A stretch of DNA of 47,835 nucleotides from Rhodospirillales bacterium. Its GTDB lineage: Bacteria; Pseudomonadota; Alphaproteobacteria; Acetobacterales; Acetobacteraceae. How positions within the stretch are numbered: the first letter of the stretch is position 1; each line of letters begins with the position of its first letter. Below are positions 1 to 47,835 of this stretch, piece after piece. The notes beneath the pieces are model-generated. The model searched no databases, was not told the DNA's origin, and worked only from the letters and a program-made list of their open reading frames with translations. The DNA lies in contig JANXVC010000070.1 of the NCBI GenBank assembly GCA_025351925.1, forward strand, positions 1 to 47,835, given 5' to 3'. The position numbers were made by a program, and so were the translations under genes.

Positions 1-1
1 C

Positions 2-379
2 TTGGCGCGCAGCCTGCAGAACATCCTGCAGGCTGGACTGGCGGGCCGCACCGAGCCGCGCACGTTCTTCACCCAACTGCGCGCGACCTTTGCCGCCGCC
101 GCCCGCGATCCGCAGCGCATTTCCGGGGCGCAGCGCATCGGCGCGTTGCTGGGCGAATACCTGGACGACCTGCCGTATCAGTCGGAGATTATGGATATCC
201 AGGAGGCCGACTGGATTGCCATGGGCGCGATTGCCCAGCGCACCGTGCTCAACAGCATCGAGGCGAAGCTGCGGCTGTATCAGGAGTTCCAGTCGAACGC
301 CGACCTTTGGGTGGATCTGTCGGGCTCACGCACTGCCGGGGAGGCGCTGTTCCCGGTGCCGATCGAAGCGCTGCCTTGA
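2..379 (+). CDS. C-terminal fragment of a PpkA-like (kinase/VWA) type VI secretion protein
   Basis: The 5' end lies outside the window; the frame is open from base 2 and stops at 377-379. The 125 visible residues are helical and soluble, with no membrane segment. They end in a block containing LDDLPYQSEIM, then EADW, then KLRLYQEFQSNADLWV, and close with PVPIEALP. I recognise this as resembling the extreme C-terminus of the VWA half of PpkA-type threonine kinases of type VI secretion, but no kinase or MIDAS motif is inside the window. The next genes encode a TagT/TagS/TagR-like set, which supports the reading. It could be another VWA protein without a kinase domain. Confidence 0.5.
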   Translation: MARSLQNILQAGLAGRTEPRTFFTQLRATFAAAARDPQRISGAQRIGALLGEYLDDLPYQSEIMDIQEADWIAMGAIAQRTVLNSIEAKLRLYQEFQSNADLWVDLSGSRTAGEALFPVPIEALP

Positions 380-392
380 ATGCAAACCTATC

Positions 393-1100
393 TTGAAAGT
401 GGGGCCGCTCCGCGCCGAGCGGGTCAGCCGCAGCGTCGCCGCCGCCGGAAGCCGGTTCACCCTGCTGATCGAGCGGTTCGAGGTCGCGCAGGGATCGCGG
501 GTTGCGGTCGTAGGCCCGTCCGGCTGCGGCAAAAGTACGCTGCTCGCCCTGCTGGCGCTGGCGCTGCGTCCGGATACTGGCGACGCGCTGACGCTTGCAG
601 GCACCGACGCGCTGGCATTGTGGCGCACGGGCCAGGGCAACGCACTGGCGGCGTTGCGGGCGCGCAGCGTGGGTTTCGTGCCGCAGACCGGCGCGCTGCT
701 GCCGTTCCTCACCCTGCGCGACAACATCCTGCTGCCGCAGCGTATCCTAAACCGCCTCGACACCGTGCGCGTCGCCGCATTGGCGGAACGGCTGGGCATT
801 GCGGCGATCCTGGACCGCATGCCAGCGGCGGTCTCGGTCGGTCAACGCCAGCGCTCGGCCATTGCCCGGGCGCTGGCGCACCGGCCCGGCGTGGTGCTGG
901 CCGACGAGCCGACGGCCTCGGTTCATCCGGCCCAGGCCGACGACATCCTGGACTTGCTGACCCGCACCGCTGCCGAGGACGGCGCGGCGCTGGTGATCAG
1001 CACGCATGACGCGGCGCGGGCGCTGGCGTCCGGCTATGCCATCGCACCATGCCAGCCCGACGCGGACGCGGTGCAAAGTCGGTTCTGCTGGCCGGCATGA
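393..1100 (+). CDS. tagT: ABC transporter ATPase, TagT-like
   Basis: A cytoplasmic nucleotide-binding subunit of a LolD/MacB-type ABC complex of about 235 residues. Visible motifs in order are Walker A GPSGCGKST, Q-loop FVPQ, a signature region VSVGQRQR, Walker B VVLADEP and the H-loop STHD. Two motifs are degenerate: the signature has SVGQ where SGGQ is usual, and the D-loop reads ASVHP without the usual Asp. The start is uncertain. The ATG at 380 is in another frame, so TTG 393 or GTG 399 must be used. The stop overlaps the next start as ATGA, so it is translationally coupled to the permease. The TagT assignment rests on the neighbours: a PpkA-like tail upstream and a SUMF1-fold protein downstream. 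Confidence 0.75.
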   Translation: MKVGPLRAERVSRSVAAAGSRFTLLIERFEVAQGSRVAVVGPSGCGKSTLLALLALALRPDTGDALTLAGTDALALWRTGQGNALAALRARSVGFVPQTGALLPFLTLRDNILLPQRILNRLDTVRVAALAERLGIAAILDRMPAAVSVGQRQRSAIARALAHRPGVVLADEPTASVHPAQADDILDLLTRTAAEDGAALVISTHDAARALASGYAIAPCQPDADAVQSRFCWPA

Positions 1101-2299
1101 CGCAGTGGGGCACCGCGATCCGGCTGGCAATGGCGGATTTACTGCACGAGCGGCTGCTGGCGGCGTGCACCATCCTGGCGCTGGCGGCCGTGCTGGCGCC
1201 GTTGGTGATCCTGGCTGGGCTGCGCGCCGGCGTCGTGCAGGGCCTGCGCGAGCTGCTGCTCGAGGATCCGCGGGTGCGCGAGGTGACGACCGCCGCCAAC
1301 CGCAGCTTCGACGCGGCCTTGTTGGCCCAGCTGGCCGCCCGGCCGGACGTCGCGTTTCTCGCCCCGCGCACCCGCGCCTTGGCGGCGAGCCTGCTGGTCG
1401 AACGGCCAGACGCGCCCGGCGCCGGAACGCGGGTCGAGCTGATCCCGACGGCGCCGGGTGACCCGCTGCTGCCAGTGGGTCCCTCGGTGACGGACAGCGT
1501 CGTGCTGACCGCCTCCGCCGCGGCACGGCTGCGGGTGGGCGCTGGCGACGCGCTCAGCGGGCGGCTGGCCCGTGTGCTGGAAGGCCGGCGGGAGAGCGTG
1601 CTGCTGGCGTTGACCGTGCAGGCCGTGGCGCCGCCGGCGGCGTTTTCGCGCGACGCCGCCTTCGTGCCGCTGGCCTTGGCGGTTTTGGTGGAGGATTTCC
1701 AAGACGGCCGCATTGGTCGGCCGGGCAATGCGGCGGCGTTGGCAGCGCCGGACCGTGCGGAGTACGCGGGCTTCCGCCTGTATGCCCGGCGGCTGGAGGA
1801 GGTCCCGGCGCTGGACGCGGCGCTGCAGGCCCAGGGGATTGAGGTCGTGTCGCGCGCCGCCGACGTCTCCGGCCTGCTGCGGGTGGACCGCAACTTGGGC
1901 CTATTGTTCGGGTTGGTCGCTGGCTTGGGCGGGCTGGGCTTCCTGGTCTCGTTGGGCGCCGGACTATGGGCGAACGTGGAGCGCAAGCGGGTGCCGCTGG
2001 CGCAGCTGCGCTTCCTGGGACTGCGAGCCGGGTCGTTGCGTCTGTTTCCGATGGCCCAGGCTGCGGTGCTGGCCGCATTGGGCGTGATTGCGGCGCTGGC
2101 GGCGGCAATGGCGGCGGCGGTCGTGGTGAACCGGGCCTTTGCCGGGACGCTCGCTCTGGACCGGCCGCTCTGCCTGATCACGCCGGGCCTCGCGGCGGCG
2201 GCGGCGGCGATCACCCTGGCCGGCGCCGTGCTGGTCGCCGCCGCTGCCGGAACCCGGGCCGCGCGGGTCGAACCCTGGGAGGGATTGAGCGCTCCATGA
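1097..2299 (+). CDS. tagS: FtsX/MacB-like ABC permease, TagS-like
   Basis: A 400-residue inner-membrane permease. It has one TM near residues 20-42, a long extracytoplasmic domain (about 45-265), then three TMs near 267-292, 317-344 and 360-385. This is the 1+3 layout of MacB/LolC-type permeases. The start ATG lies in an ATGA overlap with the ATPase stop, and the stop overlaps the next ATG in the same way, so ATPase, permease and SUMF1 protein form one coupled unit. In Pseudomonas aeruginosa TagS works with TagT and TagR upstream of the kinase PpkA; that role is inferred here from context. Such permeases usually pass a mechanical signal rather than pump a solute. Confidence 0.75.
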   Translation: MTQWGTAIRLAMADLLHERLLAACTILALAAVLAPLVILAGLRAGVVQGLRELLLEDPRVREVTTAANRSFDAALLAQLAARPDVAFLAPRTRALAASLLVERPDAPGAGTRVELIPTAPGDPLLPVGPSVTDSVVLTASAAARLRVGAGDALSGRLARVLEGRRESVLLALTVQAVAPPAAFSRDAAFVPLALAVLVEDFQDGRIGRPGNAAALAAPDRAEYAGFRLYARRLEEVPALDAALQAQGIEVVSRAADVSGLLRVDRNLGLLFGLVAGLGGLGFLVSLGAGLWANVERKRVPLAQLRFLGLRAGSLRLFPMAQAAVLAALGVIAALAAAMAAAVVVNRAFAGTLALDRPLCLITPGLAAAAAAITLAGAVLVAAAAGTRAARVEPWEGLSAP

Positions 2300-3849
2300 T
2301 ACCGAAGCATTTGGGGACACCGAAGCATCTGGCGCTGGCGGTCCTGCTGCTCGCCAACCCCGTCCAAGCCGCCGACTGGGACGCGCGCTGGTTCAACCCA
2401 CAGCCGGCGGATGGAGACCTGATTCTGCCGATGCCCTGCGGCGGCGCCATGGCGTTCCGCCCGGTCGATGTGCCCTCCGGCCCTGGGCCGCTCGACGACC
2501 GCGCACTGACGGAGGGACAGGCCGACACCGAGCAGGGTTATAGCGAATACCTGCACGGCGCGTTCCTGGCCGCGCCGTTCCCGATCCCCGGCGGCAGCGG
2601 GCGGCGGTTCTACATCGGCAAGTATGCCGTGACGCGGGACCAGTTCGACGCGCTTTCGGCCAAGTGCCCCGAGCCATCGGCAGCCGGACGCACGGCGCGC
2701 ACCTTGGTGTCCTGGCCGGACGCCGTCGCGTACACCGCGCACTGGTCGTCCTGGCTGTTGAAGAACGCCCGCGCCAGCCTGCCGCACCGGGGCGAGGCGA
2801 TCGGCTACGCGCGGCTGCCGACCGAGGACGAGTGGGAATATGCGGCCCGCGGCGGCGACCGCGTGACGGAGGAGCAGTTCCTGGGACCGGCCTGGCCAAT
2901 GCCGGAGGGGCCGGACCGCTACATCCTGGCCGGCAGCCGGGCGGCGGGGGGCCGGGTGGGCCAGGTCGGGCAGCGGCTGCCGAACCCGCTCGGCCTGTAT
3001 GACATGCTGGGCAATGCCGGGCAGATGATGCTGGAGCCGTATCGCATGAACCGCGTCGGCCGCCCGCACGGCCAGGCTGGCGGCATTTCGGTGCGCGGCG
3101 GCAACTACACGATGTCCAGCCCGGCCAGCCTGCATGTGGCGATGCGCGACGAGATCCCGCCGTTCGACGCTGCGACCGGCGAGCCGACCCGTCTTCCGAC
3201 AATCGGTTTCCGCCTGGTGCTGTCGGCAACAGCCGTGAGCGACCTACCGGAGGTCGAGCGCGCCCGCGCCGCATTCGCCGAGGTCAGTGGTGCGCGGCAG
3301 CAGGCAGGAGACGACCCGCGCGCCACGCTCGCAGCGCTCCGGGAACAGACGGCGGATGAGGGTCTGCGCCAGGGTCTGGACCGGCTCTCGGCGCGGCTCG
3401 CGAGCGATCAGCGGGAGCGTGCGGACGCCGCCAACGTCGCGTTGTTGGCGCAGTTGGAGGCGGGCGTGCTGCTGGCGCAGAATGTGTGGGACTTCACCAA
3501 CCGTGCGCGCATCCAGACTGACATCGGGCGGGACCTGAAACAGCCGGACGACCAGCGGATCGCCAAGGAGGCGGCGGCGCGCAACCTGGCGCAGGCGGAC
3601 GCGTCGATGGACGGCTACATGCGCCTGGTGCGGCAGATTGCGACCGGTCCGGCCCGGCAGGCGATCGCGGCGCAGTTGGGAGTGCTGCGGCAGGAGGTCA
3701 CGGCGCGGTCGCAGAGCACGATGCTGCCGTTCCTACCGGTCCTGCAGCAGCACGCGACGACGCTTGTCGAGGGCCGCCCGGTGCAGCGTGAGGCGGCGAA
3801 GGGACAGATTACGGCATTGACCCGTGCCGAGGTTCAGGGCGCGCGTTAG
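2296..3849 (+). CDS. tagR: Exported SUMF1/FGE-fold protein, TagR-like
   Basis: A 517-residue protein with an N-terminal signal peptide ending near NPVQA (residue 25), so it is probably periplasmic. The formylglycine-generating-enzyme fold spans about residues 45-305. Landmarks are RLPTEDEWEYAARGG (173-187), LGLYDMLGNAGQMM, VRGGNY and IGFRLV. The paired Cys of catalytic FGE are not seen, so it is probably a binding or regulatory relative, as TagR is. Residues 305-517 form an alanine/arginine/glutamine-rich helical tail that typical FGEs lack. The gene starts in an ATGA overlap with the permease. Its 3' end overlaps the convergent lipoprotein gene by four bases. Confidence 0.75.
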   Translation: MIPKHLGTPKHLALAVLLLANPVQAADWDARWFNPQPADGDLILPMPCGGAMAFRPVDVPSGPGPLDDRALTEGQADTEQGYSEYLHGAFLAAPFPIPGGSGRRFYIGKYAVTRDQFDALSAKCPEPSAAGRTARTLVSWPDAVAYTAHWSSWLLKNARASLPHRGEAIGYARLPTEDEWEYAARGGDRVTEEQFLGPAWPMPEGPDRYILAGSRAAGGRVGQVGQRLPNPLGLYDMLGNAGQMMLEPYRMNRVGRPHGQAGGISVRGGNYTMSSPASLHVAMRDEIPPFDAATGEPTRLPTIGFRLVLSATAVSDLPEVERARAAFAEVSGARQQAGDDPRATLAALREQTADEGLRQGLDRLSARLASDQRERADAANVALLAQLEAGVLLAQNVWDFTNRARIQTDIGRDLKQPDDQRIAKEAAARNLAQADASMDGYMRLVRQIATGPARQAIAAQLGVLRQEVTARSQSTMLPFLPVLQQHATTLVEGRPVQREAAKGQITALTRAEVQGAR

Positions 3850-4319
3850 ATGCCCGAGAGCTGATCGGTCAGGCGCCGCCGCTGCGCATCGAGTTCGCGA
3901 ACCTGTTCCTCGGTCGCGCTGCCCTGCAGGCCGGCGCGCTGACGCTGCAAAGCGTCCAGCTCGGCTTGTGCGTCGCTTAACCGGACCTGATCCAGACTAC
4001 CATGGGCGCGAGCGGCATTGAGGCGTGCGCGGAGTTGCGCGGTCTGCTGATCGAACGCTCCCAAACGCCGGCGGGCCTGGTCACGCGTAAGCAGCGCCTG
4101 GCTGGCCCGCGCGCCCTCGTTCTGCGCCTGGGCACGGCTCTGCAAGGCGGCCGCGTTCTGCTGCGCGAGCTCGGATTGCTGGTTTTGGTTACGTGTGGCG
4201 AAGCTGCCGGACGCCTCGCAGCCGATCCCACTGAGGAACCCAGCCTGTGAGGGATCGCATTGCTGTGCGCTGCATGCTGAAAGCCCGAGCAAGACGCCGC
4301 AAACGAGCAGCCGCCTCAT
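3846..4319 (-). CDS. Small coiled-coil lipoprotein of unknown function
   Basis: 157 residues with a lipoprotein signal ending in the lipobox LSAC (Cys16). The remainder is rich in Gln, Ala, Arg and Glu with heptad-like spacing, suggesting a long helix or coiled coil in the periplasm. Its start overlaps the stop of the upstream lipoprotein gene as ATGA, so the two are co-transcribed. The pair converges on the TagR-like gene with no room for a terminator. In P. aeruginosa the TagRST set includes an outer-membrane lipoprotein, TagQ; one of this pair could fill that role, but I see no sequence proof. Confidence 0.75.
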   Translation of the reverse strand: MRRLLVCGVLLGLSACSAQQCDPSQAGFLSGIGCEASGSFATRNQNQQSELAQQNAAALQSRAQAQNEGARASQALLTRDQARRRLGAFDQQTAQLRARLNAARAHGSLDQVRLSDAQAELDALQRQRAGLQGSATEEQVRELDAQRRRLTDQLSGI

Positions 4320-5020
4320 GCCGATGCGCCTGCCAGGGCCAGGTTCATCTTCACCCGGCTCTGCTCCAACTGCGAGCGGGATGCCTCGACATCCGACGCC
4401 GAGCCGGCAAACCGCCCGCTGTTGCTGCCGGGCGCAACGCGCGCGTTCTGCCGCATCGTGGACGCGGATTTCTGCGCCTCATTGATTTGGCTTGTGATCA
4501 TGCTGCTATCCGCCTGATATTTGGCAAGTCCCGCCCGGTATTGCGCCTGGGTGATCTGCCCCGCCCGAAGCTGTTTGCTTAACCGGCTCGCGTCGGCGGT
4601 TGCCTGATCGGCGATCTCCTGGGACGCGTGTGCCGAGGACCGGAATGCGTCCGCGTCTGCCGACGCCCTCTGGATCGCCTCGTTGAACTGCGCCTCGCTG
4701 CTCGATCGGTTCAGGTTGTTGCTCGCCACGGCATAGCCAGCGCCGGCACCCAGCGCGCCACCCGCAGCGGCGCCGATCAGCGCGGCTTGGCCGCGGTTGC
4801 GTCCGCCCAACGCCAGGCCAGCGAGGCCGCCCAGCAACGCCCCGGCGCCCGCACCCTCGCCGATGGTCTGATTGAACCGCGCATTAGATTGGCGGAGCTG
4901 ATTCTGCGCCGGGCTGAGGCTTTGGTCGTAACCGCCCCCGGCGGCGCACCCGGCGAGCAGAAGACCAGCTGACGCCAGGAACGCAATAGTCTGCAGCCGG
5001 AGCCTGGACAACCACGACAT
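4316..5020 (-). CDS. Glycine-zipper lipoprotein, possible TagQ analogue
   Basis: 234 residues. The start at 5018-5020 was chosen because it puts a standard signal (SRLRLQTIAFLASAGLL) directly before the lipobox LAGC (Cys25); an in-frame start 12 codons upstream would spoil that signal. After the lipobox comes a glycine-zipper stretch (about residues 55-100, repeats such as GAGAGALLGG and GAAAGGALGAGAG), typical of small envelope proteins that insert in or oligomerise at membranes. The C-terminal half is helical and polar. It is the first gene of a two-lipoprotein operon. The link to type VI signalling is positional only. Confidence 0.7.
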   Translation of the reverse strand: MSWLSRLRLQTIAFLASAGLLLAGCAAGGGYDQSLSPAQNQLRQSNARFNQTIGEGAGAGALLGGLAGLALGGRNRGQAALIGAAAGGALGAGAGYAVASNNLNRSSSEAQFNEAIQRASADADAFRSSAHASQEIADQATADASRLSKQLRAGQITQAQYRAGLAKYQADSSMITSQINEAQKSASTMRQNARVAPGSNSGRFAGSASDVEASRSQLEQSRVKMNLALAGASA

Positions 5021-5055
5021 GATGCAACGATCCTCCGACGACCAGTAACGCTGCA

Positions 5056-5088
5056 CGCTAACACGAGCGGTTCCGTAACGGAATAGCG
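5056..5088. promoter_or_regulatory. Nested inverted repeat upstream of the lipoprotein pair
   Basis: Outer arms CGCTA (5056-5060) and TAGCG (5084-5088) flank a tight inner palindrome TTCCGTAACGGAA (5071-5083). It sits in the 85-base gap between the end of the NodT gene and the start of the lipoprotein gene, both on the minus strand. It could be an operator or a small hairpin. There is no T-run, so an intrinsic terminator is unlikely. Confidence 0.3.
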
Positions 5089-5105
5089 TCGCCGTTCACC
5101 GGGCT

Positions 5106-6641
5106 TCAGGGTCGTGCAACCGCTTCTTTCACGGGGAAATCCACCTCCCATCCGCCGCCAAGCGCCTTGTAAAGCGACACCAGGTTGGCCGACACGGTCG
5201 CCGTGCTGTCGGACAGCTGCTGCTCCGCCGCCAACACCGTGCGTTGCGCCGTCAGCACCTCCAGAAAGTCGGACACGCCCTGGCGGAACCGGCTCTGCGC
5301 CAGGTTGAGCGCCCGGCGGCTCTGCACTACCTGCTCGGCCAGGCGGCTGCGCCGGCGCTGCTCGGCGGCGTAGGCGATCAGCGCGTTGTCCACGTCGGTG
5401 AAGGCCTGCAGCACGGTCTTCTGGTAGTTGATCGCCGCCTCCTGCTGCTGCGCCTCCCGCAGCTCCACGGTGCGGCGCAGCCGTCCGCCCTCGAAGATCG
5501 GGATCGTCAGACTGGGGCCGAACGAATAGGTATTGGCGGAAAATCCGAGATTCCGCACCTGCAGCGCCTGGAGCGCCACGCTGCCGGACAGGGTCAGCTT
5601 CGGGTAGAAATCCGCTTTCGCCATGCCGATGTCGGCGGTCGCGGCATGGAGCTGAGCCTCGGCCTGCCGGATGTCCGGGCGGCGCCGGGCCAGCTCCGAC
5701 GGCACACCGATCGGCACGCGGGGCGGCACGGGCGGCACCGGCTTGCGTGGGGAAAGCTCGGACTGGAGAGCGGCCGGCGGCATGCCCAGCAGCAGGCCGA
5801 TCGCGTTGATCGACTGCGCCTCCTGTTGCTCCAGCTGCGGAATGTTGGCGGCCGTCGCTTCAAGCTGCGCACGGGCGTTGGCGACGTCGAGGTCGGTCGC
5901 CAGCCCGCCGCGGGCGCGTTCGATCGTCAGCTTGACGCTCTGCTCGGCAGTCGAGAGGTTGTCCCGGGTGAGCCGCAGCGTCTCCTGGGTGCCGCGAAGC
6001 TGCACGTAGTCGCGCGCCACCTCGGCGATCGAGGACAAGAGCTGGGCGCGCTGTGCCTCGGTGGAGGCCTCGAGCGAGGCGTCGGCGCTCTCCACGGCGC
6101 GGCGCACCCGGCCCCACAGATCGAGCTCCCACGATGCGTCAAAGCCGCCCTGGAACAGGTCGAACGGGGCGAGAGGAACGGTGGACGGGATGCCGCCCTG
6201 CCGGCCGCCGAGGCCGTTCGACTGCGTGCCGGCAGTGCCTCCGCCAGCGCCGCCCCCGGACCCGCCGAAGATGCTGATGACGCCCTGCTTGCTCTGGCGT
6301 TCACGGGTGTAGGAGGCATTACCGTTGAGTTGGGGAAACTGGTCTGCCGCGGTGATGCCGCGCTGCGCCCGGCTCTGCGCCAGCCGGGAGGTTGCAGCGC
6401 GCACGTCGAGGTTCCCGGCGGCGACCCGGCGCACCAAGCTGGTCAGCGCCGGGTCGTTGAACCGCGTCCACCACTCGGCATCCACCGGCTCGGCCACCGG
6501 CATCGACGCCTCCAGCCGTGCCGTCCCGCGGCGCGCACCGAACCAGGCGGCCGGCGACCACAGGCTGGGCCGCTCGAAATTCGGGCCGACGGTACAGCCG
6601 CAAAGCACTAGGGCAGCGATTGGAGATAACTTAGTGGCCAC
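5106..6641 (-). CDS. Outer-membrane efflux channel lipoprotein, NodT/OprM family
   Basis: About 511 residues; a TolC-like channel that completes a tripartite drug exporter. GTG at 6641 is taken as the start because it begins a lipoprotein signal with lipobox LCGC (Cys16), followed by TVGPNFERP, the conserved opening of NodT-family proteins. Two helical repeats follow; ANARAQLEAT and RRPDIRQAEAQLHAATADIG are family landmarks in the repeats, and a Gly-rich loop (GGSGGGAGGGTAG) lies in the first. The GTG overlaps the last codons of emrB, so the gene is coupled to it. It could also serve the RND pump at 10242-13391, which lacks its own channel gene. Confidence 0.9.
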   Translation of the reverse strand: MATKLSPIAALVLCGCTVGPNFERPSLWSPAAWFGARRGTARLEASMPVAEPVDAEWWTRFNDPALTSLVRRVAAGNLDVRAATSRLAQSRAQRGITAADQFPQLNGNASYTRERQSKQGVISIFGGSGGGAGGGTAGTQSNGLGGRQGGIPSTVPLAPFDLFQGGFDASWELDLWGRVRRAVESADASLEASTEAQRAQLLSSIAEVARDYVQLRGTQETLRLTRDNLSTAEQSVKLTIERARGGLATDLDVANARAQLEATAANIPQLEQQEAQSINAIGLLLGMPPAALQSELSPRKPVPPVPPRVPIGVPSELARRRPDIRQAEAQLHAATADIGMAKADFYPKLTLSGSVALQALQVRNLGFSANTYSFGPSLTIPIFEGGRLRRTVELREAQQQEAAINYQKTVLQAFTDVDNALIAYAAEQRRRSRLAEQVVQSRRALNLAQSRFRQGVSDFLEVLTAQRTVLAAEQQLSDSTATVSANLVSLYKALGGGWEVDFPVKEAVARP

Positions 6642-8163
6642 CCGCCGGAACCCCTTTCGGGAGGTTTGGCAAAAACAGCACGAGGGGTGCCGCTGCCAGT
6701 GCAATCACCGCCAAAATCGTGAATACGTCAAGGTAGCTCAGGATTGTCGCCTGGCGCTGCACCGCCTGAGCGATGGGCCCGAGCGGCACGCCGAACCCGT
6801 AGCCGTTATACGGGGTGATGTGCTCTGCAAGTCGCTCATGATGGAACTGACCACGCCATTGCAGCTGCGTAGTGGCGATCGACACGCCGAAGCTGCCGCC
6901 CAGGTTGCGCATCAGGTTGATAATGGCGCTGGCGTCGCTGTTCTTGTCGGGCGGAACCCCGGTGAATTGCACCGCCGATAGCGGGATGAAGATGAACGGC
7001 AGCCAAAACACCTGCAGCATGCGGGACAGCGATATGTTCCAGAATGACACCTGGATATCCAGGCCGGACGCGTAGTTCAGCGCGCCGGCTGTCCCGATCA
7101 GCGCCGAGAAGATCAGCCATTTGGGCTGGATCAGCCGCCCGGTGACGAGCCCGGCAATCGGCATGATGAACAACGAGATGATGCCCCCCATGCCCAAAGT
7201 CAGGCCCGCGGTGGTCGCGTCGTAGCCCATCAGCTCCTGCGTCATCTGAGGCAGGAGCTGCGTGGTCGAGATGATGATGAAGCCGAACAGGAACATGACG
7301 ACATTGCTGATCGCGAATGCCGGGATCTTGAGCAGCCGCAGGTTCATGACGGGCTGCGGATGCACCAGCTCCCAGATGACCAAGCCGATCAGGCTGGCGG
7401 CAGCAATGATGCTGAACGTCAGGATGAACGGAGAGCTGAACCCGTCATTGCGCTCGAAGCGGTCGAGTACGACCTGCAGGGCGCCGAAGCCGAGCGCCAC
7501 CAGGGCGAAGCCGAGATAGTCGATTTTTAGGCCGCGCGCGATCAGCTTACGGCGGTCTGCCTGCACGGTCTCGGAATCATAGACGAACAGCCAGGTCAGC
7601 ACGAGCGACAGGGCGCCGAATGGCAGGTTGATCAGGAATACCCAGTGCCAAGAGTAGCTGTCGGTGAGCCAGCCGCCCAGCACCGGGCCGACGGCCGGCG
7701 CGGTCACGACGGTGAAGCCGTAAAGCGAGAACGCCAGCGCCCGCTGTTTCGGTGTGAAGCTGTCGGCGAAGATGGACTGTTCAGTAGGAGCCAGGCCGCC
7801 GCCGCCGATGCCCTGCAGCACCCGGAACAGCAGCATCATCGGCAGGCTGGTCGCGAACGCGCAGAGGATCGACGCCACGGTGAACAGCGCGACGCAGCCC
7901 ATATAGAAACGCTTGCGGCCGATCACGTTCGATAGCCAGCCGCTGATCGGCAGGATGATCGCGTTGCTGACAAGGTAGCTGGTGACGATGTAGGTGCTCT
8001 CGTCCTGACCAGCCGCGAGGCTGCCGGCGATGTGACGCAGCGCCACGTTGGCGATGGTGGTGTCCAGCACCTCCATGAACGTCGCGATCGACACGACGAC
8101 CGCCAGCAGCCAGGGCGAATTTGGCCCGGCGGCGGACCGCGGCAGCTCCGAGCTGTCAGCCAT
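6631..8163 (-). CDS. emrB: EmrB/QacA-type MFS multidrug transporter (DHA2, 14 TM)
   Basis: A 510-residue inner-membrane proton-coupled drug exporter. DHA2 landmarks are visible: LDTTIANVALRHIAG in TM1, a loop-2/3 motif around GRKRFYMG, GIGGGGLAPTEQSIF, and a motif-C region VTAPAVGPVLGGWL. Hydrophobic segments are consistent with 14 TMs. It lies between an EmrA-type adaptor (13-base gap) and a NodT channel gene whose GTG start overlaps its stop, giving a complete EmrA-EmrB-outer-membrane set. No MarR/TetR regulator is adjacent. The substrate cannot be read from sequence. Confidence 0.93.
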   Translation of the reverse strand: MADSSELPRSAAGPNSPWLLAVVVSIATFMEVLDTTIANVALRHIAGSLAAGQDESTYIVTSYLVSNAIILPISGWLSNVIGRKRFYMGCVALFTVASILCAFATSLPMMLLFRVLQGIGGGGLAPTEQSIFADSFTPKQRALAFSLYGFTVVTAPAVGPVLGGWLTDSYSWHWVFLINLPFGALSLVLTWLFVYDSETVQADRRKLIARGLKIDYLGFALVALGFGALQVVLDRFERNDGFSSPFILTFSIIAAASLIGLVIWELVHPQPVMNLRLLKIPAFAISNVVMFLFGFIIISTTQLLPQMTQELMGYDATTAGLTLGMGGIISLFIMPIAGLVTGRLIQPKWLIFSALIGTAGALNYASGLDIQVSFWNISLSRMLQVFWLPFIFIPLSAVQFTGVPPDKNSDASAIINLMRNLGGSFGVSIATTQLQWRGQFHHERLAEHITPYNGYGFGVPLGPIAQAVQRQATILSYLDVFTILAVIALAAAPLVLFLPNLPKGVPAGGH

Positions 8164-8176
8164 CAGACGCCGCTCG

Positions 8177-9430
8177 TCAACGCACAGTAACGCGTGGCGA
8201 GACCGACATGCCCGGCGCCATCCGGCAATGCGATAGATCCTGCGGCTCGAAGTTGATGCGCACCGGGACGCGCTGGACGACCTTTACGTAGTTGCCGGTC
8301 GCATTCTCTGCCGGCAATGCGCTGAACACCGAGCCTGAGCCGGCCTGAAAGCTGTCCACCCGGGCGTTGATGTCGAAATCCGGACAGGCATCTACCCGCA
8401 CCCGCACGTATTGGCCGGGTTGCATGAGGGCGAGTTGCGTCTCCTTGAAGTTGGCCGTTACCCAGAGCTGGTTAAGCACAACCGCCAGCAGGGACTGGCC
8501 TGGACTTACGTAGTTGCCAACATCCACGGTACGTTTGGTGACCTGGCCGTCCGCTGGGGCTACGACATGGGTATAGGACAGCTGGAGCTCGGCGTTGGCG
8601 ACCGCGACATCGGCCTGCTTCACGCTGGAGTCGGCGGCGGCAACGGCCGCGCGCTGCGCCGCAATCTGCGCCCGGGCACCGGCCACTGCCTGGCGATTGG
8701 CGTCGAGCCTCGCCTGGGCAGAGCGCGTCGTCGAGGTCGAGGTATCGAGCTGCTGCTTGGTGATGGCCTTGGGATCGATGGCGCGATAGCGTGCAAGGTC
8801 GGTTTGCGCCTGCTGCAGATCGGCTTCGGTGACGCGGACGTTTGCCGCCGCCTGATCGAGGTTTGCCTGCTGGAGGCCAAGCTGTGCCCGGGCCTGATCG
8901 GCTTGGGCTATTGCCTGCATCCGCTGCGCCGCCGCCTGATCCAGCTTCACCTGATAGTCCCGGGGATCAAGCTCGACCAGAAGCTGACCGGCCTTCACCT
9001 GTTGGTTGTCGTCAAACGCGATGCGAGTAACGCGACCTGATACCTGCGACGCTATTTGAGAAATATACCCATCGATGAAAGCATCATCGGTGGTCTCATA
9101 ATGGCGGGAATGCAGCCAGTACAGCACCCCGCCGATGATTAGGGCAGCCAAGACAAGCAGACCGATTGCCCAATACAACAGTTTTTTCCGCCGAGACATG
9201 GGCGGCTTCTCAGAAGCCTGCTCCCCATCATCTCCCTTGCCGCCATTTTCCTTGGATTGGTCGTTCTTGGCATTTGCTTGTTTTGAACCGTCCTTCTCCG
9301 CCTTGTCGGATGGCTCGGCCCGCCGGTCGGGGCGCACACGCTGTTGAGGCCGGCTATCCCAATCCAGCAACTGCGGCGAAGTAGTCTCGATCTGCGCAGA
9401 ATAGCCCCATTCGCCATCTCGACGAGCCAT
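8177..9430 (-). CDS. emrA: EmrA/HlyD-type membrane fusion protein
   Basis: The periplasmic adaptor of the EmrB exporter. A single TM (LLYWAIGLLVLAALIIGGVLYW) is followed by the HlyD barrel-lipoyl opening (YETTDDAFIDGYISQIASQVSGRV), a long helical hairpin rich in Ala and Gln, and a second lipoyl half containing VVAPADGQVTKRTVDVGNYVSPGQ. The start is uncertain. ATG 9430, preceded by AGGACGG, gives an unusual N-terminus of about 77 mostly polar, charged residues before MSRRKK; GTG 9460 is longer, and the ATG at 9199 would give a standard-length EmrA. It leads the emrA-emrB-nodT operon. Confidence 0.88.
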   Translation of the reverse strand: MARRDGEWGYSAQIETTSPQLLDWDSRPQQRVRPDRRAEPSDKAEKDGSKQANAKNDQSKENGGKGDDGEQASEKPPMSRRKKLLYWAIGLLVLAALIIGGVLYWLHSRHYETTDDAFIDGYISQIASQVSGRVTRIAFDDNQQVKAGQLLVELDPRDYQVKLDQAAAQRMQAIAQADQARAQLGLQQANLDQAAANVRVTEADLQQAQTDLARYRAIDPKAITKQQLDTSTSTTRSAQARLDANRQAVAGARAQIAAQRAAVAAADSSVKQADVAVANAELQLSYTHVVAPADGQVTKRTVDVGNYVSPGQSLLAVVLNQLWVTANFKETQLALMQPGQYVRVRVDACPDFDINARVDSFQAGSGSVFSALPAENATGNYVKVVQRVPVRINFEPQDLSHCRMAPGMSVSPRVTVR

Positions 9431-9674
9431 AGGCCGTCCTGGCCTCGATCCACCGTCCACGATTCAAACCCCGCCTTGTGCGCTGCAATAGCCAGAACAC
9501 AACACGAGAGCATGGGCCTGGTTGCAGCGTGGGTCTTTATCCATGGCTTTTAAAGAATGCGTCGTTCTCCGGCCACCCGTCAGTTGCAACTTTGAAATAA
9601 AATCGTGCGCTCGGCTTGGCGTCCGAGGTCGGGTGTGGCAGTCAGGCGCACTCATTGCGACTAGGAGCCGACTC

Positions 9675-10178
9675 TTGCACATCAAATTGATCGCAACGCT
9701 TGCCGCTGCCATCGCACTGTCTGGCTGCGCGGCCAAGGCGCCGCCTGCCCCACCCGCCGTTGACCTGCAGAACGAGGGCATCGCCAAGACCTGCACCCCA
9801 TCCGCGGTTGACCTTGCTGCGGCGGCGCCGGCGACGATCGCGATGACCAATGACGGCTGGTGCGGCGTCGTCACGGCGGAGAAAGACGGCCAGCCGTTCA
9901 AACTCGGCCTGGTGAAAACGCGCCCGGCGCATGGACGGGTCTATATTCAGCCGGTGAACGGACAGACCCGCGTGGAATACACCGCCAATGCCGGCTTTGT
10001 CGGATCCGACAACTTCACCGTCGCGCTTGTGTCACGGACGGCCAACACGTCGGACACCCCGCTGCGGGTGGACGTGGCCGTAACGCAGGGTGAGGGCCAG
10101 GCGGTTGCTCCGCCCCCGCCGCCGACCAAAAAGCCAGCCACCCGGGCTCCGGCACGCCGTCGGACGACCCGGCGCTAG
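9675..10178 (+). CDS. Lipoprotein with bacterial Ig-like domain and cationic tail
   Basis: 167 residues. The TTG start at 9675 is chosen because AGGAG (9663-9667) lies seven bases upstream and because it places a clean lipoprotein signal, HIKLIATLAAAIALSGC, at the N-terminus; the open frame runs further upstream but without these features. The middle (about residues 55-135) resembles a bacterial Ig-like repeat, with HGRVYIQP and VEYTANAGFVGSDNFTVAL. The C-terminus is proline-rich (APPPPPTKK) and then strongly basic (ARRRTTRR), which could contact peptidoglycan or acidic surface polymers. It stands alone, divergent from emrA and convergent with the RND pump. Its function is unknown. Confidence 0.75.
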   Translation: MHIKLIATLAAAIALSGCAAKAPPAPPAVDLQNEGIAKTCTPSAVDLAAAAPATIAMTNDGWCGVVTAEKDGQPFKLGLVKTRPAHGRVYIQPVNGQTRVEYTANAGFVGSDNFTVALVSRTANTSDTPLRVDVAVTQGEGQAVAPPPPPTKKPATRAPARRRTTRR

Positions 10179-10193
10179 TGCTTCGTTTCTACG

Positions 10194-10234
10194 AGCATCG
10201 TCCAATTGACCGAGCAGATCGATTGGACGATGCT
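10194..10234. terminator. Bidirectional hairpin terminator between convergent genes
   Basis: A perfect 13-bp inverted repeat: AGCATCGTCCAAT at 10194-10206 and its complement at 10222-10234, with a 15-base loop. It is followed by TTAA and lies between the lipoprotein stop (10178) and the RND pump stop (10242), the natural place for a shared terminator. The T-tract is short, so strength is uncertain. Confidence 0.65.
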
Positions 10235-10241
10235 TTAACCT

Positions 10242-13200
10242 CTACTCCGCCGGCTGCTGCTCCGCAGTCGGCACCCCGGGCTTCCCGCGCGGCGGCATGT
10301 TGGGTTTGCGGCGGCTTGGCGGCATCGCGGCGTCGCGCGGCGTCAGCAGACGGCCGAACAGCCGGCCCACCACCCGGGACGCGTCGTCCATCACCGTGTA
10401 AAACGACGGCACGAACACCAGCGACAGCACTGTCGAGACGATCAGCCCGCCGATGACGCCGATTGCCATGGGGGAGCGGAACTCGCCGCCGTCGCCCAGG
10501 CCCAGCGCGCTCGGGATCATGCCCGCCACCATCGCGATTGTCGTCATGACGATCGGCCGCGCCCGCTTGCGTCCGGCGTCGATGATGGCCTCGCCGCGCG
10601 CCATGCCCTCGGCGCGCCGCTCGATGGCGAAATCGACCAGCATGATGGCGTTCTTCGTCACGATGCCCATCAGCATCAGGACGCCGATCACCACAGGCAT
10701 GCTGATCGGCTCGCCGGTGAGCAGCAGCGCCAGGATCACGCCGCCCAGGCTGAGCGGCAGCGAAAGCAGGATGGTAATCGGCTGGAACACGTTGCGGAAC
10801 AGCAAGACCAGCACGCCCAGCACGATCGTGAGGCCAGCGCCCATTGCCAGGCCAAAGCTCGCGAACACCTCGGCCATGATCTCGGCATCGCCGCCGTTTT
10901 GGATGCGGACGCCCGGCGGCAGCGCCGTCGCTTGCGGCAGCGCATAAACCGATTTAAGCGCGGCTCCCAACGCCACGCCCTGGTTGAGGTCGGCACCCAG
11001 CACCACCCGGCGCACCCGGTCATAGCGCTCAACGCTAGCCGGACCCTGCCCTAGCTCGATGTCGGCCACCGCCAGCAGCGGCACCGGCAAGCCATTCGCA
11101 CCGGTGACCGTCAAGGCCTGGATGGCGTCGAGGTCGCCGCGCAGCGCCGTATCGACCTGGACGCGGATGGGAATCAGCCGGTCGCCGGCGCGGAACTTCG
11201 CGAGGTTGGCCGGCACGTCGCCGATAGTGGCGATGCGCACGGCGCTGCTGATCGCCTCGGTCGAGATGCCGAACCGGGCGGCCTCGTCCACCCGCGGCAC
11301 GACTCGGATCTCGGGCCGGTCCGCACCTGCCGAGGGCGCCACGTTGCCGAAGCCCGGCAGGCGGCGCATTCCGCCCTCCAGCCCCGCCACGGCGCGGTTC
11401 AGCGCGGCCGCATCGTCGCCCAGCACCGTCACCGACAGCTCGCGCTCGCCGCGGTCGTTCACATACCAGCCGCGCACGTCCGGCAGCGTCGCGAGACGCC
11501 GGGTGAGATCGGCCTCGATCAGCTTTTGGCTGCGGGCGCGGGTCTCCTTCAGCACGAGATTCACGATCATCTTCGCCCGGCGGATCTCCGGCCCGGCGCC
11601 CGTCGGCGTCGTGCCGCCCACGACGAACACCGTCGTAACCTCGGGGATTTTATGAAATTCCTTGGCAATGCCGTCCGTCGCCGCCCGCGTGTCGGCGAGG
11701 GTGGAGCCCGGCGGCAGCTCGATTGACAGCACCACGCGGCTCTCATCGGGCGGCGGGATGAAGCCAGTCGGCAGCAGGGTGGTGGACCAGATCGACAGCC
11801 CGAATGTTGTCAGTCCGGCCAGCAAAGTCAGGCTGCGCCAACGCAGCGTCGCACCCAGGAACCGGGTGTAGGCGCGCATGATGCGGCCGTCCTGCTCGGG
11901 ATCGGCGGCGACCGGGCGCATGAGGTAGGCGGCCATCAGCGGCGTGATCAGCCGGGCGACCAGTAGCGACGCCAGCACCGCCGCCGATACCGTGAGGCCG
12001 AACTGCTTGAAGAACTGCCCGGCGATGCCGCCCATGAAGCTGACGGGCGAGAACACCGCGATGATGGTGAGCGTAATGGCAATGACCGCCAGGCCGATCT
12101 CGTCGGCGGCCTCCACCGCCGCCTCGAACGGGCGCTTGCCCATGCGCATGTGACGGACGATGTTCTCGATCTCGACGATGGCGTCATCGACCAGGATGCC
12201 AGTGACCAGCGTGATCGCCAGCAGGCTGACGAAGTTCAGCGAAAAGCCCATGGCCATCATGGCGGCGAAGGCCGGGATGATCGACAGCGGCAGGGCGACC
12301 GCTACCAGCAGAGTGGCGCGCCAGTTGCGCAGGAACACCAGCACCACGATCGTCGCCAGGATCGCGCCCTCGATCAGGCCGTGCATCGCCGAGAGATAGC
12401 TGCCGCGGGCGGTGCGCACGCCGTCGTCGATCAGCGTGTAGGTCACCTCCGGATGGACTGCGGCGAGCTTGGCCAGCCGTGCGGCGACGGCGTCACCGAC
12501 CGTGACCTCGCTGGCGCCCTTGGCCCGGTAGATTCCGAACGACACAACCGGTGTCGTGCCGTCCATCCGAGCGAAGTCGCGCGGTTCCTCATAGGCGTCC
12601 TCGACCCGCGCCACGTCCGAAAGCCGCATCTCGCGTCCGCCGGGCAGCACCAGGCGGGTGTCCTGCAGCTGCTGCAGGCTGCGGGCGCTCGCCAGGGTGC
12701 GTATGGCCTGCTCCTGCGCTCCGACCTCGCCGCGGCCGCCCGACAGGTCGGCGCTGGTGGCGCGGAGCTGGTTGTTCACGTCGCCGGCGGTGATGCCTAG
12801 GGACGCCAGGCGGTCGGCGTCGAGGCTCACGCGGATTTCGCGGGTCACGCCGCCGATCCGCTGCACCCGGCCCACGCCCTGCGCCCCCTGCAAATCGCGC
12901 AGCACGGTGTCGTCCACGAACCAGGACAGCCCTTCGAGGGTCATGCCGGGCGCCGAGGCGGCGTAGGTCTGGATGCTTTGGCCGACGATATCGACGCGCT
13001 CGATGATCGGCTCGTCGATGCCGCGCGGCAGGTCGGCGCGGATTTTCGACACGGCGTCGCGCACGTCATTCAGCGCGCGGTCACTGCTGACCTCCAGCCG
13101 GAACTCGATCGCGGTCAGGCTGGTGCCGTCGGTGACGGTGGAGAGCAGGTGCTTCACGCCCGTCACGTTGGCGACGGCGTCCTCGACCTTTTTGGTGACC

Positions 13201-13391
13201 TGGGTTTCCAGCTCGCCGGGCGCGGCACCAGGCTGGGTGACGGTGACGGAGACGATTGGGACGTCGATATTGGGCGTGCGGGTGATGGGCAGCATGTTGA
13301 AGCCGACCAGGCCCAGCAGGGTCAGCACGACAAACAGCACCAAGGGCGGAATCGGGTTGCGGATCGCCGCGCCCGAGATGTTGAACGCCAT
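10242..13391 (-). CDS. RND multidrug efflux pump, AcrB/HAE1 family
   Basis: A 1049-residue trimeric inner-membrane pump, the normal AcrB length. It opens with a TM at FVVLTLLGLVGFNMLPITRTPNIDVP. TM4 carries the proton-relay pair in LVTGILVDDAIVEIENI, and the TM10 Lys appears in GIVTKNAIMLVDFAIERR. The porter landmarks GVKHLLSTVTDGTS and MGGIAGQFFKQFGLT are also present. It starts two bases after the stop of the adaptor gene and ends the TetR-adaptor-pump operon. No outer-membrane channel gene is attached; the NodT-type channel at 5106-6641 is the nearest candidate. Confidence 0.95.
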   Translation of the reverse strand: MAFNISGAAIRNPIPPLVLFVVLTLLGLVGFNMLPITRTPNIDVPIVSVTVTQPGAAPGELETQVTKKVEDAVANVTGVKHLLSTVTDGTSLTAIEFRLEVSSDRALNDVRDAVSKIRADLPRGIDEPIIERVDIVGQSIQTYAASAPGMTLEGLSWFVDDTVLRDLQGAQGVGRVQRIGGVTREIRVSLDADRLASLGITAGDVNNQLRATSADLSGGRGEVGAQEQAIRTLASARSLQQLQDTRLVLPGGREMRLSDVARVEDAYEEPRDFARMDGTTPVVSFGIYRAKGASEVTVGDAVAARLAKLAAVHPEVTYTLIDDGVRTARGSYLSAMHGLIEGAILATIVVLVFLRNWRATLLVAVALPLSIIPAFAAMMAMGFSLNFVSLLAITLVTGILVDDAIVEIENIVRHMRMGKRPFEAAVEAADEIGLAVIAITLTIIAVFSPVSFMGGIAGQFFKQFGLTVSAAVLASLLVARLITPLMAAYLMRPVAADPEQDGRIMRAYTRFLGATLRWRSLTLLAGLTTFGLSIWSTTLLPTGFIPPPDESRVVLSIELPPGSTLADTRAATDGIAKEFHKIPEVTTVFVVGGTTPTGAGPEIRRAKMIVNLVLKETRARSQKLIEADLTRRLATLPDVRGWYVNDRGERELSVTVLGDDAAALNRAVAGLEGGMRRLPGFGNVAPSAGADRPEIRVVPRVDEAARFGISTEAISSAVRIATIGDVPANLAKFRAGDRLIPIRVQVDTALRGDLDAIQALTVTGANGLPVPLLAVADIELGQGPASVERYDRVRRVVLGADLNQGVALGAALKSVYALPQATALPPGVRIQNGGDAEIMAEVFASFGLAMGAGLTIVLGVLVLLFRNVFQPITILLSLPLSLGGVILALLLTGEPISMPVVIGVLMLMGIVTKNAIMLVDFAIERRAEGMARGEAIIDAGRKRARPIVMTTIAMVAGMIPSALGLGDGGEFRSPMAIGVIGGLIVSTVLSLVFVPSFYTVMDDASRVVGRLFGRLLTPRDAAMPPSRRKPNMPPRGKPGVPTAEQQPAE

Positions 13392-13393
13392 GG

Positions 13394-14548
13394 TTAGCTG
13401 CCCCCGGCCGTCACTGCGGTCACGCGGTCGCCGCCGCGGATGAAGGTGCCGGAGACCGACACCACCGCCTCGCCGACGCGCAGGCCGTCCTGGATTTCGG
13501 CGAGCGACCCGGTGCGCAGGCCGACCTGCACCCGGCGGGTTTCTACCAATCCGTTCGATACCACCTGCACGACGGCGCCTTCGGGCTGGAACAATACGGC
13601 GGATAGCGGGGCGAGCACGCCCTCGCGCCGGGCCACCTCGACGCCGGCGCGGGCGAAGCTGCCGATCACCAGCGGGCCGTCACCGTCGATCGCCACGCGG
13701 ACGCGGCCGAGGCGTGTAGTGCGGCTGACTTCGGGCGAAACCAGGCGCACATGGCCGGTGCGCACGCCGCTGGCGGTGTCGATACGGGCGGGCTGGCCGG
13801 GGCGCAGCTTGGCGAGCGAGGTCTCGGGCACGTCGGCCTCCAACTCGATCGCGCCGTCCTGGATGATGCGGAACAGCGGGTCGCCGGCGCCCATCACCAC
13901 GGCGCCAAGACGCGCGATGCGGCGGCTGACGACGCCGGCGACCGGGGCGCGCAGCTCGGTGCGGGCCAGGCGGACCAGCAACTCGCGACGCTGGGCGTCC
14001 GCCAGCGCGCGGTCGGCCTCGGCGGCGTGCAATGCGTTGTTGGACAGATCAACCCGGGCGGCGGCGGTCTGCGCGGCGGCCTGGCGCTGTTCGAACACCT
14101 CGCGCGCCGCATTGCCGTTGGACAGCAGGGCGCGGGTGCGGGCCAGGGCCAGATCGACCTGGGTGTTGTTGGCCTGCGCCTCGGCGATGCCGCTGCGGGC
14201 CTGGGCGACGGCAGCGTCGGCCCGGGCGATCTGCGCCGCGTTCTGCGCGACCGTCGCGTCCAGCACGTCGCGGGACAGCCGGGCCAGCACCTGCCCGGCG
14301 GCGACGGTATCGCCCTCCTCGGCCAAAATTTCCACTAGTGCCAAGCCCTCGATCTGCGGGCTGACGAGCACCTCCTCGCGCGGGGCCAGGGTGCCGGTCA
14401 GCACGGCGGTCTCGGCGATCGGGCCCATGGTGGCGGCCACGACGGTGACCGAGGGCGGCTTCGGCTCGGCGATCGGCGGCGTCGTCGCCCGGGCTGGTAG
14501 AGTCACCGGCAGCGCCAGCAGCAAGGCGGCGAGCAAGACGCGGATCAT
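13394..14548 (-). CDS. RND efflux periplasmic adaptor (HlyD/AcrA-like)
   Basis: 384 residues. The start at 14548 overlaps the TetR stop as ATGA and gives a good signal peptide (MIRVLLAALLLALPVTLPARA); the open frame continues upstream antisense but without adaptor sequence. The protein links the pump to an outer-membrane channel. Visible parts are the first half-lipoyl/barrel segment (TGTLAPREEVLVSPQIEG, then ILAEEGDTVAAGQVLARL), a helical hairpin (about residues 85-170), the second lipoyl half ELRAPVAGVVSRRIARLGAVV, and a membrane-proximal C-terminal domain ending FIRGGDRVTAV. There is no lipobox Cys, so it is probably soluble or held by its partners. Confidence 0.93.
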   Translation of the reverse strand: MIRVLLAALLLALPVTLPARATTPPIAEPKPPSVTVVAATMGPIAETAVLTGTLAPREEVLVSPQIEGLALVEILAEEGDTVAAGQVLARLSRDVLDATVAQNAAQIARADAAVAQARSGIAEAQANNTQVDLALARTRALLSNGNAAREVFEQRQAAAQTAAARVDLSNNALHAAEADRALADAQRRELLVRLARTELRAPVAGVVSRRIARLGAVVMGAGDPLFRIIQDGAIELEADVPETSLAKLRPGQPARIDTASGVRTGHVRLVSPEVSRTTRLGRVRVAIDGDGPLVIGSFARAGVEVARREGVLAPLSAVLFQPEGAVVQVVSNGLVETRRVQVGLRTGSLAEIQDGLRVGEAVVSVSGTFIRGGDRVTAVTAGGS

Positions 14549-15147
14549 GCGGCCGCTCCCTGCGGCCGGAGGAACCGACGGAGCAGCAGTTGCAGCACCG
14601 GGCGGAAGCGGGCGGCGGTAAGCGTCGGGTCCAGCGCCTGATGCACGGCCATGCCATCGGCCATGGCCATGACGAGCTGGCAGGCGGTCTCGACGTCGAG
14701 CGTCGGATCGACGGTGCCGCGGGCCTGGCCGCGCTGGAGGGCGGCCACGACGGCGGCGCGGGCCTCGCGGATGTTGCGGTCGAACATGGAGCGTATATCT
14801 GGGTTGCGAATGGCTTCCGCCATGGTCTCGGCGCAGAGGGCGGCGTTGGGTCCGGTCAGCATCTGCTCCAGCGCGTCGATGCCGATGCTGGCGAGGGCCT
14901 CGACCGGGTCGTCGGCCTCGGCCATGCGTTCGAAAAATGCGGCGTGCTGGGTGCGTTCGGCCTCGGCGATGGCGGCGATGATGGCGACCTTGCTGGGGAA
15001 GTAGCGGTATAGCGCACCGGGGCTCATGCCGGCCTCGACGCAGACCTCGTGCATGGAAGCGCCGTGGAAGCCGGAGCGGGCGAAGCAGGTGATGGCGGCG
15101 TCGATGATGCGCTGGCGGGGAGGTGAGAGCTGCGCGGCTTGGGACAT
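14545..15147 (-). CDS. TetR/AcrR-family repressor of the RND operon
   Basis: 200 residues from ATG 15147; a GTG at 15177 would add ten residues but would bury the operator-like palindrome. The N-terminal HTH is clear: RIIDAAITCFARSGFHGASMHEV, then AGMSPGALYRYFPSKVAIIAAI. The C-terminal ligand domain is helical and variable, as usual. The stop overlaps the adaptor start, so the repressor is the first gene of the efflux operon it most likely controls. The exact palindrome TGAACGTTCA 20 bases before the start is the likely operator, implying autoregulation. The inducer is unknown. Confidence 0.93.
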   Translation of the reverse strand: MSQAAQLSPPRQRIIDAAITCFARSGFHGASMHEVCVEAGMSPGALYRYFPSKVAIIAAIAEAERTQHAAFFERMAEADDPVEALASIGIDALEQMLTGPNAALCAETMAEAIRNPDIRSMFDRNIREARAAVVAALQRGQARGTVDPTLDVETACQLVMAMADGMAVHQALDPTLTAARFRPVLQLLLRRFLRPQGAAA

Positions 15148-15166
15148 GAGTGGGCCTAGATGAGAA

Positions 15167-15176
15167 TGAACGTTCA
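15167..15176. promoter_or_regulatory. Candidate TetR operator
   Basis: The perfect 10-bp palindrome TGAACGTTCA lies 20-29 bases upstream of the TetR start. Short palindromes centred on ACGT are common TetR-family operators, and the position suits repression of the regulator-adaptor-pump operon. The flanks are only partly symmetric. Confidence 0.55.
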
Positions 15177-15378
15177 CTTGCTCTCGCGCAGGCAGATGTC
15201 AAGCTCTGGTCATGGCTTCCAGCTTGCGTAGCAGAGTTGGATATCGTTACGGTGCGGTAGCGCACCTCCGAAGGCGAGATTGCCGTTCTAACAACGGGAC
15301 CTCAGCAAAACGGTGTGTAGATAAATAGCGCCCCGAGAAAGTAATATGTGGCCAATCCGATGAAGATTACTGTGCACA

Positions 15379-15642
15379 CTAACCGACTTCTCGGAGCATC
15401 TTCTCGATAGAGATTAACCTGGCTCTAACATCGGCCAATTCCGCTTTGGACGTTGCAAGAGACTCAGTCATGAGGGACTGAGCGGCTGTTGTTTTCTCCG
15501 CCAGCGACCGGAAAGTTTCATCGCTGGCGAGACGCAGGCGCGCCTGCCGTGCTCCTGACATGTATTTCATGCCGAACACGAGGAGGATCGTTGCAAGAAT
15601 AAGAACTGTTGGAACAAGGAAATTATGCATGTGCTCTATCAT
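15379..15642 (-). CDS. Small single-TM coiled-coil membrane protein
   Basis: 87 residues. An N-terminal TM (FLVPTVLILATILLVFGMKYM) is followed by a basic turn (SGARQARLRL) and a helical tail with heptad-like spacing to the C-terminus (TKAELADVRARLISIEKML-like pattern). It is probably anchored in the inner membrane with the coiled coil in the cytoplasm. It begins four bases after the stop of the ArsR-type regulator and is probably controlled by it. Codon use is less GC-biased than in the flanking efflux and antiporter genes. I do not recognise a function. Confidence 0.7.
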   Translation of the reverse strand: MIEHMHNFLVPTVLILATILLVFGMKYMSGARQARLRLASDETFRSLAEKTTAAQSLMTESLATSKAELADVRARLISIEKMLREVG

Positions 15643-15646
15643 AATC

Positions 15647-15958
15647 TTACACCAAATCTCCTGGATTTTTATTTTTGACAGTTAGACTTTTTACAGAATC
15701 CGTGATGGTCAGTGGTGATAATTCATAGAGAAACTCTGTGACCTCGAAATATTGCAAAGCCTTACTGTCGTCTGATAGCTCTAGCTGACTGCGGACAAGC
15801 CCCGCATCCTGAAGCTTCTGCAAATGAAGATGGAGGAGCGGGCGGCTTAGACCCACGTCACGCGCAAGCTGACTAACGTAGTTGCGGCCTGCTGACTGCA
15901 AAGAAGCTATGATCCGCAAACGATGTACATTTGCCAACGCTCCCAAAACCGCCAGCAT
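15647..15958 (-). CDS. ArsR-like winged-helix transcriptional regulator
   Basis: About 103 residues from ATG 15958, chosen for GGGAG five bases upstream; in-frame ATGs at 15973 and 15985 are possible. The winged helix is clear: LGALANVHRLRIIASL, then YVSQLARDVGLSRPLLHLHLQKLQDAGLV, which matches the ArsR recognition-helix layout with a wing after it. There is no Cys-rich metal site such as ELCVCDL, so a metal signal is not indicated. DNA here is clearly AT-richer than the neighbours, suggesting acquisition. It precedes the small membrane protein by four bases. A palindrome over the predicted -10 suggests autorepression. Confidence 0.8.
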   Translation of the reverse strand: MLAVLGALANVHRLRIIASLQSAGRNYVSQLARDVGLSRPLLHLHLQKLQDAGLVRSQLELSDDSKALQYFEVTEFLYELSPLTITDSVKSLTVKNKNPGDLV

Positions 15959-16026
15959 GTGATCTCCCGTCATGCAAACCAACATGCCGGAACTAAACTG
16001 ACATATGCAAGAAAATTCTGACACGT

Positions 16027-16056
16027 ATCATAAAATTATGAATGCTGCCCACGCAA
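16027..16056 (-). promoter_or_regulatory. Predicted promoter and operator of the ArsR-like operon
   Basis: On the minus strand, TTGCGT (complement of 16051-16056) and TATGAT (complement of 16027-16032) are spaced by 18 bases; the -10 matches consensus at five of six positions, the -35 at three. A 14-base near-perfect palindrome with arms TCATAA/TTATGA (16028-16041) covers the -10. This arrangement would let the ArsR-like product repress its own promoter. The prediction is by eye only. Confidence 0.35.
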
Positions 16057-16081
16057 TGTCCGCTCCGGGATGCAAGAGCGA

Positions 16082-17308
16082 TCAGTCGCTTGAATACTCA
16101 GCGATCGGCACGGACTTCGCCATCTTCGCCCGCGTTGCAAAACGCAAAATCAGCAGCCCCAGCGAGGCCGACGCCAGCGACCCCACAAAAACTGCCAGCT
16201 TCACCTCATCCCCGCGCGGCCCCTGCCGAAACGCCAGGTCGCCGATGAACAGACTCATGGTGAAGCCGATGCCGCACAGCACCGCGCCGCCATAGAGCTG
16301 CAGCCGCGTCACTCCAGCCGGCAACCGCGCCAAACCAAGGCGCGCGGCCAGCAACACGGCGCCGAACACGCCGACCTGCTTTCCGATGAACAGGCCCAGC
16401 GCGGTACCAATCGCCAGCCGGTCCGTCCACACTCCTAGTGGCAGTGTATCGAAGGCAAGTCCAGCGTTCGCCAGCCCGAACAGCGGCAGGATACCATAGG
16501 CGATCCAGAGACCCAGTTTGTGCTCCAGCCGCTCGGCCGGAGACTGGCTCTCGCTGGGCTTGGCCCGCATCGGCACGACGAAGGCCAGCGCCACGCCGGC
16601 CAGCGTCGCATGCACGCCGGAGTCGAACACCAGCGCCCACAGCGCGACGCCACCGAGCAAATAGGGCCACAAACGCCGCACTCCCGCGCGGTTCAGCCCG
16701 AGCAGACCCAGCCAGACCATGACTGCCAGCCCTAGCTCCACAAGGTTGAGCCCCTTCGTGTAGAACACGGCGATCACCACGATGGCGCCGAGGTCATCGA
16801 TGATCGCCAGCGCTGTCAGGAACACCTTGAGCGCCAGCGGCACCCGGCTGCCCAGCACGCTCAGCACTGCCAGCGCAAAGGCGATGTCGGTCGCCACCGG
16901 CACGGCCCAGCCGCGCAGGGCCGTGCGGTCCCCCCAATTCAGCGCGACCACGATCAGCGCCGGCACGACCATGCCGCCCAGCGCTGCCAGGCCCGGCGCC
17001 GCAAGCCTCGCGGGAGACGCAAGCTCGCCCTGGGTGATCTCCCGCCGCAGCTCCAGCCCGACCAGCAGGAAGAACAGCGCCATCAGGCCGTCATTGATCC
17101 AAATGTGCACCGGCATCGACAATTCGCCCAGGCCAAGCGGCAACTGCAGCAGGGCGCGGTAGGCCGGCGCCGCCGCCGAATTGGCCCAGCCCAGCGCCAC
17201 CAACGCGGAGACGATCAGCACCAGGCCGCCCGCGCTTTCCGACCGTAGGAAATCGGCCAGAGCCGCAAATCGCCGCCGTGCAGCGTGCGTGATGAACAGA
17301 TATTGCAT
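16082..17308 (-). CDS. nhaA: Na+/H+ antiporter NhaA
   Basis: 408 residues, with about 12 TMs in the inner membrane; it exchanges cytoplasmic Na+ for H+ and supports pH and salt homeostasis. Landmarks are HIWINDGLMALFFLLVGLE, REITQGEL, the ion-binding Asp pair in ALAIIDDLGAIVVIA, ATDIAFALAVLSVLG and a C-terminal GIGFTMSLFIGDLAF. The start is ATG 17308. It stands alone, with the ArsR-like operon downstream on the same strand and the glycan locus divergent upstream. Confidence 0.97.
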   Translation of the reverse strand: MQYLFITHAARRRFAALADFLRSESAGGLVLIVSALVALGWANSAAAPAYRALLQLPLGLGELSMPVHIWINDGLMALFFLLVGLELRREITQGELASPARLAAPGLAALGGMVVPALIVVALNWGDRTALRGWAVPVATDIAFALAVLSVLGSRVPLALKVFLTALAIIDDLGAIVVIAVFYTKGLNLVELGLAVMVWLGLLGLNRAGVRRLWPYLLGGVALWALVFDSGVHATLAGVALAFVVPMRAKPSESQSPAERLEHKLGLWIAYGILPLFGLANAGLAFDTLPLGVWTDRLAIGTALGLFIGKQVGVFGAVLLAARLGLARLPAGVTRLQLYGGAVLCGIGFTMSLFIGDLAFRQGPRGDEVKLAVFVGSLASASLGLLILRFATRAKMAKSVPIAEYSSD

Positions 17309-17399
17309 CGAAGCCCTAATCGCCGGGGGAGGGTCAAGGCAACGTGGGCGGCGCAGCCACGTTGCTGTGTGTCTATGTCGTGGTCCTACAGTTTTTGTT

Positions 17400-18389
17400 A
17401 TGCCGCATCCCTTGCTCGCTCAACAGCCCACCGATCAACGCTCCAGGAGCCTCGATGTTGGCGTCTGCTGGGACAGAGCCATGCGGGCGGGCGCGTTCGA
17501 CGCGGCCTGGGCAATAAGCGACGCGGTGCTCGCGGCGCGTGACCCAACGACGCGGGATGATCCCACCCTGCCCTACCACCTGCGCTGGATTTGGGACGGG
17601 CGTGCGCCGGACGGCCGCCGGGTGCTGGTCCGCTGCTACCACGGCCTCGGCGACACGCTGCAGTTCTGCCGGTATCTGCCGCGGCTCCGCCCGCGGGTCG
17701 CCGGGTTGACGCTGGAGGTGCAGCCCGAGCTGATCCCACTGCTGCACAGCCTTCCCGGTCCGGACCGGCTGATCCCGTTCCGCCCGGAGGCGCCGACGCC
17801 GGCGTCGGAGTGCGACATCGAAATCATGGAACTCGCCCATGCGCTGCGGCTACCCCCGCCTGGCGCACCCTATCTCACGGCCGAGCCGCTGCCTCGCCCG
17901 GCCGGCGGAATGCTGGTCGGTGTATGCTGGCAGGCCGGCGGCTGGAACCCGGCACGGTCGGTGCCGCTGCCGGCTCTAGCACCGCTTGGCCGGGTGCCGG
18001 GCGTGCGGCTGATCAGCCTGCAGCGCGGGCCGGGCTTGAAGGAACTCAGCGACGCAGGTGCGCCGCCGGTGCTCGATACCGGGGACCGCAGTTCGGACGT
18101 CATGGCTGTCGCCAGGCTGCTGGCCACCCTAGACCTGGTCGTAACGGTGGATACGATGATCGCGCATTTGGCCGGCGCGCTGGGCCGGCCGACCTGGCTG
18201 CTGCTGCCGGCCGAGGCGGACTGGCGCTGGATGTCCGGGCGGCGCAGCCGATGGTACGGCTCGATCCGGACATACAGGCAGACCCGCCCCGGTCAATGGG
18301 CGGATCCGGTCGCGCGGATGCAGGCGGACCTCGTTGAGTTGATCCGGCGACGCAATTTGGGGAACCCCGGGACACATCGGCGTTTGTAG
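17400..18389 (+). CDS. GT9-like glycosyltransferase (heptosyltransferase-type fold)
   Basis: About 330 residues from ATG 17400; no clear ribosome site is visible, and ATG 17479 (MRAGAFDAAWAIS) is an alternative. Motifs include VRCYHGLGDTLQFCRYLP near the N-terminus, VGVCWQAGGWNPARSVPL at the start of the C-terminal Rossmann domain, and VVTVDTMIAHLAGALGRPTW followed by LLLPAEADWRW. The last matches the sugar-nucleotide site of ADP-heptose-type GT9 enzymes and GT domains of TPR proteins. It is probably cytosolic and membrane-associated. It is the first gene of the glycan locus, separated from the next by 77 bases. Donor and acceptor are unknown. Confidence 0.8.
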   Translation: MPHPLLAQQPTDQRSRSLDVGVCWDRAMRAGAFDAAWAISDAVLAARDPTTRDDPTLPYHLRWIWDGRAPDGRRVLVRCYHGLGDTLQFCRYLPRLRPRVAGLTLEVQPELIPLLHSLPGPDRLIPFRPEAPTPASECDIEIMELAHALRLPPPGAPYLTAEPLPRPAGGMLVGVCWQAGGWNPARSVPLPALAPLGRVPGVRLISLQRGPGLKELSDAGAPPVLDTGDRSSDVMAVARLLATLDLVVTVDTMIAHLAGALGRPTWLLLPAEADWRWMSGRRSRWYGSIRTYRQTRPGQWADPVARMQADLVELIRRRNLGNPGTHRRL

Positions 18390-18397
18390 GCCTACAA
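18384..18397. repeat. 14-bp perfect palindrome spanning the GT9-like stop codon
   Basis: TTGTAGGCCTACAA reads the same on both strands and includes the stop codon TAG at 18387-18389. It lies 70 bases before the next gene. It could be an operator for a promoter serving the following operon, or chance. There is no T-run for a terminator. Confidence 0.3.
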
Positions 18398-18466
18398 GGT
18401 TTGCACGAGGACCAGTTTGCCATGCCCATATCCAACCCGACCGGCCGGACCCTCTAGGCCTCGACT

Positions 18467-19573
18467 TTGCGGATCGTGATCCTCGGCCTGACCATTACAT
18501 CGTCCTGGGGCAACGGGCATGCGACGACGTTCCGCGGCCTGATGCGCGGTTTGGCGCAGCGCGGCCATAGCGTGCTGTTCCTGGAGCGCAACAAGCCTTG
18601 GTACGCCGACAACCGTGACCTCCCAGTGCCACCGTATGGCGAAACCCAGCTTTATGCCGAGCTGGAGGAGCTGCAGCAGCGCTGGTCCGGCGCCATCGCT
18701 GCGGCGGACCTGGTCGTGGTCGGCTCCTACGTGCCGGACGGCGTGGCGGTCGGTGCGCTGGTGCAGCGATTGGCGCGGGGCATCACGGCGTTCTACGACA
18801 TCGACACGCCGGTCACCCTCGCGGCGCTGGCCGACGATGCCTGTGACTATCTAACGCCGGGTCTGCTGCGCGGTTTCGATCTTTATCTGTCGTTTACCGG
18901 CGGGCCGACTCTGCAATACCTGGAACATACGCTGGGCGCCCCAATGGCGCGGGCGCTATACTGCTCGGCCGATCCGGACGTGTACTGGCCCGATCCAAAC
19001 GCCGTGCCGGCCTGGGATCTCGGCTATCTCGGCACCTACAGTCCCGACCGACAGCCGATGGTGGACGCGCTGCTGTGCCGGACGGCGCAGGCGTGGGACG
19101 CCGGGCGGTTCGTGGTGGCGGGGCCGATGTACCCCGGCGACCTTGCCTGGCCCGGCAACGTCGAGCGCGTCGAGCACCTCGCCCCCAACCGGCACCGCGC
19201 CTTCTACGCCGCGCAGCGCTTCACCTTGAACGTGACCCGGGCCGACATGGTCCGCCGCGGCTACAGCCCAAGCGTGCGTCTGTTCGAAGCCGCGTGTTGC
19301 GGCGTGCCGATCATCAGCGACTGGTGGGCCGGCCTCGACGCGTTCTTCCGGCCTGGCGAGGAGATCCTGCTCGCTGCCTCGACGGAGGAGGTGCTGACGG
19401 CGGTACGAACCCTGCCGGAGCACCGGCGCCGTGCCATGGCCGCCGCGGCACGGGCGCGCGTGCTGGCGGCGCATACCGGCGGCCACCGGGCGGCCGAGCT
19501 CGAAGCCTACGCCGCCGAGGCCGCCCAAGCCTGCGCGGGGCAACGGCGAGTGCCGGGCCGGGTGCCGGCATGA
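18467..19573 (+). CDS. Glycosyltransferase, CgeB-like (paralogue 1)
   Basis: 368 residues starting from TTG 18467, where the protein begins directly with a Rossmann strand RIVILGLTITSSWGNGHA. The C-terminal domain has RRGYSPSVRLFEAACCGVP, then IISDWWAGLDAFF and GEEILLAAS, typical of GT-B enzymes related to CgeB/YkvP glycosyltransferases. The middle carries FYDIDTPVTLA and LGYLGTYSPDRQP. It shares all these landmarks with the next gene, so the two are tandem duplicates. Its stop overlaps the next ATG as ATGA. It presumably adds one sugar to the cluster's glycan; specificity is unknown. Confidence 0.85.
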   Translation: MRIVILGLTITSSWGNGHATTFRGLMRGLAQRGHSVLFLERNKPWYADNRDLPVPPYGETQLYAELEELQQRWSGAIAAADLVVVGSYVPDGVAVGALVQRLARGITAFYDIDTPVTLAALADDACDYLTPGLLRGFDLYLSFTGGPTLQYLEHTLGAPMARALYCSADPDVYWPDPNAVPAWDLGYLGTYSPDRQPMVDALLCRTAQAWDAGRFVVAGPMYPGDLAWPGNVERVEHLAPNRHRAFYAAQRFTLNVTRADMVRRGYSPSVRLFEAACCGVPIISDWWAGLDAFFRPGEEILLAASTEEVLTAVRTLPEHRRRAMAAAARARVLAAHTGGHRAAELEAYAAEAAQACAGQRRVPGRVPA

Positions 19574-20652
19574 ACATCGTGATCTTCGGCCTGTCGGTCA
19601 GCAGCTCCTGGGGCAATGGACACGCGGCATTGTGGCGCGGCCTGATCGGCGCGTTGCTGGCGGCCGGGCACCGGGTCACGTTTTTCGAGCGCGACGTGCC
19701 GTATTACCGTGAATACCGCGACCTTTGGTCCCTGCCGGACGGCGGCGAACTGGTGCTGTATCCCGACTGGGCGGCGGCCCTGCCGCAGATGCGCCGTGCG
19801 CTGGCCGGGGCGGATGTCGGCATGGTTACGTCATATTGCCCGGACGCGCTTGCGGCGACCCAACTGCTGCAGGATAGCACAGCAGCACTCCGCTGCTTCT
19901 ACGACCTGGACACCCCGGTGACCCTGGCGCGGCTCGATGCCGGCGAGGCCGTGGACTACATCGGACCCGATGGCCTGGCCGGGTTCGACCTCGTGCTGAG
20001 CTACACCGGCGGCGACGCGTTGGAGGCGCTGCGCACCCAGCTCAGCGCTCGTTGCGTGGTGCCGATCTACGGCTCGGTCGATCCGGCGCTGCACCGCCCG
20101 ACGGCGCCGCGCCCGGAGTACGACGCCCTGCTCTCATACCTCGGCACCTACGCCGCCGACCGCCAGGCGGCGCTCGAAAGGCTGTTCGTCGAGCCCGCCC
20201 GGGCCTTGCCGGACCAGCGCTTCGTCATTGGCGGCGCGCAGTACCCGGACGGCTTCCCGTGGACACAAAACACGTTCTTCGTGCGCCATCTGCCGCCGCC
20301 GCTGCACCCAGCGTTCTATTGCTCGTCCCGCATCACCCTGAACGTCACGCGCGACGCGATGGCGCGGGCCGGCTGGTGCCCGTCCGGCCGGCTGTTCGAG
20401 GCGGCTGCCTGCGGCGTGCCGATCCTGAGCGACGCCTGGGCCGGGCTCGACAGCTTCTTCGAACCTGGCCGCGAAATTCTGGTGGCGCGCTCCACCGACG
20501 ACGCCTTGGCGGCGCTGCACACATCCCCCAACGAGCTCGCCGCCATCGCGCGCCGGGCCCGCGACCGTACCCTGTCGGAGCACAGCGCTGCGCGCCGCGC
20601 CTCCGAGATGGTGATGGCGTTCGAGACGGTGTCGTCGCGGGAGCGCGTCTGA
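19570..20652 (+). CDS. Glycosyltransferase, CgeB-like (paralogue 2)
   Basis: 360 residues. It opens with NIVIFGLSVSSSWGNGHAA, has CFYDLDTPVTLARLD and LSYLGTYAADRQ in the middle, and RLFEAAACGVPILSDAWAGL with GREILVARS near the end. All are collinear with the preceding gene, so it arose by tandem duplication and has diverged, probably to act at the adjacent sugar. The start overlaps the upstream stop (ATGA), and its stop overlaps the next start (TGATG). It is a soluble GT-B fold with no membrane segment. Confidence 0.87.
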   Translation: MNIVIFGLSVSSSWGNGHAALWRGLIGALLAAGHRVTFFERDVPYYREYRDLWSLPDGGELVLYPDWAAALPQMRRALAGADVGMVTSYCPDALAATQLLQDSTAALRCFYDLDTPVTLARLDAGEAVDYIGPDGLAGFDLVLSYTGGDALEALRTQLSARCVVPIYGSVDPALHRPTAPRPEYDALLSYLGTYAADRQAALERLFVEPARALPDQRFVIGGAQYPDGFPWTQNTFFVRHLPPPLHPAFYCSSRITLNVTRDAMARAGWCPSGRLFEAAACGVPILSDAWAGLDSFFEPGREILVARSTDDALAALHTSPNELAAIARRARDRTLSEHSAARRASEMVMAFETVSSRERV

Positions 20653-21452
20653 TGTGGGGCATCATCCCGGCCGCCGGCAACGGCACGCGCATGCAGCCAC
20701 TAGCGTTCAGCAAGGAGCTGCTGCCGGTCGGCTCGCGCCTGGACGCCAGCGGTATCGAACGGCCGCGCGCTGTCAGCGAGTACCTGATCGAGCGCATGGT
20801 GCGGGGCGGCGCCGACAAGATTTGCTTCGTGATCTCGCCGTGGAAGAGCGACATCCTGCAGTATTACGGCGGGTCCGTCGGCGACGTGGACATCGCCTAT
20901 GTCTGCCAGGCCGGCGCCGTCGGACTGTGCGACGCCATTTTCCGCGCTCTGCCGCTCATTCCCGAAAGCGAGCCGGTGATCGTCGGCCTTCCGGACACCA
21001 TCTGGTTCCCGGCCGACGCGCTGGGCGGCTTGCCGGATGACCGCCTGTCGTTCCTGCTGTTTCCAGTCGAGAAGCCCGAGCTGTTCGACGCGGTTGACCT
21101 GGATGCCGACGGCCGGGTGCGGGAAATCCAGGTGAAGTCGCCCGTCGCCCGGTCCAACTGGATTTGGGGCGCCTTCAAGATGCCCGGCGCCACGCTGCAC
21201 GCGCTGCACCGCCTATGGCTGCACCGGGAGCGGGCGGACGAATACATCGGCACGCTGATCAACGCCTGGCTCGCCGAGGGCAACGCGGCCTGGGGCGTGC
21301 GGGCGGGAACCAGCTACGTCGATGTCGGCACGCTCAATGGGTATCGCGAGGCGATGCGCCTGCTGGGCGGCGAGGCCGCAGCGCCGGCGCCGGCGCACAG
21401 CACGACGGAGAGGCGGACCGGATCGGCAAAGTTCGAAGGGAACACGGTTTAA
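20652..21452 (+). CDS. Sugar-phosphate nucleotidyltransferase (RfbA/GalU-like)
   Basis: 266 residues. The N-terminal signature IIPAAGNGTRMQPLAFSKEL is the nucleotide-binding loop of sugar-1-phosphate nucleotidyltransferases, followed by LLPVG. Other landmarks are VIVGLPDTIWF (metal/nucleotide Asp region), WIWGAFKMPG, and a C-terminal TSYVDVGTLNGYREAM. It should make an NDP-sugar donor for the adjacent glycosyltransferases. No dehydratase, epimerase or reductase gene is alongside, so the activated sugar is probably used directly or modified elsewhere. The base (UTP, dTTP or CTP) cannot be read from the sequence. Confidence 0.88.
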   Translation: MWGIIPAAGNGTRMQPLAFSKELLPVGSRLDASGIERPRAVSEYLIERMVRGGADKICFVISPWKSDILQYYGGSVGDVDIAYVCQAGAVGLCDAIFRALPLIPESEPVIVGLPDTIWFPADALGGLPDDRLSFLLFPVEKPELFDAVDLDADGRVREIQVKSPVARSNWIWGAFKMPGATLHALHRLWLHRERADEYIGTLINAWLAEGNAAWGVRAGTSYVDVGTLNGYREAMRLLGGEAAAPAPAHSTTERRTGSAKFEGNTV

Positions 21453-21454
21453 TC

Positions 21455-22249
21455 ATGCAGGAATGGACCACGGACCGCATCCGCGAACGGGTGCAAACGC
21501 TGGGGCCTTGGTTCCACAACATGAACCTGTGCGGCGTGCAGACCGCGCCGGAGCACTTCCTGGGCGACTACCCCATGGTAAAGTGGCAGCGGTTCCAGGA
21601 CAGCCTGCCCGCGGATCTCACGGGCAAGACGGTGCTCGACATCGGCTGCAACGCCGGCTTCTACTCAATGGAGATGAAGCGGCGCGGCGCTGCCCGGGTG
21701 CTCGGCATCGACTTCGATGAGGACTACCTGGCGCAGGCACGTTTCGCCGCGAAAATCCAGGAGCTGGACATCGAGTTCCGGCAGATGTCCGTCTATGACA
21801 TTGGCCAGCTGGGCGAACGGTTCGATGTCGTGTTCTTCATCGGCGTGCTCTACCATCTGCGCCACCCGCTGCTGGCGCTCGATCTGATCCGCGAGCACGT
21901 CACCGGCGACCTGCTGGTGTTTCAATCGCTGCAGCGCGGCGCCAACGCGGTGCTGCCCTTGGCGGCGGATTATGAGTTCTGGGAAACCGCGATCTTCGAC
22001 GACCCCGGCTTTCCGAAGCTGCACTTCATCGAACGCAGCTACTCGCACGACAACACCAACTGGTGGGTGCCGAACGCCGCGTGCTCAGCGGCGATGCTGC
22101 GAGCCGCCGGGTTCAGCATCGAGAGCAACCCGGAGGACGAGGTCTTTATTTGTCGCTGCGCGGCACATCCGGATGCGCGCTATGGCGCCGTGTATCCGGC
22201 TCGAAATGCAGCTCCGCAGCCCGTCCGCGAAAAGGAGGATCGGCCATGA
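21455..22249 (+). CDS. SAM-dependent methyltransferase of the glycan locus
   Basis: 264 residues starting three bases after the nucleotidyltransferase stop. Class I methyltransferase motif I is KTVLDIGCNAGFYSMEM, motif II ARVLGIDFDEDY, and motif IV DVVFFIGVLYHLRHPLLAL, a spacing like CmoB-type and sugar methyltransferases. WFHNMNLCGVQTAP at the N-terminus and NWWVPNAACSAAMLRAAGF near the end look family-specific. It probably methylates a sugar hydroxyl or a glycan end, inferred from the neighbours. Its stop overlaps the next ATG as ATGA. Confidence 0.88.
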   Translation: MQEWTTDRIRERVQTLGPWFHNMNLCGVQTAPEHFLGDYPMVKWQRFQDSLPADLTGKTVLDIGCNAGFYSMEMKRRGAARVLGIDFDEDYLAQARFAAKIQELDIEFRQMSVYDIGQLGERFDVVFFIGVLYHLRHPLLALDLIREHVTGDLLVFQSLQRGANAVLPLAADYEFWETAIFDDPGFPKLHFIERSYSHDNTNWWVPNAACSAAMLRAAGFSIESNPEDEVFICRCAAHPDARYGAVYPARNAAPQPVREKEDRP

Positions 22250-23232
22250 TCGAGGCCGCAATGATTTGGAACGAGCCGAACAACAAGTCGCATTGGGACT
22301 TTGATAATGATCCGGGCTGGGCCGTCTTCGCCCGCATGACCAAGCTGGCCGGTCAGGCGATCGCGGCCGAGGCGCCCGGCCTGCCCCGCGTGCTGGGCGG
22401 CATCAGCCCGATCGACCCCGACTTCATCCGCGTGCTGCAGGGCCACGACGCCTTGACCGATCTGGACGCAGTGGCGGTGCATGGTTTCCCGCTCGACTGG
22501 AACCATTGGATGCTGGACGACTGGCCGGCGAAGCTCGACAGCATCCGCGCGGTGACGGACCTGCCGCTCTGGGTCAGCGAGGTCGGCATCTCGACCTTCG
22601 GCGCCGAGGAGGTGCAGGAGTGGGGCCTGCGCCGCACCGCGGAGCTGCTGCTGGGCCTTGGCCCGAAGCGTCCGGAGCGCATCCACTGGTACAGCCTGTA
22701 TGACCTGCCCGCGGCGTGGCCTGCGACGACCCGGCACCGTGAGGCCGAGGGCAGCAGCTACTACCGGCATTTCCACATGGGCCTGCTGGACGAGCACGGC
22801 CGGCCGAAGCGCGCCGCCAAGATCTTCCACGAGTTCACCCCGGAGATCGGCCTCTGTCAGTGGTTCCACTTCGAGGACCACCGGCTGGATGACGCGGTGC
22901 GCCATATGCGCGATATGGGCGTGACCACCCTGCGCACCGGACTGAGCTGGGCGGATTGGTACCGGCCCGATGCGGAGGCTTGGTTCGACCGGCAGATGCG
23001 CGCGCTGGAGGATTTCGACGTCACGGCGACATTCTGCTTCACGCCGGAGCACAAGGGCCAGCGGCCGCACCACACCGCTGTCCCTACCCATCCGGAGGAG
23101 TTCGCGGAATTCTGCGGCACGATGATCCGCCGCTACGCGCCGGGCCGGCTGGGTTGCAGCGCGCCCAACGGGCTGCGGAGCAATGCTCCCAGCGGGCCGG
23201 AGGCCTGGTCGATGCACGCCGCGGTCGGTTAG
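22246..23232 (+). CDS. Clan GH-A glycoside hydrolase with permuted barrel order
   Basis: 328 residues. A strong ribosome site (AAAGGAGG) sits directly before ATG 22246. The protein begins at what is normally strand 4 of a (beta/alpha)8 hydrolase: MIWNEPNNKSHWDF carries the acid/base Glu. Strand 6 (DAVAVHGFPLDW), strand 7 with the nucleophile Glu (LPLWVSEVGIST) and strand 8 (RIHWYSLYDLP) follow, ending GLLDEHGRPKRAAKIF. Only then come strands 1-3: GLCQWFHFEDHR, VTTLRTGLSWADW and FDVTATFCFTPEHKG. No signal peptide is seen, so it is probably cytosolic. It resembles GH39-type beta-xylosidases. A broken two-barrel protein is the alternative to permutation. Confidence 0.75.
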   Translation: MIEAAMIWNEPNNKSHWDFDNDPGWAVFARMTKLAGQAIAAEAPGLPRVLGGISPIDPDFIRVLQGHDALTDLDAVAVHGFPLDWNHWMLDDWPAKLDSIRAVTDLPLWVSEVGISTFGAEEVQEWGLRRTAELLLGLGPKRPERIHWYSLYDLPAAWPATTRHREAEGSSYYRHFHMGLLDEHGRPKRAAKIFHEFTPEIGLCQWFHFEDHRLDDAVRHMRDMGVTTLRTGLSWADWYRPDAEAWFDRQMRALEDFDVTATFCFTPEHKGQRPHHTAVPTHPEEFAEFCGTMIRRYAPGRLGCSAPNGLRSNAPSGPEAWSMHAAVG

Positions 23233-23236
23233 CCGC

Positions 23237-24004
23237 ATGGAGGCCGTGCTGCGCGGCCTCGCGCTGCGCCAACCGGTGGGCGTCCGGGTGGCTCTCGTCG
23301 TTGCGCATCCGGACGACGAGACGATCGCCGCTGGTGCCAGCCTGCATCTGCTGTCGGAGCTATTGCTGGTGCATGTGACCGATGGCGCGCCGCGGGCCAT
23401 AGCGGACGCGGCCGCCGCGGGCTTCGACACCGTGACCGCCTATGCCGCCGCCCGGCGCCGTGAGCTCACTGCGGCGCTGCAGGTTGCAGGCGTATCGCCG
23501 AGGCTGGTCGAGCTTGGTGTGCCGGACCAGGACGCTAGCCTCGACATGCAGGGGCTCACGCACACGCTAGCCCGCCTGTTCGAAGCGCATGGGATCGAGG
23601 CGATGCTCACCCACGCCTATGAGGGCGGCCACCCCGACCACGACGCCACCGCATTTGCCGTGCACGCCGCCGCCGGGCACCGTGCGGTGCTGGAATTCGC
23701 CGGATATCACGCCGACCCCGCGGGTAGGCTGCTGACCGGACGCTTCCTGCCGGGTCCGGTTCCAACGGTCGTCGCGCTCACCGAAGTCGAACGGCAGCAA
23801 AAACAGGCGATGTTCGACTGCTTCCGCACCCAGGCCGGCATACTTACCGCGTTCGGCACAATTGAAGAAAGCTTCCGCCCAGCGCCGGCCTACGACTTCG
23901 CGGCGCCACCGCTGCCGGGGCGGCTGAACTACGAGCACTGGGGCTGGAGCATGACCGGCGCGCGATGGCGCAGTCTGGCGCGGGCAGCCCTATGCGACGC
24001 CTGA
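23237..24004 (+). CDS. PIG-L (LmbE-like) deacetylase
   Basis: 255 residues from ATG 23237, four bases after the hydrolase stop. The zinc site is explicit: ALVVAHPDDETIAAG near residue 20 and YEGGHPDHDATAF near the middle, as in PIG-L/MshB N-acetyl-sugar deacetylases. It probably removes an acetyl group from an N-acetylhexosamine unit in the cluster's product, leaving an amine that the GNAT-type protein downstream could re-acylate. No signal peptide or TM is present. The 3' end overlaps the next glycosyltransferase by 13 bases. Confidence 0.9.
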   Translation: MEAVLRGLALRQPVGVRVALVVAHPDDETIAAGASLHLLSELLLVHVTDGAPRAIADAAAAGFDTVTAYAAARRRELTAALQVAGVSPRLVELGVPDQDASLDMQGLTHTLARLFEAHGIEAMLTHAYEGGHPDHDATAFAVHAAAGHRAVLEFAGYHADPAGRLLTGRFLPGPVPTVVALTEVERQQKQAMFDCFRTQAGILTAFGTIEESFRPAPAYDFAAPPLPGRLNYEHWGWSMTGARWRSLARAALCDA

Positions 24005-25050
24005 CGGTCCTCAGCATCGCCTACCCGCTGGCGCCGGTCAGCATCGACGCGGTGGGCGGCTCCGAACAGGTGCTCAGCAGCTTGGACCGCGCCCTCGTCG
24101 CCGAAGGCCACCGCAGCATCGTCATCGCCTGCGCGGGATCGCAGGTGGCGGGCGAGCTGCGGCCGTTTCCCGCGCTGCCGACGGACGGCCCGATCACCGA
24201 GGCGGTGCACGACGCCCGACGGGACGCGATCCGCGCCATCACCGCCGAGGTGCTGCAGTGGCAGGCCATCGACGTCGTCCATATGCACGGCCTCGATTTC
24301 CACACCTATCTGCCGCCGCCCGGCCCGCCGACGCTGGCCACCCTGCATTTGCCAGCCGACTGGTACCCGCCCAGGGCCCTTGAGCCGGAACGGCCGGACA
24401 CCTGGATCAACTGCGTGTCCGAAAGCCAGATGCGCGGCGTGCCGCCCAATCAGCGCATGCTGCCGCCGATCCCGAACGGGGTGCCGGTCGCGCTGCTCGG
24501 TGCGGCGCAGTCTCGCAAATGCGGCTTTGCGCTGACTCTGGCCCGGGTGTGCCCCGAAAAAGGTCTGCATCTGGCGCTCGACGCCGCACGGGCGGTCGAT
24601 GTGCCGATGCTGCTCGGCGGCGCAGTCTTCCCCTATTTGGCGCACCAAACCTACTTTCAGACGGAGGTCCTGCCCCGGCTCGACCAGCGGCGCCGCTATC
24701 TCGGTCCGGTCGGCTTCAACCGGAAGCGCCGCCTGCTGACCGCCGCAAAATGCCTGCTGGTGCCGAGCCTGGTCGCCGAAACCAGCTCACTGGTCGCCAT
24801 GGAGGCCGCGAGCTGCGGCACCCCGGTCATCGCCTTCCGCAACGGCGCGTTGCCGGAGGTGGTGGAGGATGGCCGCACCGGCTTCCTGGTGGACGACGCG
24901 GCCGGCATGGCCGAGGCGATCCGCCGCGTGGACCTGATCGACCCAGCCGTCTGCCGCGAAACCGCACAGCGCCGGTTCTCGATCGAGCGCATGACCGCCG
25001 CCTACATCGACCGCTACCGGATGCTGACGCGCGTCGCCGTCCCGGCATGA
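23992..25050 (+). CDS. GT4-family glycosyltransferase
   Basis: 352 residues from ATG 23992 (an in-frame start nine codons upstream is possible but overlaps more). It is a GT-B fold: the N-terminal AYPLAPVSIDAVGGSEQVL is the glycine loop of GT4 enzymes, DVVHMHGLDFHTYL follows, and the C-terminal domain has ARVCPEKGLHLALDAA and the donor site LVPSLVAETSSLVAMEAASCGTP, then NGALPEVVEDGRTGFLVDD. These are standard landmarks for a retaining sugar transferase. The stop overlaps the next start as ATGA. Confidence 0.93.
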   Translation: MRRLTVLSIAYPLAPVSIDAVGGSEQVLSSLDRALVAEGHRSIVIACAGSQVAGELRPFPALPTDGPITEAVHDARRDAIRAITAEVLQWQAIDVVHMHGLDFHTYLPPPGPPTLATLHLPADWYPPRALEPERPDTWINCVSESQMRGVPPNQRMLPPIPNGVPVALLGAAQSRKCGFALTLARVCPEKGLHLALDAARAVDVPMLLGGAVFPYLAHQTYFQTEVLPRLDQRRRYLGPVGFNRKRRLLTAAKCLLVPSLVAETSSLVAMEAASCGTPVIAFRNGALPEVVEDGRTGFLVDDAAGMAEAIRRVDLIDPAVCRETAQRRFSIERMTAAYIDRYRMLTRVAVPA

Positions 25051-26042
25051 ACGGGGTCGCCGTGCTGGACACCGACGCTGCGCTGCTGGCGCTCGCGCCG
25101 GAGTGGGAGGCGCTGTGGCGTCGAGTGCCGGACGCTTCGCCATTTTCGGCGCCGGCGTGGCTGATCCCGTGGTGGCGGCATTTTGGCACCGGCGCGCCGC
25201 GGGTGGCGATCCAGCGTACCGCCGGGCGGCTATCGGGCGTGCTGCCGCTGTATCGCCTGGACGAGCCCGGCATCCGCAAGCTGCTGCCGATCGGCGCCGG
25301 CACCACCGACTATTTGGATGCGTTGCTGGAGCCGGGCGCGGAGGTTGGGCCATTGCTGCAGGCGGCGCTGGATCGTGCCCGGGCAGATGGAGTGGACGCG
25401 TGCGACCTGATCGAAGTGCCACCAGAGTCGGCACTGCACAGCATCGCGCCGAAGGGTTGGCACGTGCACTGGTCTGAGGGCGAGCCCTGCCCGGTGCTGA
25501 CGCTGCCCACGACGGTCGCAGGACTGGCCGAAATCGTGCCCGGCAACACGCTGCGAAAGCTACGGATGAACCGCAATCGTTCCGCCCGCGCTGGCGGACT
25601 TATTATTGAGACGGCCGGGCCAGCGACGGTGCAGCCTCTCCTGTCCGAGCTCGTCCGCCTGCATCAGGCGCGCTGGACCATGCAGGGCGAGGCCGGCGCC
25701 TTTTCAGACCCAGCGGTTCTCGCCTTCCAGCAAGATGCCGCCCCCGCGCTGCTGTTGGCCGGAGCGCTTCGGCTCCAGGCGCTGCGGGTTGGAGGCACAG
25801 TTGCGGCGGCCTGTTATACCCTGCTCACACGACGAGACCGCATCCTGTTTTACCTGAGCGGCTTCGACACCGCGCATTCCTTTGTCAGCCCCGGCACGCT
25901 GCTGCTCGCCAGCATGATCGAGCAGGCAGTGACGGAGGGCCGGCGTGAGGCGCACTTCTTGCGTGGAAGAGAGGCCTATAAATACGCCTGGGGCGGCGTG
26001 GACCGGCTCAACTTGGACTGCCGCCTGACGCCGGCCGCTTAA
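25047..26042 (+). CDS. GNAT-type acyltransferase, CelD/BcsL (FemAB-like) family
   Basis: 331 residues. The N-terminal half has ALAPEWEALWRRVPDASPF and PAWLIPWWRHFG, the usual opening of CelD/BcsL proteins. The C-terminal half carries ELVRLHQARWTMQG and the acyl-CoA binding block ending FLRGREAYKYAWGG. Such proteins acylate amino sugars or related groups in exopolysaccharide and glycolipid pathways. With the PIG-L deacetylase two genes upstream, deacetylation followed by re-acylation is a reasonable guess. It is the last gene of the glycan operon. Confidence 0.85.
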   Translation: MNGVAVLDTDAALLALAPEWEALWRRVPDASPFSAPAWLIPWWRHFGTGAPRVAIQRTAGRLSGVLPLYRLDEPGIRKLLPIGAGTTDYLDALLEPGAEVGPLLQAALDRARADGVDACDLIEVPPESALHSIAPKGWHVHWSEGEPCPVLTLPTTVAGLAEIVPGNTLRKLRMNRNRSARAGGLIIETAGPATVQPLLSELVRLHQARWTMQGEAGAFSDPAVLAFQQDAAPALLLAGALRLQALRVGGTVAAACYTLLTRRDRILFYLSGFDTAHSFVSPGTLLLASMIEQAVTEGRREAHFLRGREAYKYAWGGVDRLNLDCRLTPAA

Positions 26043-26072
26043 GGCGGAAGGCGTCGCACTACGGCTTTCGCC
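26043..26072. terminator. Weak hairpin between convergent genes
   Basis: GGCGGAAG (26043-26050) can pair with CTTTCGCC (26065-26072) through eight base pairs including one G-U. It occupies the 39-base gap between the convergent acyltransferase and hypothetical genes. There is no T-run, so it may be only a weak terminator. Confidence 0.35.
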
Positions 26073-26081
26073 AGGAAATAG

Positions 26082-27044
26082 TCATTGTTCAATCGCCGCG
26101 GTCCGTGCCGGCTCGCCTTTGGGCTGCGTCGTGGGGGCTTGGGGCCTACCACCGCTTAGGTCGCCCGGCTTTGCCATGGTCTCCACGGCGCTATCAAGGA
26201 TCGCTTCCAAGCGGGTTCTCCACGCATCCACCACTTCCATTGCGTCATCTGAAAACGCCGCGGGTTCTTTGCAGAGATTAGGTCTTTTCAAAACATCAGA
26301 CGCGACGCGCCAATGAAGCTGTTGCAGTTGGGACAGCGTCCTCTGGTCACGCAAGGCGACTATCTGGCTTCCGTCAAAGCCGCTCATGGAGGAGACGGCC
26401 GCCCCGGCTGTTGAAAACACAATAGCCATGACACCAATGAAACCAGCTTTCGGAGTGTTCCCCGGTATTACGGTTCTTATGCTGACGAAGATTGTTGCAC
26501 ATGCGCCAAAACCCAAAATAAGGATTTGGTAGAGCCTAGAGCGTGAACGACTATCCTCCAGCTCCCTTCGGACCTCCAACCGATCCCGTGAGATGCGGTC
26601 GCTAAAGGAAATCGCGGCCGCATGGAATGGGTTCAGGACTGGCAGTGTATGAGCCGTCGATCCCTCGGTTGGCTTGTGGGTCACAAAGGGAGGCGTTTGC
26701 ATCCGGTGTTCGTCGAGTTCGGATAGCAGGATGGCTCTAATGCTTGGAGACCAGTGCATTGGGTCCCCGATCGTCTCGTAATAGCATTGGGCGATATCGA
26801 GCGCGATCGCCGCATGATCGCTGCGGGCCGCGCCGAACTCTTTCAGCGCGTTGTCCGTCCCACGATAGAATTGCCCCAAGGCAGCGACCGGGGTTTCCTG
26901 CACTGGCTGGACCAAGGGAATATTCGGGCGAGCTATCGTAGTCGCTTCGGCGGCTTTTGCGTGTGGGATGCTGCTTGGTGCAGCGCTGAGTACCGAAGTC
27001 AGGACTGCCGAAACGCCAGCAATGCGGATAAATTTTCGCAACAT
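26082..27044 (-). CDS. Exported two-TM protein of unknown function
   Basis: 320 residues. A signal peptide is likely (FIRIAGVSAVLTSVLSAAPSS, cut near AKAAEA). A periplasmic part of about 140 residues includes DIAQCYYETIGDPMHWSPSIRA. A charged helix rich in Arg, Glu and Ser (SRDRLEVRRELEDSRSRSR) then precedes two hydrophobic segments, LYQILILGFGACATIFVSI and AGFIGVMAIVFSTAGAAVSS, and a soluble tail with DAWRTRLEAILDSAVETM. I recognise no family. GC content and codon bias are visibly lower than in the glycan and pentose operons on either side. AAAGG lies upstream of the start, and a 21-bp palindrome lies just beyond it. Confidence 0.7.
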   Translation of the reverse strand: MLRKFIRIAGVSAVLTSVLSAAPSSIPHAKAAEATTIARPNIPLVQPVQETPVAALGQFYRGTDNALKEFGAARSDHAAIALDIAQCYYETIGDPMHWSPSIRAILLSELDEHRMQTPPFVTHKPTEGSTAHTLPVLNPFHAAAISFSDRISRDRLEVRRELEDSRSRSRLYQILILGFGACATIFVSIRTVIPGNTPKAGFIGVMAIVFSTAGAAVSSMSGFDGSQIVALRDQRTLSQLQQLHWRVASDVLKRPNLCKEPAAFSDDAMEVVDAWRTRLEAILDSAVETMAKPGDLSGGRPQAPTTQPKGEPARTAAIEQ

Positions 27045-27061
27045 GATCGCAACCTTTCCAA

Positions 27062-27082
27062 CTGGTGGTTATTAATCACCAG
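27062..27082. promoter_or_regulatory. 21-bp near-perfect palindrome before the unknown gene
   Basis: Arms CTGGTG (27062-27067) and CACCAG (27077-27082) flank GTTATTAAT. All ten pairs around the central base match except one G-T. It lies 18-38 bases upstream of the start codon at 27044 and contains an AT-rich core that could overlap a -10. It looks like an operator for a dimeric regulator, or a leader hairpin over the ribosome site. Confidence 0.45.
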
Positions 27083-27230
27083 CCGGATTTACAGGTCGAT
27101 CATCCCAGAAGATGTGAAATAGGTTACACTCGGCTTTACAAACAGCCAATGCGCAACGCGGCGTTGGCAAAGCAATGGAGCCGTGGCCAACCCAAAAACG
27201 GTCGTTCAGTCGAACCGCTGGCGCATCTTT

Positions 27231-27827
27231 TCAGAGCGGTAGATTCACGCCGTCCACCTGCACGCTTCCGTCGGCAAACACCCGTAGGACGCTGCGGGAG
27301 GCCGGCGCCAACTCAATGCGCTGCATGAGGTCGAGCGGCGCCCCCAGGCTATGCGAGATTACCGCCTTCAGCACGTCCTGATGGCTGACCAGCACAACTT
27401 CGCCGTCCCGATAGGCATTGTGCAGCCGCGCGATAGTGCGAAGCGGGCGGGCCAGCGCCTCCAGCATCGTCTCTCCGTTAGGGGTTGGCGCCGTACCGCG
27501 GAACTGATTCCAGGCCTGCCACGCCGGTAAATCCTGCAATGCCTCGAAAGCCATGCCGGTCCAGGCGCCAAAGTCGATCTCATCCAGCCCAGCATCCGTC
27601 GTCACAGCGAGGCCGAGCGCCGCGGCAATCGGCGCAGCCGTCTCTTGCGCACGCGCCAATGGGCTGGACACCACCGCCGCAATCGAGCGTCCCGAGAAAT
27701 ATGCCGCCAGTCGCACCGCCTGCGCCCGCCCATCCTCATTCAGTAACACGCCCGGCATCCGACCCGCCAGCACACGGCCTAGCAGCCCATGCGCAGCGTG
27801 CCGAACGAGGTAAAAAGTCGTTGCCAA
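27231..27827 (-). CDS. Histidine phosphatase (phosphoglycerate mutase-like)
   Basis: 198 residues from a TTG start at 27827, two bases after the ROK kinase stop. The catalytic His is in FYLVRHAAHG, a variant of the usual RHG motif with Ala in place of Gly. AAVVSSPLARAQETA supplies the phosphate-binding Arg, EIDFGAWTGM an acidic loop, and VVLVSHQDVLKAVI the second His. As the last gene of the pentose phosphate operon it probably dephosphorylates a sugar phosphate or regulates flux; the substrate is not predictable. It could equally be a housekeeping phosphatase of the CobC/GpmB type. Confidence 0.85.
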   Translation of the reverse strand: MATTFYLVRHAAHGLLGRVLAGRMPGVLLNEDGRAQAVRLAAYFSGRSIAAVVSSPLARAQETAAPIAAALGLAVTTDAGLDEIDFGAWTGMAFEALQDLPAWQAWNQFRGTAPTPNGETMLEALARPLRTIARLHNAYRDGEVVLVSHQDVLKAVISHSLGAPLDLMQRIELAPASRSVLRVFADGSVQVDGVNLPL

Positions 27828-27829
27828 AC

Positions 27830-28612
27830 CTAGGCCGCAGCCTCCTGCTTCGCGAAGGCATCATCCAGCCGGCTGTCCCACAACCGCACGCCGCCAGTGA
27901 TGCCAGCGTCGTTCGACACGATGCGCACGTCGTCCGGCAGCTTCAGCTTGATCTCCTGGGCATCGCCGCCGCCAATATACAGCGTATCAAAATTCACCAC
28001 CGCCCGCAGCTGCGCCAGCATCCGCTCCACCCGGCGCTCCCAGCGCTTACGGCCCACCTTATGCAGCGCCGCGACGCCCAAGTACTCGTCATAGGTCAAA
28101 TCCTTGCGCACGACGTGCTGGCTCATCTCCAGCTGCGGGGTGAGCCGTCCGTCGTGATACAGCGCGAAGCCGAAGCCGGTGCCGAGGGTGATCACACACT
28201 CCAGCCCCTGGCCGGAGATCACGCCCAAACCCTGCACCGTCGCGTCGTTCAGCATGCGCACCGGCTTGCCGAGCTGTTTACGTAAGGCACCGGCGAGGTC
28301 GAAGCCGGCCCAATCCTTGGTGCCGAGGTTCGGCGCGGTCCGCACGACGCCGCGTTTGATCAGGCCCGGAAACCCGACCGAGACGCGGTCGAACGGTCCA
28401 AGCTGCCCGACCAGCTCAACCAGCGCCGGCACGACCAGCTTCGGCGGGGATGGGTGCATCGTCGGCACTTTGACCCGCTTCCCCACGATGGCGCCGTCAT
28501 TGTCCAATAATCCAGCCTTAAGATTGCTGCCGCCGATGTCGATCGCGAGCGTCACTGGGCCCGGCTTCACCTGGTCTGGCGACGCTGGGTGAGCCGCTTC
28601 AACGTCGGTCAT
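27830..28612 (-). CDS. ROK-family sugar kinase, probable (polyphosphate) glucokinase
   Basis: 260 residues; ATG 28612 overlaps the rpiA stop as TGATG. The N-terminal ATP/phosphate loop is TLAIDIGGSNLKAGLLD, SVGFPGLIKRGVV follows, the catalytic Asp is in RMLNDATVQGLG, and the phosphate loop is VITLGTGFGFAL. IGGGDAQEIKL closes the actin-like fold. The overall pattern resembles bacterial polyphosphate glucokinases more than NagC-type repressors, since there is no HTH. The position among pentose phosphate genes suggests that it supplies glucose 6-phosphate to zwf. The phosphoryl donor, ATP or polyphosphate, is not certain. Confidence 0.85.
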   Translation of the reverse strand: MTDVEAAHPASPDQVKPGPVTLAIDIGGSNLKAGLLDNDGAIVGKRVKVPTMHPSPPKLVVPALVELVGQLGPFDRVSVGFPGLIKRGVVRTAPNLGTKDWAGFDLAGALRKQLGKPVRMLNDATVQGLGVISGQGLECVITLGTGFGFALYHDGRLTPQLEMSQHVVRKDLTYDEYLGVAALHKVGRKRWERRVERMLAQLRAVVNFDTLYIGGGDAQEIKLKLPDDVRIVSNDAGITGGVRLWDSRLDDAFAKQEAAA

Positions 28613-29304
28613 CACAGCTCCAAAATTCTTGGTCCAGCCTGGGTGCCGGCGATGACGCGGGTTGCCATGCCGACGAACAGCCCAGTCTCAACCACGCCGA
28701 CGATCGCCTTCAGGCGGCTGTGCAGCGCCGCCGGGTCGGCGATGGCGGCAAAGGCGCAGTCGGCGATCAGGTTGCCGCCATCGGTGTGGAACAGCGCGCC
28801 GTCGGCCCCTTGACGCACCAGGACGTCGGCCCCGGCGTCGTGCAGATGCGCGAGCGTCGCCTGCCAGCCGAACGCCGCGATCTCCACCGGCAGGCGCACC
28901 CCCCCGAGCGTCGGCACCAGCTTGCTTTCGTCCACGATGACCGTCATGCGGCGGCTCGCGGCGGCGACGATCTTCTCCCGCAGCAGCGCGCCGCCCAGGC
29001 CCTTGATGAGATCGAGCGTACCGGTGTGCACCTCGTCCGCGCCGTCGATCGTCAGGTCGATGCTGGTGTGCTCGGCAAAGCTCGCCAACGGGATACCCAG
29101 CGCCAGCGCCTGCTCCGCCGTACGCTCCGACGTCGGGATGCCGACGATGCGCAGCCCGGCCTTTACGCGGGCACCCAGGATCGCCACGGCGAGCGCCGCC
29201 GTGGACCCGGTGCCGAGGCCCAGCACCATGCCGTCCCGCACTTCGGCCACCGCCGCCTCCGCCGCCTGCTGCTTCAGCGCGGTCTGGTCCAACACCTCGG
29301 GCAT
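28612..29304 (-). CDS. rpiA: Ribose-5-phosphate isomerase A
   Basis: 230 residues; interconverts ribose 5-phosphate and ribulose 5-phosphate in the cytosol. Landmarks are MVLGLGTGSTAALAV (substrate phosphate loop), GIPTSERTAEQALALGIPL, DLTIDGADEVH with the active-site Asp residues, IKGLGGALLREKIVA with the catalytic Glu, and VDESKLVPTLG. ATG 29304 overlaps the gntK stop as TGATG, and its own stop overlaps the kinase start in the same way, so translation is coupled. Confidence 0.97.
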   Translation of the reverse strand: MPEVLDQTALKQQAAEAAVAEVRDGMVLGLGTGSTAALAVAILGARVKAGLRIVGIPTSERTAEQALALGIPLASFAEHTSIDLTIDGADEVHTGTLDLIKGLGGALLREKIVAAASRRMTVIVDESKLVPTLGGVRLPVEIAAFGWQATLAHLHDAGADVLVRQGADGALFHTDGGNLIADCAFAAIADPAALHSRLKAIVGVVETGLFVGMATRVIAGTQAGPRILEL

Positions 29305-29834
29305 CACTCGGCTCCCGGCAGCTGCGCCATGATTGCCTGCACGATCTCGGACGGACGCGGCGCCACCGACACGGTAATGGGGTTTTCGTCAGGCATGGGT
29401 TCCTCCAGTGCCGCGAACTGGCTATCGACCAGGGTTGCCGGCATGTAATGGTTCAGCCGGGCGGCCTGCCGCGCCGCGATCAGCCGCCTGTCGCCCTGCA
29501 GATACACGAGGCGCACGTCGGGCCGCCCGCCCAGCAGGATGTCGCGATAGGCGCGCCGCAGCGCCGAGCATACCACCACGCCGTGCCGCCCAGTGGACCG
29601 CGTCGCATCGATCCAAGCCGCGATGGAGCCCAGCCAAGGCCAGCGGTCCGCGTCGGTCAGCGGCGTCCCGCCATGCATCTTAGCGACGTTCTCCGGCGGA
29701 TGGAAATCATCGCCGTCCTCATACTCCCAGCCGAGCCGCCCCGCGAGCAGCGCGGCAATTGTGGTCTTGCCGGAGCCGGAGACTCCCATGACGACGAGAA
29801 CAGCAGGCAAAACGGCGGAGGATTTCGCGTTCAT
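29304..29834 (-). CDS. gntK: Gluconokinase
   Basis: 176 residues; phosphorylates gluconate to 6-phosphogluconate. Walker A is VVMGVSGSGKTTIAALLAG, followed by YEDGDDFHPPENVAKMHGGTPLTD, the specific motif of GntK-type gluconate kinases, and VVVCSALRRAYRDIL. In acetic-acid-type bacteria much glucose is oxidised in the periplasm to gluconate, so a gluconokinase in the pentose phosphate operon provides the re-entry point; that is context, not proof. It lies 33 bases after pgl, one of the larger gaps in this operon. Confidence 0.96.
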   Translation of the reverse strand: MNAKSSAVLPAVLVVMGVSGSGKTTIAALLAGRLGWEYEDGDDFHPPENVAKMHGGTPLTDADRWPWLGSIAAWIDATRSTGRHGVVVCSALRRAYRDILLGGRPDVRLVYLQGDRRLIAARQAARLNHYMPATLVDSQFAALEEPMPDENPITVSVAPRPSEIVQAIMAQLPGAE

Positions 29835-29867
29835 GCCGACAACGATACCGGCAACCGCCTGCTACTC

Positions 29868-30587
29868 CTAGCCCGCCGCCTGGTCGGCAAACCAGTGCAG
29901 CTCGCCCGTGGGATGATAGTGCGCCGCCGGCAGGTCCAGGGCACCCGCCCGCACCCGGGCCAGCACGTCCCGCTTATCCGCGCCGGCCACCAGGAAAGCG
30001 GCGTAGCGGCAGCTCTCCAGCGCCGGGTAGGTGAGGGTAATCCGCGTCGGCTCGCCGGCGGGCGTCACCGCGGCGGCCCAGCCGGTGCGTTCATTCAGTA
30101 CCGGAGTGTCCGGGAACAACGACGCCGTATGGCCATTAGTGCCCAGCCCCAGCAGCACGATATCGAACAGCGGTCGGGCAGGGTCAAGGACTCGGCCGCC
30201 GTAATAGGCCTGCAGCATGGCCTGATAACGTGCGGCGGCCTCCTCGGGAGTCACATCCTCGGTCGGGATGGGATGGATGTTGCCAGGCGGCGCGCCGGCT
30301 TTCCGCAGCATGGCCTCCATGGTCATCCGGTAGTTGCTGCGCTCGTCGGAGTGCGGCACGAAGCGCTCGTCGCCCCAGAACCAATGGACGCGCTCCCACG
30401 GCACGCGTTGCACGAAGGGCGGCGCGGCCAGGGCCTGATACAGCAGCTTCGGCGTGGACCCGCCCGACAGCGCGACCGTGACCGGCCCCGGTCGTGCCTG
30501 CAGGATGCCGATCATCCATCCCGCAACATGCGCGGCAAGCGCCGGGGCGTCGGCAAGCACTCGAATGTCGGCAAGCACTGGGTCCAT
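29868..30587 (-). CDS. pgl: 6-phosphogluconolactonase (DevB type)
   Basis: 239 residues; hydrolyses 6-phosphogluconolactone made by zwf. Landmarks are VTVALSGGSTPKLLYQAL, HWFWGDERFVPHSDERSNYRM split by the active-site region, and FDIVLLGLGTNGHTASLFP with the catalytic His. The start ATG overlaps the stop of the upstream HAD gene as TGATG. It sits between zwf/HAD and gntK, in logical pathway order. Confidence 0.96.
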   Translation of the reverse strand: MDPVLADIRVLADAPALAAHVAGWMIGILQARPGPVTVALSGGSTPKLLYQALAAPPFVQRVPWERVHWFWGDERFVPHSDERSNYRMTMEAMLRKAGAPPGNIHPIPTEDVTPEEAAARYQAMLQAYYGGRVLDPARPLFDIVLLGLGTNGHTASLFPDTPVLNERTGWAAAVTPAGEPTRITLTYPALESCRYAAFLVAGADKRDVLARVRAGALDLPAAHYHPTGELHWFADQAAG

Positions 30588-31414
30588 CAGCGGCCCCGCG
30601 GGAGAATGAATTGATCGACCGCCTGCGCCCAGCCATCCGCGTCGTTCGATCCGGTGACGGCGCCGGCCTGCGCCTGCACCTCGGGCGACCCGTTGCCCAT
30701 GGCGACCGCAAACCCGGCCACATCGAACATCGGCAGGTCATTCGCCATGTCACCCAGCACCGCCACATCCGCCAAATCGACGCCCACATGCGCCGCCAGC
30801 ATGCGGACCGCGTTGCCCTTGTTCGCGTCGCGGTGCGTCACGTCGAGATAGTAGGTCTGCGACAGCTTGGCATTGGCCGTGTCGCCCAGCATGCCCTGTA
30901 GTTCATGCTCCAGCTCGGCCAGCAGCCGGGCGTCGTCGGTGACGCCCACCACCTTGCCGGCCTGCCCGATATAGGCATCGAAGTTCTCAACGATACGCTC
31001 GTTAAACCGCACGGTGCGGCGCTCGTGGTCCACGTGCGGGCCTTCCGGGTCTTGCGCCAGCCACTCCTCGGCGGTGAACAGCCACGCGCTGACGTGGCTG
31101 TGGGCGAACAGCTCCAATGCGGTCCGCGCAGCACCCTGCGGCACAGTGTGCTGCTCCACCACGGTACCGTCCGGCTGCATGATCGTCCCGCCATTGAACC
31201 CGGCCAGCAAGCCGGCCAATCCCAGTTCCTGGGCGATCCACAGCATGCCGCGCGGCGGCCGGGCACTGACGATGGCAAGCGGGATGCCCGCCGCGTGCAG
31301 CCGCCCCGCCGCGGCCACGGTGCTCGGGGCGAGCGACTTGTCGGTTTTGACCAATGTGCCGTCCACGTCGGAAATCACGAGGCGGACGCGGCGAGCGGTT
31401 GATTGCGGGCTCAT
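30587..31414 (-). CDS. Cof-type HAD-superfamily sugar phosphatase
   Basis: 275 residues; ATG 31414 overlaps the zwf stop as ATGA, which decides the start over one six codons upstream. HAD motif I is LVISDVDGTLVKTD with the nucleophile Asp, motif II AIVSARP, motif III Lys is in RDANKGNAVRML, and motif IV is VAVLGDMANDLPMF. The C2-type cap contains LGDTANAKLSQTYYLDV. Cof-type HADs dephosphorylate a range of sugar phosphates. Placement between zwf and pgl suggests clearing of a pathway intermediate or damaged metabolite, but the substrate is unknown. Confidence 0.9.
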   Translation of the reverse strand: MSPQSTARRVRLVISDVDGTLVKTDKSLAPSTVAAAGRLHAAGIPLAIVSARPPRGMLWIAQELGLAGLLAGFNGGTIMQPDGTVVEQHTVPQGAARTALELFAHSHVSAWLFTAEEWLAQDPEGPHVDHERRTVRFNERIVENFDAYIGQAGKVVGVTDDARLLAELEHELQGMLGDTANAKLSQTYYLDVTHRDANKGNAVRMLAAHVGVDLADVAVLGDMANDLPMFDVAGFAVAMGNGSPEVQAQAGAVTGSNDADGWAQAVDQFILPRGR

Positions 31415-32946
31415 GCGCTCAATGCCAGCCAATGGCGGCCGTCCCGCTCCAGCAGCGCGTCCGCCGCCGCAGGGCCGCTGGTGCCCGCGGCGTAGGGCTG
31501 AACCTCGCTGTGCCCGGCCTCGATCTCATCCAGCATTGGCTGCACGACCGCCCAGCCGGCCTCCACGTTGTCGGCGCGCTGGAAGAACGTCGCGTCGCCG
31601 ATCATCACGTCATACAGCAGCGTCTCATACCCCGTGTTGGACGGCGTGTTGAAGTAGTCGGCATAGCGAAAATCCATCGCCACCCGGCCGAGCTGCAGTG
31701 TTGGACCTGGCACCTTGGCGCTGAAATTCAGCGTAATGCCCTCGCTCGGCTGCACGTGGATGACCATGGCGTTGGGCGTCAGCGCCTCGACCGGGGTGCT
31801 GCGGAACATCGCATGCGGCGCCTGCTTGAAGTGCACCACGATCTCGGTGCGCCGCACCGCCATGCGCTTGCCGGTCCGCACGTAGAACGGCACGCCGGCC
31901 CAGCGGAAATTGTCTATGTTGAGCCGCATGGCGATGTAGGTCTCGGTCGTGCTGTCGGCCGCCACGTCGGGCTCCTGCCGGTACCCCTGCGTGTCTTTGC
32001 CGCCCGAGGTGCCGGGCCCGTATTGGCCGCGCACCAGGTCCCGCGCGACCCGGCCGGTGTCGAGCGGCTTGACCGCCTGCAGCACCTTGGCTTTCTCCGC
32101 CCGCACCGCGTCGGCGTCGAAGCTGTTGGGCGGCTCCATCGCCGTCATCGCCAGCAGCTGGAACATGTGGTTCGGCACCATGTCGCGCAGCGCCCCAGTC
32201 GGCTCGTAGAACTTCGCCCGCCGCTCGACGCCCACCGTTTCGGCGGCGGTAATCTGCACATGGTCAATGTAATTGCGGTTCCACAGCGGCTCGAAGATGC
32301 CGTTGCTGAAGCGCAGCGCCATGAGGTTCTGCACTGTCTCCTTGCCCAGAAAATGGTCGATGCGGAACACCTGGCTCTCGTCCATCTTGGCGAGGATCAG
32401 CGCATTCAGCGCCTTGGCGCTGGCGAGGTCGTGGCCGAACGGCTTCTCGACCACCACGCGGCGGAAGGCATCGTCCGCCTCGGTCATCAGGCCGCTGTCC
32501 GCCAGATGGGTGAGCACGGGGGCGAAAAACCGGGCGGCGACGGCCAAGTAGAACACGCAGTTGCCGCTGACCCGCTGTTTTAGCGCGTCATAGGTGGCCG
32601 TGTCCTCGAAATCACCGGCCTGGTAGAACAGCCGGTCGCGCACCCAGCCCCACGCATCGGCGTTCAGCCCGTCCAGTGCCGACTCGCTGCCCTTGTCCGA
32701 CGCAAAGCCCTGGATCGTCTCGGTCAGGTCGGAGCGGTAGCCATTGTCGTCGCGCGCGACGCGGTCCACGCCGACCACGGTGAACCCCTCCTGCAGCAGC
32801 CCAGCCTGCTGCATGTTGTAAAGCGACGGCATCAGCAGCCGTTTCGTCAAGTCACCAGCGGCGCCGAAGATCACCAGGGTGCAAGACGGTGCCGGGTCGG
32901 CCTTCGCGAGGCCCTCGGGACCGGCGAGGGCGGCTGCGACGTCCAT
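31411..32946 (-). CDS. zwf: Glucose-6-phosphate 1-dehydrogenase
   Basis: 511 residues; oxidises glucose 6-phosphate to 6-phosphogluconolactone with NAD(P)+. The dinucleotide loop is [18 protein letters not shown], the EKPFGHDL strand follows, and the active-site signature is [14 protein letters not shown] with the catalytic His. [18 protein letters not shown] and [16 protein letters not shown] are conserved C-terminal blocks. The start is three bases after the gnd stop. This is the first committed step encoded in the operon. Confidence 0.98.
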
Positions 32947-32949
32947 GGC

Positions 32950-33996
32950 TCAGGCTTCCCGCTCGTGTTCCTGCACCTTGACCGCCGGCGGCTGCTCTAC
33001 CGGCTGGGCGATGACGCCCGGGGTTGTCGGCTCGACGTGGCCGCCGAACCCGGCGCGCATCGCCGACAGCAGCTTGTTGGCGAAGCTGTGATGCCGCCGG
33101 CTCTCGAAGCGCGCGAACAGGCTGGCGGTGATCACCGGCGCCGGCACTGACTGCTCGACCGCCGCCTCGATCGTCCAGCGCCCCTCGCCGCTGTCGGCCA
33201 CCTCGCCCTGATACTCCGACAAATCGCCGTTCTTCGTCAGCGCGATGGACGTAAGGTCCAGCAGCCACGAGCTGACGACGCTGCCGCGGCGCCAGGTCTC
33301 TGCGACTTCGGCGACGTTGATGGTGAAGCGTTCGCTTTCAGGCAGCTCCTCAGAGTCCTTCGTTCGCAGGATATCGAAGCCCTCGGCGTAGGCCTGCATC
33401 ATCCCGTATTCGATGCCGTTATGCACCATCTTGACGAAGTGCCCGGCGCCGGCTGGGCCCGCGTGAATATAGCCCTGCTCCGAGCGCGGGTCGTGCCCCT
33501 CCCGCTCCGGGGTGCGCTCGATCGTGCCAATGCCGGGGGCCAATGTCGCAAAGATCGGGTTGAGCCGCTCCACCGCCGCCTTCTCGCCGCCAATCATCAT
33601 GCAATAGCCGCGCTCGATCCCCCAAATGCCGCCCGACGTGCCGACGTCAACATACGTGATGCCCTTGGCACTCAGCTCCTTTGCACGGCGGATGTCGTCC
33701 TTGTAGTAGGTATTACCGCCGTCGATGATGGTGTCGCCGCTCTCCAGCAGGTCGGCGAGGTCCGCCTCCGTCGCCTCGGTGATCTTGCCCGCCGGCAGCA
33801 TCACCCAGATGGCGCGCGGCGGCGTGAGCTTCGCCACCATGTCCTTGAGGCCGCTGGACGGCGCCGCGCCCTTATCCGCCAGGCCGTGCACCGCGGCCTC
33901 GTTCCGGTCATACACCACGGCGCGGTGCCCGGCACGCATCAGGCGCTGGCTGATGTTGCCGCCCATGCGGCCGAGGCCGATGATCCCAATTTCCAT
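32950..33996 (-). CDS. gnd: 6-phosphogluconate dehydrogenase, short decarboxylating type
   Basis: 348 residues, shorter than the about 470 of the E. coli enzyme and typical of the GntZ/YqeC type found in Acetobacteraceae. It converts 6-phosphogluconate to ribulose 5-phosphate and CO2. The Rossmann loop is [17 protein letters not shown]; the substrate site has [19 protein letters not shown] and [19 protein letters not shown] with the catalytic Lys. The start follows the tal-pgi stop by 12 bases, with GGGAGCGGAG before the ATG overlapping that region. Short forms often prefer NAD+; cofactor choice here is not proven. Confidence 0.97.
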
Positions 33997-34008
33997 GGCT
34001 CCGCTCCC

Positions 34009-36849
34009 TTACAGCGCCGCATCCACGGCACGCGCCAGCCGCGCCAGCCCGGCATCCACGTCCGCGCCCAAATGCACCCGCAGCGCCCGCCGGCCGCGCT
34101 CCGCCAGCACGTCGAAGTCGCCGCGCGCCTGCGCCGCCTTCACCGTGCCGAAGCTGAACTTTTCCCCAGGCACGGCCAAATCCTTCGCATCGTCCGCGGT
34201 GATCTGCAGCACGACGCCGCTGTTGGGTCCGCCTTTATAGGCCTGGCCCGTCGAGTGCAGGAACCGCGGGCCGAACCCCACGCAGGTCGCCACGTGCTTC
34301 GCGTCGCGGATGCGGGTACGCAGCTTACGCAGTGCCTCGATATGCGCCGGATTGCGGTCGATATAGGCCAGCAGCGCCACATAGTCGCCCGGCCCCGCCC
34401 GGCCCAGATGCGCCTTGATGACGTCGTCGAGGCTCTCCTGCCGCAGCGCGTCCTGGTCACGCGGGTCGGTGAACAGCTTGATCCCGTCCGAGATCAGGAA
34501 TGGCGCCTCGTCCGGCAGCTTGCCGGTGGCGGCGTAGGCGTCGGTCAGCTTCTTCGTCTCAATCTTGCTCGCCTCGACGTCCGGCTGATCGAAGGCGTTG
34601 ATGCCGATGATGGCGCCCGCGACCGCGGTGGCGAACTCCCAAAGGAAGAACTGCTGCGCCACCTGCATCGTGCTCGGCAGCGACAGGCGCACGACCGGCT
34701 GACCGGCCTGTTCCAGCGCGGCCACCGCCGCATCCTGCGCGGCGTCTGGTGCAGTGGTCAGGCGCAGGTATGCAAAAACCCGGTCCTGCCCATAGGCGCC
34801 GGGCGCGCCCAACGGCTCATCGTCCACCGGCACGATGCCGTGGCCCTGCTTGCCGGTGCTCTCGGCCAGAAGCTGCTCCAGCCAGGCGCCCATGTCGGCG
34901 ATCCCTGGGCTCGCGATGATCGTCACCTTGTCGCGTCCGGCCTTGGCGGCGGTGCCTAGGATCGCACCGAGCTGCATCCCGGGGTTCTCGTCCGGCGGCG
35001 TTCCGGCGTCGCAGGTCCGCACCATCAGCGCGGCCGAGTGCAGGAACGCCTTGAGGTCCAGCCCCATCGCAGCGGCCGGGACCATGCCGAAATTGGACAG
35101 CACGGAGTAGCGGCCGCCGATCGTCGGATCGCCCATGAACACCTGCCGGAAGCCGTCGGCCTCCGCCACATGCTGCATCTTCGACCCGGGATCGGTCACG
35201 GCGACGAAGTGCCGGCCCGCCTTGTCGCCGACCGCCTTCTGCATGGCGTCCCAGAAATACGCCTTGAAGATGTTCGGCTCCAGCGTGCCGCCGGACTTGC
35301 TGCTGACGATGCAAAGGGTCCGCTTCAGGTCCACACGGGCGTGCAGCGCCGTAACCTGCGCCGGGTCGGTGCTGTCGAGGATCAGCAGCTCGGGGAAGCC
35401 GGCCTGTTTGCCAAAGGTCTCGGCTAGCACCTCCGGCCCAAGGCTTGATCCGCCCATGCCCAACAGCAGAATATGCTGGAAGCCCTCGGCCTTGATCTCG
35501 TCCTGGAACGCCTGCAGCGCCGGCAGGTCGGCTGCGCGATCATCGACCACGCGCAGCCAGCCGAGCCACTTCGCCTCGTCCGCGCCGCTCCACAGGCTCG
35601 CGTCATGCGCCCAGAGGTCGCGCAGCTTGCCGTGCTTGCGCCAGTCCTCCAGCGTCGTCTTGACCTCGCCCGCCAGCGGCTCCGGCAGCATCGCCTGCAT
35701 GCCGCTCAGCTTGTCGCCCAGCATGGCAGTGCGCTTCGCCGCCACCGAGCCCAGCAGCTTGTCGGCTGCCGCGGCAAACATCTCGACGCCGTCGGCCACC
35801 AGCTTTGTGGTCACCTCGTCCAGCCCCAGCTTGTGCGCCTCCGCCGCAGCCATCACGGCCCGGGCATCCTCGACGCCTTCGGTCAGGCTGGCGCGCGGGT
35901 GGCCGTGGTCGCGGAAGGCGTCCATCGTCGCTGGCGGGATGGTGTTCACCGTGTCGGGGCCGATCAGCTCTTCGACGTACAGCACGTCGCTATACGCCTT
36001 GTCCTTCACCCCGGTGCTGGCCCAGAGCAGCCGCTGCGGCAGCGCGCCGGCCGCCGCGAGCTTTTGCCAGCGCGGGCCGGCAATCAGGCCAAGATAGGTT
36101 TGGTACGCCATCTTGGCGTTGGCGATCGCCACCTTGCCGCGCAGCGCGGACAACGCGGTCTCGCCGCCCTTAATGCGGTCGTCGATACGCTTGTCGATCA
36201 CCGCGTCGATGCGGCTGACGAAGAAGCTCGCGACGCTGGCGACATTGGCGACGCTGCCGCCCTGCGCCATCCGGTCTTCAAGCCCGGCGATGAACGCCTC
36301 CGCCACCGCCTCGTATGCGCTTTGCCCGAACAGCAAGGTCACGTTGATGTTCAGCCCCTCGCTGATCAGGGTGCGGATCGCCGCCACGCCTTTGTCGGTG
36401 CCGGGCACCTTCACCATGAGGTTCTCGCGTCCCACGGCCTGCCACAGCCGCCGGGCCTCCGCCACAGTCTCGTCGGTATGCAGCGCCAGGTATGGCGAGA
36501 CCTCCAGGCTGACGTAGCCGTCCACCTTGCCGGTCGCCTCGTAAACCGGCCGCATCAGGTCGCACGCCTGCTGGATGTCCTCGATCGCCAGCGCCTCGTA
36601 GATGTCGAGCGCGTCATGGTCGCCCCGCTCGGCCAACTGCTTGAACCCAGCGTCGTAGTCCGTGCCCTCGCCCATCGCCTTTTGGAAAATGCTGGGATTG
36701 GAGGTGATGCCCTTCAGCCCGTCGCGGTCGATCAGCGTCTGCAGGCTGCCGTCCTGGGTAAAGCTGCGCTGGATGAAGTCGAGCCACGGACTCTGGCCGA
36801 AGCCCTCAAGCTGCTTGAGAGCGTTGCTGGTTACTTGCTGGGTGTCCAT
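34009..36849 (-). CDS. tal-pgi: Bifunctional transaldolase / glucose-6-phosphate isomerase
   Basis: 946 residues, two enzymes in one chain. Residues 1 to about 370 are transaldolase: GLKGITSNPSIFQKAM, then LMVKVPGTDKG with the Schiff-base Lys near 147, and NVTLLFGQSAYEAVAEAF. Residues of about 385 onward are phosphoglucose isomerase: HILLLGMGGSSLGPEVLAET, CIVSSKSGGTLEPNIFKAYF, GRYSVLSNFGMVPAAAMG and a C-terminal IGINAFDQPDVEASK. The fusion is known from Acetobacteraceae such as Gluconobacter and is a main clue to the host. It starts two bases after the tkt stop. Confidence 0.97.
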   Translation of the reverse strand: MDTQQVTSNALKQLEGFGQSPWLDFIQRSFTQDGSLQTLIDRDGLKGITSNPSIFQKAMGEGTDYDAGFKQLAERGDHDALDIYEALAIEDIQQACDLMRPVYEATGKVDGYVSLEVSPYLALHTDETVAEARRLWQAVGRENLMVKVPGTDKGVAAIRTLISEGLNINVTLLFGQSAYEAVAEAFIAGLEDRMAQGGSVANVASVASFFVSRIDAVIDKRIDDRIKGGETALSALRGKVAIANAKMAYQTYLGLIAGPRWQKLAAAGALPQRLLWASTGVKDKAYSDVLYVEELIGPDTVNTIPPATMDAFRDHGHPRASLTEGVEDARAVMAAAEAHKLGLDEVTTKLVADGVEMFAAAADKLLGSVAAKRTAMLGDKLSGMQAMLPEPLAGEVKTTLEDWRKHGKLRDLWAHDASLWSGADEAKWLGWLRVVDDRAADLPALQAFQDEIKAEGFQHILLLGMGGSSLGPEVLAETFGKQAGFPELLILDSTDPAQVTALHARVDLKRTLCIVSSKSGGTLEPNIFKAYFWDAMQKAVGDKAGRHFVAVTDPGSKMQHVAEADGFRQVFMGDPTIGGRYSVLSNFGMVPAAAMGLDLKAFLHSAALMVRTCDAGTPPDENPGMQLGAILGTAAKAGRDKVTIIASPGIADMGAWLEQLLAESTGKQGHGIVPVDDEPLGAPGAYGQDRVFAYLRLTTAPDAAQDAAVAALEQAGQPVVRLSLPSTMQVAQQFFLWEFATAVAGAIIGINAFDQPDVEASKIETKKLTDAYAATGKLPDEAPFLISDGIKLFTDPRDQDALRQESLDDVIKAHLGRAGPGDYVALLAYIDRNPAHIEALRKLRTRIRDAKHVATCVGFGPRFLHSTGQAYKGGPNSGVVLQITADDAKDLAVPGEKFSFGTVKAAQARGDFDVLAERGRRALRVHLGADVDAGLARLARAVDAAL

Positions 36850-36851
36850 GA

Positions 36852-38948
36852 CTAGTCCCCTTTGCTGCGTTTCGCCTGGCTGCGTGCGGCGTCCAGCACC
36901 TTCTCGGGCGTGAAGCCGAACTTCTTCAACAACTCGGCCGCCGGAGCGCTGGCGCCGAAGCTGTGCATGCCGATCACCTCGCCGCCCCAGCCGACATAGC
37001 GGTCCCAGCCAAGAGCCGAGCCCTGCTCCACCGCCACCCGGCCCACGACCGAGTGCGGCAGGATGCTGTCGCGGTACGCCGCGTCCTGGCTCTCAAACAG
37101 CTCCCAGCTCGGCATCGACACCACGCGGGAGCGCACGCCCTCCGCCTTCAGCGTCTCATGCGCGCCGATGCACAGCGACAGCTCGCTGCCGGTGCCGATC
37201 AGGATGACGTCGGGCGTCCCGTCGCACTCCGCCACCACATAGGCGCCGCGCGCCAGCCCGGCGGCGGGCTGATACTTGTCACGGTCGAGCGTCGGCAGCG
37301 CCTGGCGGCTCAGGATCAGCGAGACCGGCTTGTCCTCCATATGCATGGCAACGCGCCAGGCCTCCGCGACCTCGTTCGCGTCGGCGGGCCGGATCACCAC
37401 CATGCCGGGCACCGAGCGCAGCGCGATGAGCTGCTCGATCGGCTGGTGCGTCGGGCCGTCCTCGCCCACGCCGATGCTGTCGTGGGTGAAGATATAGATG
37501 ACCGGCAGCTCCATGATCGCCGCGAGCCGGATCGGCGGCTTCATGTAGTCGCTGAAGATCAGGAACCCCGAGCCATACGCCCGCATGCCGCTCAGTGCGA
37601 TGCCGTTGCAGATCGAGCCCATGGCGTGCTCGCGGATGCCGAAGTGCAGGTTGCGGCCGCCGTAGTTGTCCGCCTCGAAGCTGCCGGCGCCCTGGAACGT
37701 CAGGTTGGACTTGGTGGACGGCGCCAGGTCGGCAGCGCCGCCGATCAGCCATGGCACGTGCGGCGCGATGGCGTTCAGCACCTTCTGCGAGCTGTCCCGC
37801 GTCGCCAGGCCCTTGGCGTCCGCCGGGAACACCGGGATGTCGGCATCCCAGCCGGCCGGCAGCTCGTGATGATCCATATGGTCGAGCTCGGCCGCAAGGT
37901 CCGGATACTCGGCGCGGTAGCGGGTCAGCATGTCCATCCAGGCGGTGCGCAGCCGGTGGCCACGGGCGCCCATGCCCTTGTCGAAGTGCTCGCGAACGCC
38001 GGGCGGCACCAGGAATTGCGCGTCCTCCGGCCAGCCGTAGTTGCGCTTGGCGGCGCGGATCTCCTCGTCGCCCAGCGGCTCGCCGTGCGCCTCACGGGTG
38101 CCCTGTTTTTTCGGCGCGCCGTAGCCGATGACGCTGTGCACCACGATGAAGGTCGGACGGTCGGTGACGCCCTCGGCCTCACGCAGCGCCTGCAGCGTCG
38201 CATTGGTGTCGTTCGCGTCGTCCACGTGCAGCACGTGCCAGCCATAGGCGGCGAAGCGGGCGCCTACGTCCTCGCTGAACGCCAGGTTGGTCGCACCCTC
38301 GATGGTGATGAGGTTGCTGTCGTAAATCCACACGAGGTTCGACAGCTTGAGGTGTGCTGCGGTGCTGGCGGCCTCGCCGCTCACGCCCTCCATCATGTCG
38401 CCGTCGCCGGCCAGCGCATAGACCCGGTAGTCGTACAGCGGAAAGCCCGGCTTGTTGTAGCGGTTGGCGAACCAGCGCTGCGCCATCGCCATGCCGACGC
38501 TGTTGGCGACGCCTTGGCCCAGCGGCCCCGTCGTGGTCTCCACGCCCGAGGTATAGCTATACTCCGGATGGCCCGGCGTCACGCTGCTGAGCTGGCGGAA
38601 CTGCTTGATGTCGTCGAGCGACACCGCCTCGGCGTCGGTTGGGCCGTGCTCGCCGATGCGGCGGGTGCCCGACAGATGCAGCAGCGAGTACAGCAGCATC
38701 GAGGCGTGGCCGACCGACAGCACGAAGCGGTCGCGGTTGGGCCAGGTCGGATCCGTGGGGTCGAAGCGCAGGAGGTCCTGCCACAGCGTGTAGGCGACCG
38801 GCGCCAGCGCCATCGGCGTGCCGGGATGGCCCGACTTGGCTTTCTGCACCGCATCCATCGACAGGGTGCGGATCGTGTCGATGCACAGTTTGTCGATGCT
38901 GGCTTGCCCGCCCCCAACCTGTGCCACCTTGTCGCCGTCTGCTGCCAT
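36852..38948 (-). CDS. tkt: Transketolase
   Basis: 698 residues; a thiamine-diphosphate enzyme moving two-carbon units between sugar phosphates. Landmarks are [21 protein letters not shown] at the N-terminus, the TPP motif [37 protein letters not shown], and the C-terminal [20 protein letters not shown]. It is the first gene of the ten-gene pentose phosphate operon. AGGGAAG lies upstream of the ATG, and a promoter should lie in the 38949-39382 gap, although I could not place -10/-35 boxes with confidence. Confidence 0.98.
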
Positions 38949-39382
38949 GTGCTGCTTCCCTAAAACTGGACTGGGGCGGGTCGGCCGTGCAACCCGGTAT
39001 AGCAGGGGTGCTGGCGATCCCGCCGATGCGGATTGATAATGGGCCCGATGCCGTTCGGCACTGGGCGAATACTCCCTTTCGAGATGATGACTCCTCTGGA
39101 GCCGAAAATAAAGCTGGCCGTTGCAGCCGAGGCATCGATGGGGTGCGGCCGCTCTCCGGCAACGTGCCCGTGCGACTGTCGGTTGCGTGTGTCAGTCCGA
39201 TGAACCTTGCACCAAACGGCGCCGGTTGCCACCCTCCTGGACTGCCTCACGTTTATGCCCAGGCTTCCTCACGTTTATGTAGAGTGCTTCCCCATGCCAA
39301 AGTTGTTCCAGTGACGCCTCCCGCATTGGCGACCGTCTCCAGCGTTGCCCACACGGTTCCGGCGCCTGTCACGCCGCCCAGC
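38949..39382. other. 434-base gap between tkt and the MATE gene
   Basis: The gap lies between divergent genes, so it should hold promoters in both directions. I see no coding region: the open frames here lack any family motif and the codon bias of the neighbours. The only clear structure is a pair of 13-bp direct repeats (39245-39279) close to the MATE side. No RNA gene or strong hairpin was recognised. Confidence 0.5.
39245..39279 (+). repeat. Two 13-bp direct repeats, 22-base period
   Basis: CCTCACGTTTATG occurs at 39245-39257 and again at 39267-39279. The 22-base spacing is close to two helical turns, so both copies face the same side of the DNA. They sit about 100-140 bases before the MATE start and may bind a regulator in tandem. 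Confidence 0.45.
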
Positions 39383-40708
39383 ATGACGATCGGCCCGGTT
39401 GGCGGCATCCTGCTGCGGCTCACCTTGCCGATGCTCGGTGCCCTGCTGGCGATGATCGGCTATTCGGTCGCGGAGACCTGGTTCATCGCCCGACTGGGCC
39501 CCCAAGCGCTGGCGGCGGTCAGCTTCACCTTCCCAGTCACCATGGTGGTCATCAGCCTGGCGATCGGCCTCGGCGCCGGCACCTCGGCCGTGGTGGCGCG
39601 GGCGCTTGGCGCTGGTGAGGCAGCGGCCGGCGCCTTGGTCATCGACGCCATGCTGCTGACCGCGATCATGGCTTCGGTCGCGCTGCTGCTGGGCGAGCTC
39701 ACGCTGTATCCGCTGTTCCGTGCCCTGGGTGCGCCCGAGAATCTGCTGCCGCTGATCGCCGGCTATCTGCACGTCTGGTTTCCGGCGGCCGGGGTGTTCA
39801 TGGTCGCGATGGTTGGGCTCAGCGCCGCGCGCGCCGCGGGCGACGCGAAGTTTCAGGGGATCGCCATGGCCGGGTCGGCAGCTTTGAACCTGGCCATAGC
39901 GACGCCGGCGATCTTTGGTATAGGCGGGTTGCCGGGTTTGGGCCTGCCCGGTGCCGCGGTGGCGAACGGGCTTGCATGGGGGCCGCTGCTGGCCGCGACG
40001 CTGTGGCGGCTGCGATGGCACGGCATGCTGCATGACGGGCTGCCCAGCACGGCCCGCTTCATGGCGTCGGCACGCCGCATCCTGCATGTCGGGCTGCCGG
40101 CGGCGGGCAGCAACACGATCATTCCGGTCTCGGGCGCGATCGTCACCGCGATCCTGGCAGCCTACGGCGCGAAGGCGGTGGCCGGGTTCGGGGTGGCGGG
40201 ACGGATCGAGAGCCTGTCCATGATCGCATTTCTCGCGCTGTCGGCGGTGATGAACCCGTTTGCCGGGCAGAACGCCGGTGCTGACCGGCTGGACCGGGTG
40301 CGGACGGCGGTCCTTGGCAGCTTTGCATTTTGCATGGGCCTCGGGGCCGTGCTGGCCGTCGTGCTATGGCTGGCGGGGCCGCGGATCGCCGGAGCATTTA
40401 CCGGGGACACGGAGGTCGCGGGGGTGATCGCGGCCTATCTCGCCGTCGTGCCGATCAGCTACGGCGCGGCGGGGATCATTGCGGTGGCGAACTCGGCGTT
40501 CAACGGGCTGAACCGGCCGGGGGCAGCGGTGCTGATCTCGGTCGCACGGACCATGCTGGTGAACGTGCCGGTGGCATGGCTGGGCGGCCGGCTGTTCGGC
40601 GCCTATGGCGTGTTTCTTGGCGTCTGCGTGGCGAATCTGCTAGTAGGCGGCTGGGCAGCCTGGTGGATGTGGCGTGCAACGGCGCCTGACCGGCAGATGG
40701 CCCAGTAG
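39383..40708 (+). CDS. MATE-family multidrug/cation antiporter
   Basis: 441 residues and about 12 TMs in the inner membrane. Landmarks are ILLRLTLPMLGALLAMIGYSVAETWFIARLGP (read in two parts: TM1 and the following loop), VGLSAARAAGDAKFQGIAM in the first bundle, and the symmetric second half with MIAFLALSAVMNPFAGQNAGA and ANSAFNGLNRPGAAVLIS. The start is uncertain: ATG 39383 gives a normal N-terminus; GTG 39311 would add 24 residues. It exports drugs or organic cations by Na+ or H+ exchange; the substrate is unknown. It is transcribed with chaC downstream. Confidence 0.9.
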   Translation: MTIGPVGGILLRLTLPMLGALLAMIGYSVAETWFIARLGPQALAAVSFTFPVTMVVISLAIGLGAGTSAVVARALGAGEAAAGALVIDAMLLTAIMASVALLLGELTLYPLFRALGAPENLLPLIAGYLHVWFPAAGVFMVAMVGLSAARAAGDAKFQGIAMAGSAALNLAIATPAIFGIGGLPGLGLPGAAVANGLAWGPLLAATLWRLRWHGMLHDGLPSTARFMASARRILHVGLPAAGSNTIIPVSGAIVTAILAAYGAKAVAGFGVAGRIESLSMIAFLALSAVMNPFAGQNAGADRLDRVRTAVLGSFAFCMGLGAVLAVVLWLAGPRIAGAFTGDTEVAGVIAAYLAVVPISYGAAGIIAVANSAFNGLNRPGAAVLISVARTMLVNVPVAWLGGRLFGAYGVFLGVCVANLLVGGWAAWWMWRATAPDRQMAQ

Positions 40709-40724
40709 TTGCAAGGCATCAATT

Positions 40725-41438
40725 GTGACCAAGGATACCCACGTGATCACCCGCGAGGCGCTGCGGGATGACGCCATGCGCCGCATTGTCGCCGCCACAG
40801 CGCCCGACATGCGCATCCTCACCGACGAGGAGCGCGCGGCGTCGCTGGGCGCGACCCTGGCCCAGCGGCCGCATGCCGGCGACGGGGTTTGGCTGTTCGC
40901 CTACGGCTCGCTGATCTGGAACCCGGCGCTGCATTTCGATCAGCGGCGCCTTGCCCGCGTGCATGGCTGGCACCGCTCATTCTGCCTTTCGACCCAGGCC
41001 GGGCGCGGCACGCCCTCGAACCCCGGCCTGGTGCTGGGCCTCGACCGCGGGGGCGCCTGCATTGGTGCGGCGTTCCATGTGCCGGAGCATCTTATCACCG
41101 ATGAGCTATCGCTGCTCTGGCGGCGCGAAATGCTATCCGGCAGCTACCATCCCCGCTGGGTGCGCGTTTGCGGCGCCGACCGGGTGCCGTTTGGCCACGC
41201 CATCGCCTTCACCATCCATCGCGACGGCGAGCACTACGTGGGCGGCCTCGCGCGGGAGGACGTGGTGCGGCGCCTGGCTTCGGCCTGCGGCGCGCTGGGC
41301 AGCTCGGCCGATTACCTGTTCCGCACGCGGGACGGCCTGCGCTCGCTCGGCATCTGCGACAAGGGGATCGAGGACCTGGCGCGTCGGGTGGAATGCGCCT
41401 GCGCCCCCTCGACGGCCGATCCGTCCATCGCCATCTGA
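40725..41438 (+). CDS. chaC: Gamma-glutamylcyclotransferase, ChaC type
   Basis: About 237 residues from GTG 40725 (GTG 40743, preceded by AAGGA, is an alternative). ChaC enzymes cleave glutathione to 5-oxoproline and Cys-Gly. The substrate loop [18 protein letters not shown] carries the YGSL motif; [33 protein letters not shown] and [16 protein letters not shown] are conserved blocks. It begins 16 bases after the MATE stop and ends five bases before uvrB, so the three may be co-transcribed. Confidence 0.93.
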
Positions 41439-41443
41439 CGCAT

Positions 41444-43645
41444 ATGTCATCGACCCTCGCCCGTCAGATCGCCGCCGCCCCGCCGGTCACCTTCGCGCCC
41501 AAGAAGCAGGCGGCGAAGTCGGACGGCAAGCGGTTGCGGGTGAAGTCCGACTACGAGCCCGCCGGCGACCAGCCGACGGCGATCCGCGAGCTGACCGCCG
41601 GCATCCAGCAGGGCGAGCGCGACCAGGTGCTGCTGGGGGTCACCGGGTCGGGCAAGACGTTCAGCATGGCAAAGGTGATCGAGGCGATCCAGCGCCCCAC
41701 CCTCGTGCTGGCGCCCAATAAGACGCTGGCAGCGCAACTTTACGCCGAGATGAAGGGGTTTTTCCCCGACAACGCCGTCGAGTATTTCGTCAGCTACTAC
41801 GATTATTATCAGCCGGAGGCGTATGTCCCCCGGACCGACACGTACATCGAAAAAGACAGCCAGATCAACGAGGCCATCGACCGTATGCGCCACAGCGCCA
41901 CGCAGTCGCTACTGGAACGCAACGACGTCGTGATCGTCGCCTCGGTGTCCTGCATCTACGGCATCGGGTCGGTCGAGACCTACGGCCGCATGGTGGTCAA
42001 GCTGGAAGCGGGCGGCCGGATCGACCGCGACACCCTGGCGCGGGCGTTGGTCGAACTGCAGTACCGCCGCAACGACGTGGCCTTCGGCCGCGGCACCTTC
42101 CGGCTGCGCGGCGAGACGATCGACGTGTTCCCCAGCCACCTCGAGGACCGCGCCTGGCGCGTCACCCTGTTCGGCGATGAGGTCGAAAGCCTGCGCGAGT
42201 TCGATCCGCTGACCGGCGAGGTCACGGGCACGATGGACCACGTGAACATCTACGCCAACAGCCACTACGTCACGCCGCGCCCTACGCTGTCGCAGGCGAT
42301 CAAGGACATCAAGGTCGAGCTGCAGGAGCGCTTGAAGCATTTCACCGCGGAGGGCAAGCTGCTGGAGGCCGAGCGCCTGCAGCAGCGCTGCACTTTCGAC
42401 ATCGAGATGATCGAGACGACCGGAAGCTGCAAGTCGATCGAGAACTATTCGCGGTACCTGTCCGGCCGCAAGCAGGGCGAGCCGCCGCCGACGCTGTTCG
42501 AGTACCTGCCGGAGAACGCGCTGCTGATCGTGGACGAGAGCCACGTAACGGTGCCGCAGATCGGCGGCATGTCGCGCGGCGACGCGGCGCGCAAGGGCGT
42601 GCTGTCTGAGTTCGGCTTCCGCCTGCCGTCCTGCCTCGACAACCGGCCGCTGCGCTTCGAGGAGTGGGACAGCTTCCGCCCGCAGACGGTGTTCGTCAGC
42701 GCGACGCCGGGTCCGTGGGAGATGGAGCGCACCGGCGGCGCCTTCGCCGAGCAGGTCATCCGCCCCACTGGCCTCATCGACCCGGTGACCGAAATCCGCC
42801 CCGTCGAGCGCCAGGTGGACGACCTGCTGGCCGAGGCCCGCGTGGTGATCGGCCGCGGCAGCCGCATCCTGGTGACTACGCTGACCAAGCGCATGGCCGA
42901 GGATCTGACGGAGTACCTGACCGAGAACGGCATCAAGGTGCGCTACCTGCACTCCGACATCGACACGCTGGAGCGGATCGAGATCATCCGCGATTTGCGG
43001 CTGGGGGTGTTCGACGTGCTGGTGGGGATCAACCTGCTGCGCGAGGGGCTGGATATCCCGGAATGCGCGCTGGTGGCGATCCTGGACGCCGACAAGGAGG
43101 GGTTCCTGCGCAGCCAGACCTCGCTGACGCAGACCATTGGCCGGGCGGCGCGCAACGTAGATGGCCGGGTGATCCTGTATGCCGACGTGATGACCCGCAG
43201 CCTGCGCGCGGCGATCGAGGAGACGGACCGGCGGCGGACCAAGCAGAGCGCCTGGAACGACGCGCACGGCATCACGCCCACCAGCGTGCGCAGCCATATC
43301 GGCGAGGCGCTGCAATCGGTGTTCGAGCAGGACTACGTGACCGTCGCGCCGGTGAAGGACGCCGGCGTTACGGAGTTCGTCGGCAAGGACCTGAAGTCCG
43401 CCATCGCCGAGATGGAGAAGCGGATGCGCGCCGCCGCCGCCGACCTGGAGTTCGAGACCGCCGCTCGGCTGCGCGACGAGATCCGGAGGCTGGAGGCCCT
43501 GGACCTCGGGCTGCCCGCGCCGCCAGCGAGCGCGGCGGCATTCGCCGGGCGCGGCAAGAAGGACCCGACGCCGGAGCCGCTGGGGCCCGGCGGCGGCGGG
43601 TATGATCCGGAGAAGCGGAAGGCTGGGCGGCGGCGGGGGCGGTAG
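41444..43645 (+). CDS. uvrB: Excinuclease ABC subunit B
   Basis: 733 residues; the damage-verifying helicase of nucleotide excision repair. Walker A is [15 protein letters not shown], the damage-clamping hairpin is [21 protein letters not shown], the DEAD-like box is [13 protein letters not shown], motif VI is [12 protein letters not shown], and the C-terminal UVR domain for UvrC contact is [20 protein letters not shown]. An N-terminal extension of about 30 residues (rich in Ala and Lys) and a basic, Gly-rich tail ([10 protein letters not shown]) lie outside the usual core. The ATG is five bases after chaC. Confidence 0.98.
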
Positions 43646-43752
43646 GAACTTGGACATTGAGCATTTGGCTGACTTCGATGCAGGGGGACGGGCCTCCGCC
43701 GCGGCGAATGGTTCGTCCAGGACGCTGTGACCATGCCTGAAAGGACCGTCCG

Positions 43753-44589
43753 ATGCCGCTGATCCAGCACACCTATGGCAAGGCCCGCGTCCGTGTCATG
43801 CGCGTCCACCGCGACGGCGACCGGAACGAGGTCCGGGAACTGAGCGTGCAGACGATGCTGGACGGCGAGTTCGCCGGGTCGTTCACCGAGGCCGACAATC
43901 GCAGCGTGGTCGCCACCGATACGATCAAGAATATCGCTTACATCGTCGCGCGCGAGAACCTGAACGCCAGCGCTGAGCTGTACGGACAGGCGCTGGCGGC
44001 ACGGTTCCTGGAGCGTTACCCGCAGGTGCGGCAGGCGAGGGTGTTGATGCGTGAAACCCGGTGGGCCCGCGCTATCTTCGCCGGCAAGCCGCATCCGCAC
44101 AGCTTCGTGCTGGACGCCAACGGCATCCCCACCGCGGAGGTGGTTGCCACCCGGAACGGCTCGGCCGTCACGTCGGGCATCGCCGGCTATACTTTCATGA
44201 AATCCACCGGGTCGGGCTGGGTGGACTACGTGATGGACGACTACACGACGCTTCCGGAAACCAGCGACCGCATCGCCGCGACAGCGATGGACGCAAGCTG
44301 GACCTGGCGTGCAGCGCCGGCCGACTACGACGCGACGAACGCCCAGGTGCTCGCGGCCATGCTGGAGGTGTTTGCCACGACCTACAGCCACGGCATCCAG
44401 GACAGCCTGTATCGCATGGGCGAGGCAGCACTCGCTGGGGTACCGGAACTGGCGACGGTGCGCATGGCGTGCCCGAACAAGCACTACATCCCGATGCGGC
44501 TCGAGCCGTTCGGCCTGTCGTCGGACAACATGGTCTTCATCGCGACGGACGAGCCGCACGGCCAGATCGAGTGTGTCGTTGGCCGTTAG
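43753..44589 (+). CDS. uox: Urate oxidase (factor-independent uricase)
   Basis: 278 residues; oxidises urate to 5-hydroxyisourate without a cofactor. The catalytic pair is visible at its textbook positions, Lys10 (HTYGKARVRVMRV) and Thr57 (SVVATDTIKNIAY). A later conserved block is ACPNKHYIPMRLEPFG with the active-site His, and SYTFMKSTGS-like sequence (GYTFMKSTGSGW) is the tunnelling-fold strand. AAGGA lies eight bases before the ATG. It is followed 27 bases later by xanthine dehydrogenase genes, so consecutive purine-degradation steps are grouped. No transthyretin-like hydrolase or decarboxylase gene lies within the window. Confidence 0.97.
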   Translation: MPLIQHTYGKARVRVMRVHRDGDRNEVRELSVQTMLDGEFAGSFTEADNRSVVATDTIKNIAYIVARENLNASAELYGQALAARFLERYPQVRQARVLMRETRWARAIFAGKPHPHSFVLDANGIPTAEVVATRNGSAVTSGIAGYTFMKSTGSGWVDYVMDDYTTLPETSDRIAATAMDASWTWRAAPADYDATNAQVLAAMLEVFATTYSHGIQDSLYRMGEAALAGVPELATVRMACPNKHYIPMRLEPFGLSSDNMVFIATDEPHGQIECVVGR

Positions 44590-44616
44590 GGCTGGGCGGC
44601 ATTCGCAAGGCCAGCG

Positions 44617-45426
44617 ATGGATTTGCCTGAAATACACACCGTAGCCTCGCCCCGCGTCCGGGACGAGTTGCCGCCCTGGACCGCTGCGTCGGCCTGGCTT
44701 GCCGGCGGAACCTGGCTGTTCTCCGAGCCGCAGCCGGGGCTGCGCACGCTTGTTGACCTGGCGAACATGGGCTGGCCGGCGCTGGAGCCGTCCGCGGCCG
44801 GGCTGCGCATCGGCGCCACCTGCACCATTGCGGCGCTGGAGGCTTTCGCCGCCCCGGCGGACTGGCGGGCCGCTCCGCTGTTCGCCGGGTGCTGCCGGGC
44901 GCTGCTGGGGTCGTTCAAGATTGCGGCGGTGGCCACCGTGGGCGGCAATGTCTGCCTGTCGCTGCCGGCTGCGCCGATGCTGGCGCTGACTGTGGCGCTG
45001 GACGGCGTGGCCCGGGTGTGGCGGCCGGACGGGACGGAGCGGCTGGTGCCGATGGCCGGCTTCACCACGGGACCGCAGCGCACTGTGCTGGCCCCGGGCG
45101 AGCTGCTGCGGTGCATTGATCTTCCTATTGCGGCGCTGCAACGGCGCGGCGCGATGCGGCAGGCGTCGCTGACCGCGCATGGACGCTCGGCGGCCCTGCT
45201 GGTGGCGACGGCGGATGCCAATAGTTTCGCCCTGACCATCACCGCCAGCACCGCGCGGCCGGTGCATTTGGCCTGGCCTGCGGCGCCTAAACGGGAGGCA
45301 TTGGACGCCAATATCGCAGGCTTTCCGCCGGAGCTTTGGTATGACGACGTGCACGGCGCCCCGGCCTGGCGCCGGCATATGACCCGGCGGCTTGCGGCCG
45401 AACTGCATGAGGAGCTGCTGGGATGA
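44617..45426 (+). CDS. Xanthine dehydrogenase FAD-binding subunit
   Basis: 269 residues; the CoxM-like FAD domain that passes electrons from the iron-sulfur clusters to NAD+. Landmarks are AWLAGGTWLFSEPQPGLRTLVDL (FAD loop, in two parts), ATVGGNVCLSLPAAPM (the TxGGN-type motif), and a C-terminal CO-dehydrogenase-flavoprotein domain with HGRSAALLVATADANSFALT. It is a separate polypeptide here, whereas the iron-sulfur and Mo domains are fused in the next gene. Its stop overlaps the next ATG as ATGA. The purine role is supported by the uricase upstream. Confidence 0.88.
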   Translation: MDLPEIHTVASPRVRDELPPWTAASAWLAGGTWLFSEPQPGLRTLVDLANMGWPALEPSAAGLRIGATCTIAALEAFAAPADWRAAPLFAGCCRALLGSFKIAAVATVGGNVCLSLPAAPMLALTVALDGVARVWRPDGTERLVPMAGFTTGPQRTVLAPGELLRCIDLPIAALQRRGAMRQASLTAHGRSAALLVATADANSFALTITASTARPVHLAWPAAPKREALDANIAGFPPELWYDDVHGAPAWRRHMTRRLAAELHEELLG

Positions 45427-47835
45427 CCGTCCTGCACGTGAACGGCTTGGCGCAGCACTGCGAACCCGCGCCGGGCCAATGCCTGCGCACGCAGCTCCGG
45501 GCGCTCGGCTGGTTCGGGGTCAAGAAGGGCTGCGACGCCGGCGACTGCGGCGCCTGCACGGTGCTGCTGGACGGCCAGGCGGTGCAAAGCTGCCTGGTGC
45601 CCGCCTGGCGCGCCGAGGGGCAGGCGATCACCACGATCGAAGGGCTGGGCATCGCAGGGCTGGGCGTAGGCGGCCTGCATCCGCTGCAGCGCGCGTTCAT
45701 GGACGCGCAGGGCTTTCAGTGCGGCTTCTGCACCGCCGGCATGATCCTGACCGCCAGCATTTTGCAGCCTGCGCAGCGCGCGGACCTGCCGCGGGCGATG
45801 AAGGGCAATCTGTGCCGCTGCACCGGCTATGGCTCGATCGCCGATGCTATAGCGGGAGTTTGTCATGTCCAGGCCCTGCCGGGCAACGACGCCGCGCCGG
45901 ATGCCGAGGCCGTCGTGACCGGGACGTCGCGCTACACGCTGGACCTCGACATGCCGGGCCTGCTGCACATGCGCCTGCTGCGCTCGCCGCACGCCCATGC
46001 CCGCATCCGCGCCATCGACCGGACCGCCGCGCTGGCCGTGTCCGGCGTGGTCGCGGTGTTCACGCATGAGGACGCGCCGGCGCGGCTGTATTCCTCCGCC
46101 CGGCACGAGGACTTCCGCGCCGATCCGGACGATACAAGGCTGCTGAACGACGTGGTCCGCTTTGCCGGCCAGCGCGTCGCTGCCGTGGTCGCAGAAAGCG
46201 AAGCCGCGGCCGATGCAGGCTGCCGTGCGCTGAACGTCGAGTACGACGTCCTGCCGGCGGTGTTCGACCCCGTGGCGGCCATGCAGCCCGGCGCCCCCGT
46301 GCTGCACGACAAACACGCCAGCCGCATCGCTGACCCCGGCCGCAACATCGTGGCCGCCCTGCATCGTCATGGCGGCAACGTGTCAGAAGGCTTCGCAGCG
46401 GCGGACTTGGTCGAGACGGTGACGTGCGACCTGCAGCGGGTGCAGCACGCCGCGATGGAGACGCACGCCGCCGTCGCCTGGATGGAAACGGCGTCATGCG
46501 GTGGCCGGCTCGTCGTTCGGACCAGCACCCAGGTGCCGTTCCTGGTGCGCCAGGCGCTGGCGGACCTGTTCGGCCTGCCGCCGCACGGGGTGCGGGTGCT
46601 GTGCGAGCGGGTGGGCGGCGGCTTCGGCGGCAAGCAGGAGATGCTGGTCGAGGACATCGTCGCCCTGGCCGCCTTGCGCCTCGGCCGCCCCGTGAAGCTG
46701 GAGCTGACCCGCGCCGAGCAGTTCGCCGCCACCACCACGCGCCACCCGATGCGCGTCACCGTCCGAGCCGGCGCGACGCAAGACGGCGTGCTGACGGCGC
46801 TGGCGGTGGACGTGGTGGCCGACGCGGGCGCCTACGGCAACCATTCCCACGCCGTGCTGGAGCATAGCTGCGCCGAGCTGATGAGTTTATACCGCTGTTC
46901 GAACACCTCGGTAGATGCGGTGGCGGCCTACACCAACACCGTACCGGCCGGCGCTTTCCGCGGTTACGGCCTGGGGCAGACGCTGTTCGCGCTCGAACAG
47001 GCAATGGACGCCCTGGCGCGCGGCCTGGGCATCAACCCGTTCGCGTTCCGCCACCGCAACATGGTGCGGCCGGGCGACTCGCTTGCGGGGCCGGAGGGCG
47101 GTCTCGATGACATCGAATTCGGCAGCTACGGCCTGGATCAGTGCCTGGACCTCGTCGAGCACGCGCTGGCCACCGACCCCGGACACCCGGCACCGGTCGG
47201 CGCGGAGTGGTGCGTCGGCCAGGGCGTGGCGATGGGGATGCTGGCGACCGCGCCGCCGTTTGGGCACCGGGCGGAGTCCAGGCTGTTTCTCGCAGCCGAT
47301 GGCCGGTTTGACCTGCATGTCGGCACGGCGGAGTTCGGCAACGGCACCTCCACCACGCATCGCCAGATGGCCGCGTCGGTGCTGGGGACAGCGCCGGGCT
47401 GCATCCGCCTGCGGCAGTCGGACACGGACCTCGTCGGGCACGACACCGGCGCGTTCGGCAGCACCGGGACCGTGGTGGCGGCGCGGGCGACGGAGTTCGC
47501 GGCGCTCGCTTTGCGGGAGCGCATCCTGCTGGCGGCCTCGGCGCTGTCCGGCTATCCCGTGATGGAGTGCCGGCTGATCGAGGGCGCCGTGCTGTGCGGC
47601 AACCGGGCGCTGCCGCTGGCGGAGCTGCCCGGCGCCGGGGCGGGGTTGGCAGTGATGCGCAAGGCGGACGCCACGCCGCGCTCGCTCGCGTTCAACGTGC
47701 AGGGCTTCCGCATCGCGGTGAACCGCGGCACTGGGGAGATCCGCATCCTGCGCAGCGTGCACGCCGCCGATGCCGGCCGGGTGCTGAACCCCATGCAGTG
47801 CCGCGGCCAAATCGAGGGCGGCGTAGCGCAGGCCC
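45423..47835 (+). CDS. Xanthine dehydrogenase, fused [2Fe-2S]2-molybdenum subunit (3' truncated)
   Basis: The frame is open from ATG 45423 to the window end: 804 residues, incomplete. The ferredoxin-like domain has Cys37, 42, 45 and 57 (KKGCDAGDCGACTVLLDG), and the second cluster has Cys100, 103, 131 and 133 (QCGFCTAGMI and GNLCRCTGYG), so both are complete. After a short linker (about residue 150), the Mo-cofactor domain starts with VTGTSRYTLDLDMPGLLHMRL and carries VGGGFGGKQEM and AGAFRGYGLGQ. Substrate is inferred as xanthine or hypoxanthine from the uricase nearby; a related aldehyde or nicotinate-type hydroxylase is possible. Fusion without an FAD domain in between is less usual for xanthine dehydrogenase. 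Confidence 0.9.
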   Translation, partial: MTVLHVNGLAQHCEPAPGQCLRTQLRALGWFGVKKGCDAGDCGACTVLLDGQAVQSCLVPAWRAEGQAITTIEGLGIAGLGVGGLHPLQRAFMDAQGFQCGFCTAGMILTASILQPAQRADLPRAMKGNLCRCTGYGSIADAIAGVCHVQALPGNDAAPDAEAVVTGTSRYTLDLDMPGLLHMRLLRSPHAHARIRAIDRTAALAVSGVVAVFTHEDAPARLYSSARHEDFRADPDDTRLLNDVVRFAGQRVAAVVAESEAAADAGCRALNVEYDVLPAVFDPVAAMQPGAPVLHDKHASRIADPGRNIVAALHRHGGNVSEGFAAADLVETVTCDLQRVQHAAMETHAAVAWMETASCGGRLVVRTSTQVPFLVRQALADLFGLPPHGVRVLCERVGGGFGGKQEMLVEDIVALAALRLGRPVKLELTRAEQFAATTTRHPMRVTVRAGATQDGVLTALAVDVVADAGAYGNHSHAVLEHSCAELMSLYRCSNTSVDAVAAYTNTVPAGAFRGYGLGQTLFALEQAMDALARGLGINPFAFRHRNMVRPGDSLAGPEGGLDDIEFGSYGLDQCLDLVEHALATDPGHPAPVGAEWCVGQGVAMGMLATAPPFGHRAESRLFLAADGRFDLHVGTAEFGNGTSTTHRQMAASVLGTAPGCIRLRQSDTDLVGHDTGAFGSTGTVVAARATEFAALALRERILLAASALSGYPVMECRLIEGAVLCGNRALPLAELPGAGAGLAVMRKADATPRSLAFNVQGFRIAVNRGTGEIRILRSVHAADAGRVLNPMQCRGQIEGGVAQA

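Follow-up and report, generated by a model that had tools for sequence, protein, structure and literature searches.

SLATT is a two-transmembrane (2TM) domain to which a pore-forming role in nucleotide-signalled bacterial immunity has been assigned by prediction; the available text of PMC7159879 calls it a predicted nucleotide-responsive, pore-forming effector. It is linked to TIR genes in phages, according to the accessible part of PMC9503650, and the parts available of PMC12483538 and PMC12632851 connect it with the DRT9 and DRT10 systems. In the DRT10 case, deletion of the SLATT gene abolishes defence, as stated in the same portion of PMC12632851. The usual view of SLATT proteins is that of effectors facing the cytosol and responding to nucleotide or nucleic-acid signals. 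Among the literature matches listed by title and the start of the abstract, most of which seemingly contain 'slatt' inside other words, no paper dealt with exported SLATT proteins.

Here we describe P0001, a protein encoded in a 47,835-nucleotide stretch of DNA from a Rhodospirillales bacterium of the Acetobacteraceae (contig JANXVC010000070.1; hereafter the window), which we regard as SLATT-like, short of an established SLATT member. With SLATT_1 (NF033634; PF18181; SMODS and SLOG-associating 2TM effector) it shares a long charged helix, two TMs, a short loop and following helices (Table 1). It differs from SLATT_1 in its signal-like N-terminus, an extra soluble N-terminal part bearing a cysteine and the lack of a partner gene. 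The SLATT proteins of DRT9 and DRT10 are likewise 2TM effectors, whereas the P0001 gene adjoins no reverse transcriptase and its product is predicted to be exported. Effectors linked to GAP1, TIR and SLOG resemble P0001 as predicted pore-forming modules, but in the available parts of PMC7159879 and PMC9503650 they sit with nucleotide-signal or NTPase genes, while the P0001 gene is a singleton.

Table 1. Features of the P0001 gene and its upstream region, in window coordinates
Feature	Position	Strand	Basis
P0001 gene, 320 aa, SLATT-like protein	26082..27044	-	ORF, ATG start; SLATT_1 E 4e-10
SLATT-like domain, residues 148-276: charged helix, TM1 171-189, loop, TM2 200-218, following helix	26217..26603	-	NCBIfam, hydropathy, AF2
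Cys258 codon, second soluble cysteine	26271..26273	-	Invariant column in three homologues
Cys87 codon, soluble N-terminal part, after ARSDH motif	26784..26786	-	Aligned with P0002 Cys57
N-terminal hydrophobic, signal-like segment, codons 1-31; hydrophobic 8-26	26952..27044	-	Hydropathy; AKA|AE cleavage-like site by eye
Imperfect 61-nt hairpin, 22 pairs; the GGAAAGG ribosome-binding site and the start-codon AU lie in its 3' arm	27043..27103	-	RNA folding
21-bp palindrome CTGGTGGTTATTAATCACCAG, 9/10 pairs; apex of the larger hairpin	27062..27082		Sequence
CRP/FNR-type candidate site TGTAA-CCTATT-TCACA, upstream of the P0001 gene and the dyad	27113..27128	-	Motif match

On the same strand, a histidine phosphatase gene (27231-27827) lies 186 bp upstream of the P0001 gene, which is tail-to-tail with a GNAT-type Acetyltransf_6 gene ending at 26042. 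None of its neighbours was recognised as a nucleotide-signal or defence partner, neither a reverse transcriptase nor an RNA-family match adjoins it, and no flanking direct repeats resembling target duplications surround it. The preliminary description had called the gene lower in GC than its neighbours and its place a typical insertion point for acquired genes, and our composition check confirms the lower GC: its GC is 0.571 and its GC3 0.614, against a GC3 of 0.74-0.90 in nine neighbouring genes. Elsewhere in the window, at 15001-16000, GC falls to 0.53 where a small HTH ORF, ArsR-like (15647-16024), lies upstream of a gene for an NhaA-like antiporter (both named by eye); this is a possible second acquired stretch.

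Two remote homologues of P0001, P0002 and P0003, come from other Acetobacteraceae genera. A P0001 search of 299 genomes of the family, including its own, gave four matching rows; beyond its own genome, the real matches are G077 (E = 8e-20) and G090 (E = 7e-20). The fourth row (G095, E = 0.005) was a 42-residue match within an unrelated 741-aa open frame and was dropped. With A1, a three-row profile of P0001 and its homologues, 395 genomes of the order returned its own genome, G077 and four rows (G686, G711, G725 and G064) that were dropped as Arg/Pro-rich, low-complexity or out-of-frame ORFs; 385 genomes of the class returned its own and G357 (locus L013), an ordinary SLATT protein. A scan of 84,980 species genomes recovered, within the limits of the peptide patterns used, the same two homologue loci only, in MAGs named 'Acetobacteraceae bacterium' and 'Acidisphaera sp.'. 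Searches of plasmids, phages and viral contigs gave no P0001 relative, and viral scans with two canonical SLATT proteins found none either. The neighbours of one homologue are atpA/atpH and an HTH gene, and those of the other GT87, MaoC-like and VOC-like genes; some of these names are tentative. In the Acidisphaera genome, an HTH_3 protein that looks antitoxin-like by eye converges on the P0002 gene (L002, 2349-2729).

Far from sitting at the same locus in all relatives, P0001 homologues are absent from 59 of 59 other relatives. Three congeners lack the gene. Congener G002 keeps the two flanks on a single contig, their aligned parts 129 bp apart, where the window has 1238 bp (26012-27249). In G001, unrelated sequence ending in a partial transposase-like ORF (by eye) comes after the left flank, and the right flank sits on a different contig; the G003 contig stops before the site. 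Low GC, the absence of homologues from all these relatives and the near-empty site in G002 together support horizontal acquisition of the P0001 gene, and its base composition makes loss from the congeners less likely. As judged from sequence, a mobile singleton fits the gene best.

Upstream, the 21-bp palindrome was already known from the preliminary description, which had described it as the gene's own operator-like element. The palindrome itself is real, and 17 bases separate it from the ATG; its role as an operator is doubtful. The 5.9-Mb genome contains a single copy, even when three mismatches are allowed; the palindrome is missing upstream of both homologues and forms the apex of a longer hairpin. 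The window has 3 odd palindromes of this kind where 4.6 ± 2.1 would be expected; for the 186-bp intergenic stretch, the probability of one or more, whether odd or even, is ~0.012. On its own, the palindrome is weak evidence.

The hairpin around it is exceptionally stable, with z of -4.45 over 91 nt and -4.81 over 67 nt; none of 5000 dinucleotide shuffles of the 67-nt piece folded as well. Across 1592 tiled 91-nt windows on both strands, one reached z = -4.45 and four reached -4. The lowest z among these tiles belongs to 10600-10730, a strong potential hairpin (z = -4.61, MFE = -73.6, coding strand) inside a 1049-aa ORF that by eye encodes an RND-type transporter (10242-13391). The leaders of both homologues fold in an ordinary way (z of 0.19 to 0.87), neither with a leader hairpin. 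As a repeated element the leader hairpin was rejected, being present in a single copy in the genome; 99 other genomes yielded one 21-base match, at chance level. No Rfam family fits the leader, and no thermometer family appeared up to E = 5. An RNA thermometer was likewise rejected because, in the folding model, heating from 20 to 60 °C leaves the SD and AUG mostly paired.

A better operator candidate, judging by its sequence, is the CRP-type site, which agrees at 9 of 10 positions with the CRP consensus. The pattern TGTRA-N6-TCACA occurs in only 4 places in the 5.9-Mb genome. A perfect site, TGTGA-GGTATT-TCACA, precedes the ATG of P0003 by 166 nt and is one of 19 such places in that 6.4-Mb genome; P0002 has no CRP-type site within 300 nt upstream. 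We treat this rarity as suggestive only, since the motif was first noticed by eye. Another of the four sites in the genome lies at ~5606 of locus L065 (G000:C471:14605-14620), just upstream of a run of small secreted curli-like proteins (by eye). A CRP-type site was also seen at ~3520 of L063 (G000:C23), with a transposase-like ORF on one side and the end of the contig on the other, near a RES/Xre-like toxin-antitoxin pair (by eye).

If a CRP-type activator acts at this site, transcription could start inside the dyad, which would then work as DNA, an operator over the promoter or start site whose upstream arm is never transcribed. Class II CRP sites have a characteristic spacing to the transcription start, and a site centred at ~27120 would place that start at ~27079, within the dyad. 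The predicted closure of the RNA up to 60 °C and the lack of support for a thermometer fit this alternative as well, but the G-U pairs and the pairing that runs past the 21-bp palindrome to the start codon are what an RNA structure would show. We consider a DNA role quite possible, if somewhat short of probable. In the arrangement that we build on below, a CRP-type site and a dyad over the start codon would guard expression.

For the protein, the preliminary description had recognised no family; remote-homology search supplies one candidate. Among 18,950 NCBIfam models, SLATT_1 is the sole match of P0001 (E = 4e-10, residues 148-276), scoring 39.8 bits in the protein scan and 41.7 when the frame was scanned in its genome, around the cut-off of 41. 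It is also the best match of P0002 (28.7 bits, E = 1e-6) and P0003 (35.6 bits, E = 8e-9). Neither reversed P0001 nor any of four block-shuffled copies matched SLATT, and none of 14 control genomes contained a SLATT_1 match. Other comparisons were fainter. A Pfam scan of P0001 gave no SLATT (PF18181) match up to E = 5; only DUF4231 (PF14015) touches the same 2TM hairpin region (residues 160-224, E = 0.41) far under its gathering score (11.6 versus 24.7); all five SLATT_1 comparison proteins match DUF4231. Aligning A1 with five SLATT proteins in hhalign gave a probability of 14% and E = 0.0019, with the TMs in register. PHROGs gave no family for P0001, a PDB search by sequence gave it no match, and PADLOC-DB models assigned no family to P0001, P0002 or P0003, nor to the canonical SLATT protein P0004.

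The AF2 model of P0001, built from three sequences, has a mean pLDDT of 51.8, with most of the core at 50-87. Its helices span residues 139-192 (through TM1), 199-218 (TM2), 221-253 and 266-288, in the SLATT order; with hydropathy, the model shows the SLATT_1 layout of two TMs after a charged helix, followed by a helical part. Foldseek of this moderate-confidence model against PDB returned nothing at E ≤ 0.001, only coiled-coil noise. The model of P0003 (mean pLDDT 43) was excluded from the evidence. The sub-cut-off SLATT_1 score, the weak Pfam and hhalign results and the empty Foldseek search would suit an unrelated exported coiled-coil 2TM envelope protein, an adaptor or stress sensor whose hairpin resembles SLATT_1 by chance, but three diverged proteins independently favour the same model and the shuffled, reversed and control-genome searches were negative, so that we judge descent outside SLATT unlikely.

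We use SLATT-like as the working description when turning to the N-terminus. In a 19-residue Kyte-Doolittle window, P0001 has hydrophobic segments at residues 8-26, 171-189 and 200-218, which bears out the earlier outline of a signal-like segment, soluble part, charged helix, two TMs and soluble tail. About 145 residues separate the N-terminal segment from TM1. By hydropathy, all three homologous proteins (P0001, P0002 and P0003) carry an N-terminal hydrophobic segment. For comparison, we inspected the ORFs around 34 SLATT_1 matches including P0001, comprising the best 17 loci (one per protein) and 17 new loci. No hydrophobic segment lies upstream in 21 of these ORFs; in 12 others the upstream segments start no earlier than residue 21 and form part of either a second SLATT hairpin or a soluble, SLOG-like domain at the N-terminus. 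The window protein is thus alone in having a hydrophobic segment within the first 21 residues; the other 33 SLATT ORFs have none there. Seven loci (L006, L008, L010, L011, L073, L074 and L076) contain a recurring ~290-aa alphaproteobacterial protein that seemingly includes two tandem SLATT hairpins.

The three homologues also agree in having exactly two cysteines outside the hydrophobic segments: C87/C258 in P0001, C57/C225 in P0002, where they are the only cysteines, and C54/C218 in P0003. The ARSDH...C match between P0001 and P0002 is better than all 2000 of 2000 shuffles. For the first cysteine of P0002 and P0003, 56 of 2000 shuffles were equal or better, and between P0001 and P0003 the N-terminal motif was not recovered (760 of 2000 shuffles as good). 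A periplasmic disulfide would be the natural reading of these shared soluble cysteines. The protein is probably exported, and the sequence suggests SLATT helices that face the periplasm, possibly held by the disulfide.

Charge is less telling. The ratio of K/R to D/E in P0001 is 3:0 at the N-terminus, 2:0 in the loop, 8:6 before TM1 and 6:4 after TM2; both TM flanks are also net positive, so positive-inside charges leave the topology undecided. Those net positive flanks, together with the SLATT_1 similarity and the description of known SLATT proteins as nucleotide-responsive effectors in the available text of PMC7159879, would suit a pore effector of the ordinary SLATT type with its helices in the cytosol. 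Its N-terminal segment would be just a third membrane anchor or a non-exported helix, and it would answer a cytosolic nucleotide signal made elsewhere in the genome. Against this stand the signal-like N-terminus common to the three homologues and absent from the other SLATT ORFs, the pair of soluble cysteines that they share and the fact that no nucleotide-signalling gene was recognised next to any of the three genes. To our mind, such a conventional effector is doubtful.

We tentatively favour, stopping just short of calling it probable, the reading of P0001 as an acquired, stand-alone, exported SLATT-like 2TM protein of Acetobacteraceae that acts as a pore or permeability switch. The sequence directly shows the gene and its composition, a patchy distribution, similarity to SLATT, the hydrophobic N-terminus, the shared cysteines and the hairpin; the mechanism that we infer from them comprises export, topology, disulfide, pore, trigger and regulation. 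The N-terminal signal would export the protein, placing the long pre-TM1 helix and the helices that follow TM2 in the periplasm, where those of an ordinary SLATT protein are expected to be cytosolic. A disulfide between Cys87 in the soluble N-terminal part and Cys258 in the tail could lock a closed state. By analogy with SLATT, the activity may be that of an oligomeric membrane pore or permeability switch, triggered from the envelope side, for example by phage attack or stress, with expression held in check from the leader as proposed above. The same analogy leads us to infer a function as an envelope-facing pore or sensor in conflict. A bolder version seems to us improbable: that P0001 represents the first envelope-facing SLATT branch, a mobile single-gene pore, exposed to the periplasm and gated by a disulfide, that detects attack coming from outside the cytosol and has its translation locked by the start-codon hairpin and its transcription under a CRP-type activator.

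If the favoured reading is true, a SLATT protein that is exported and has no partner would mean that this pore module can also be controlled from the periplasm, perhaps in a single-gene device that is locked by redox state or senses phage. Such a protein would further offer a simple test bed for whether the SLATT hairpin forms pores at all, which is a prediction in the literature as far as the available text goes.
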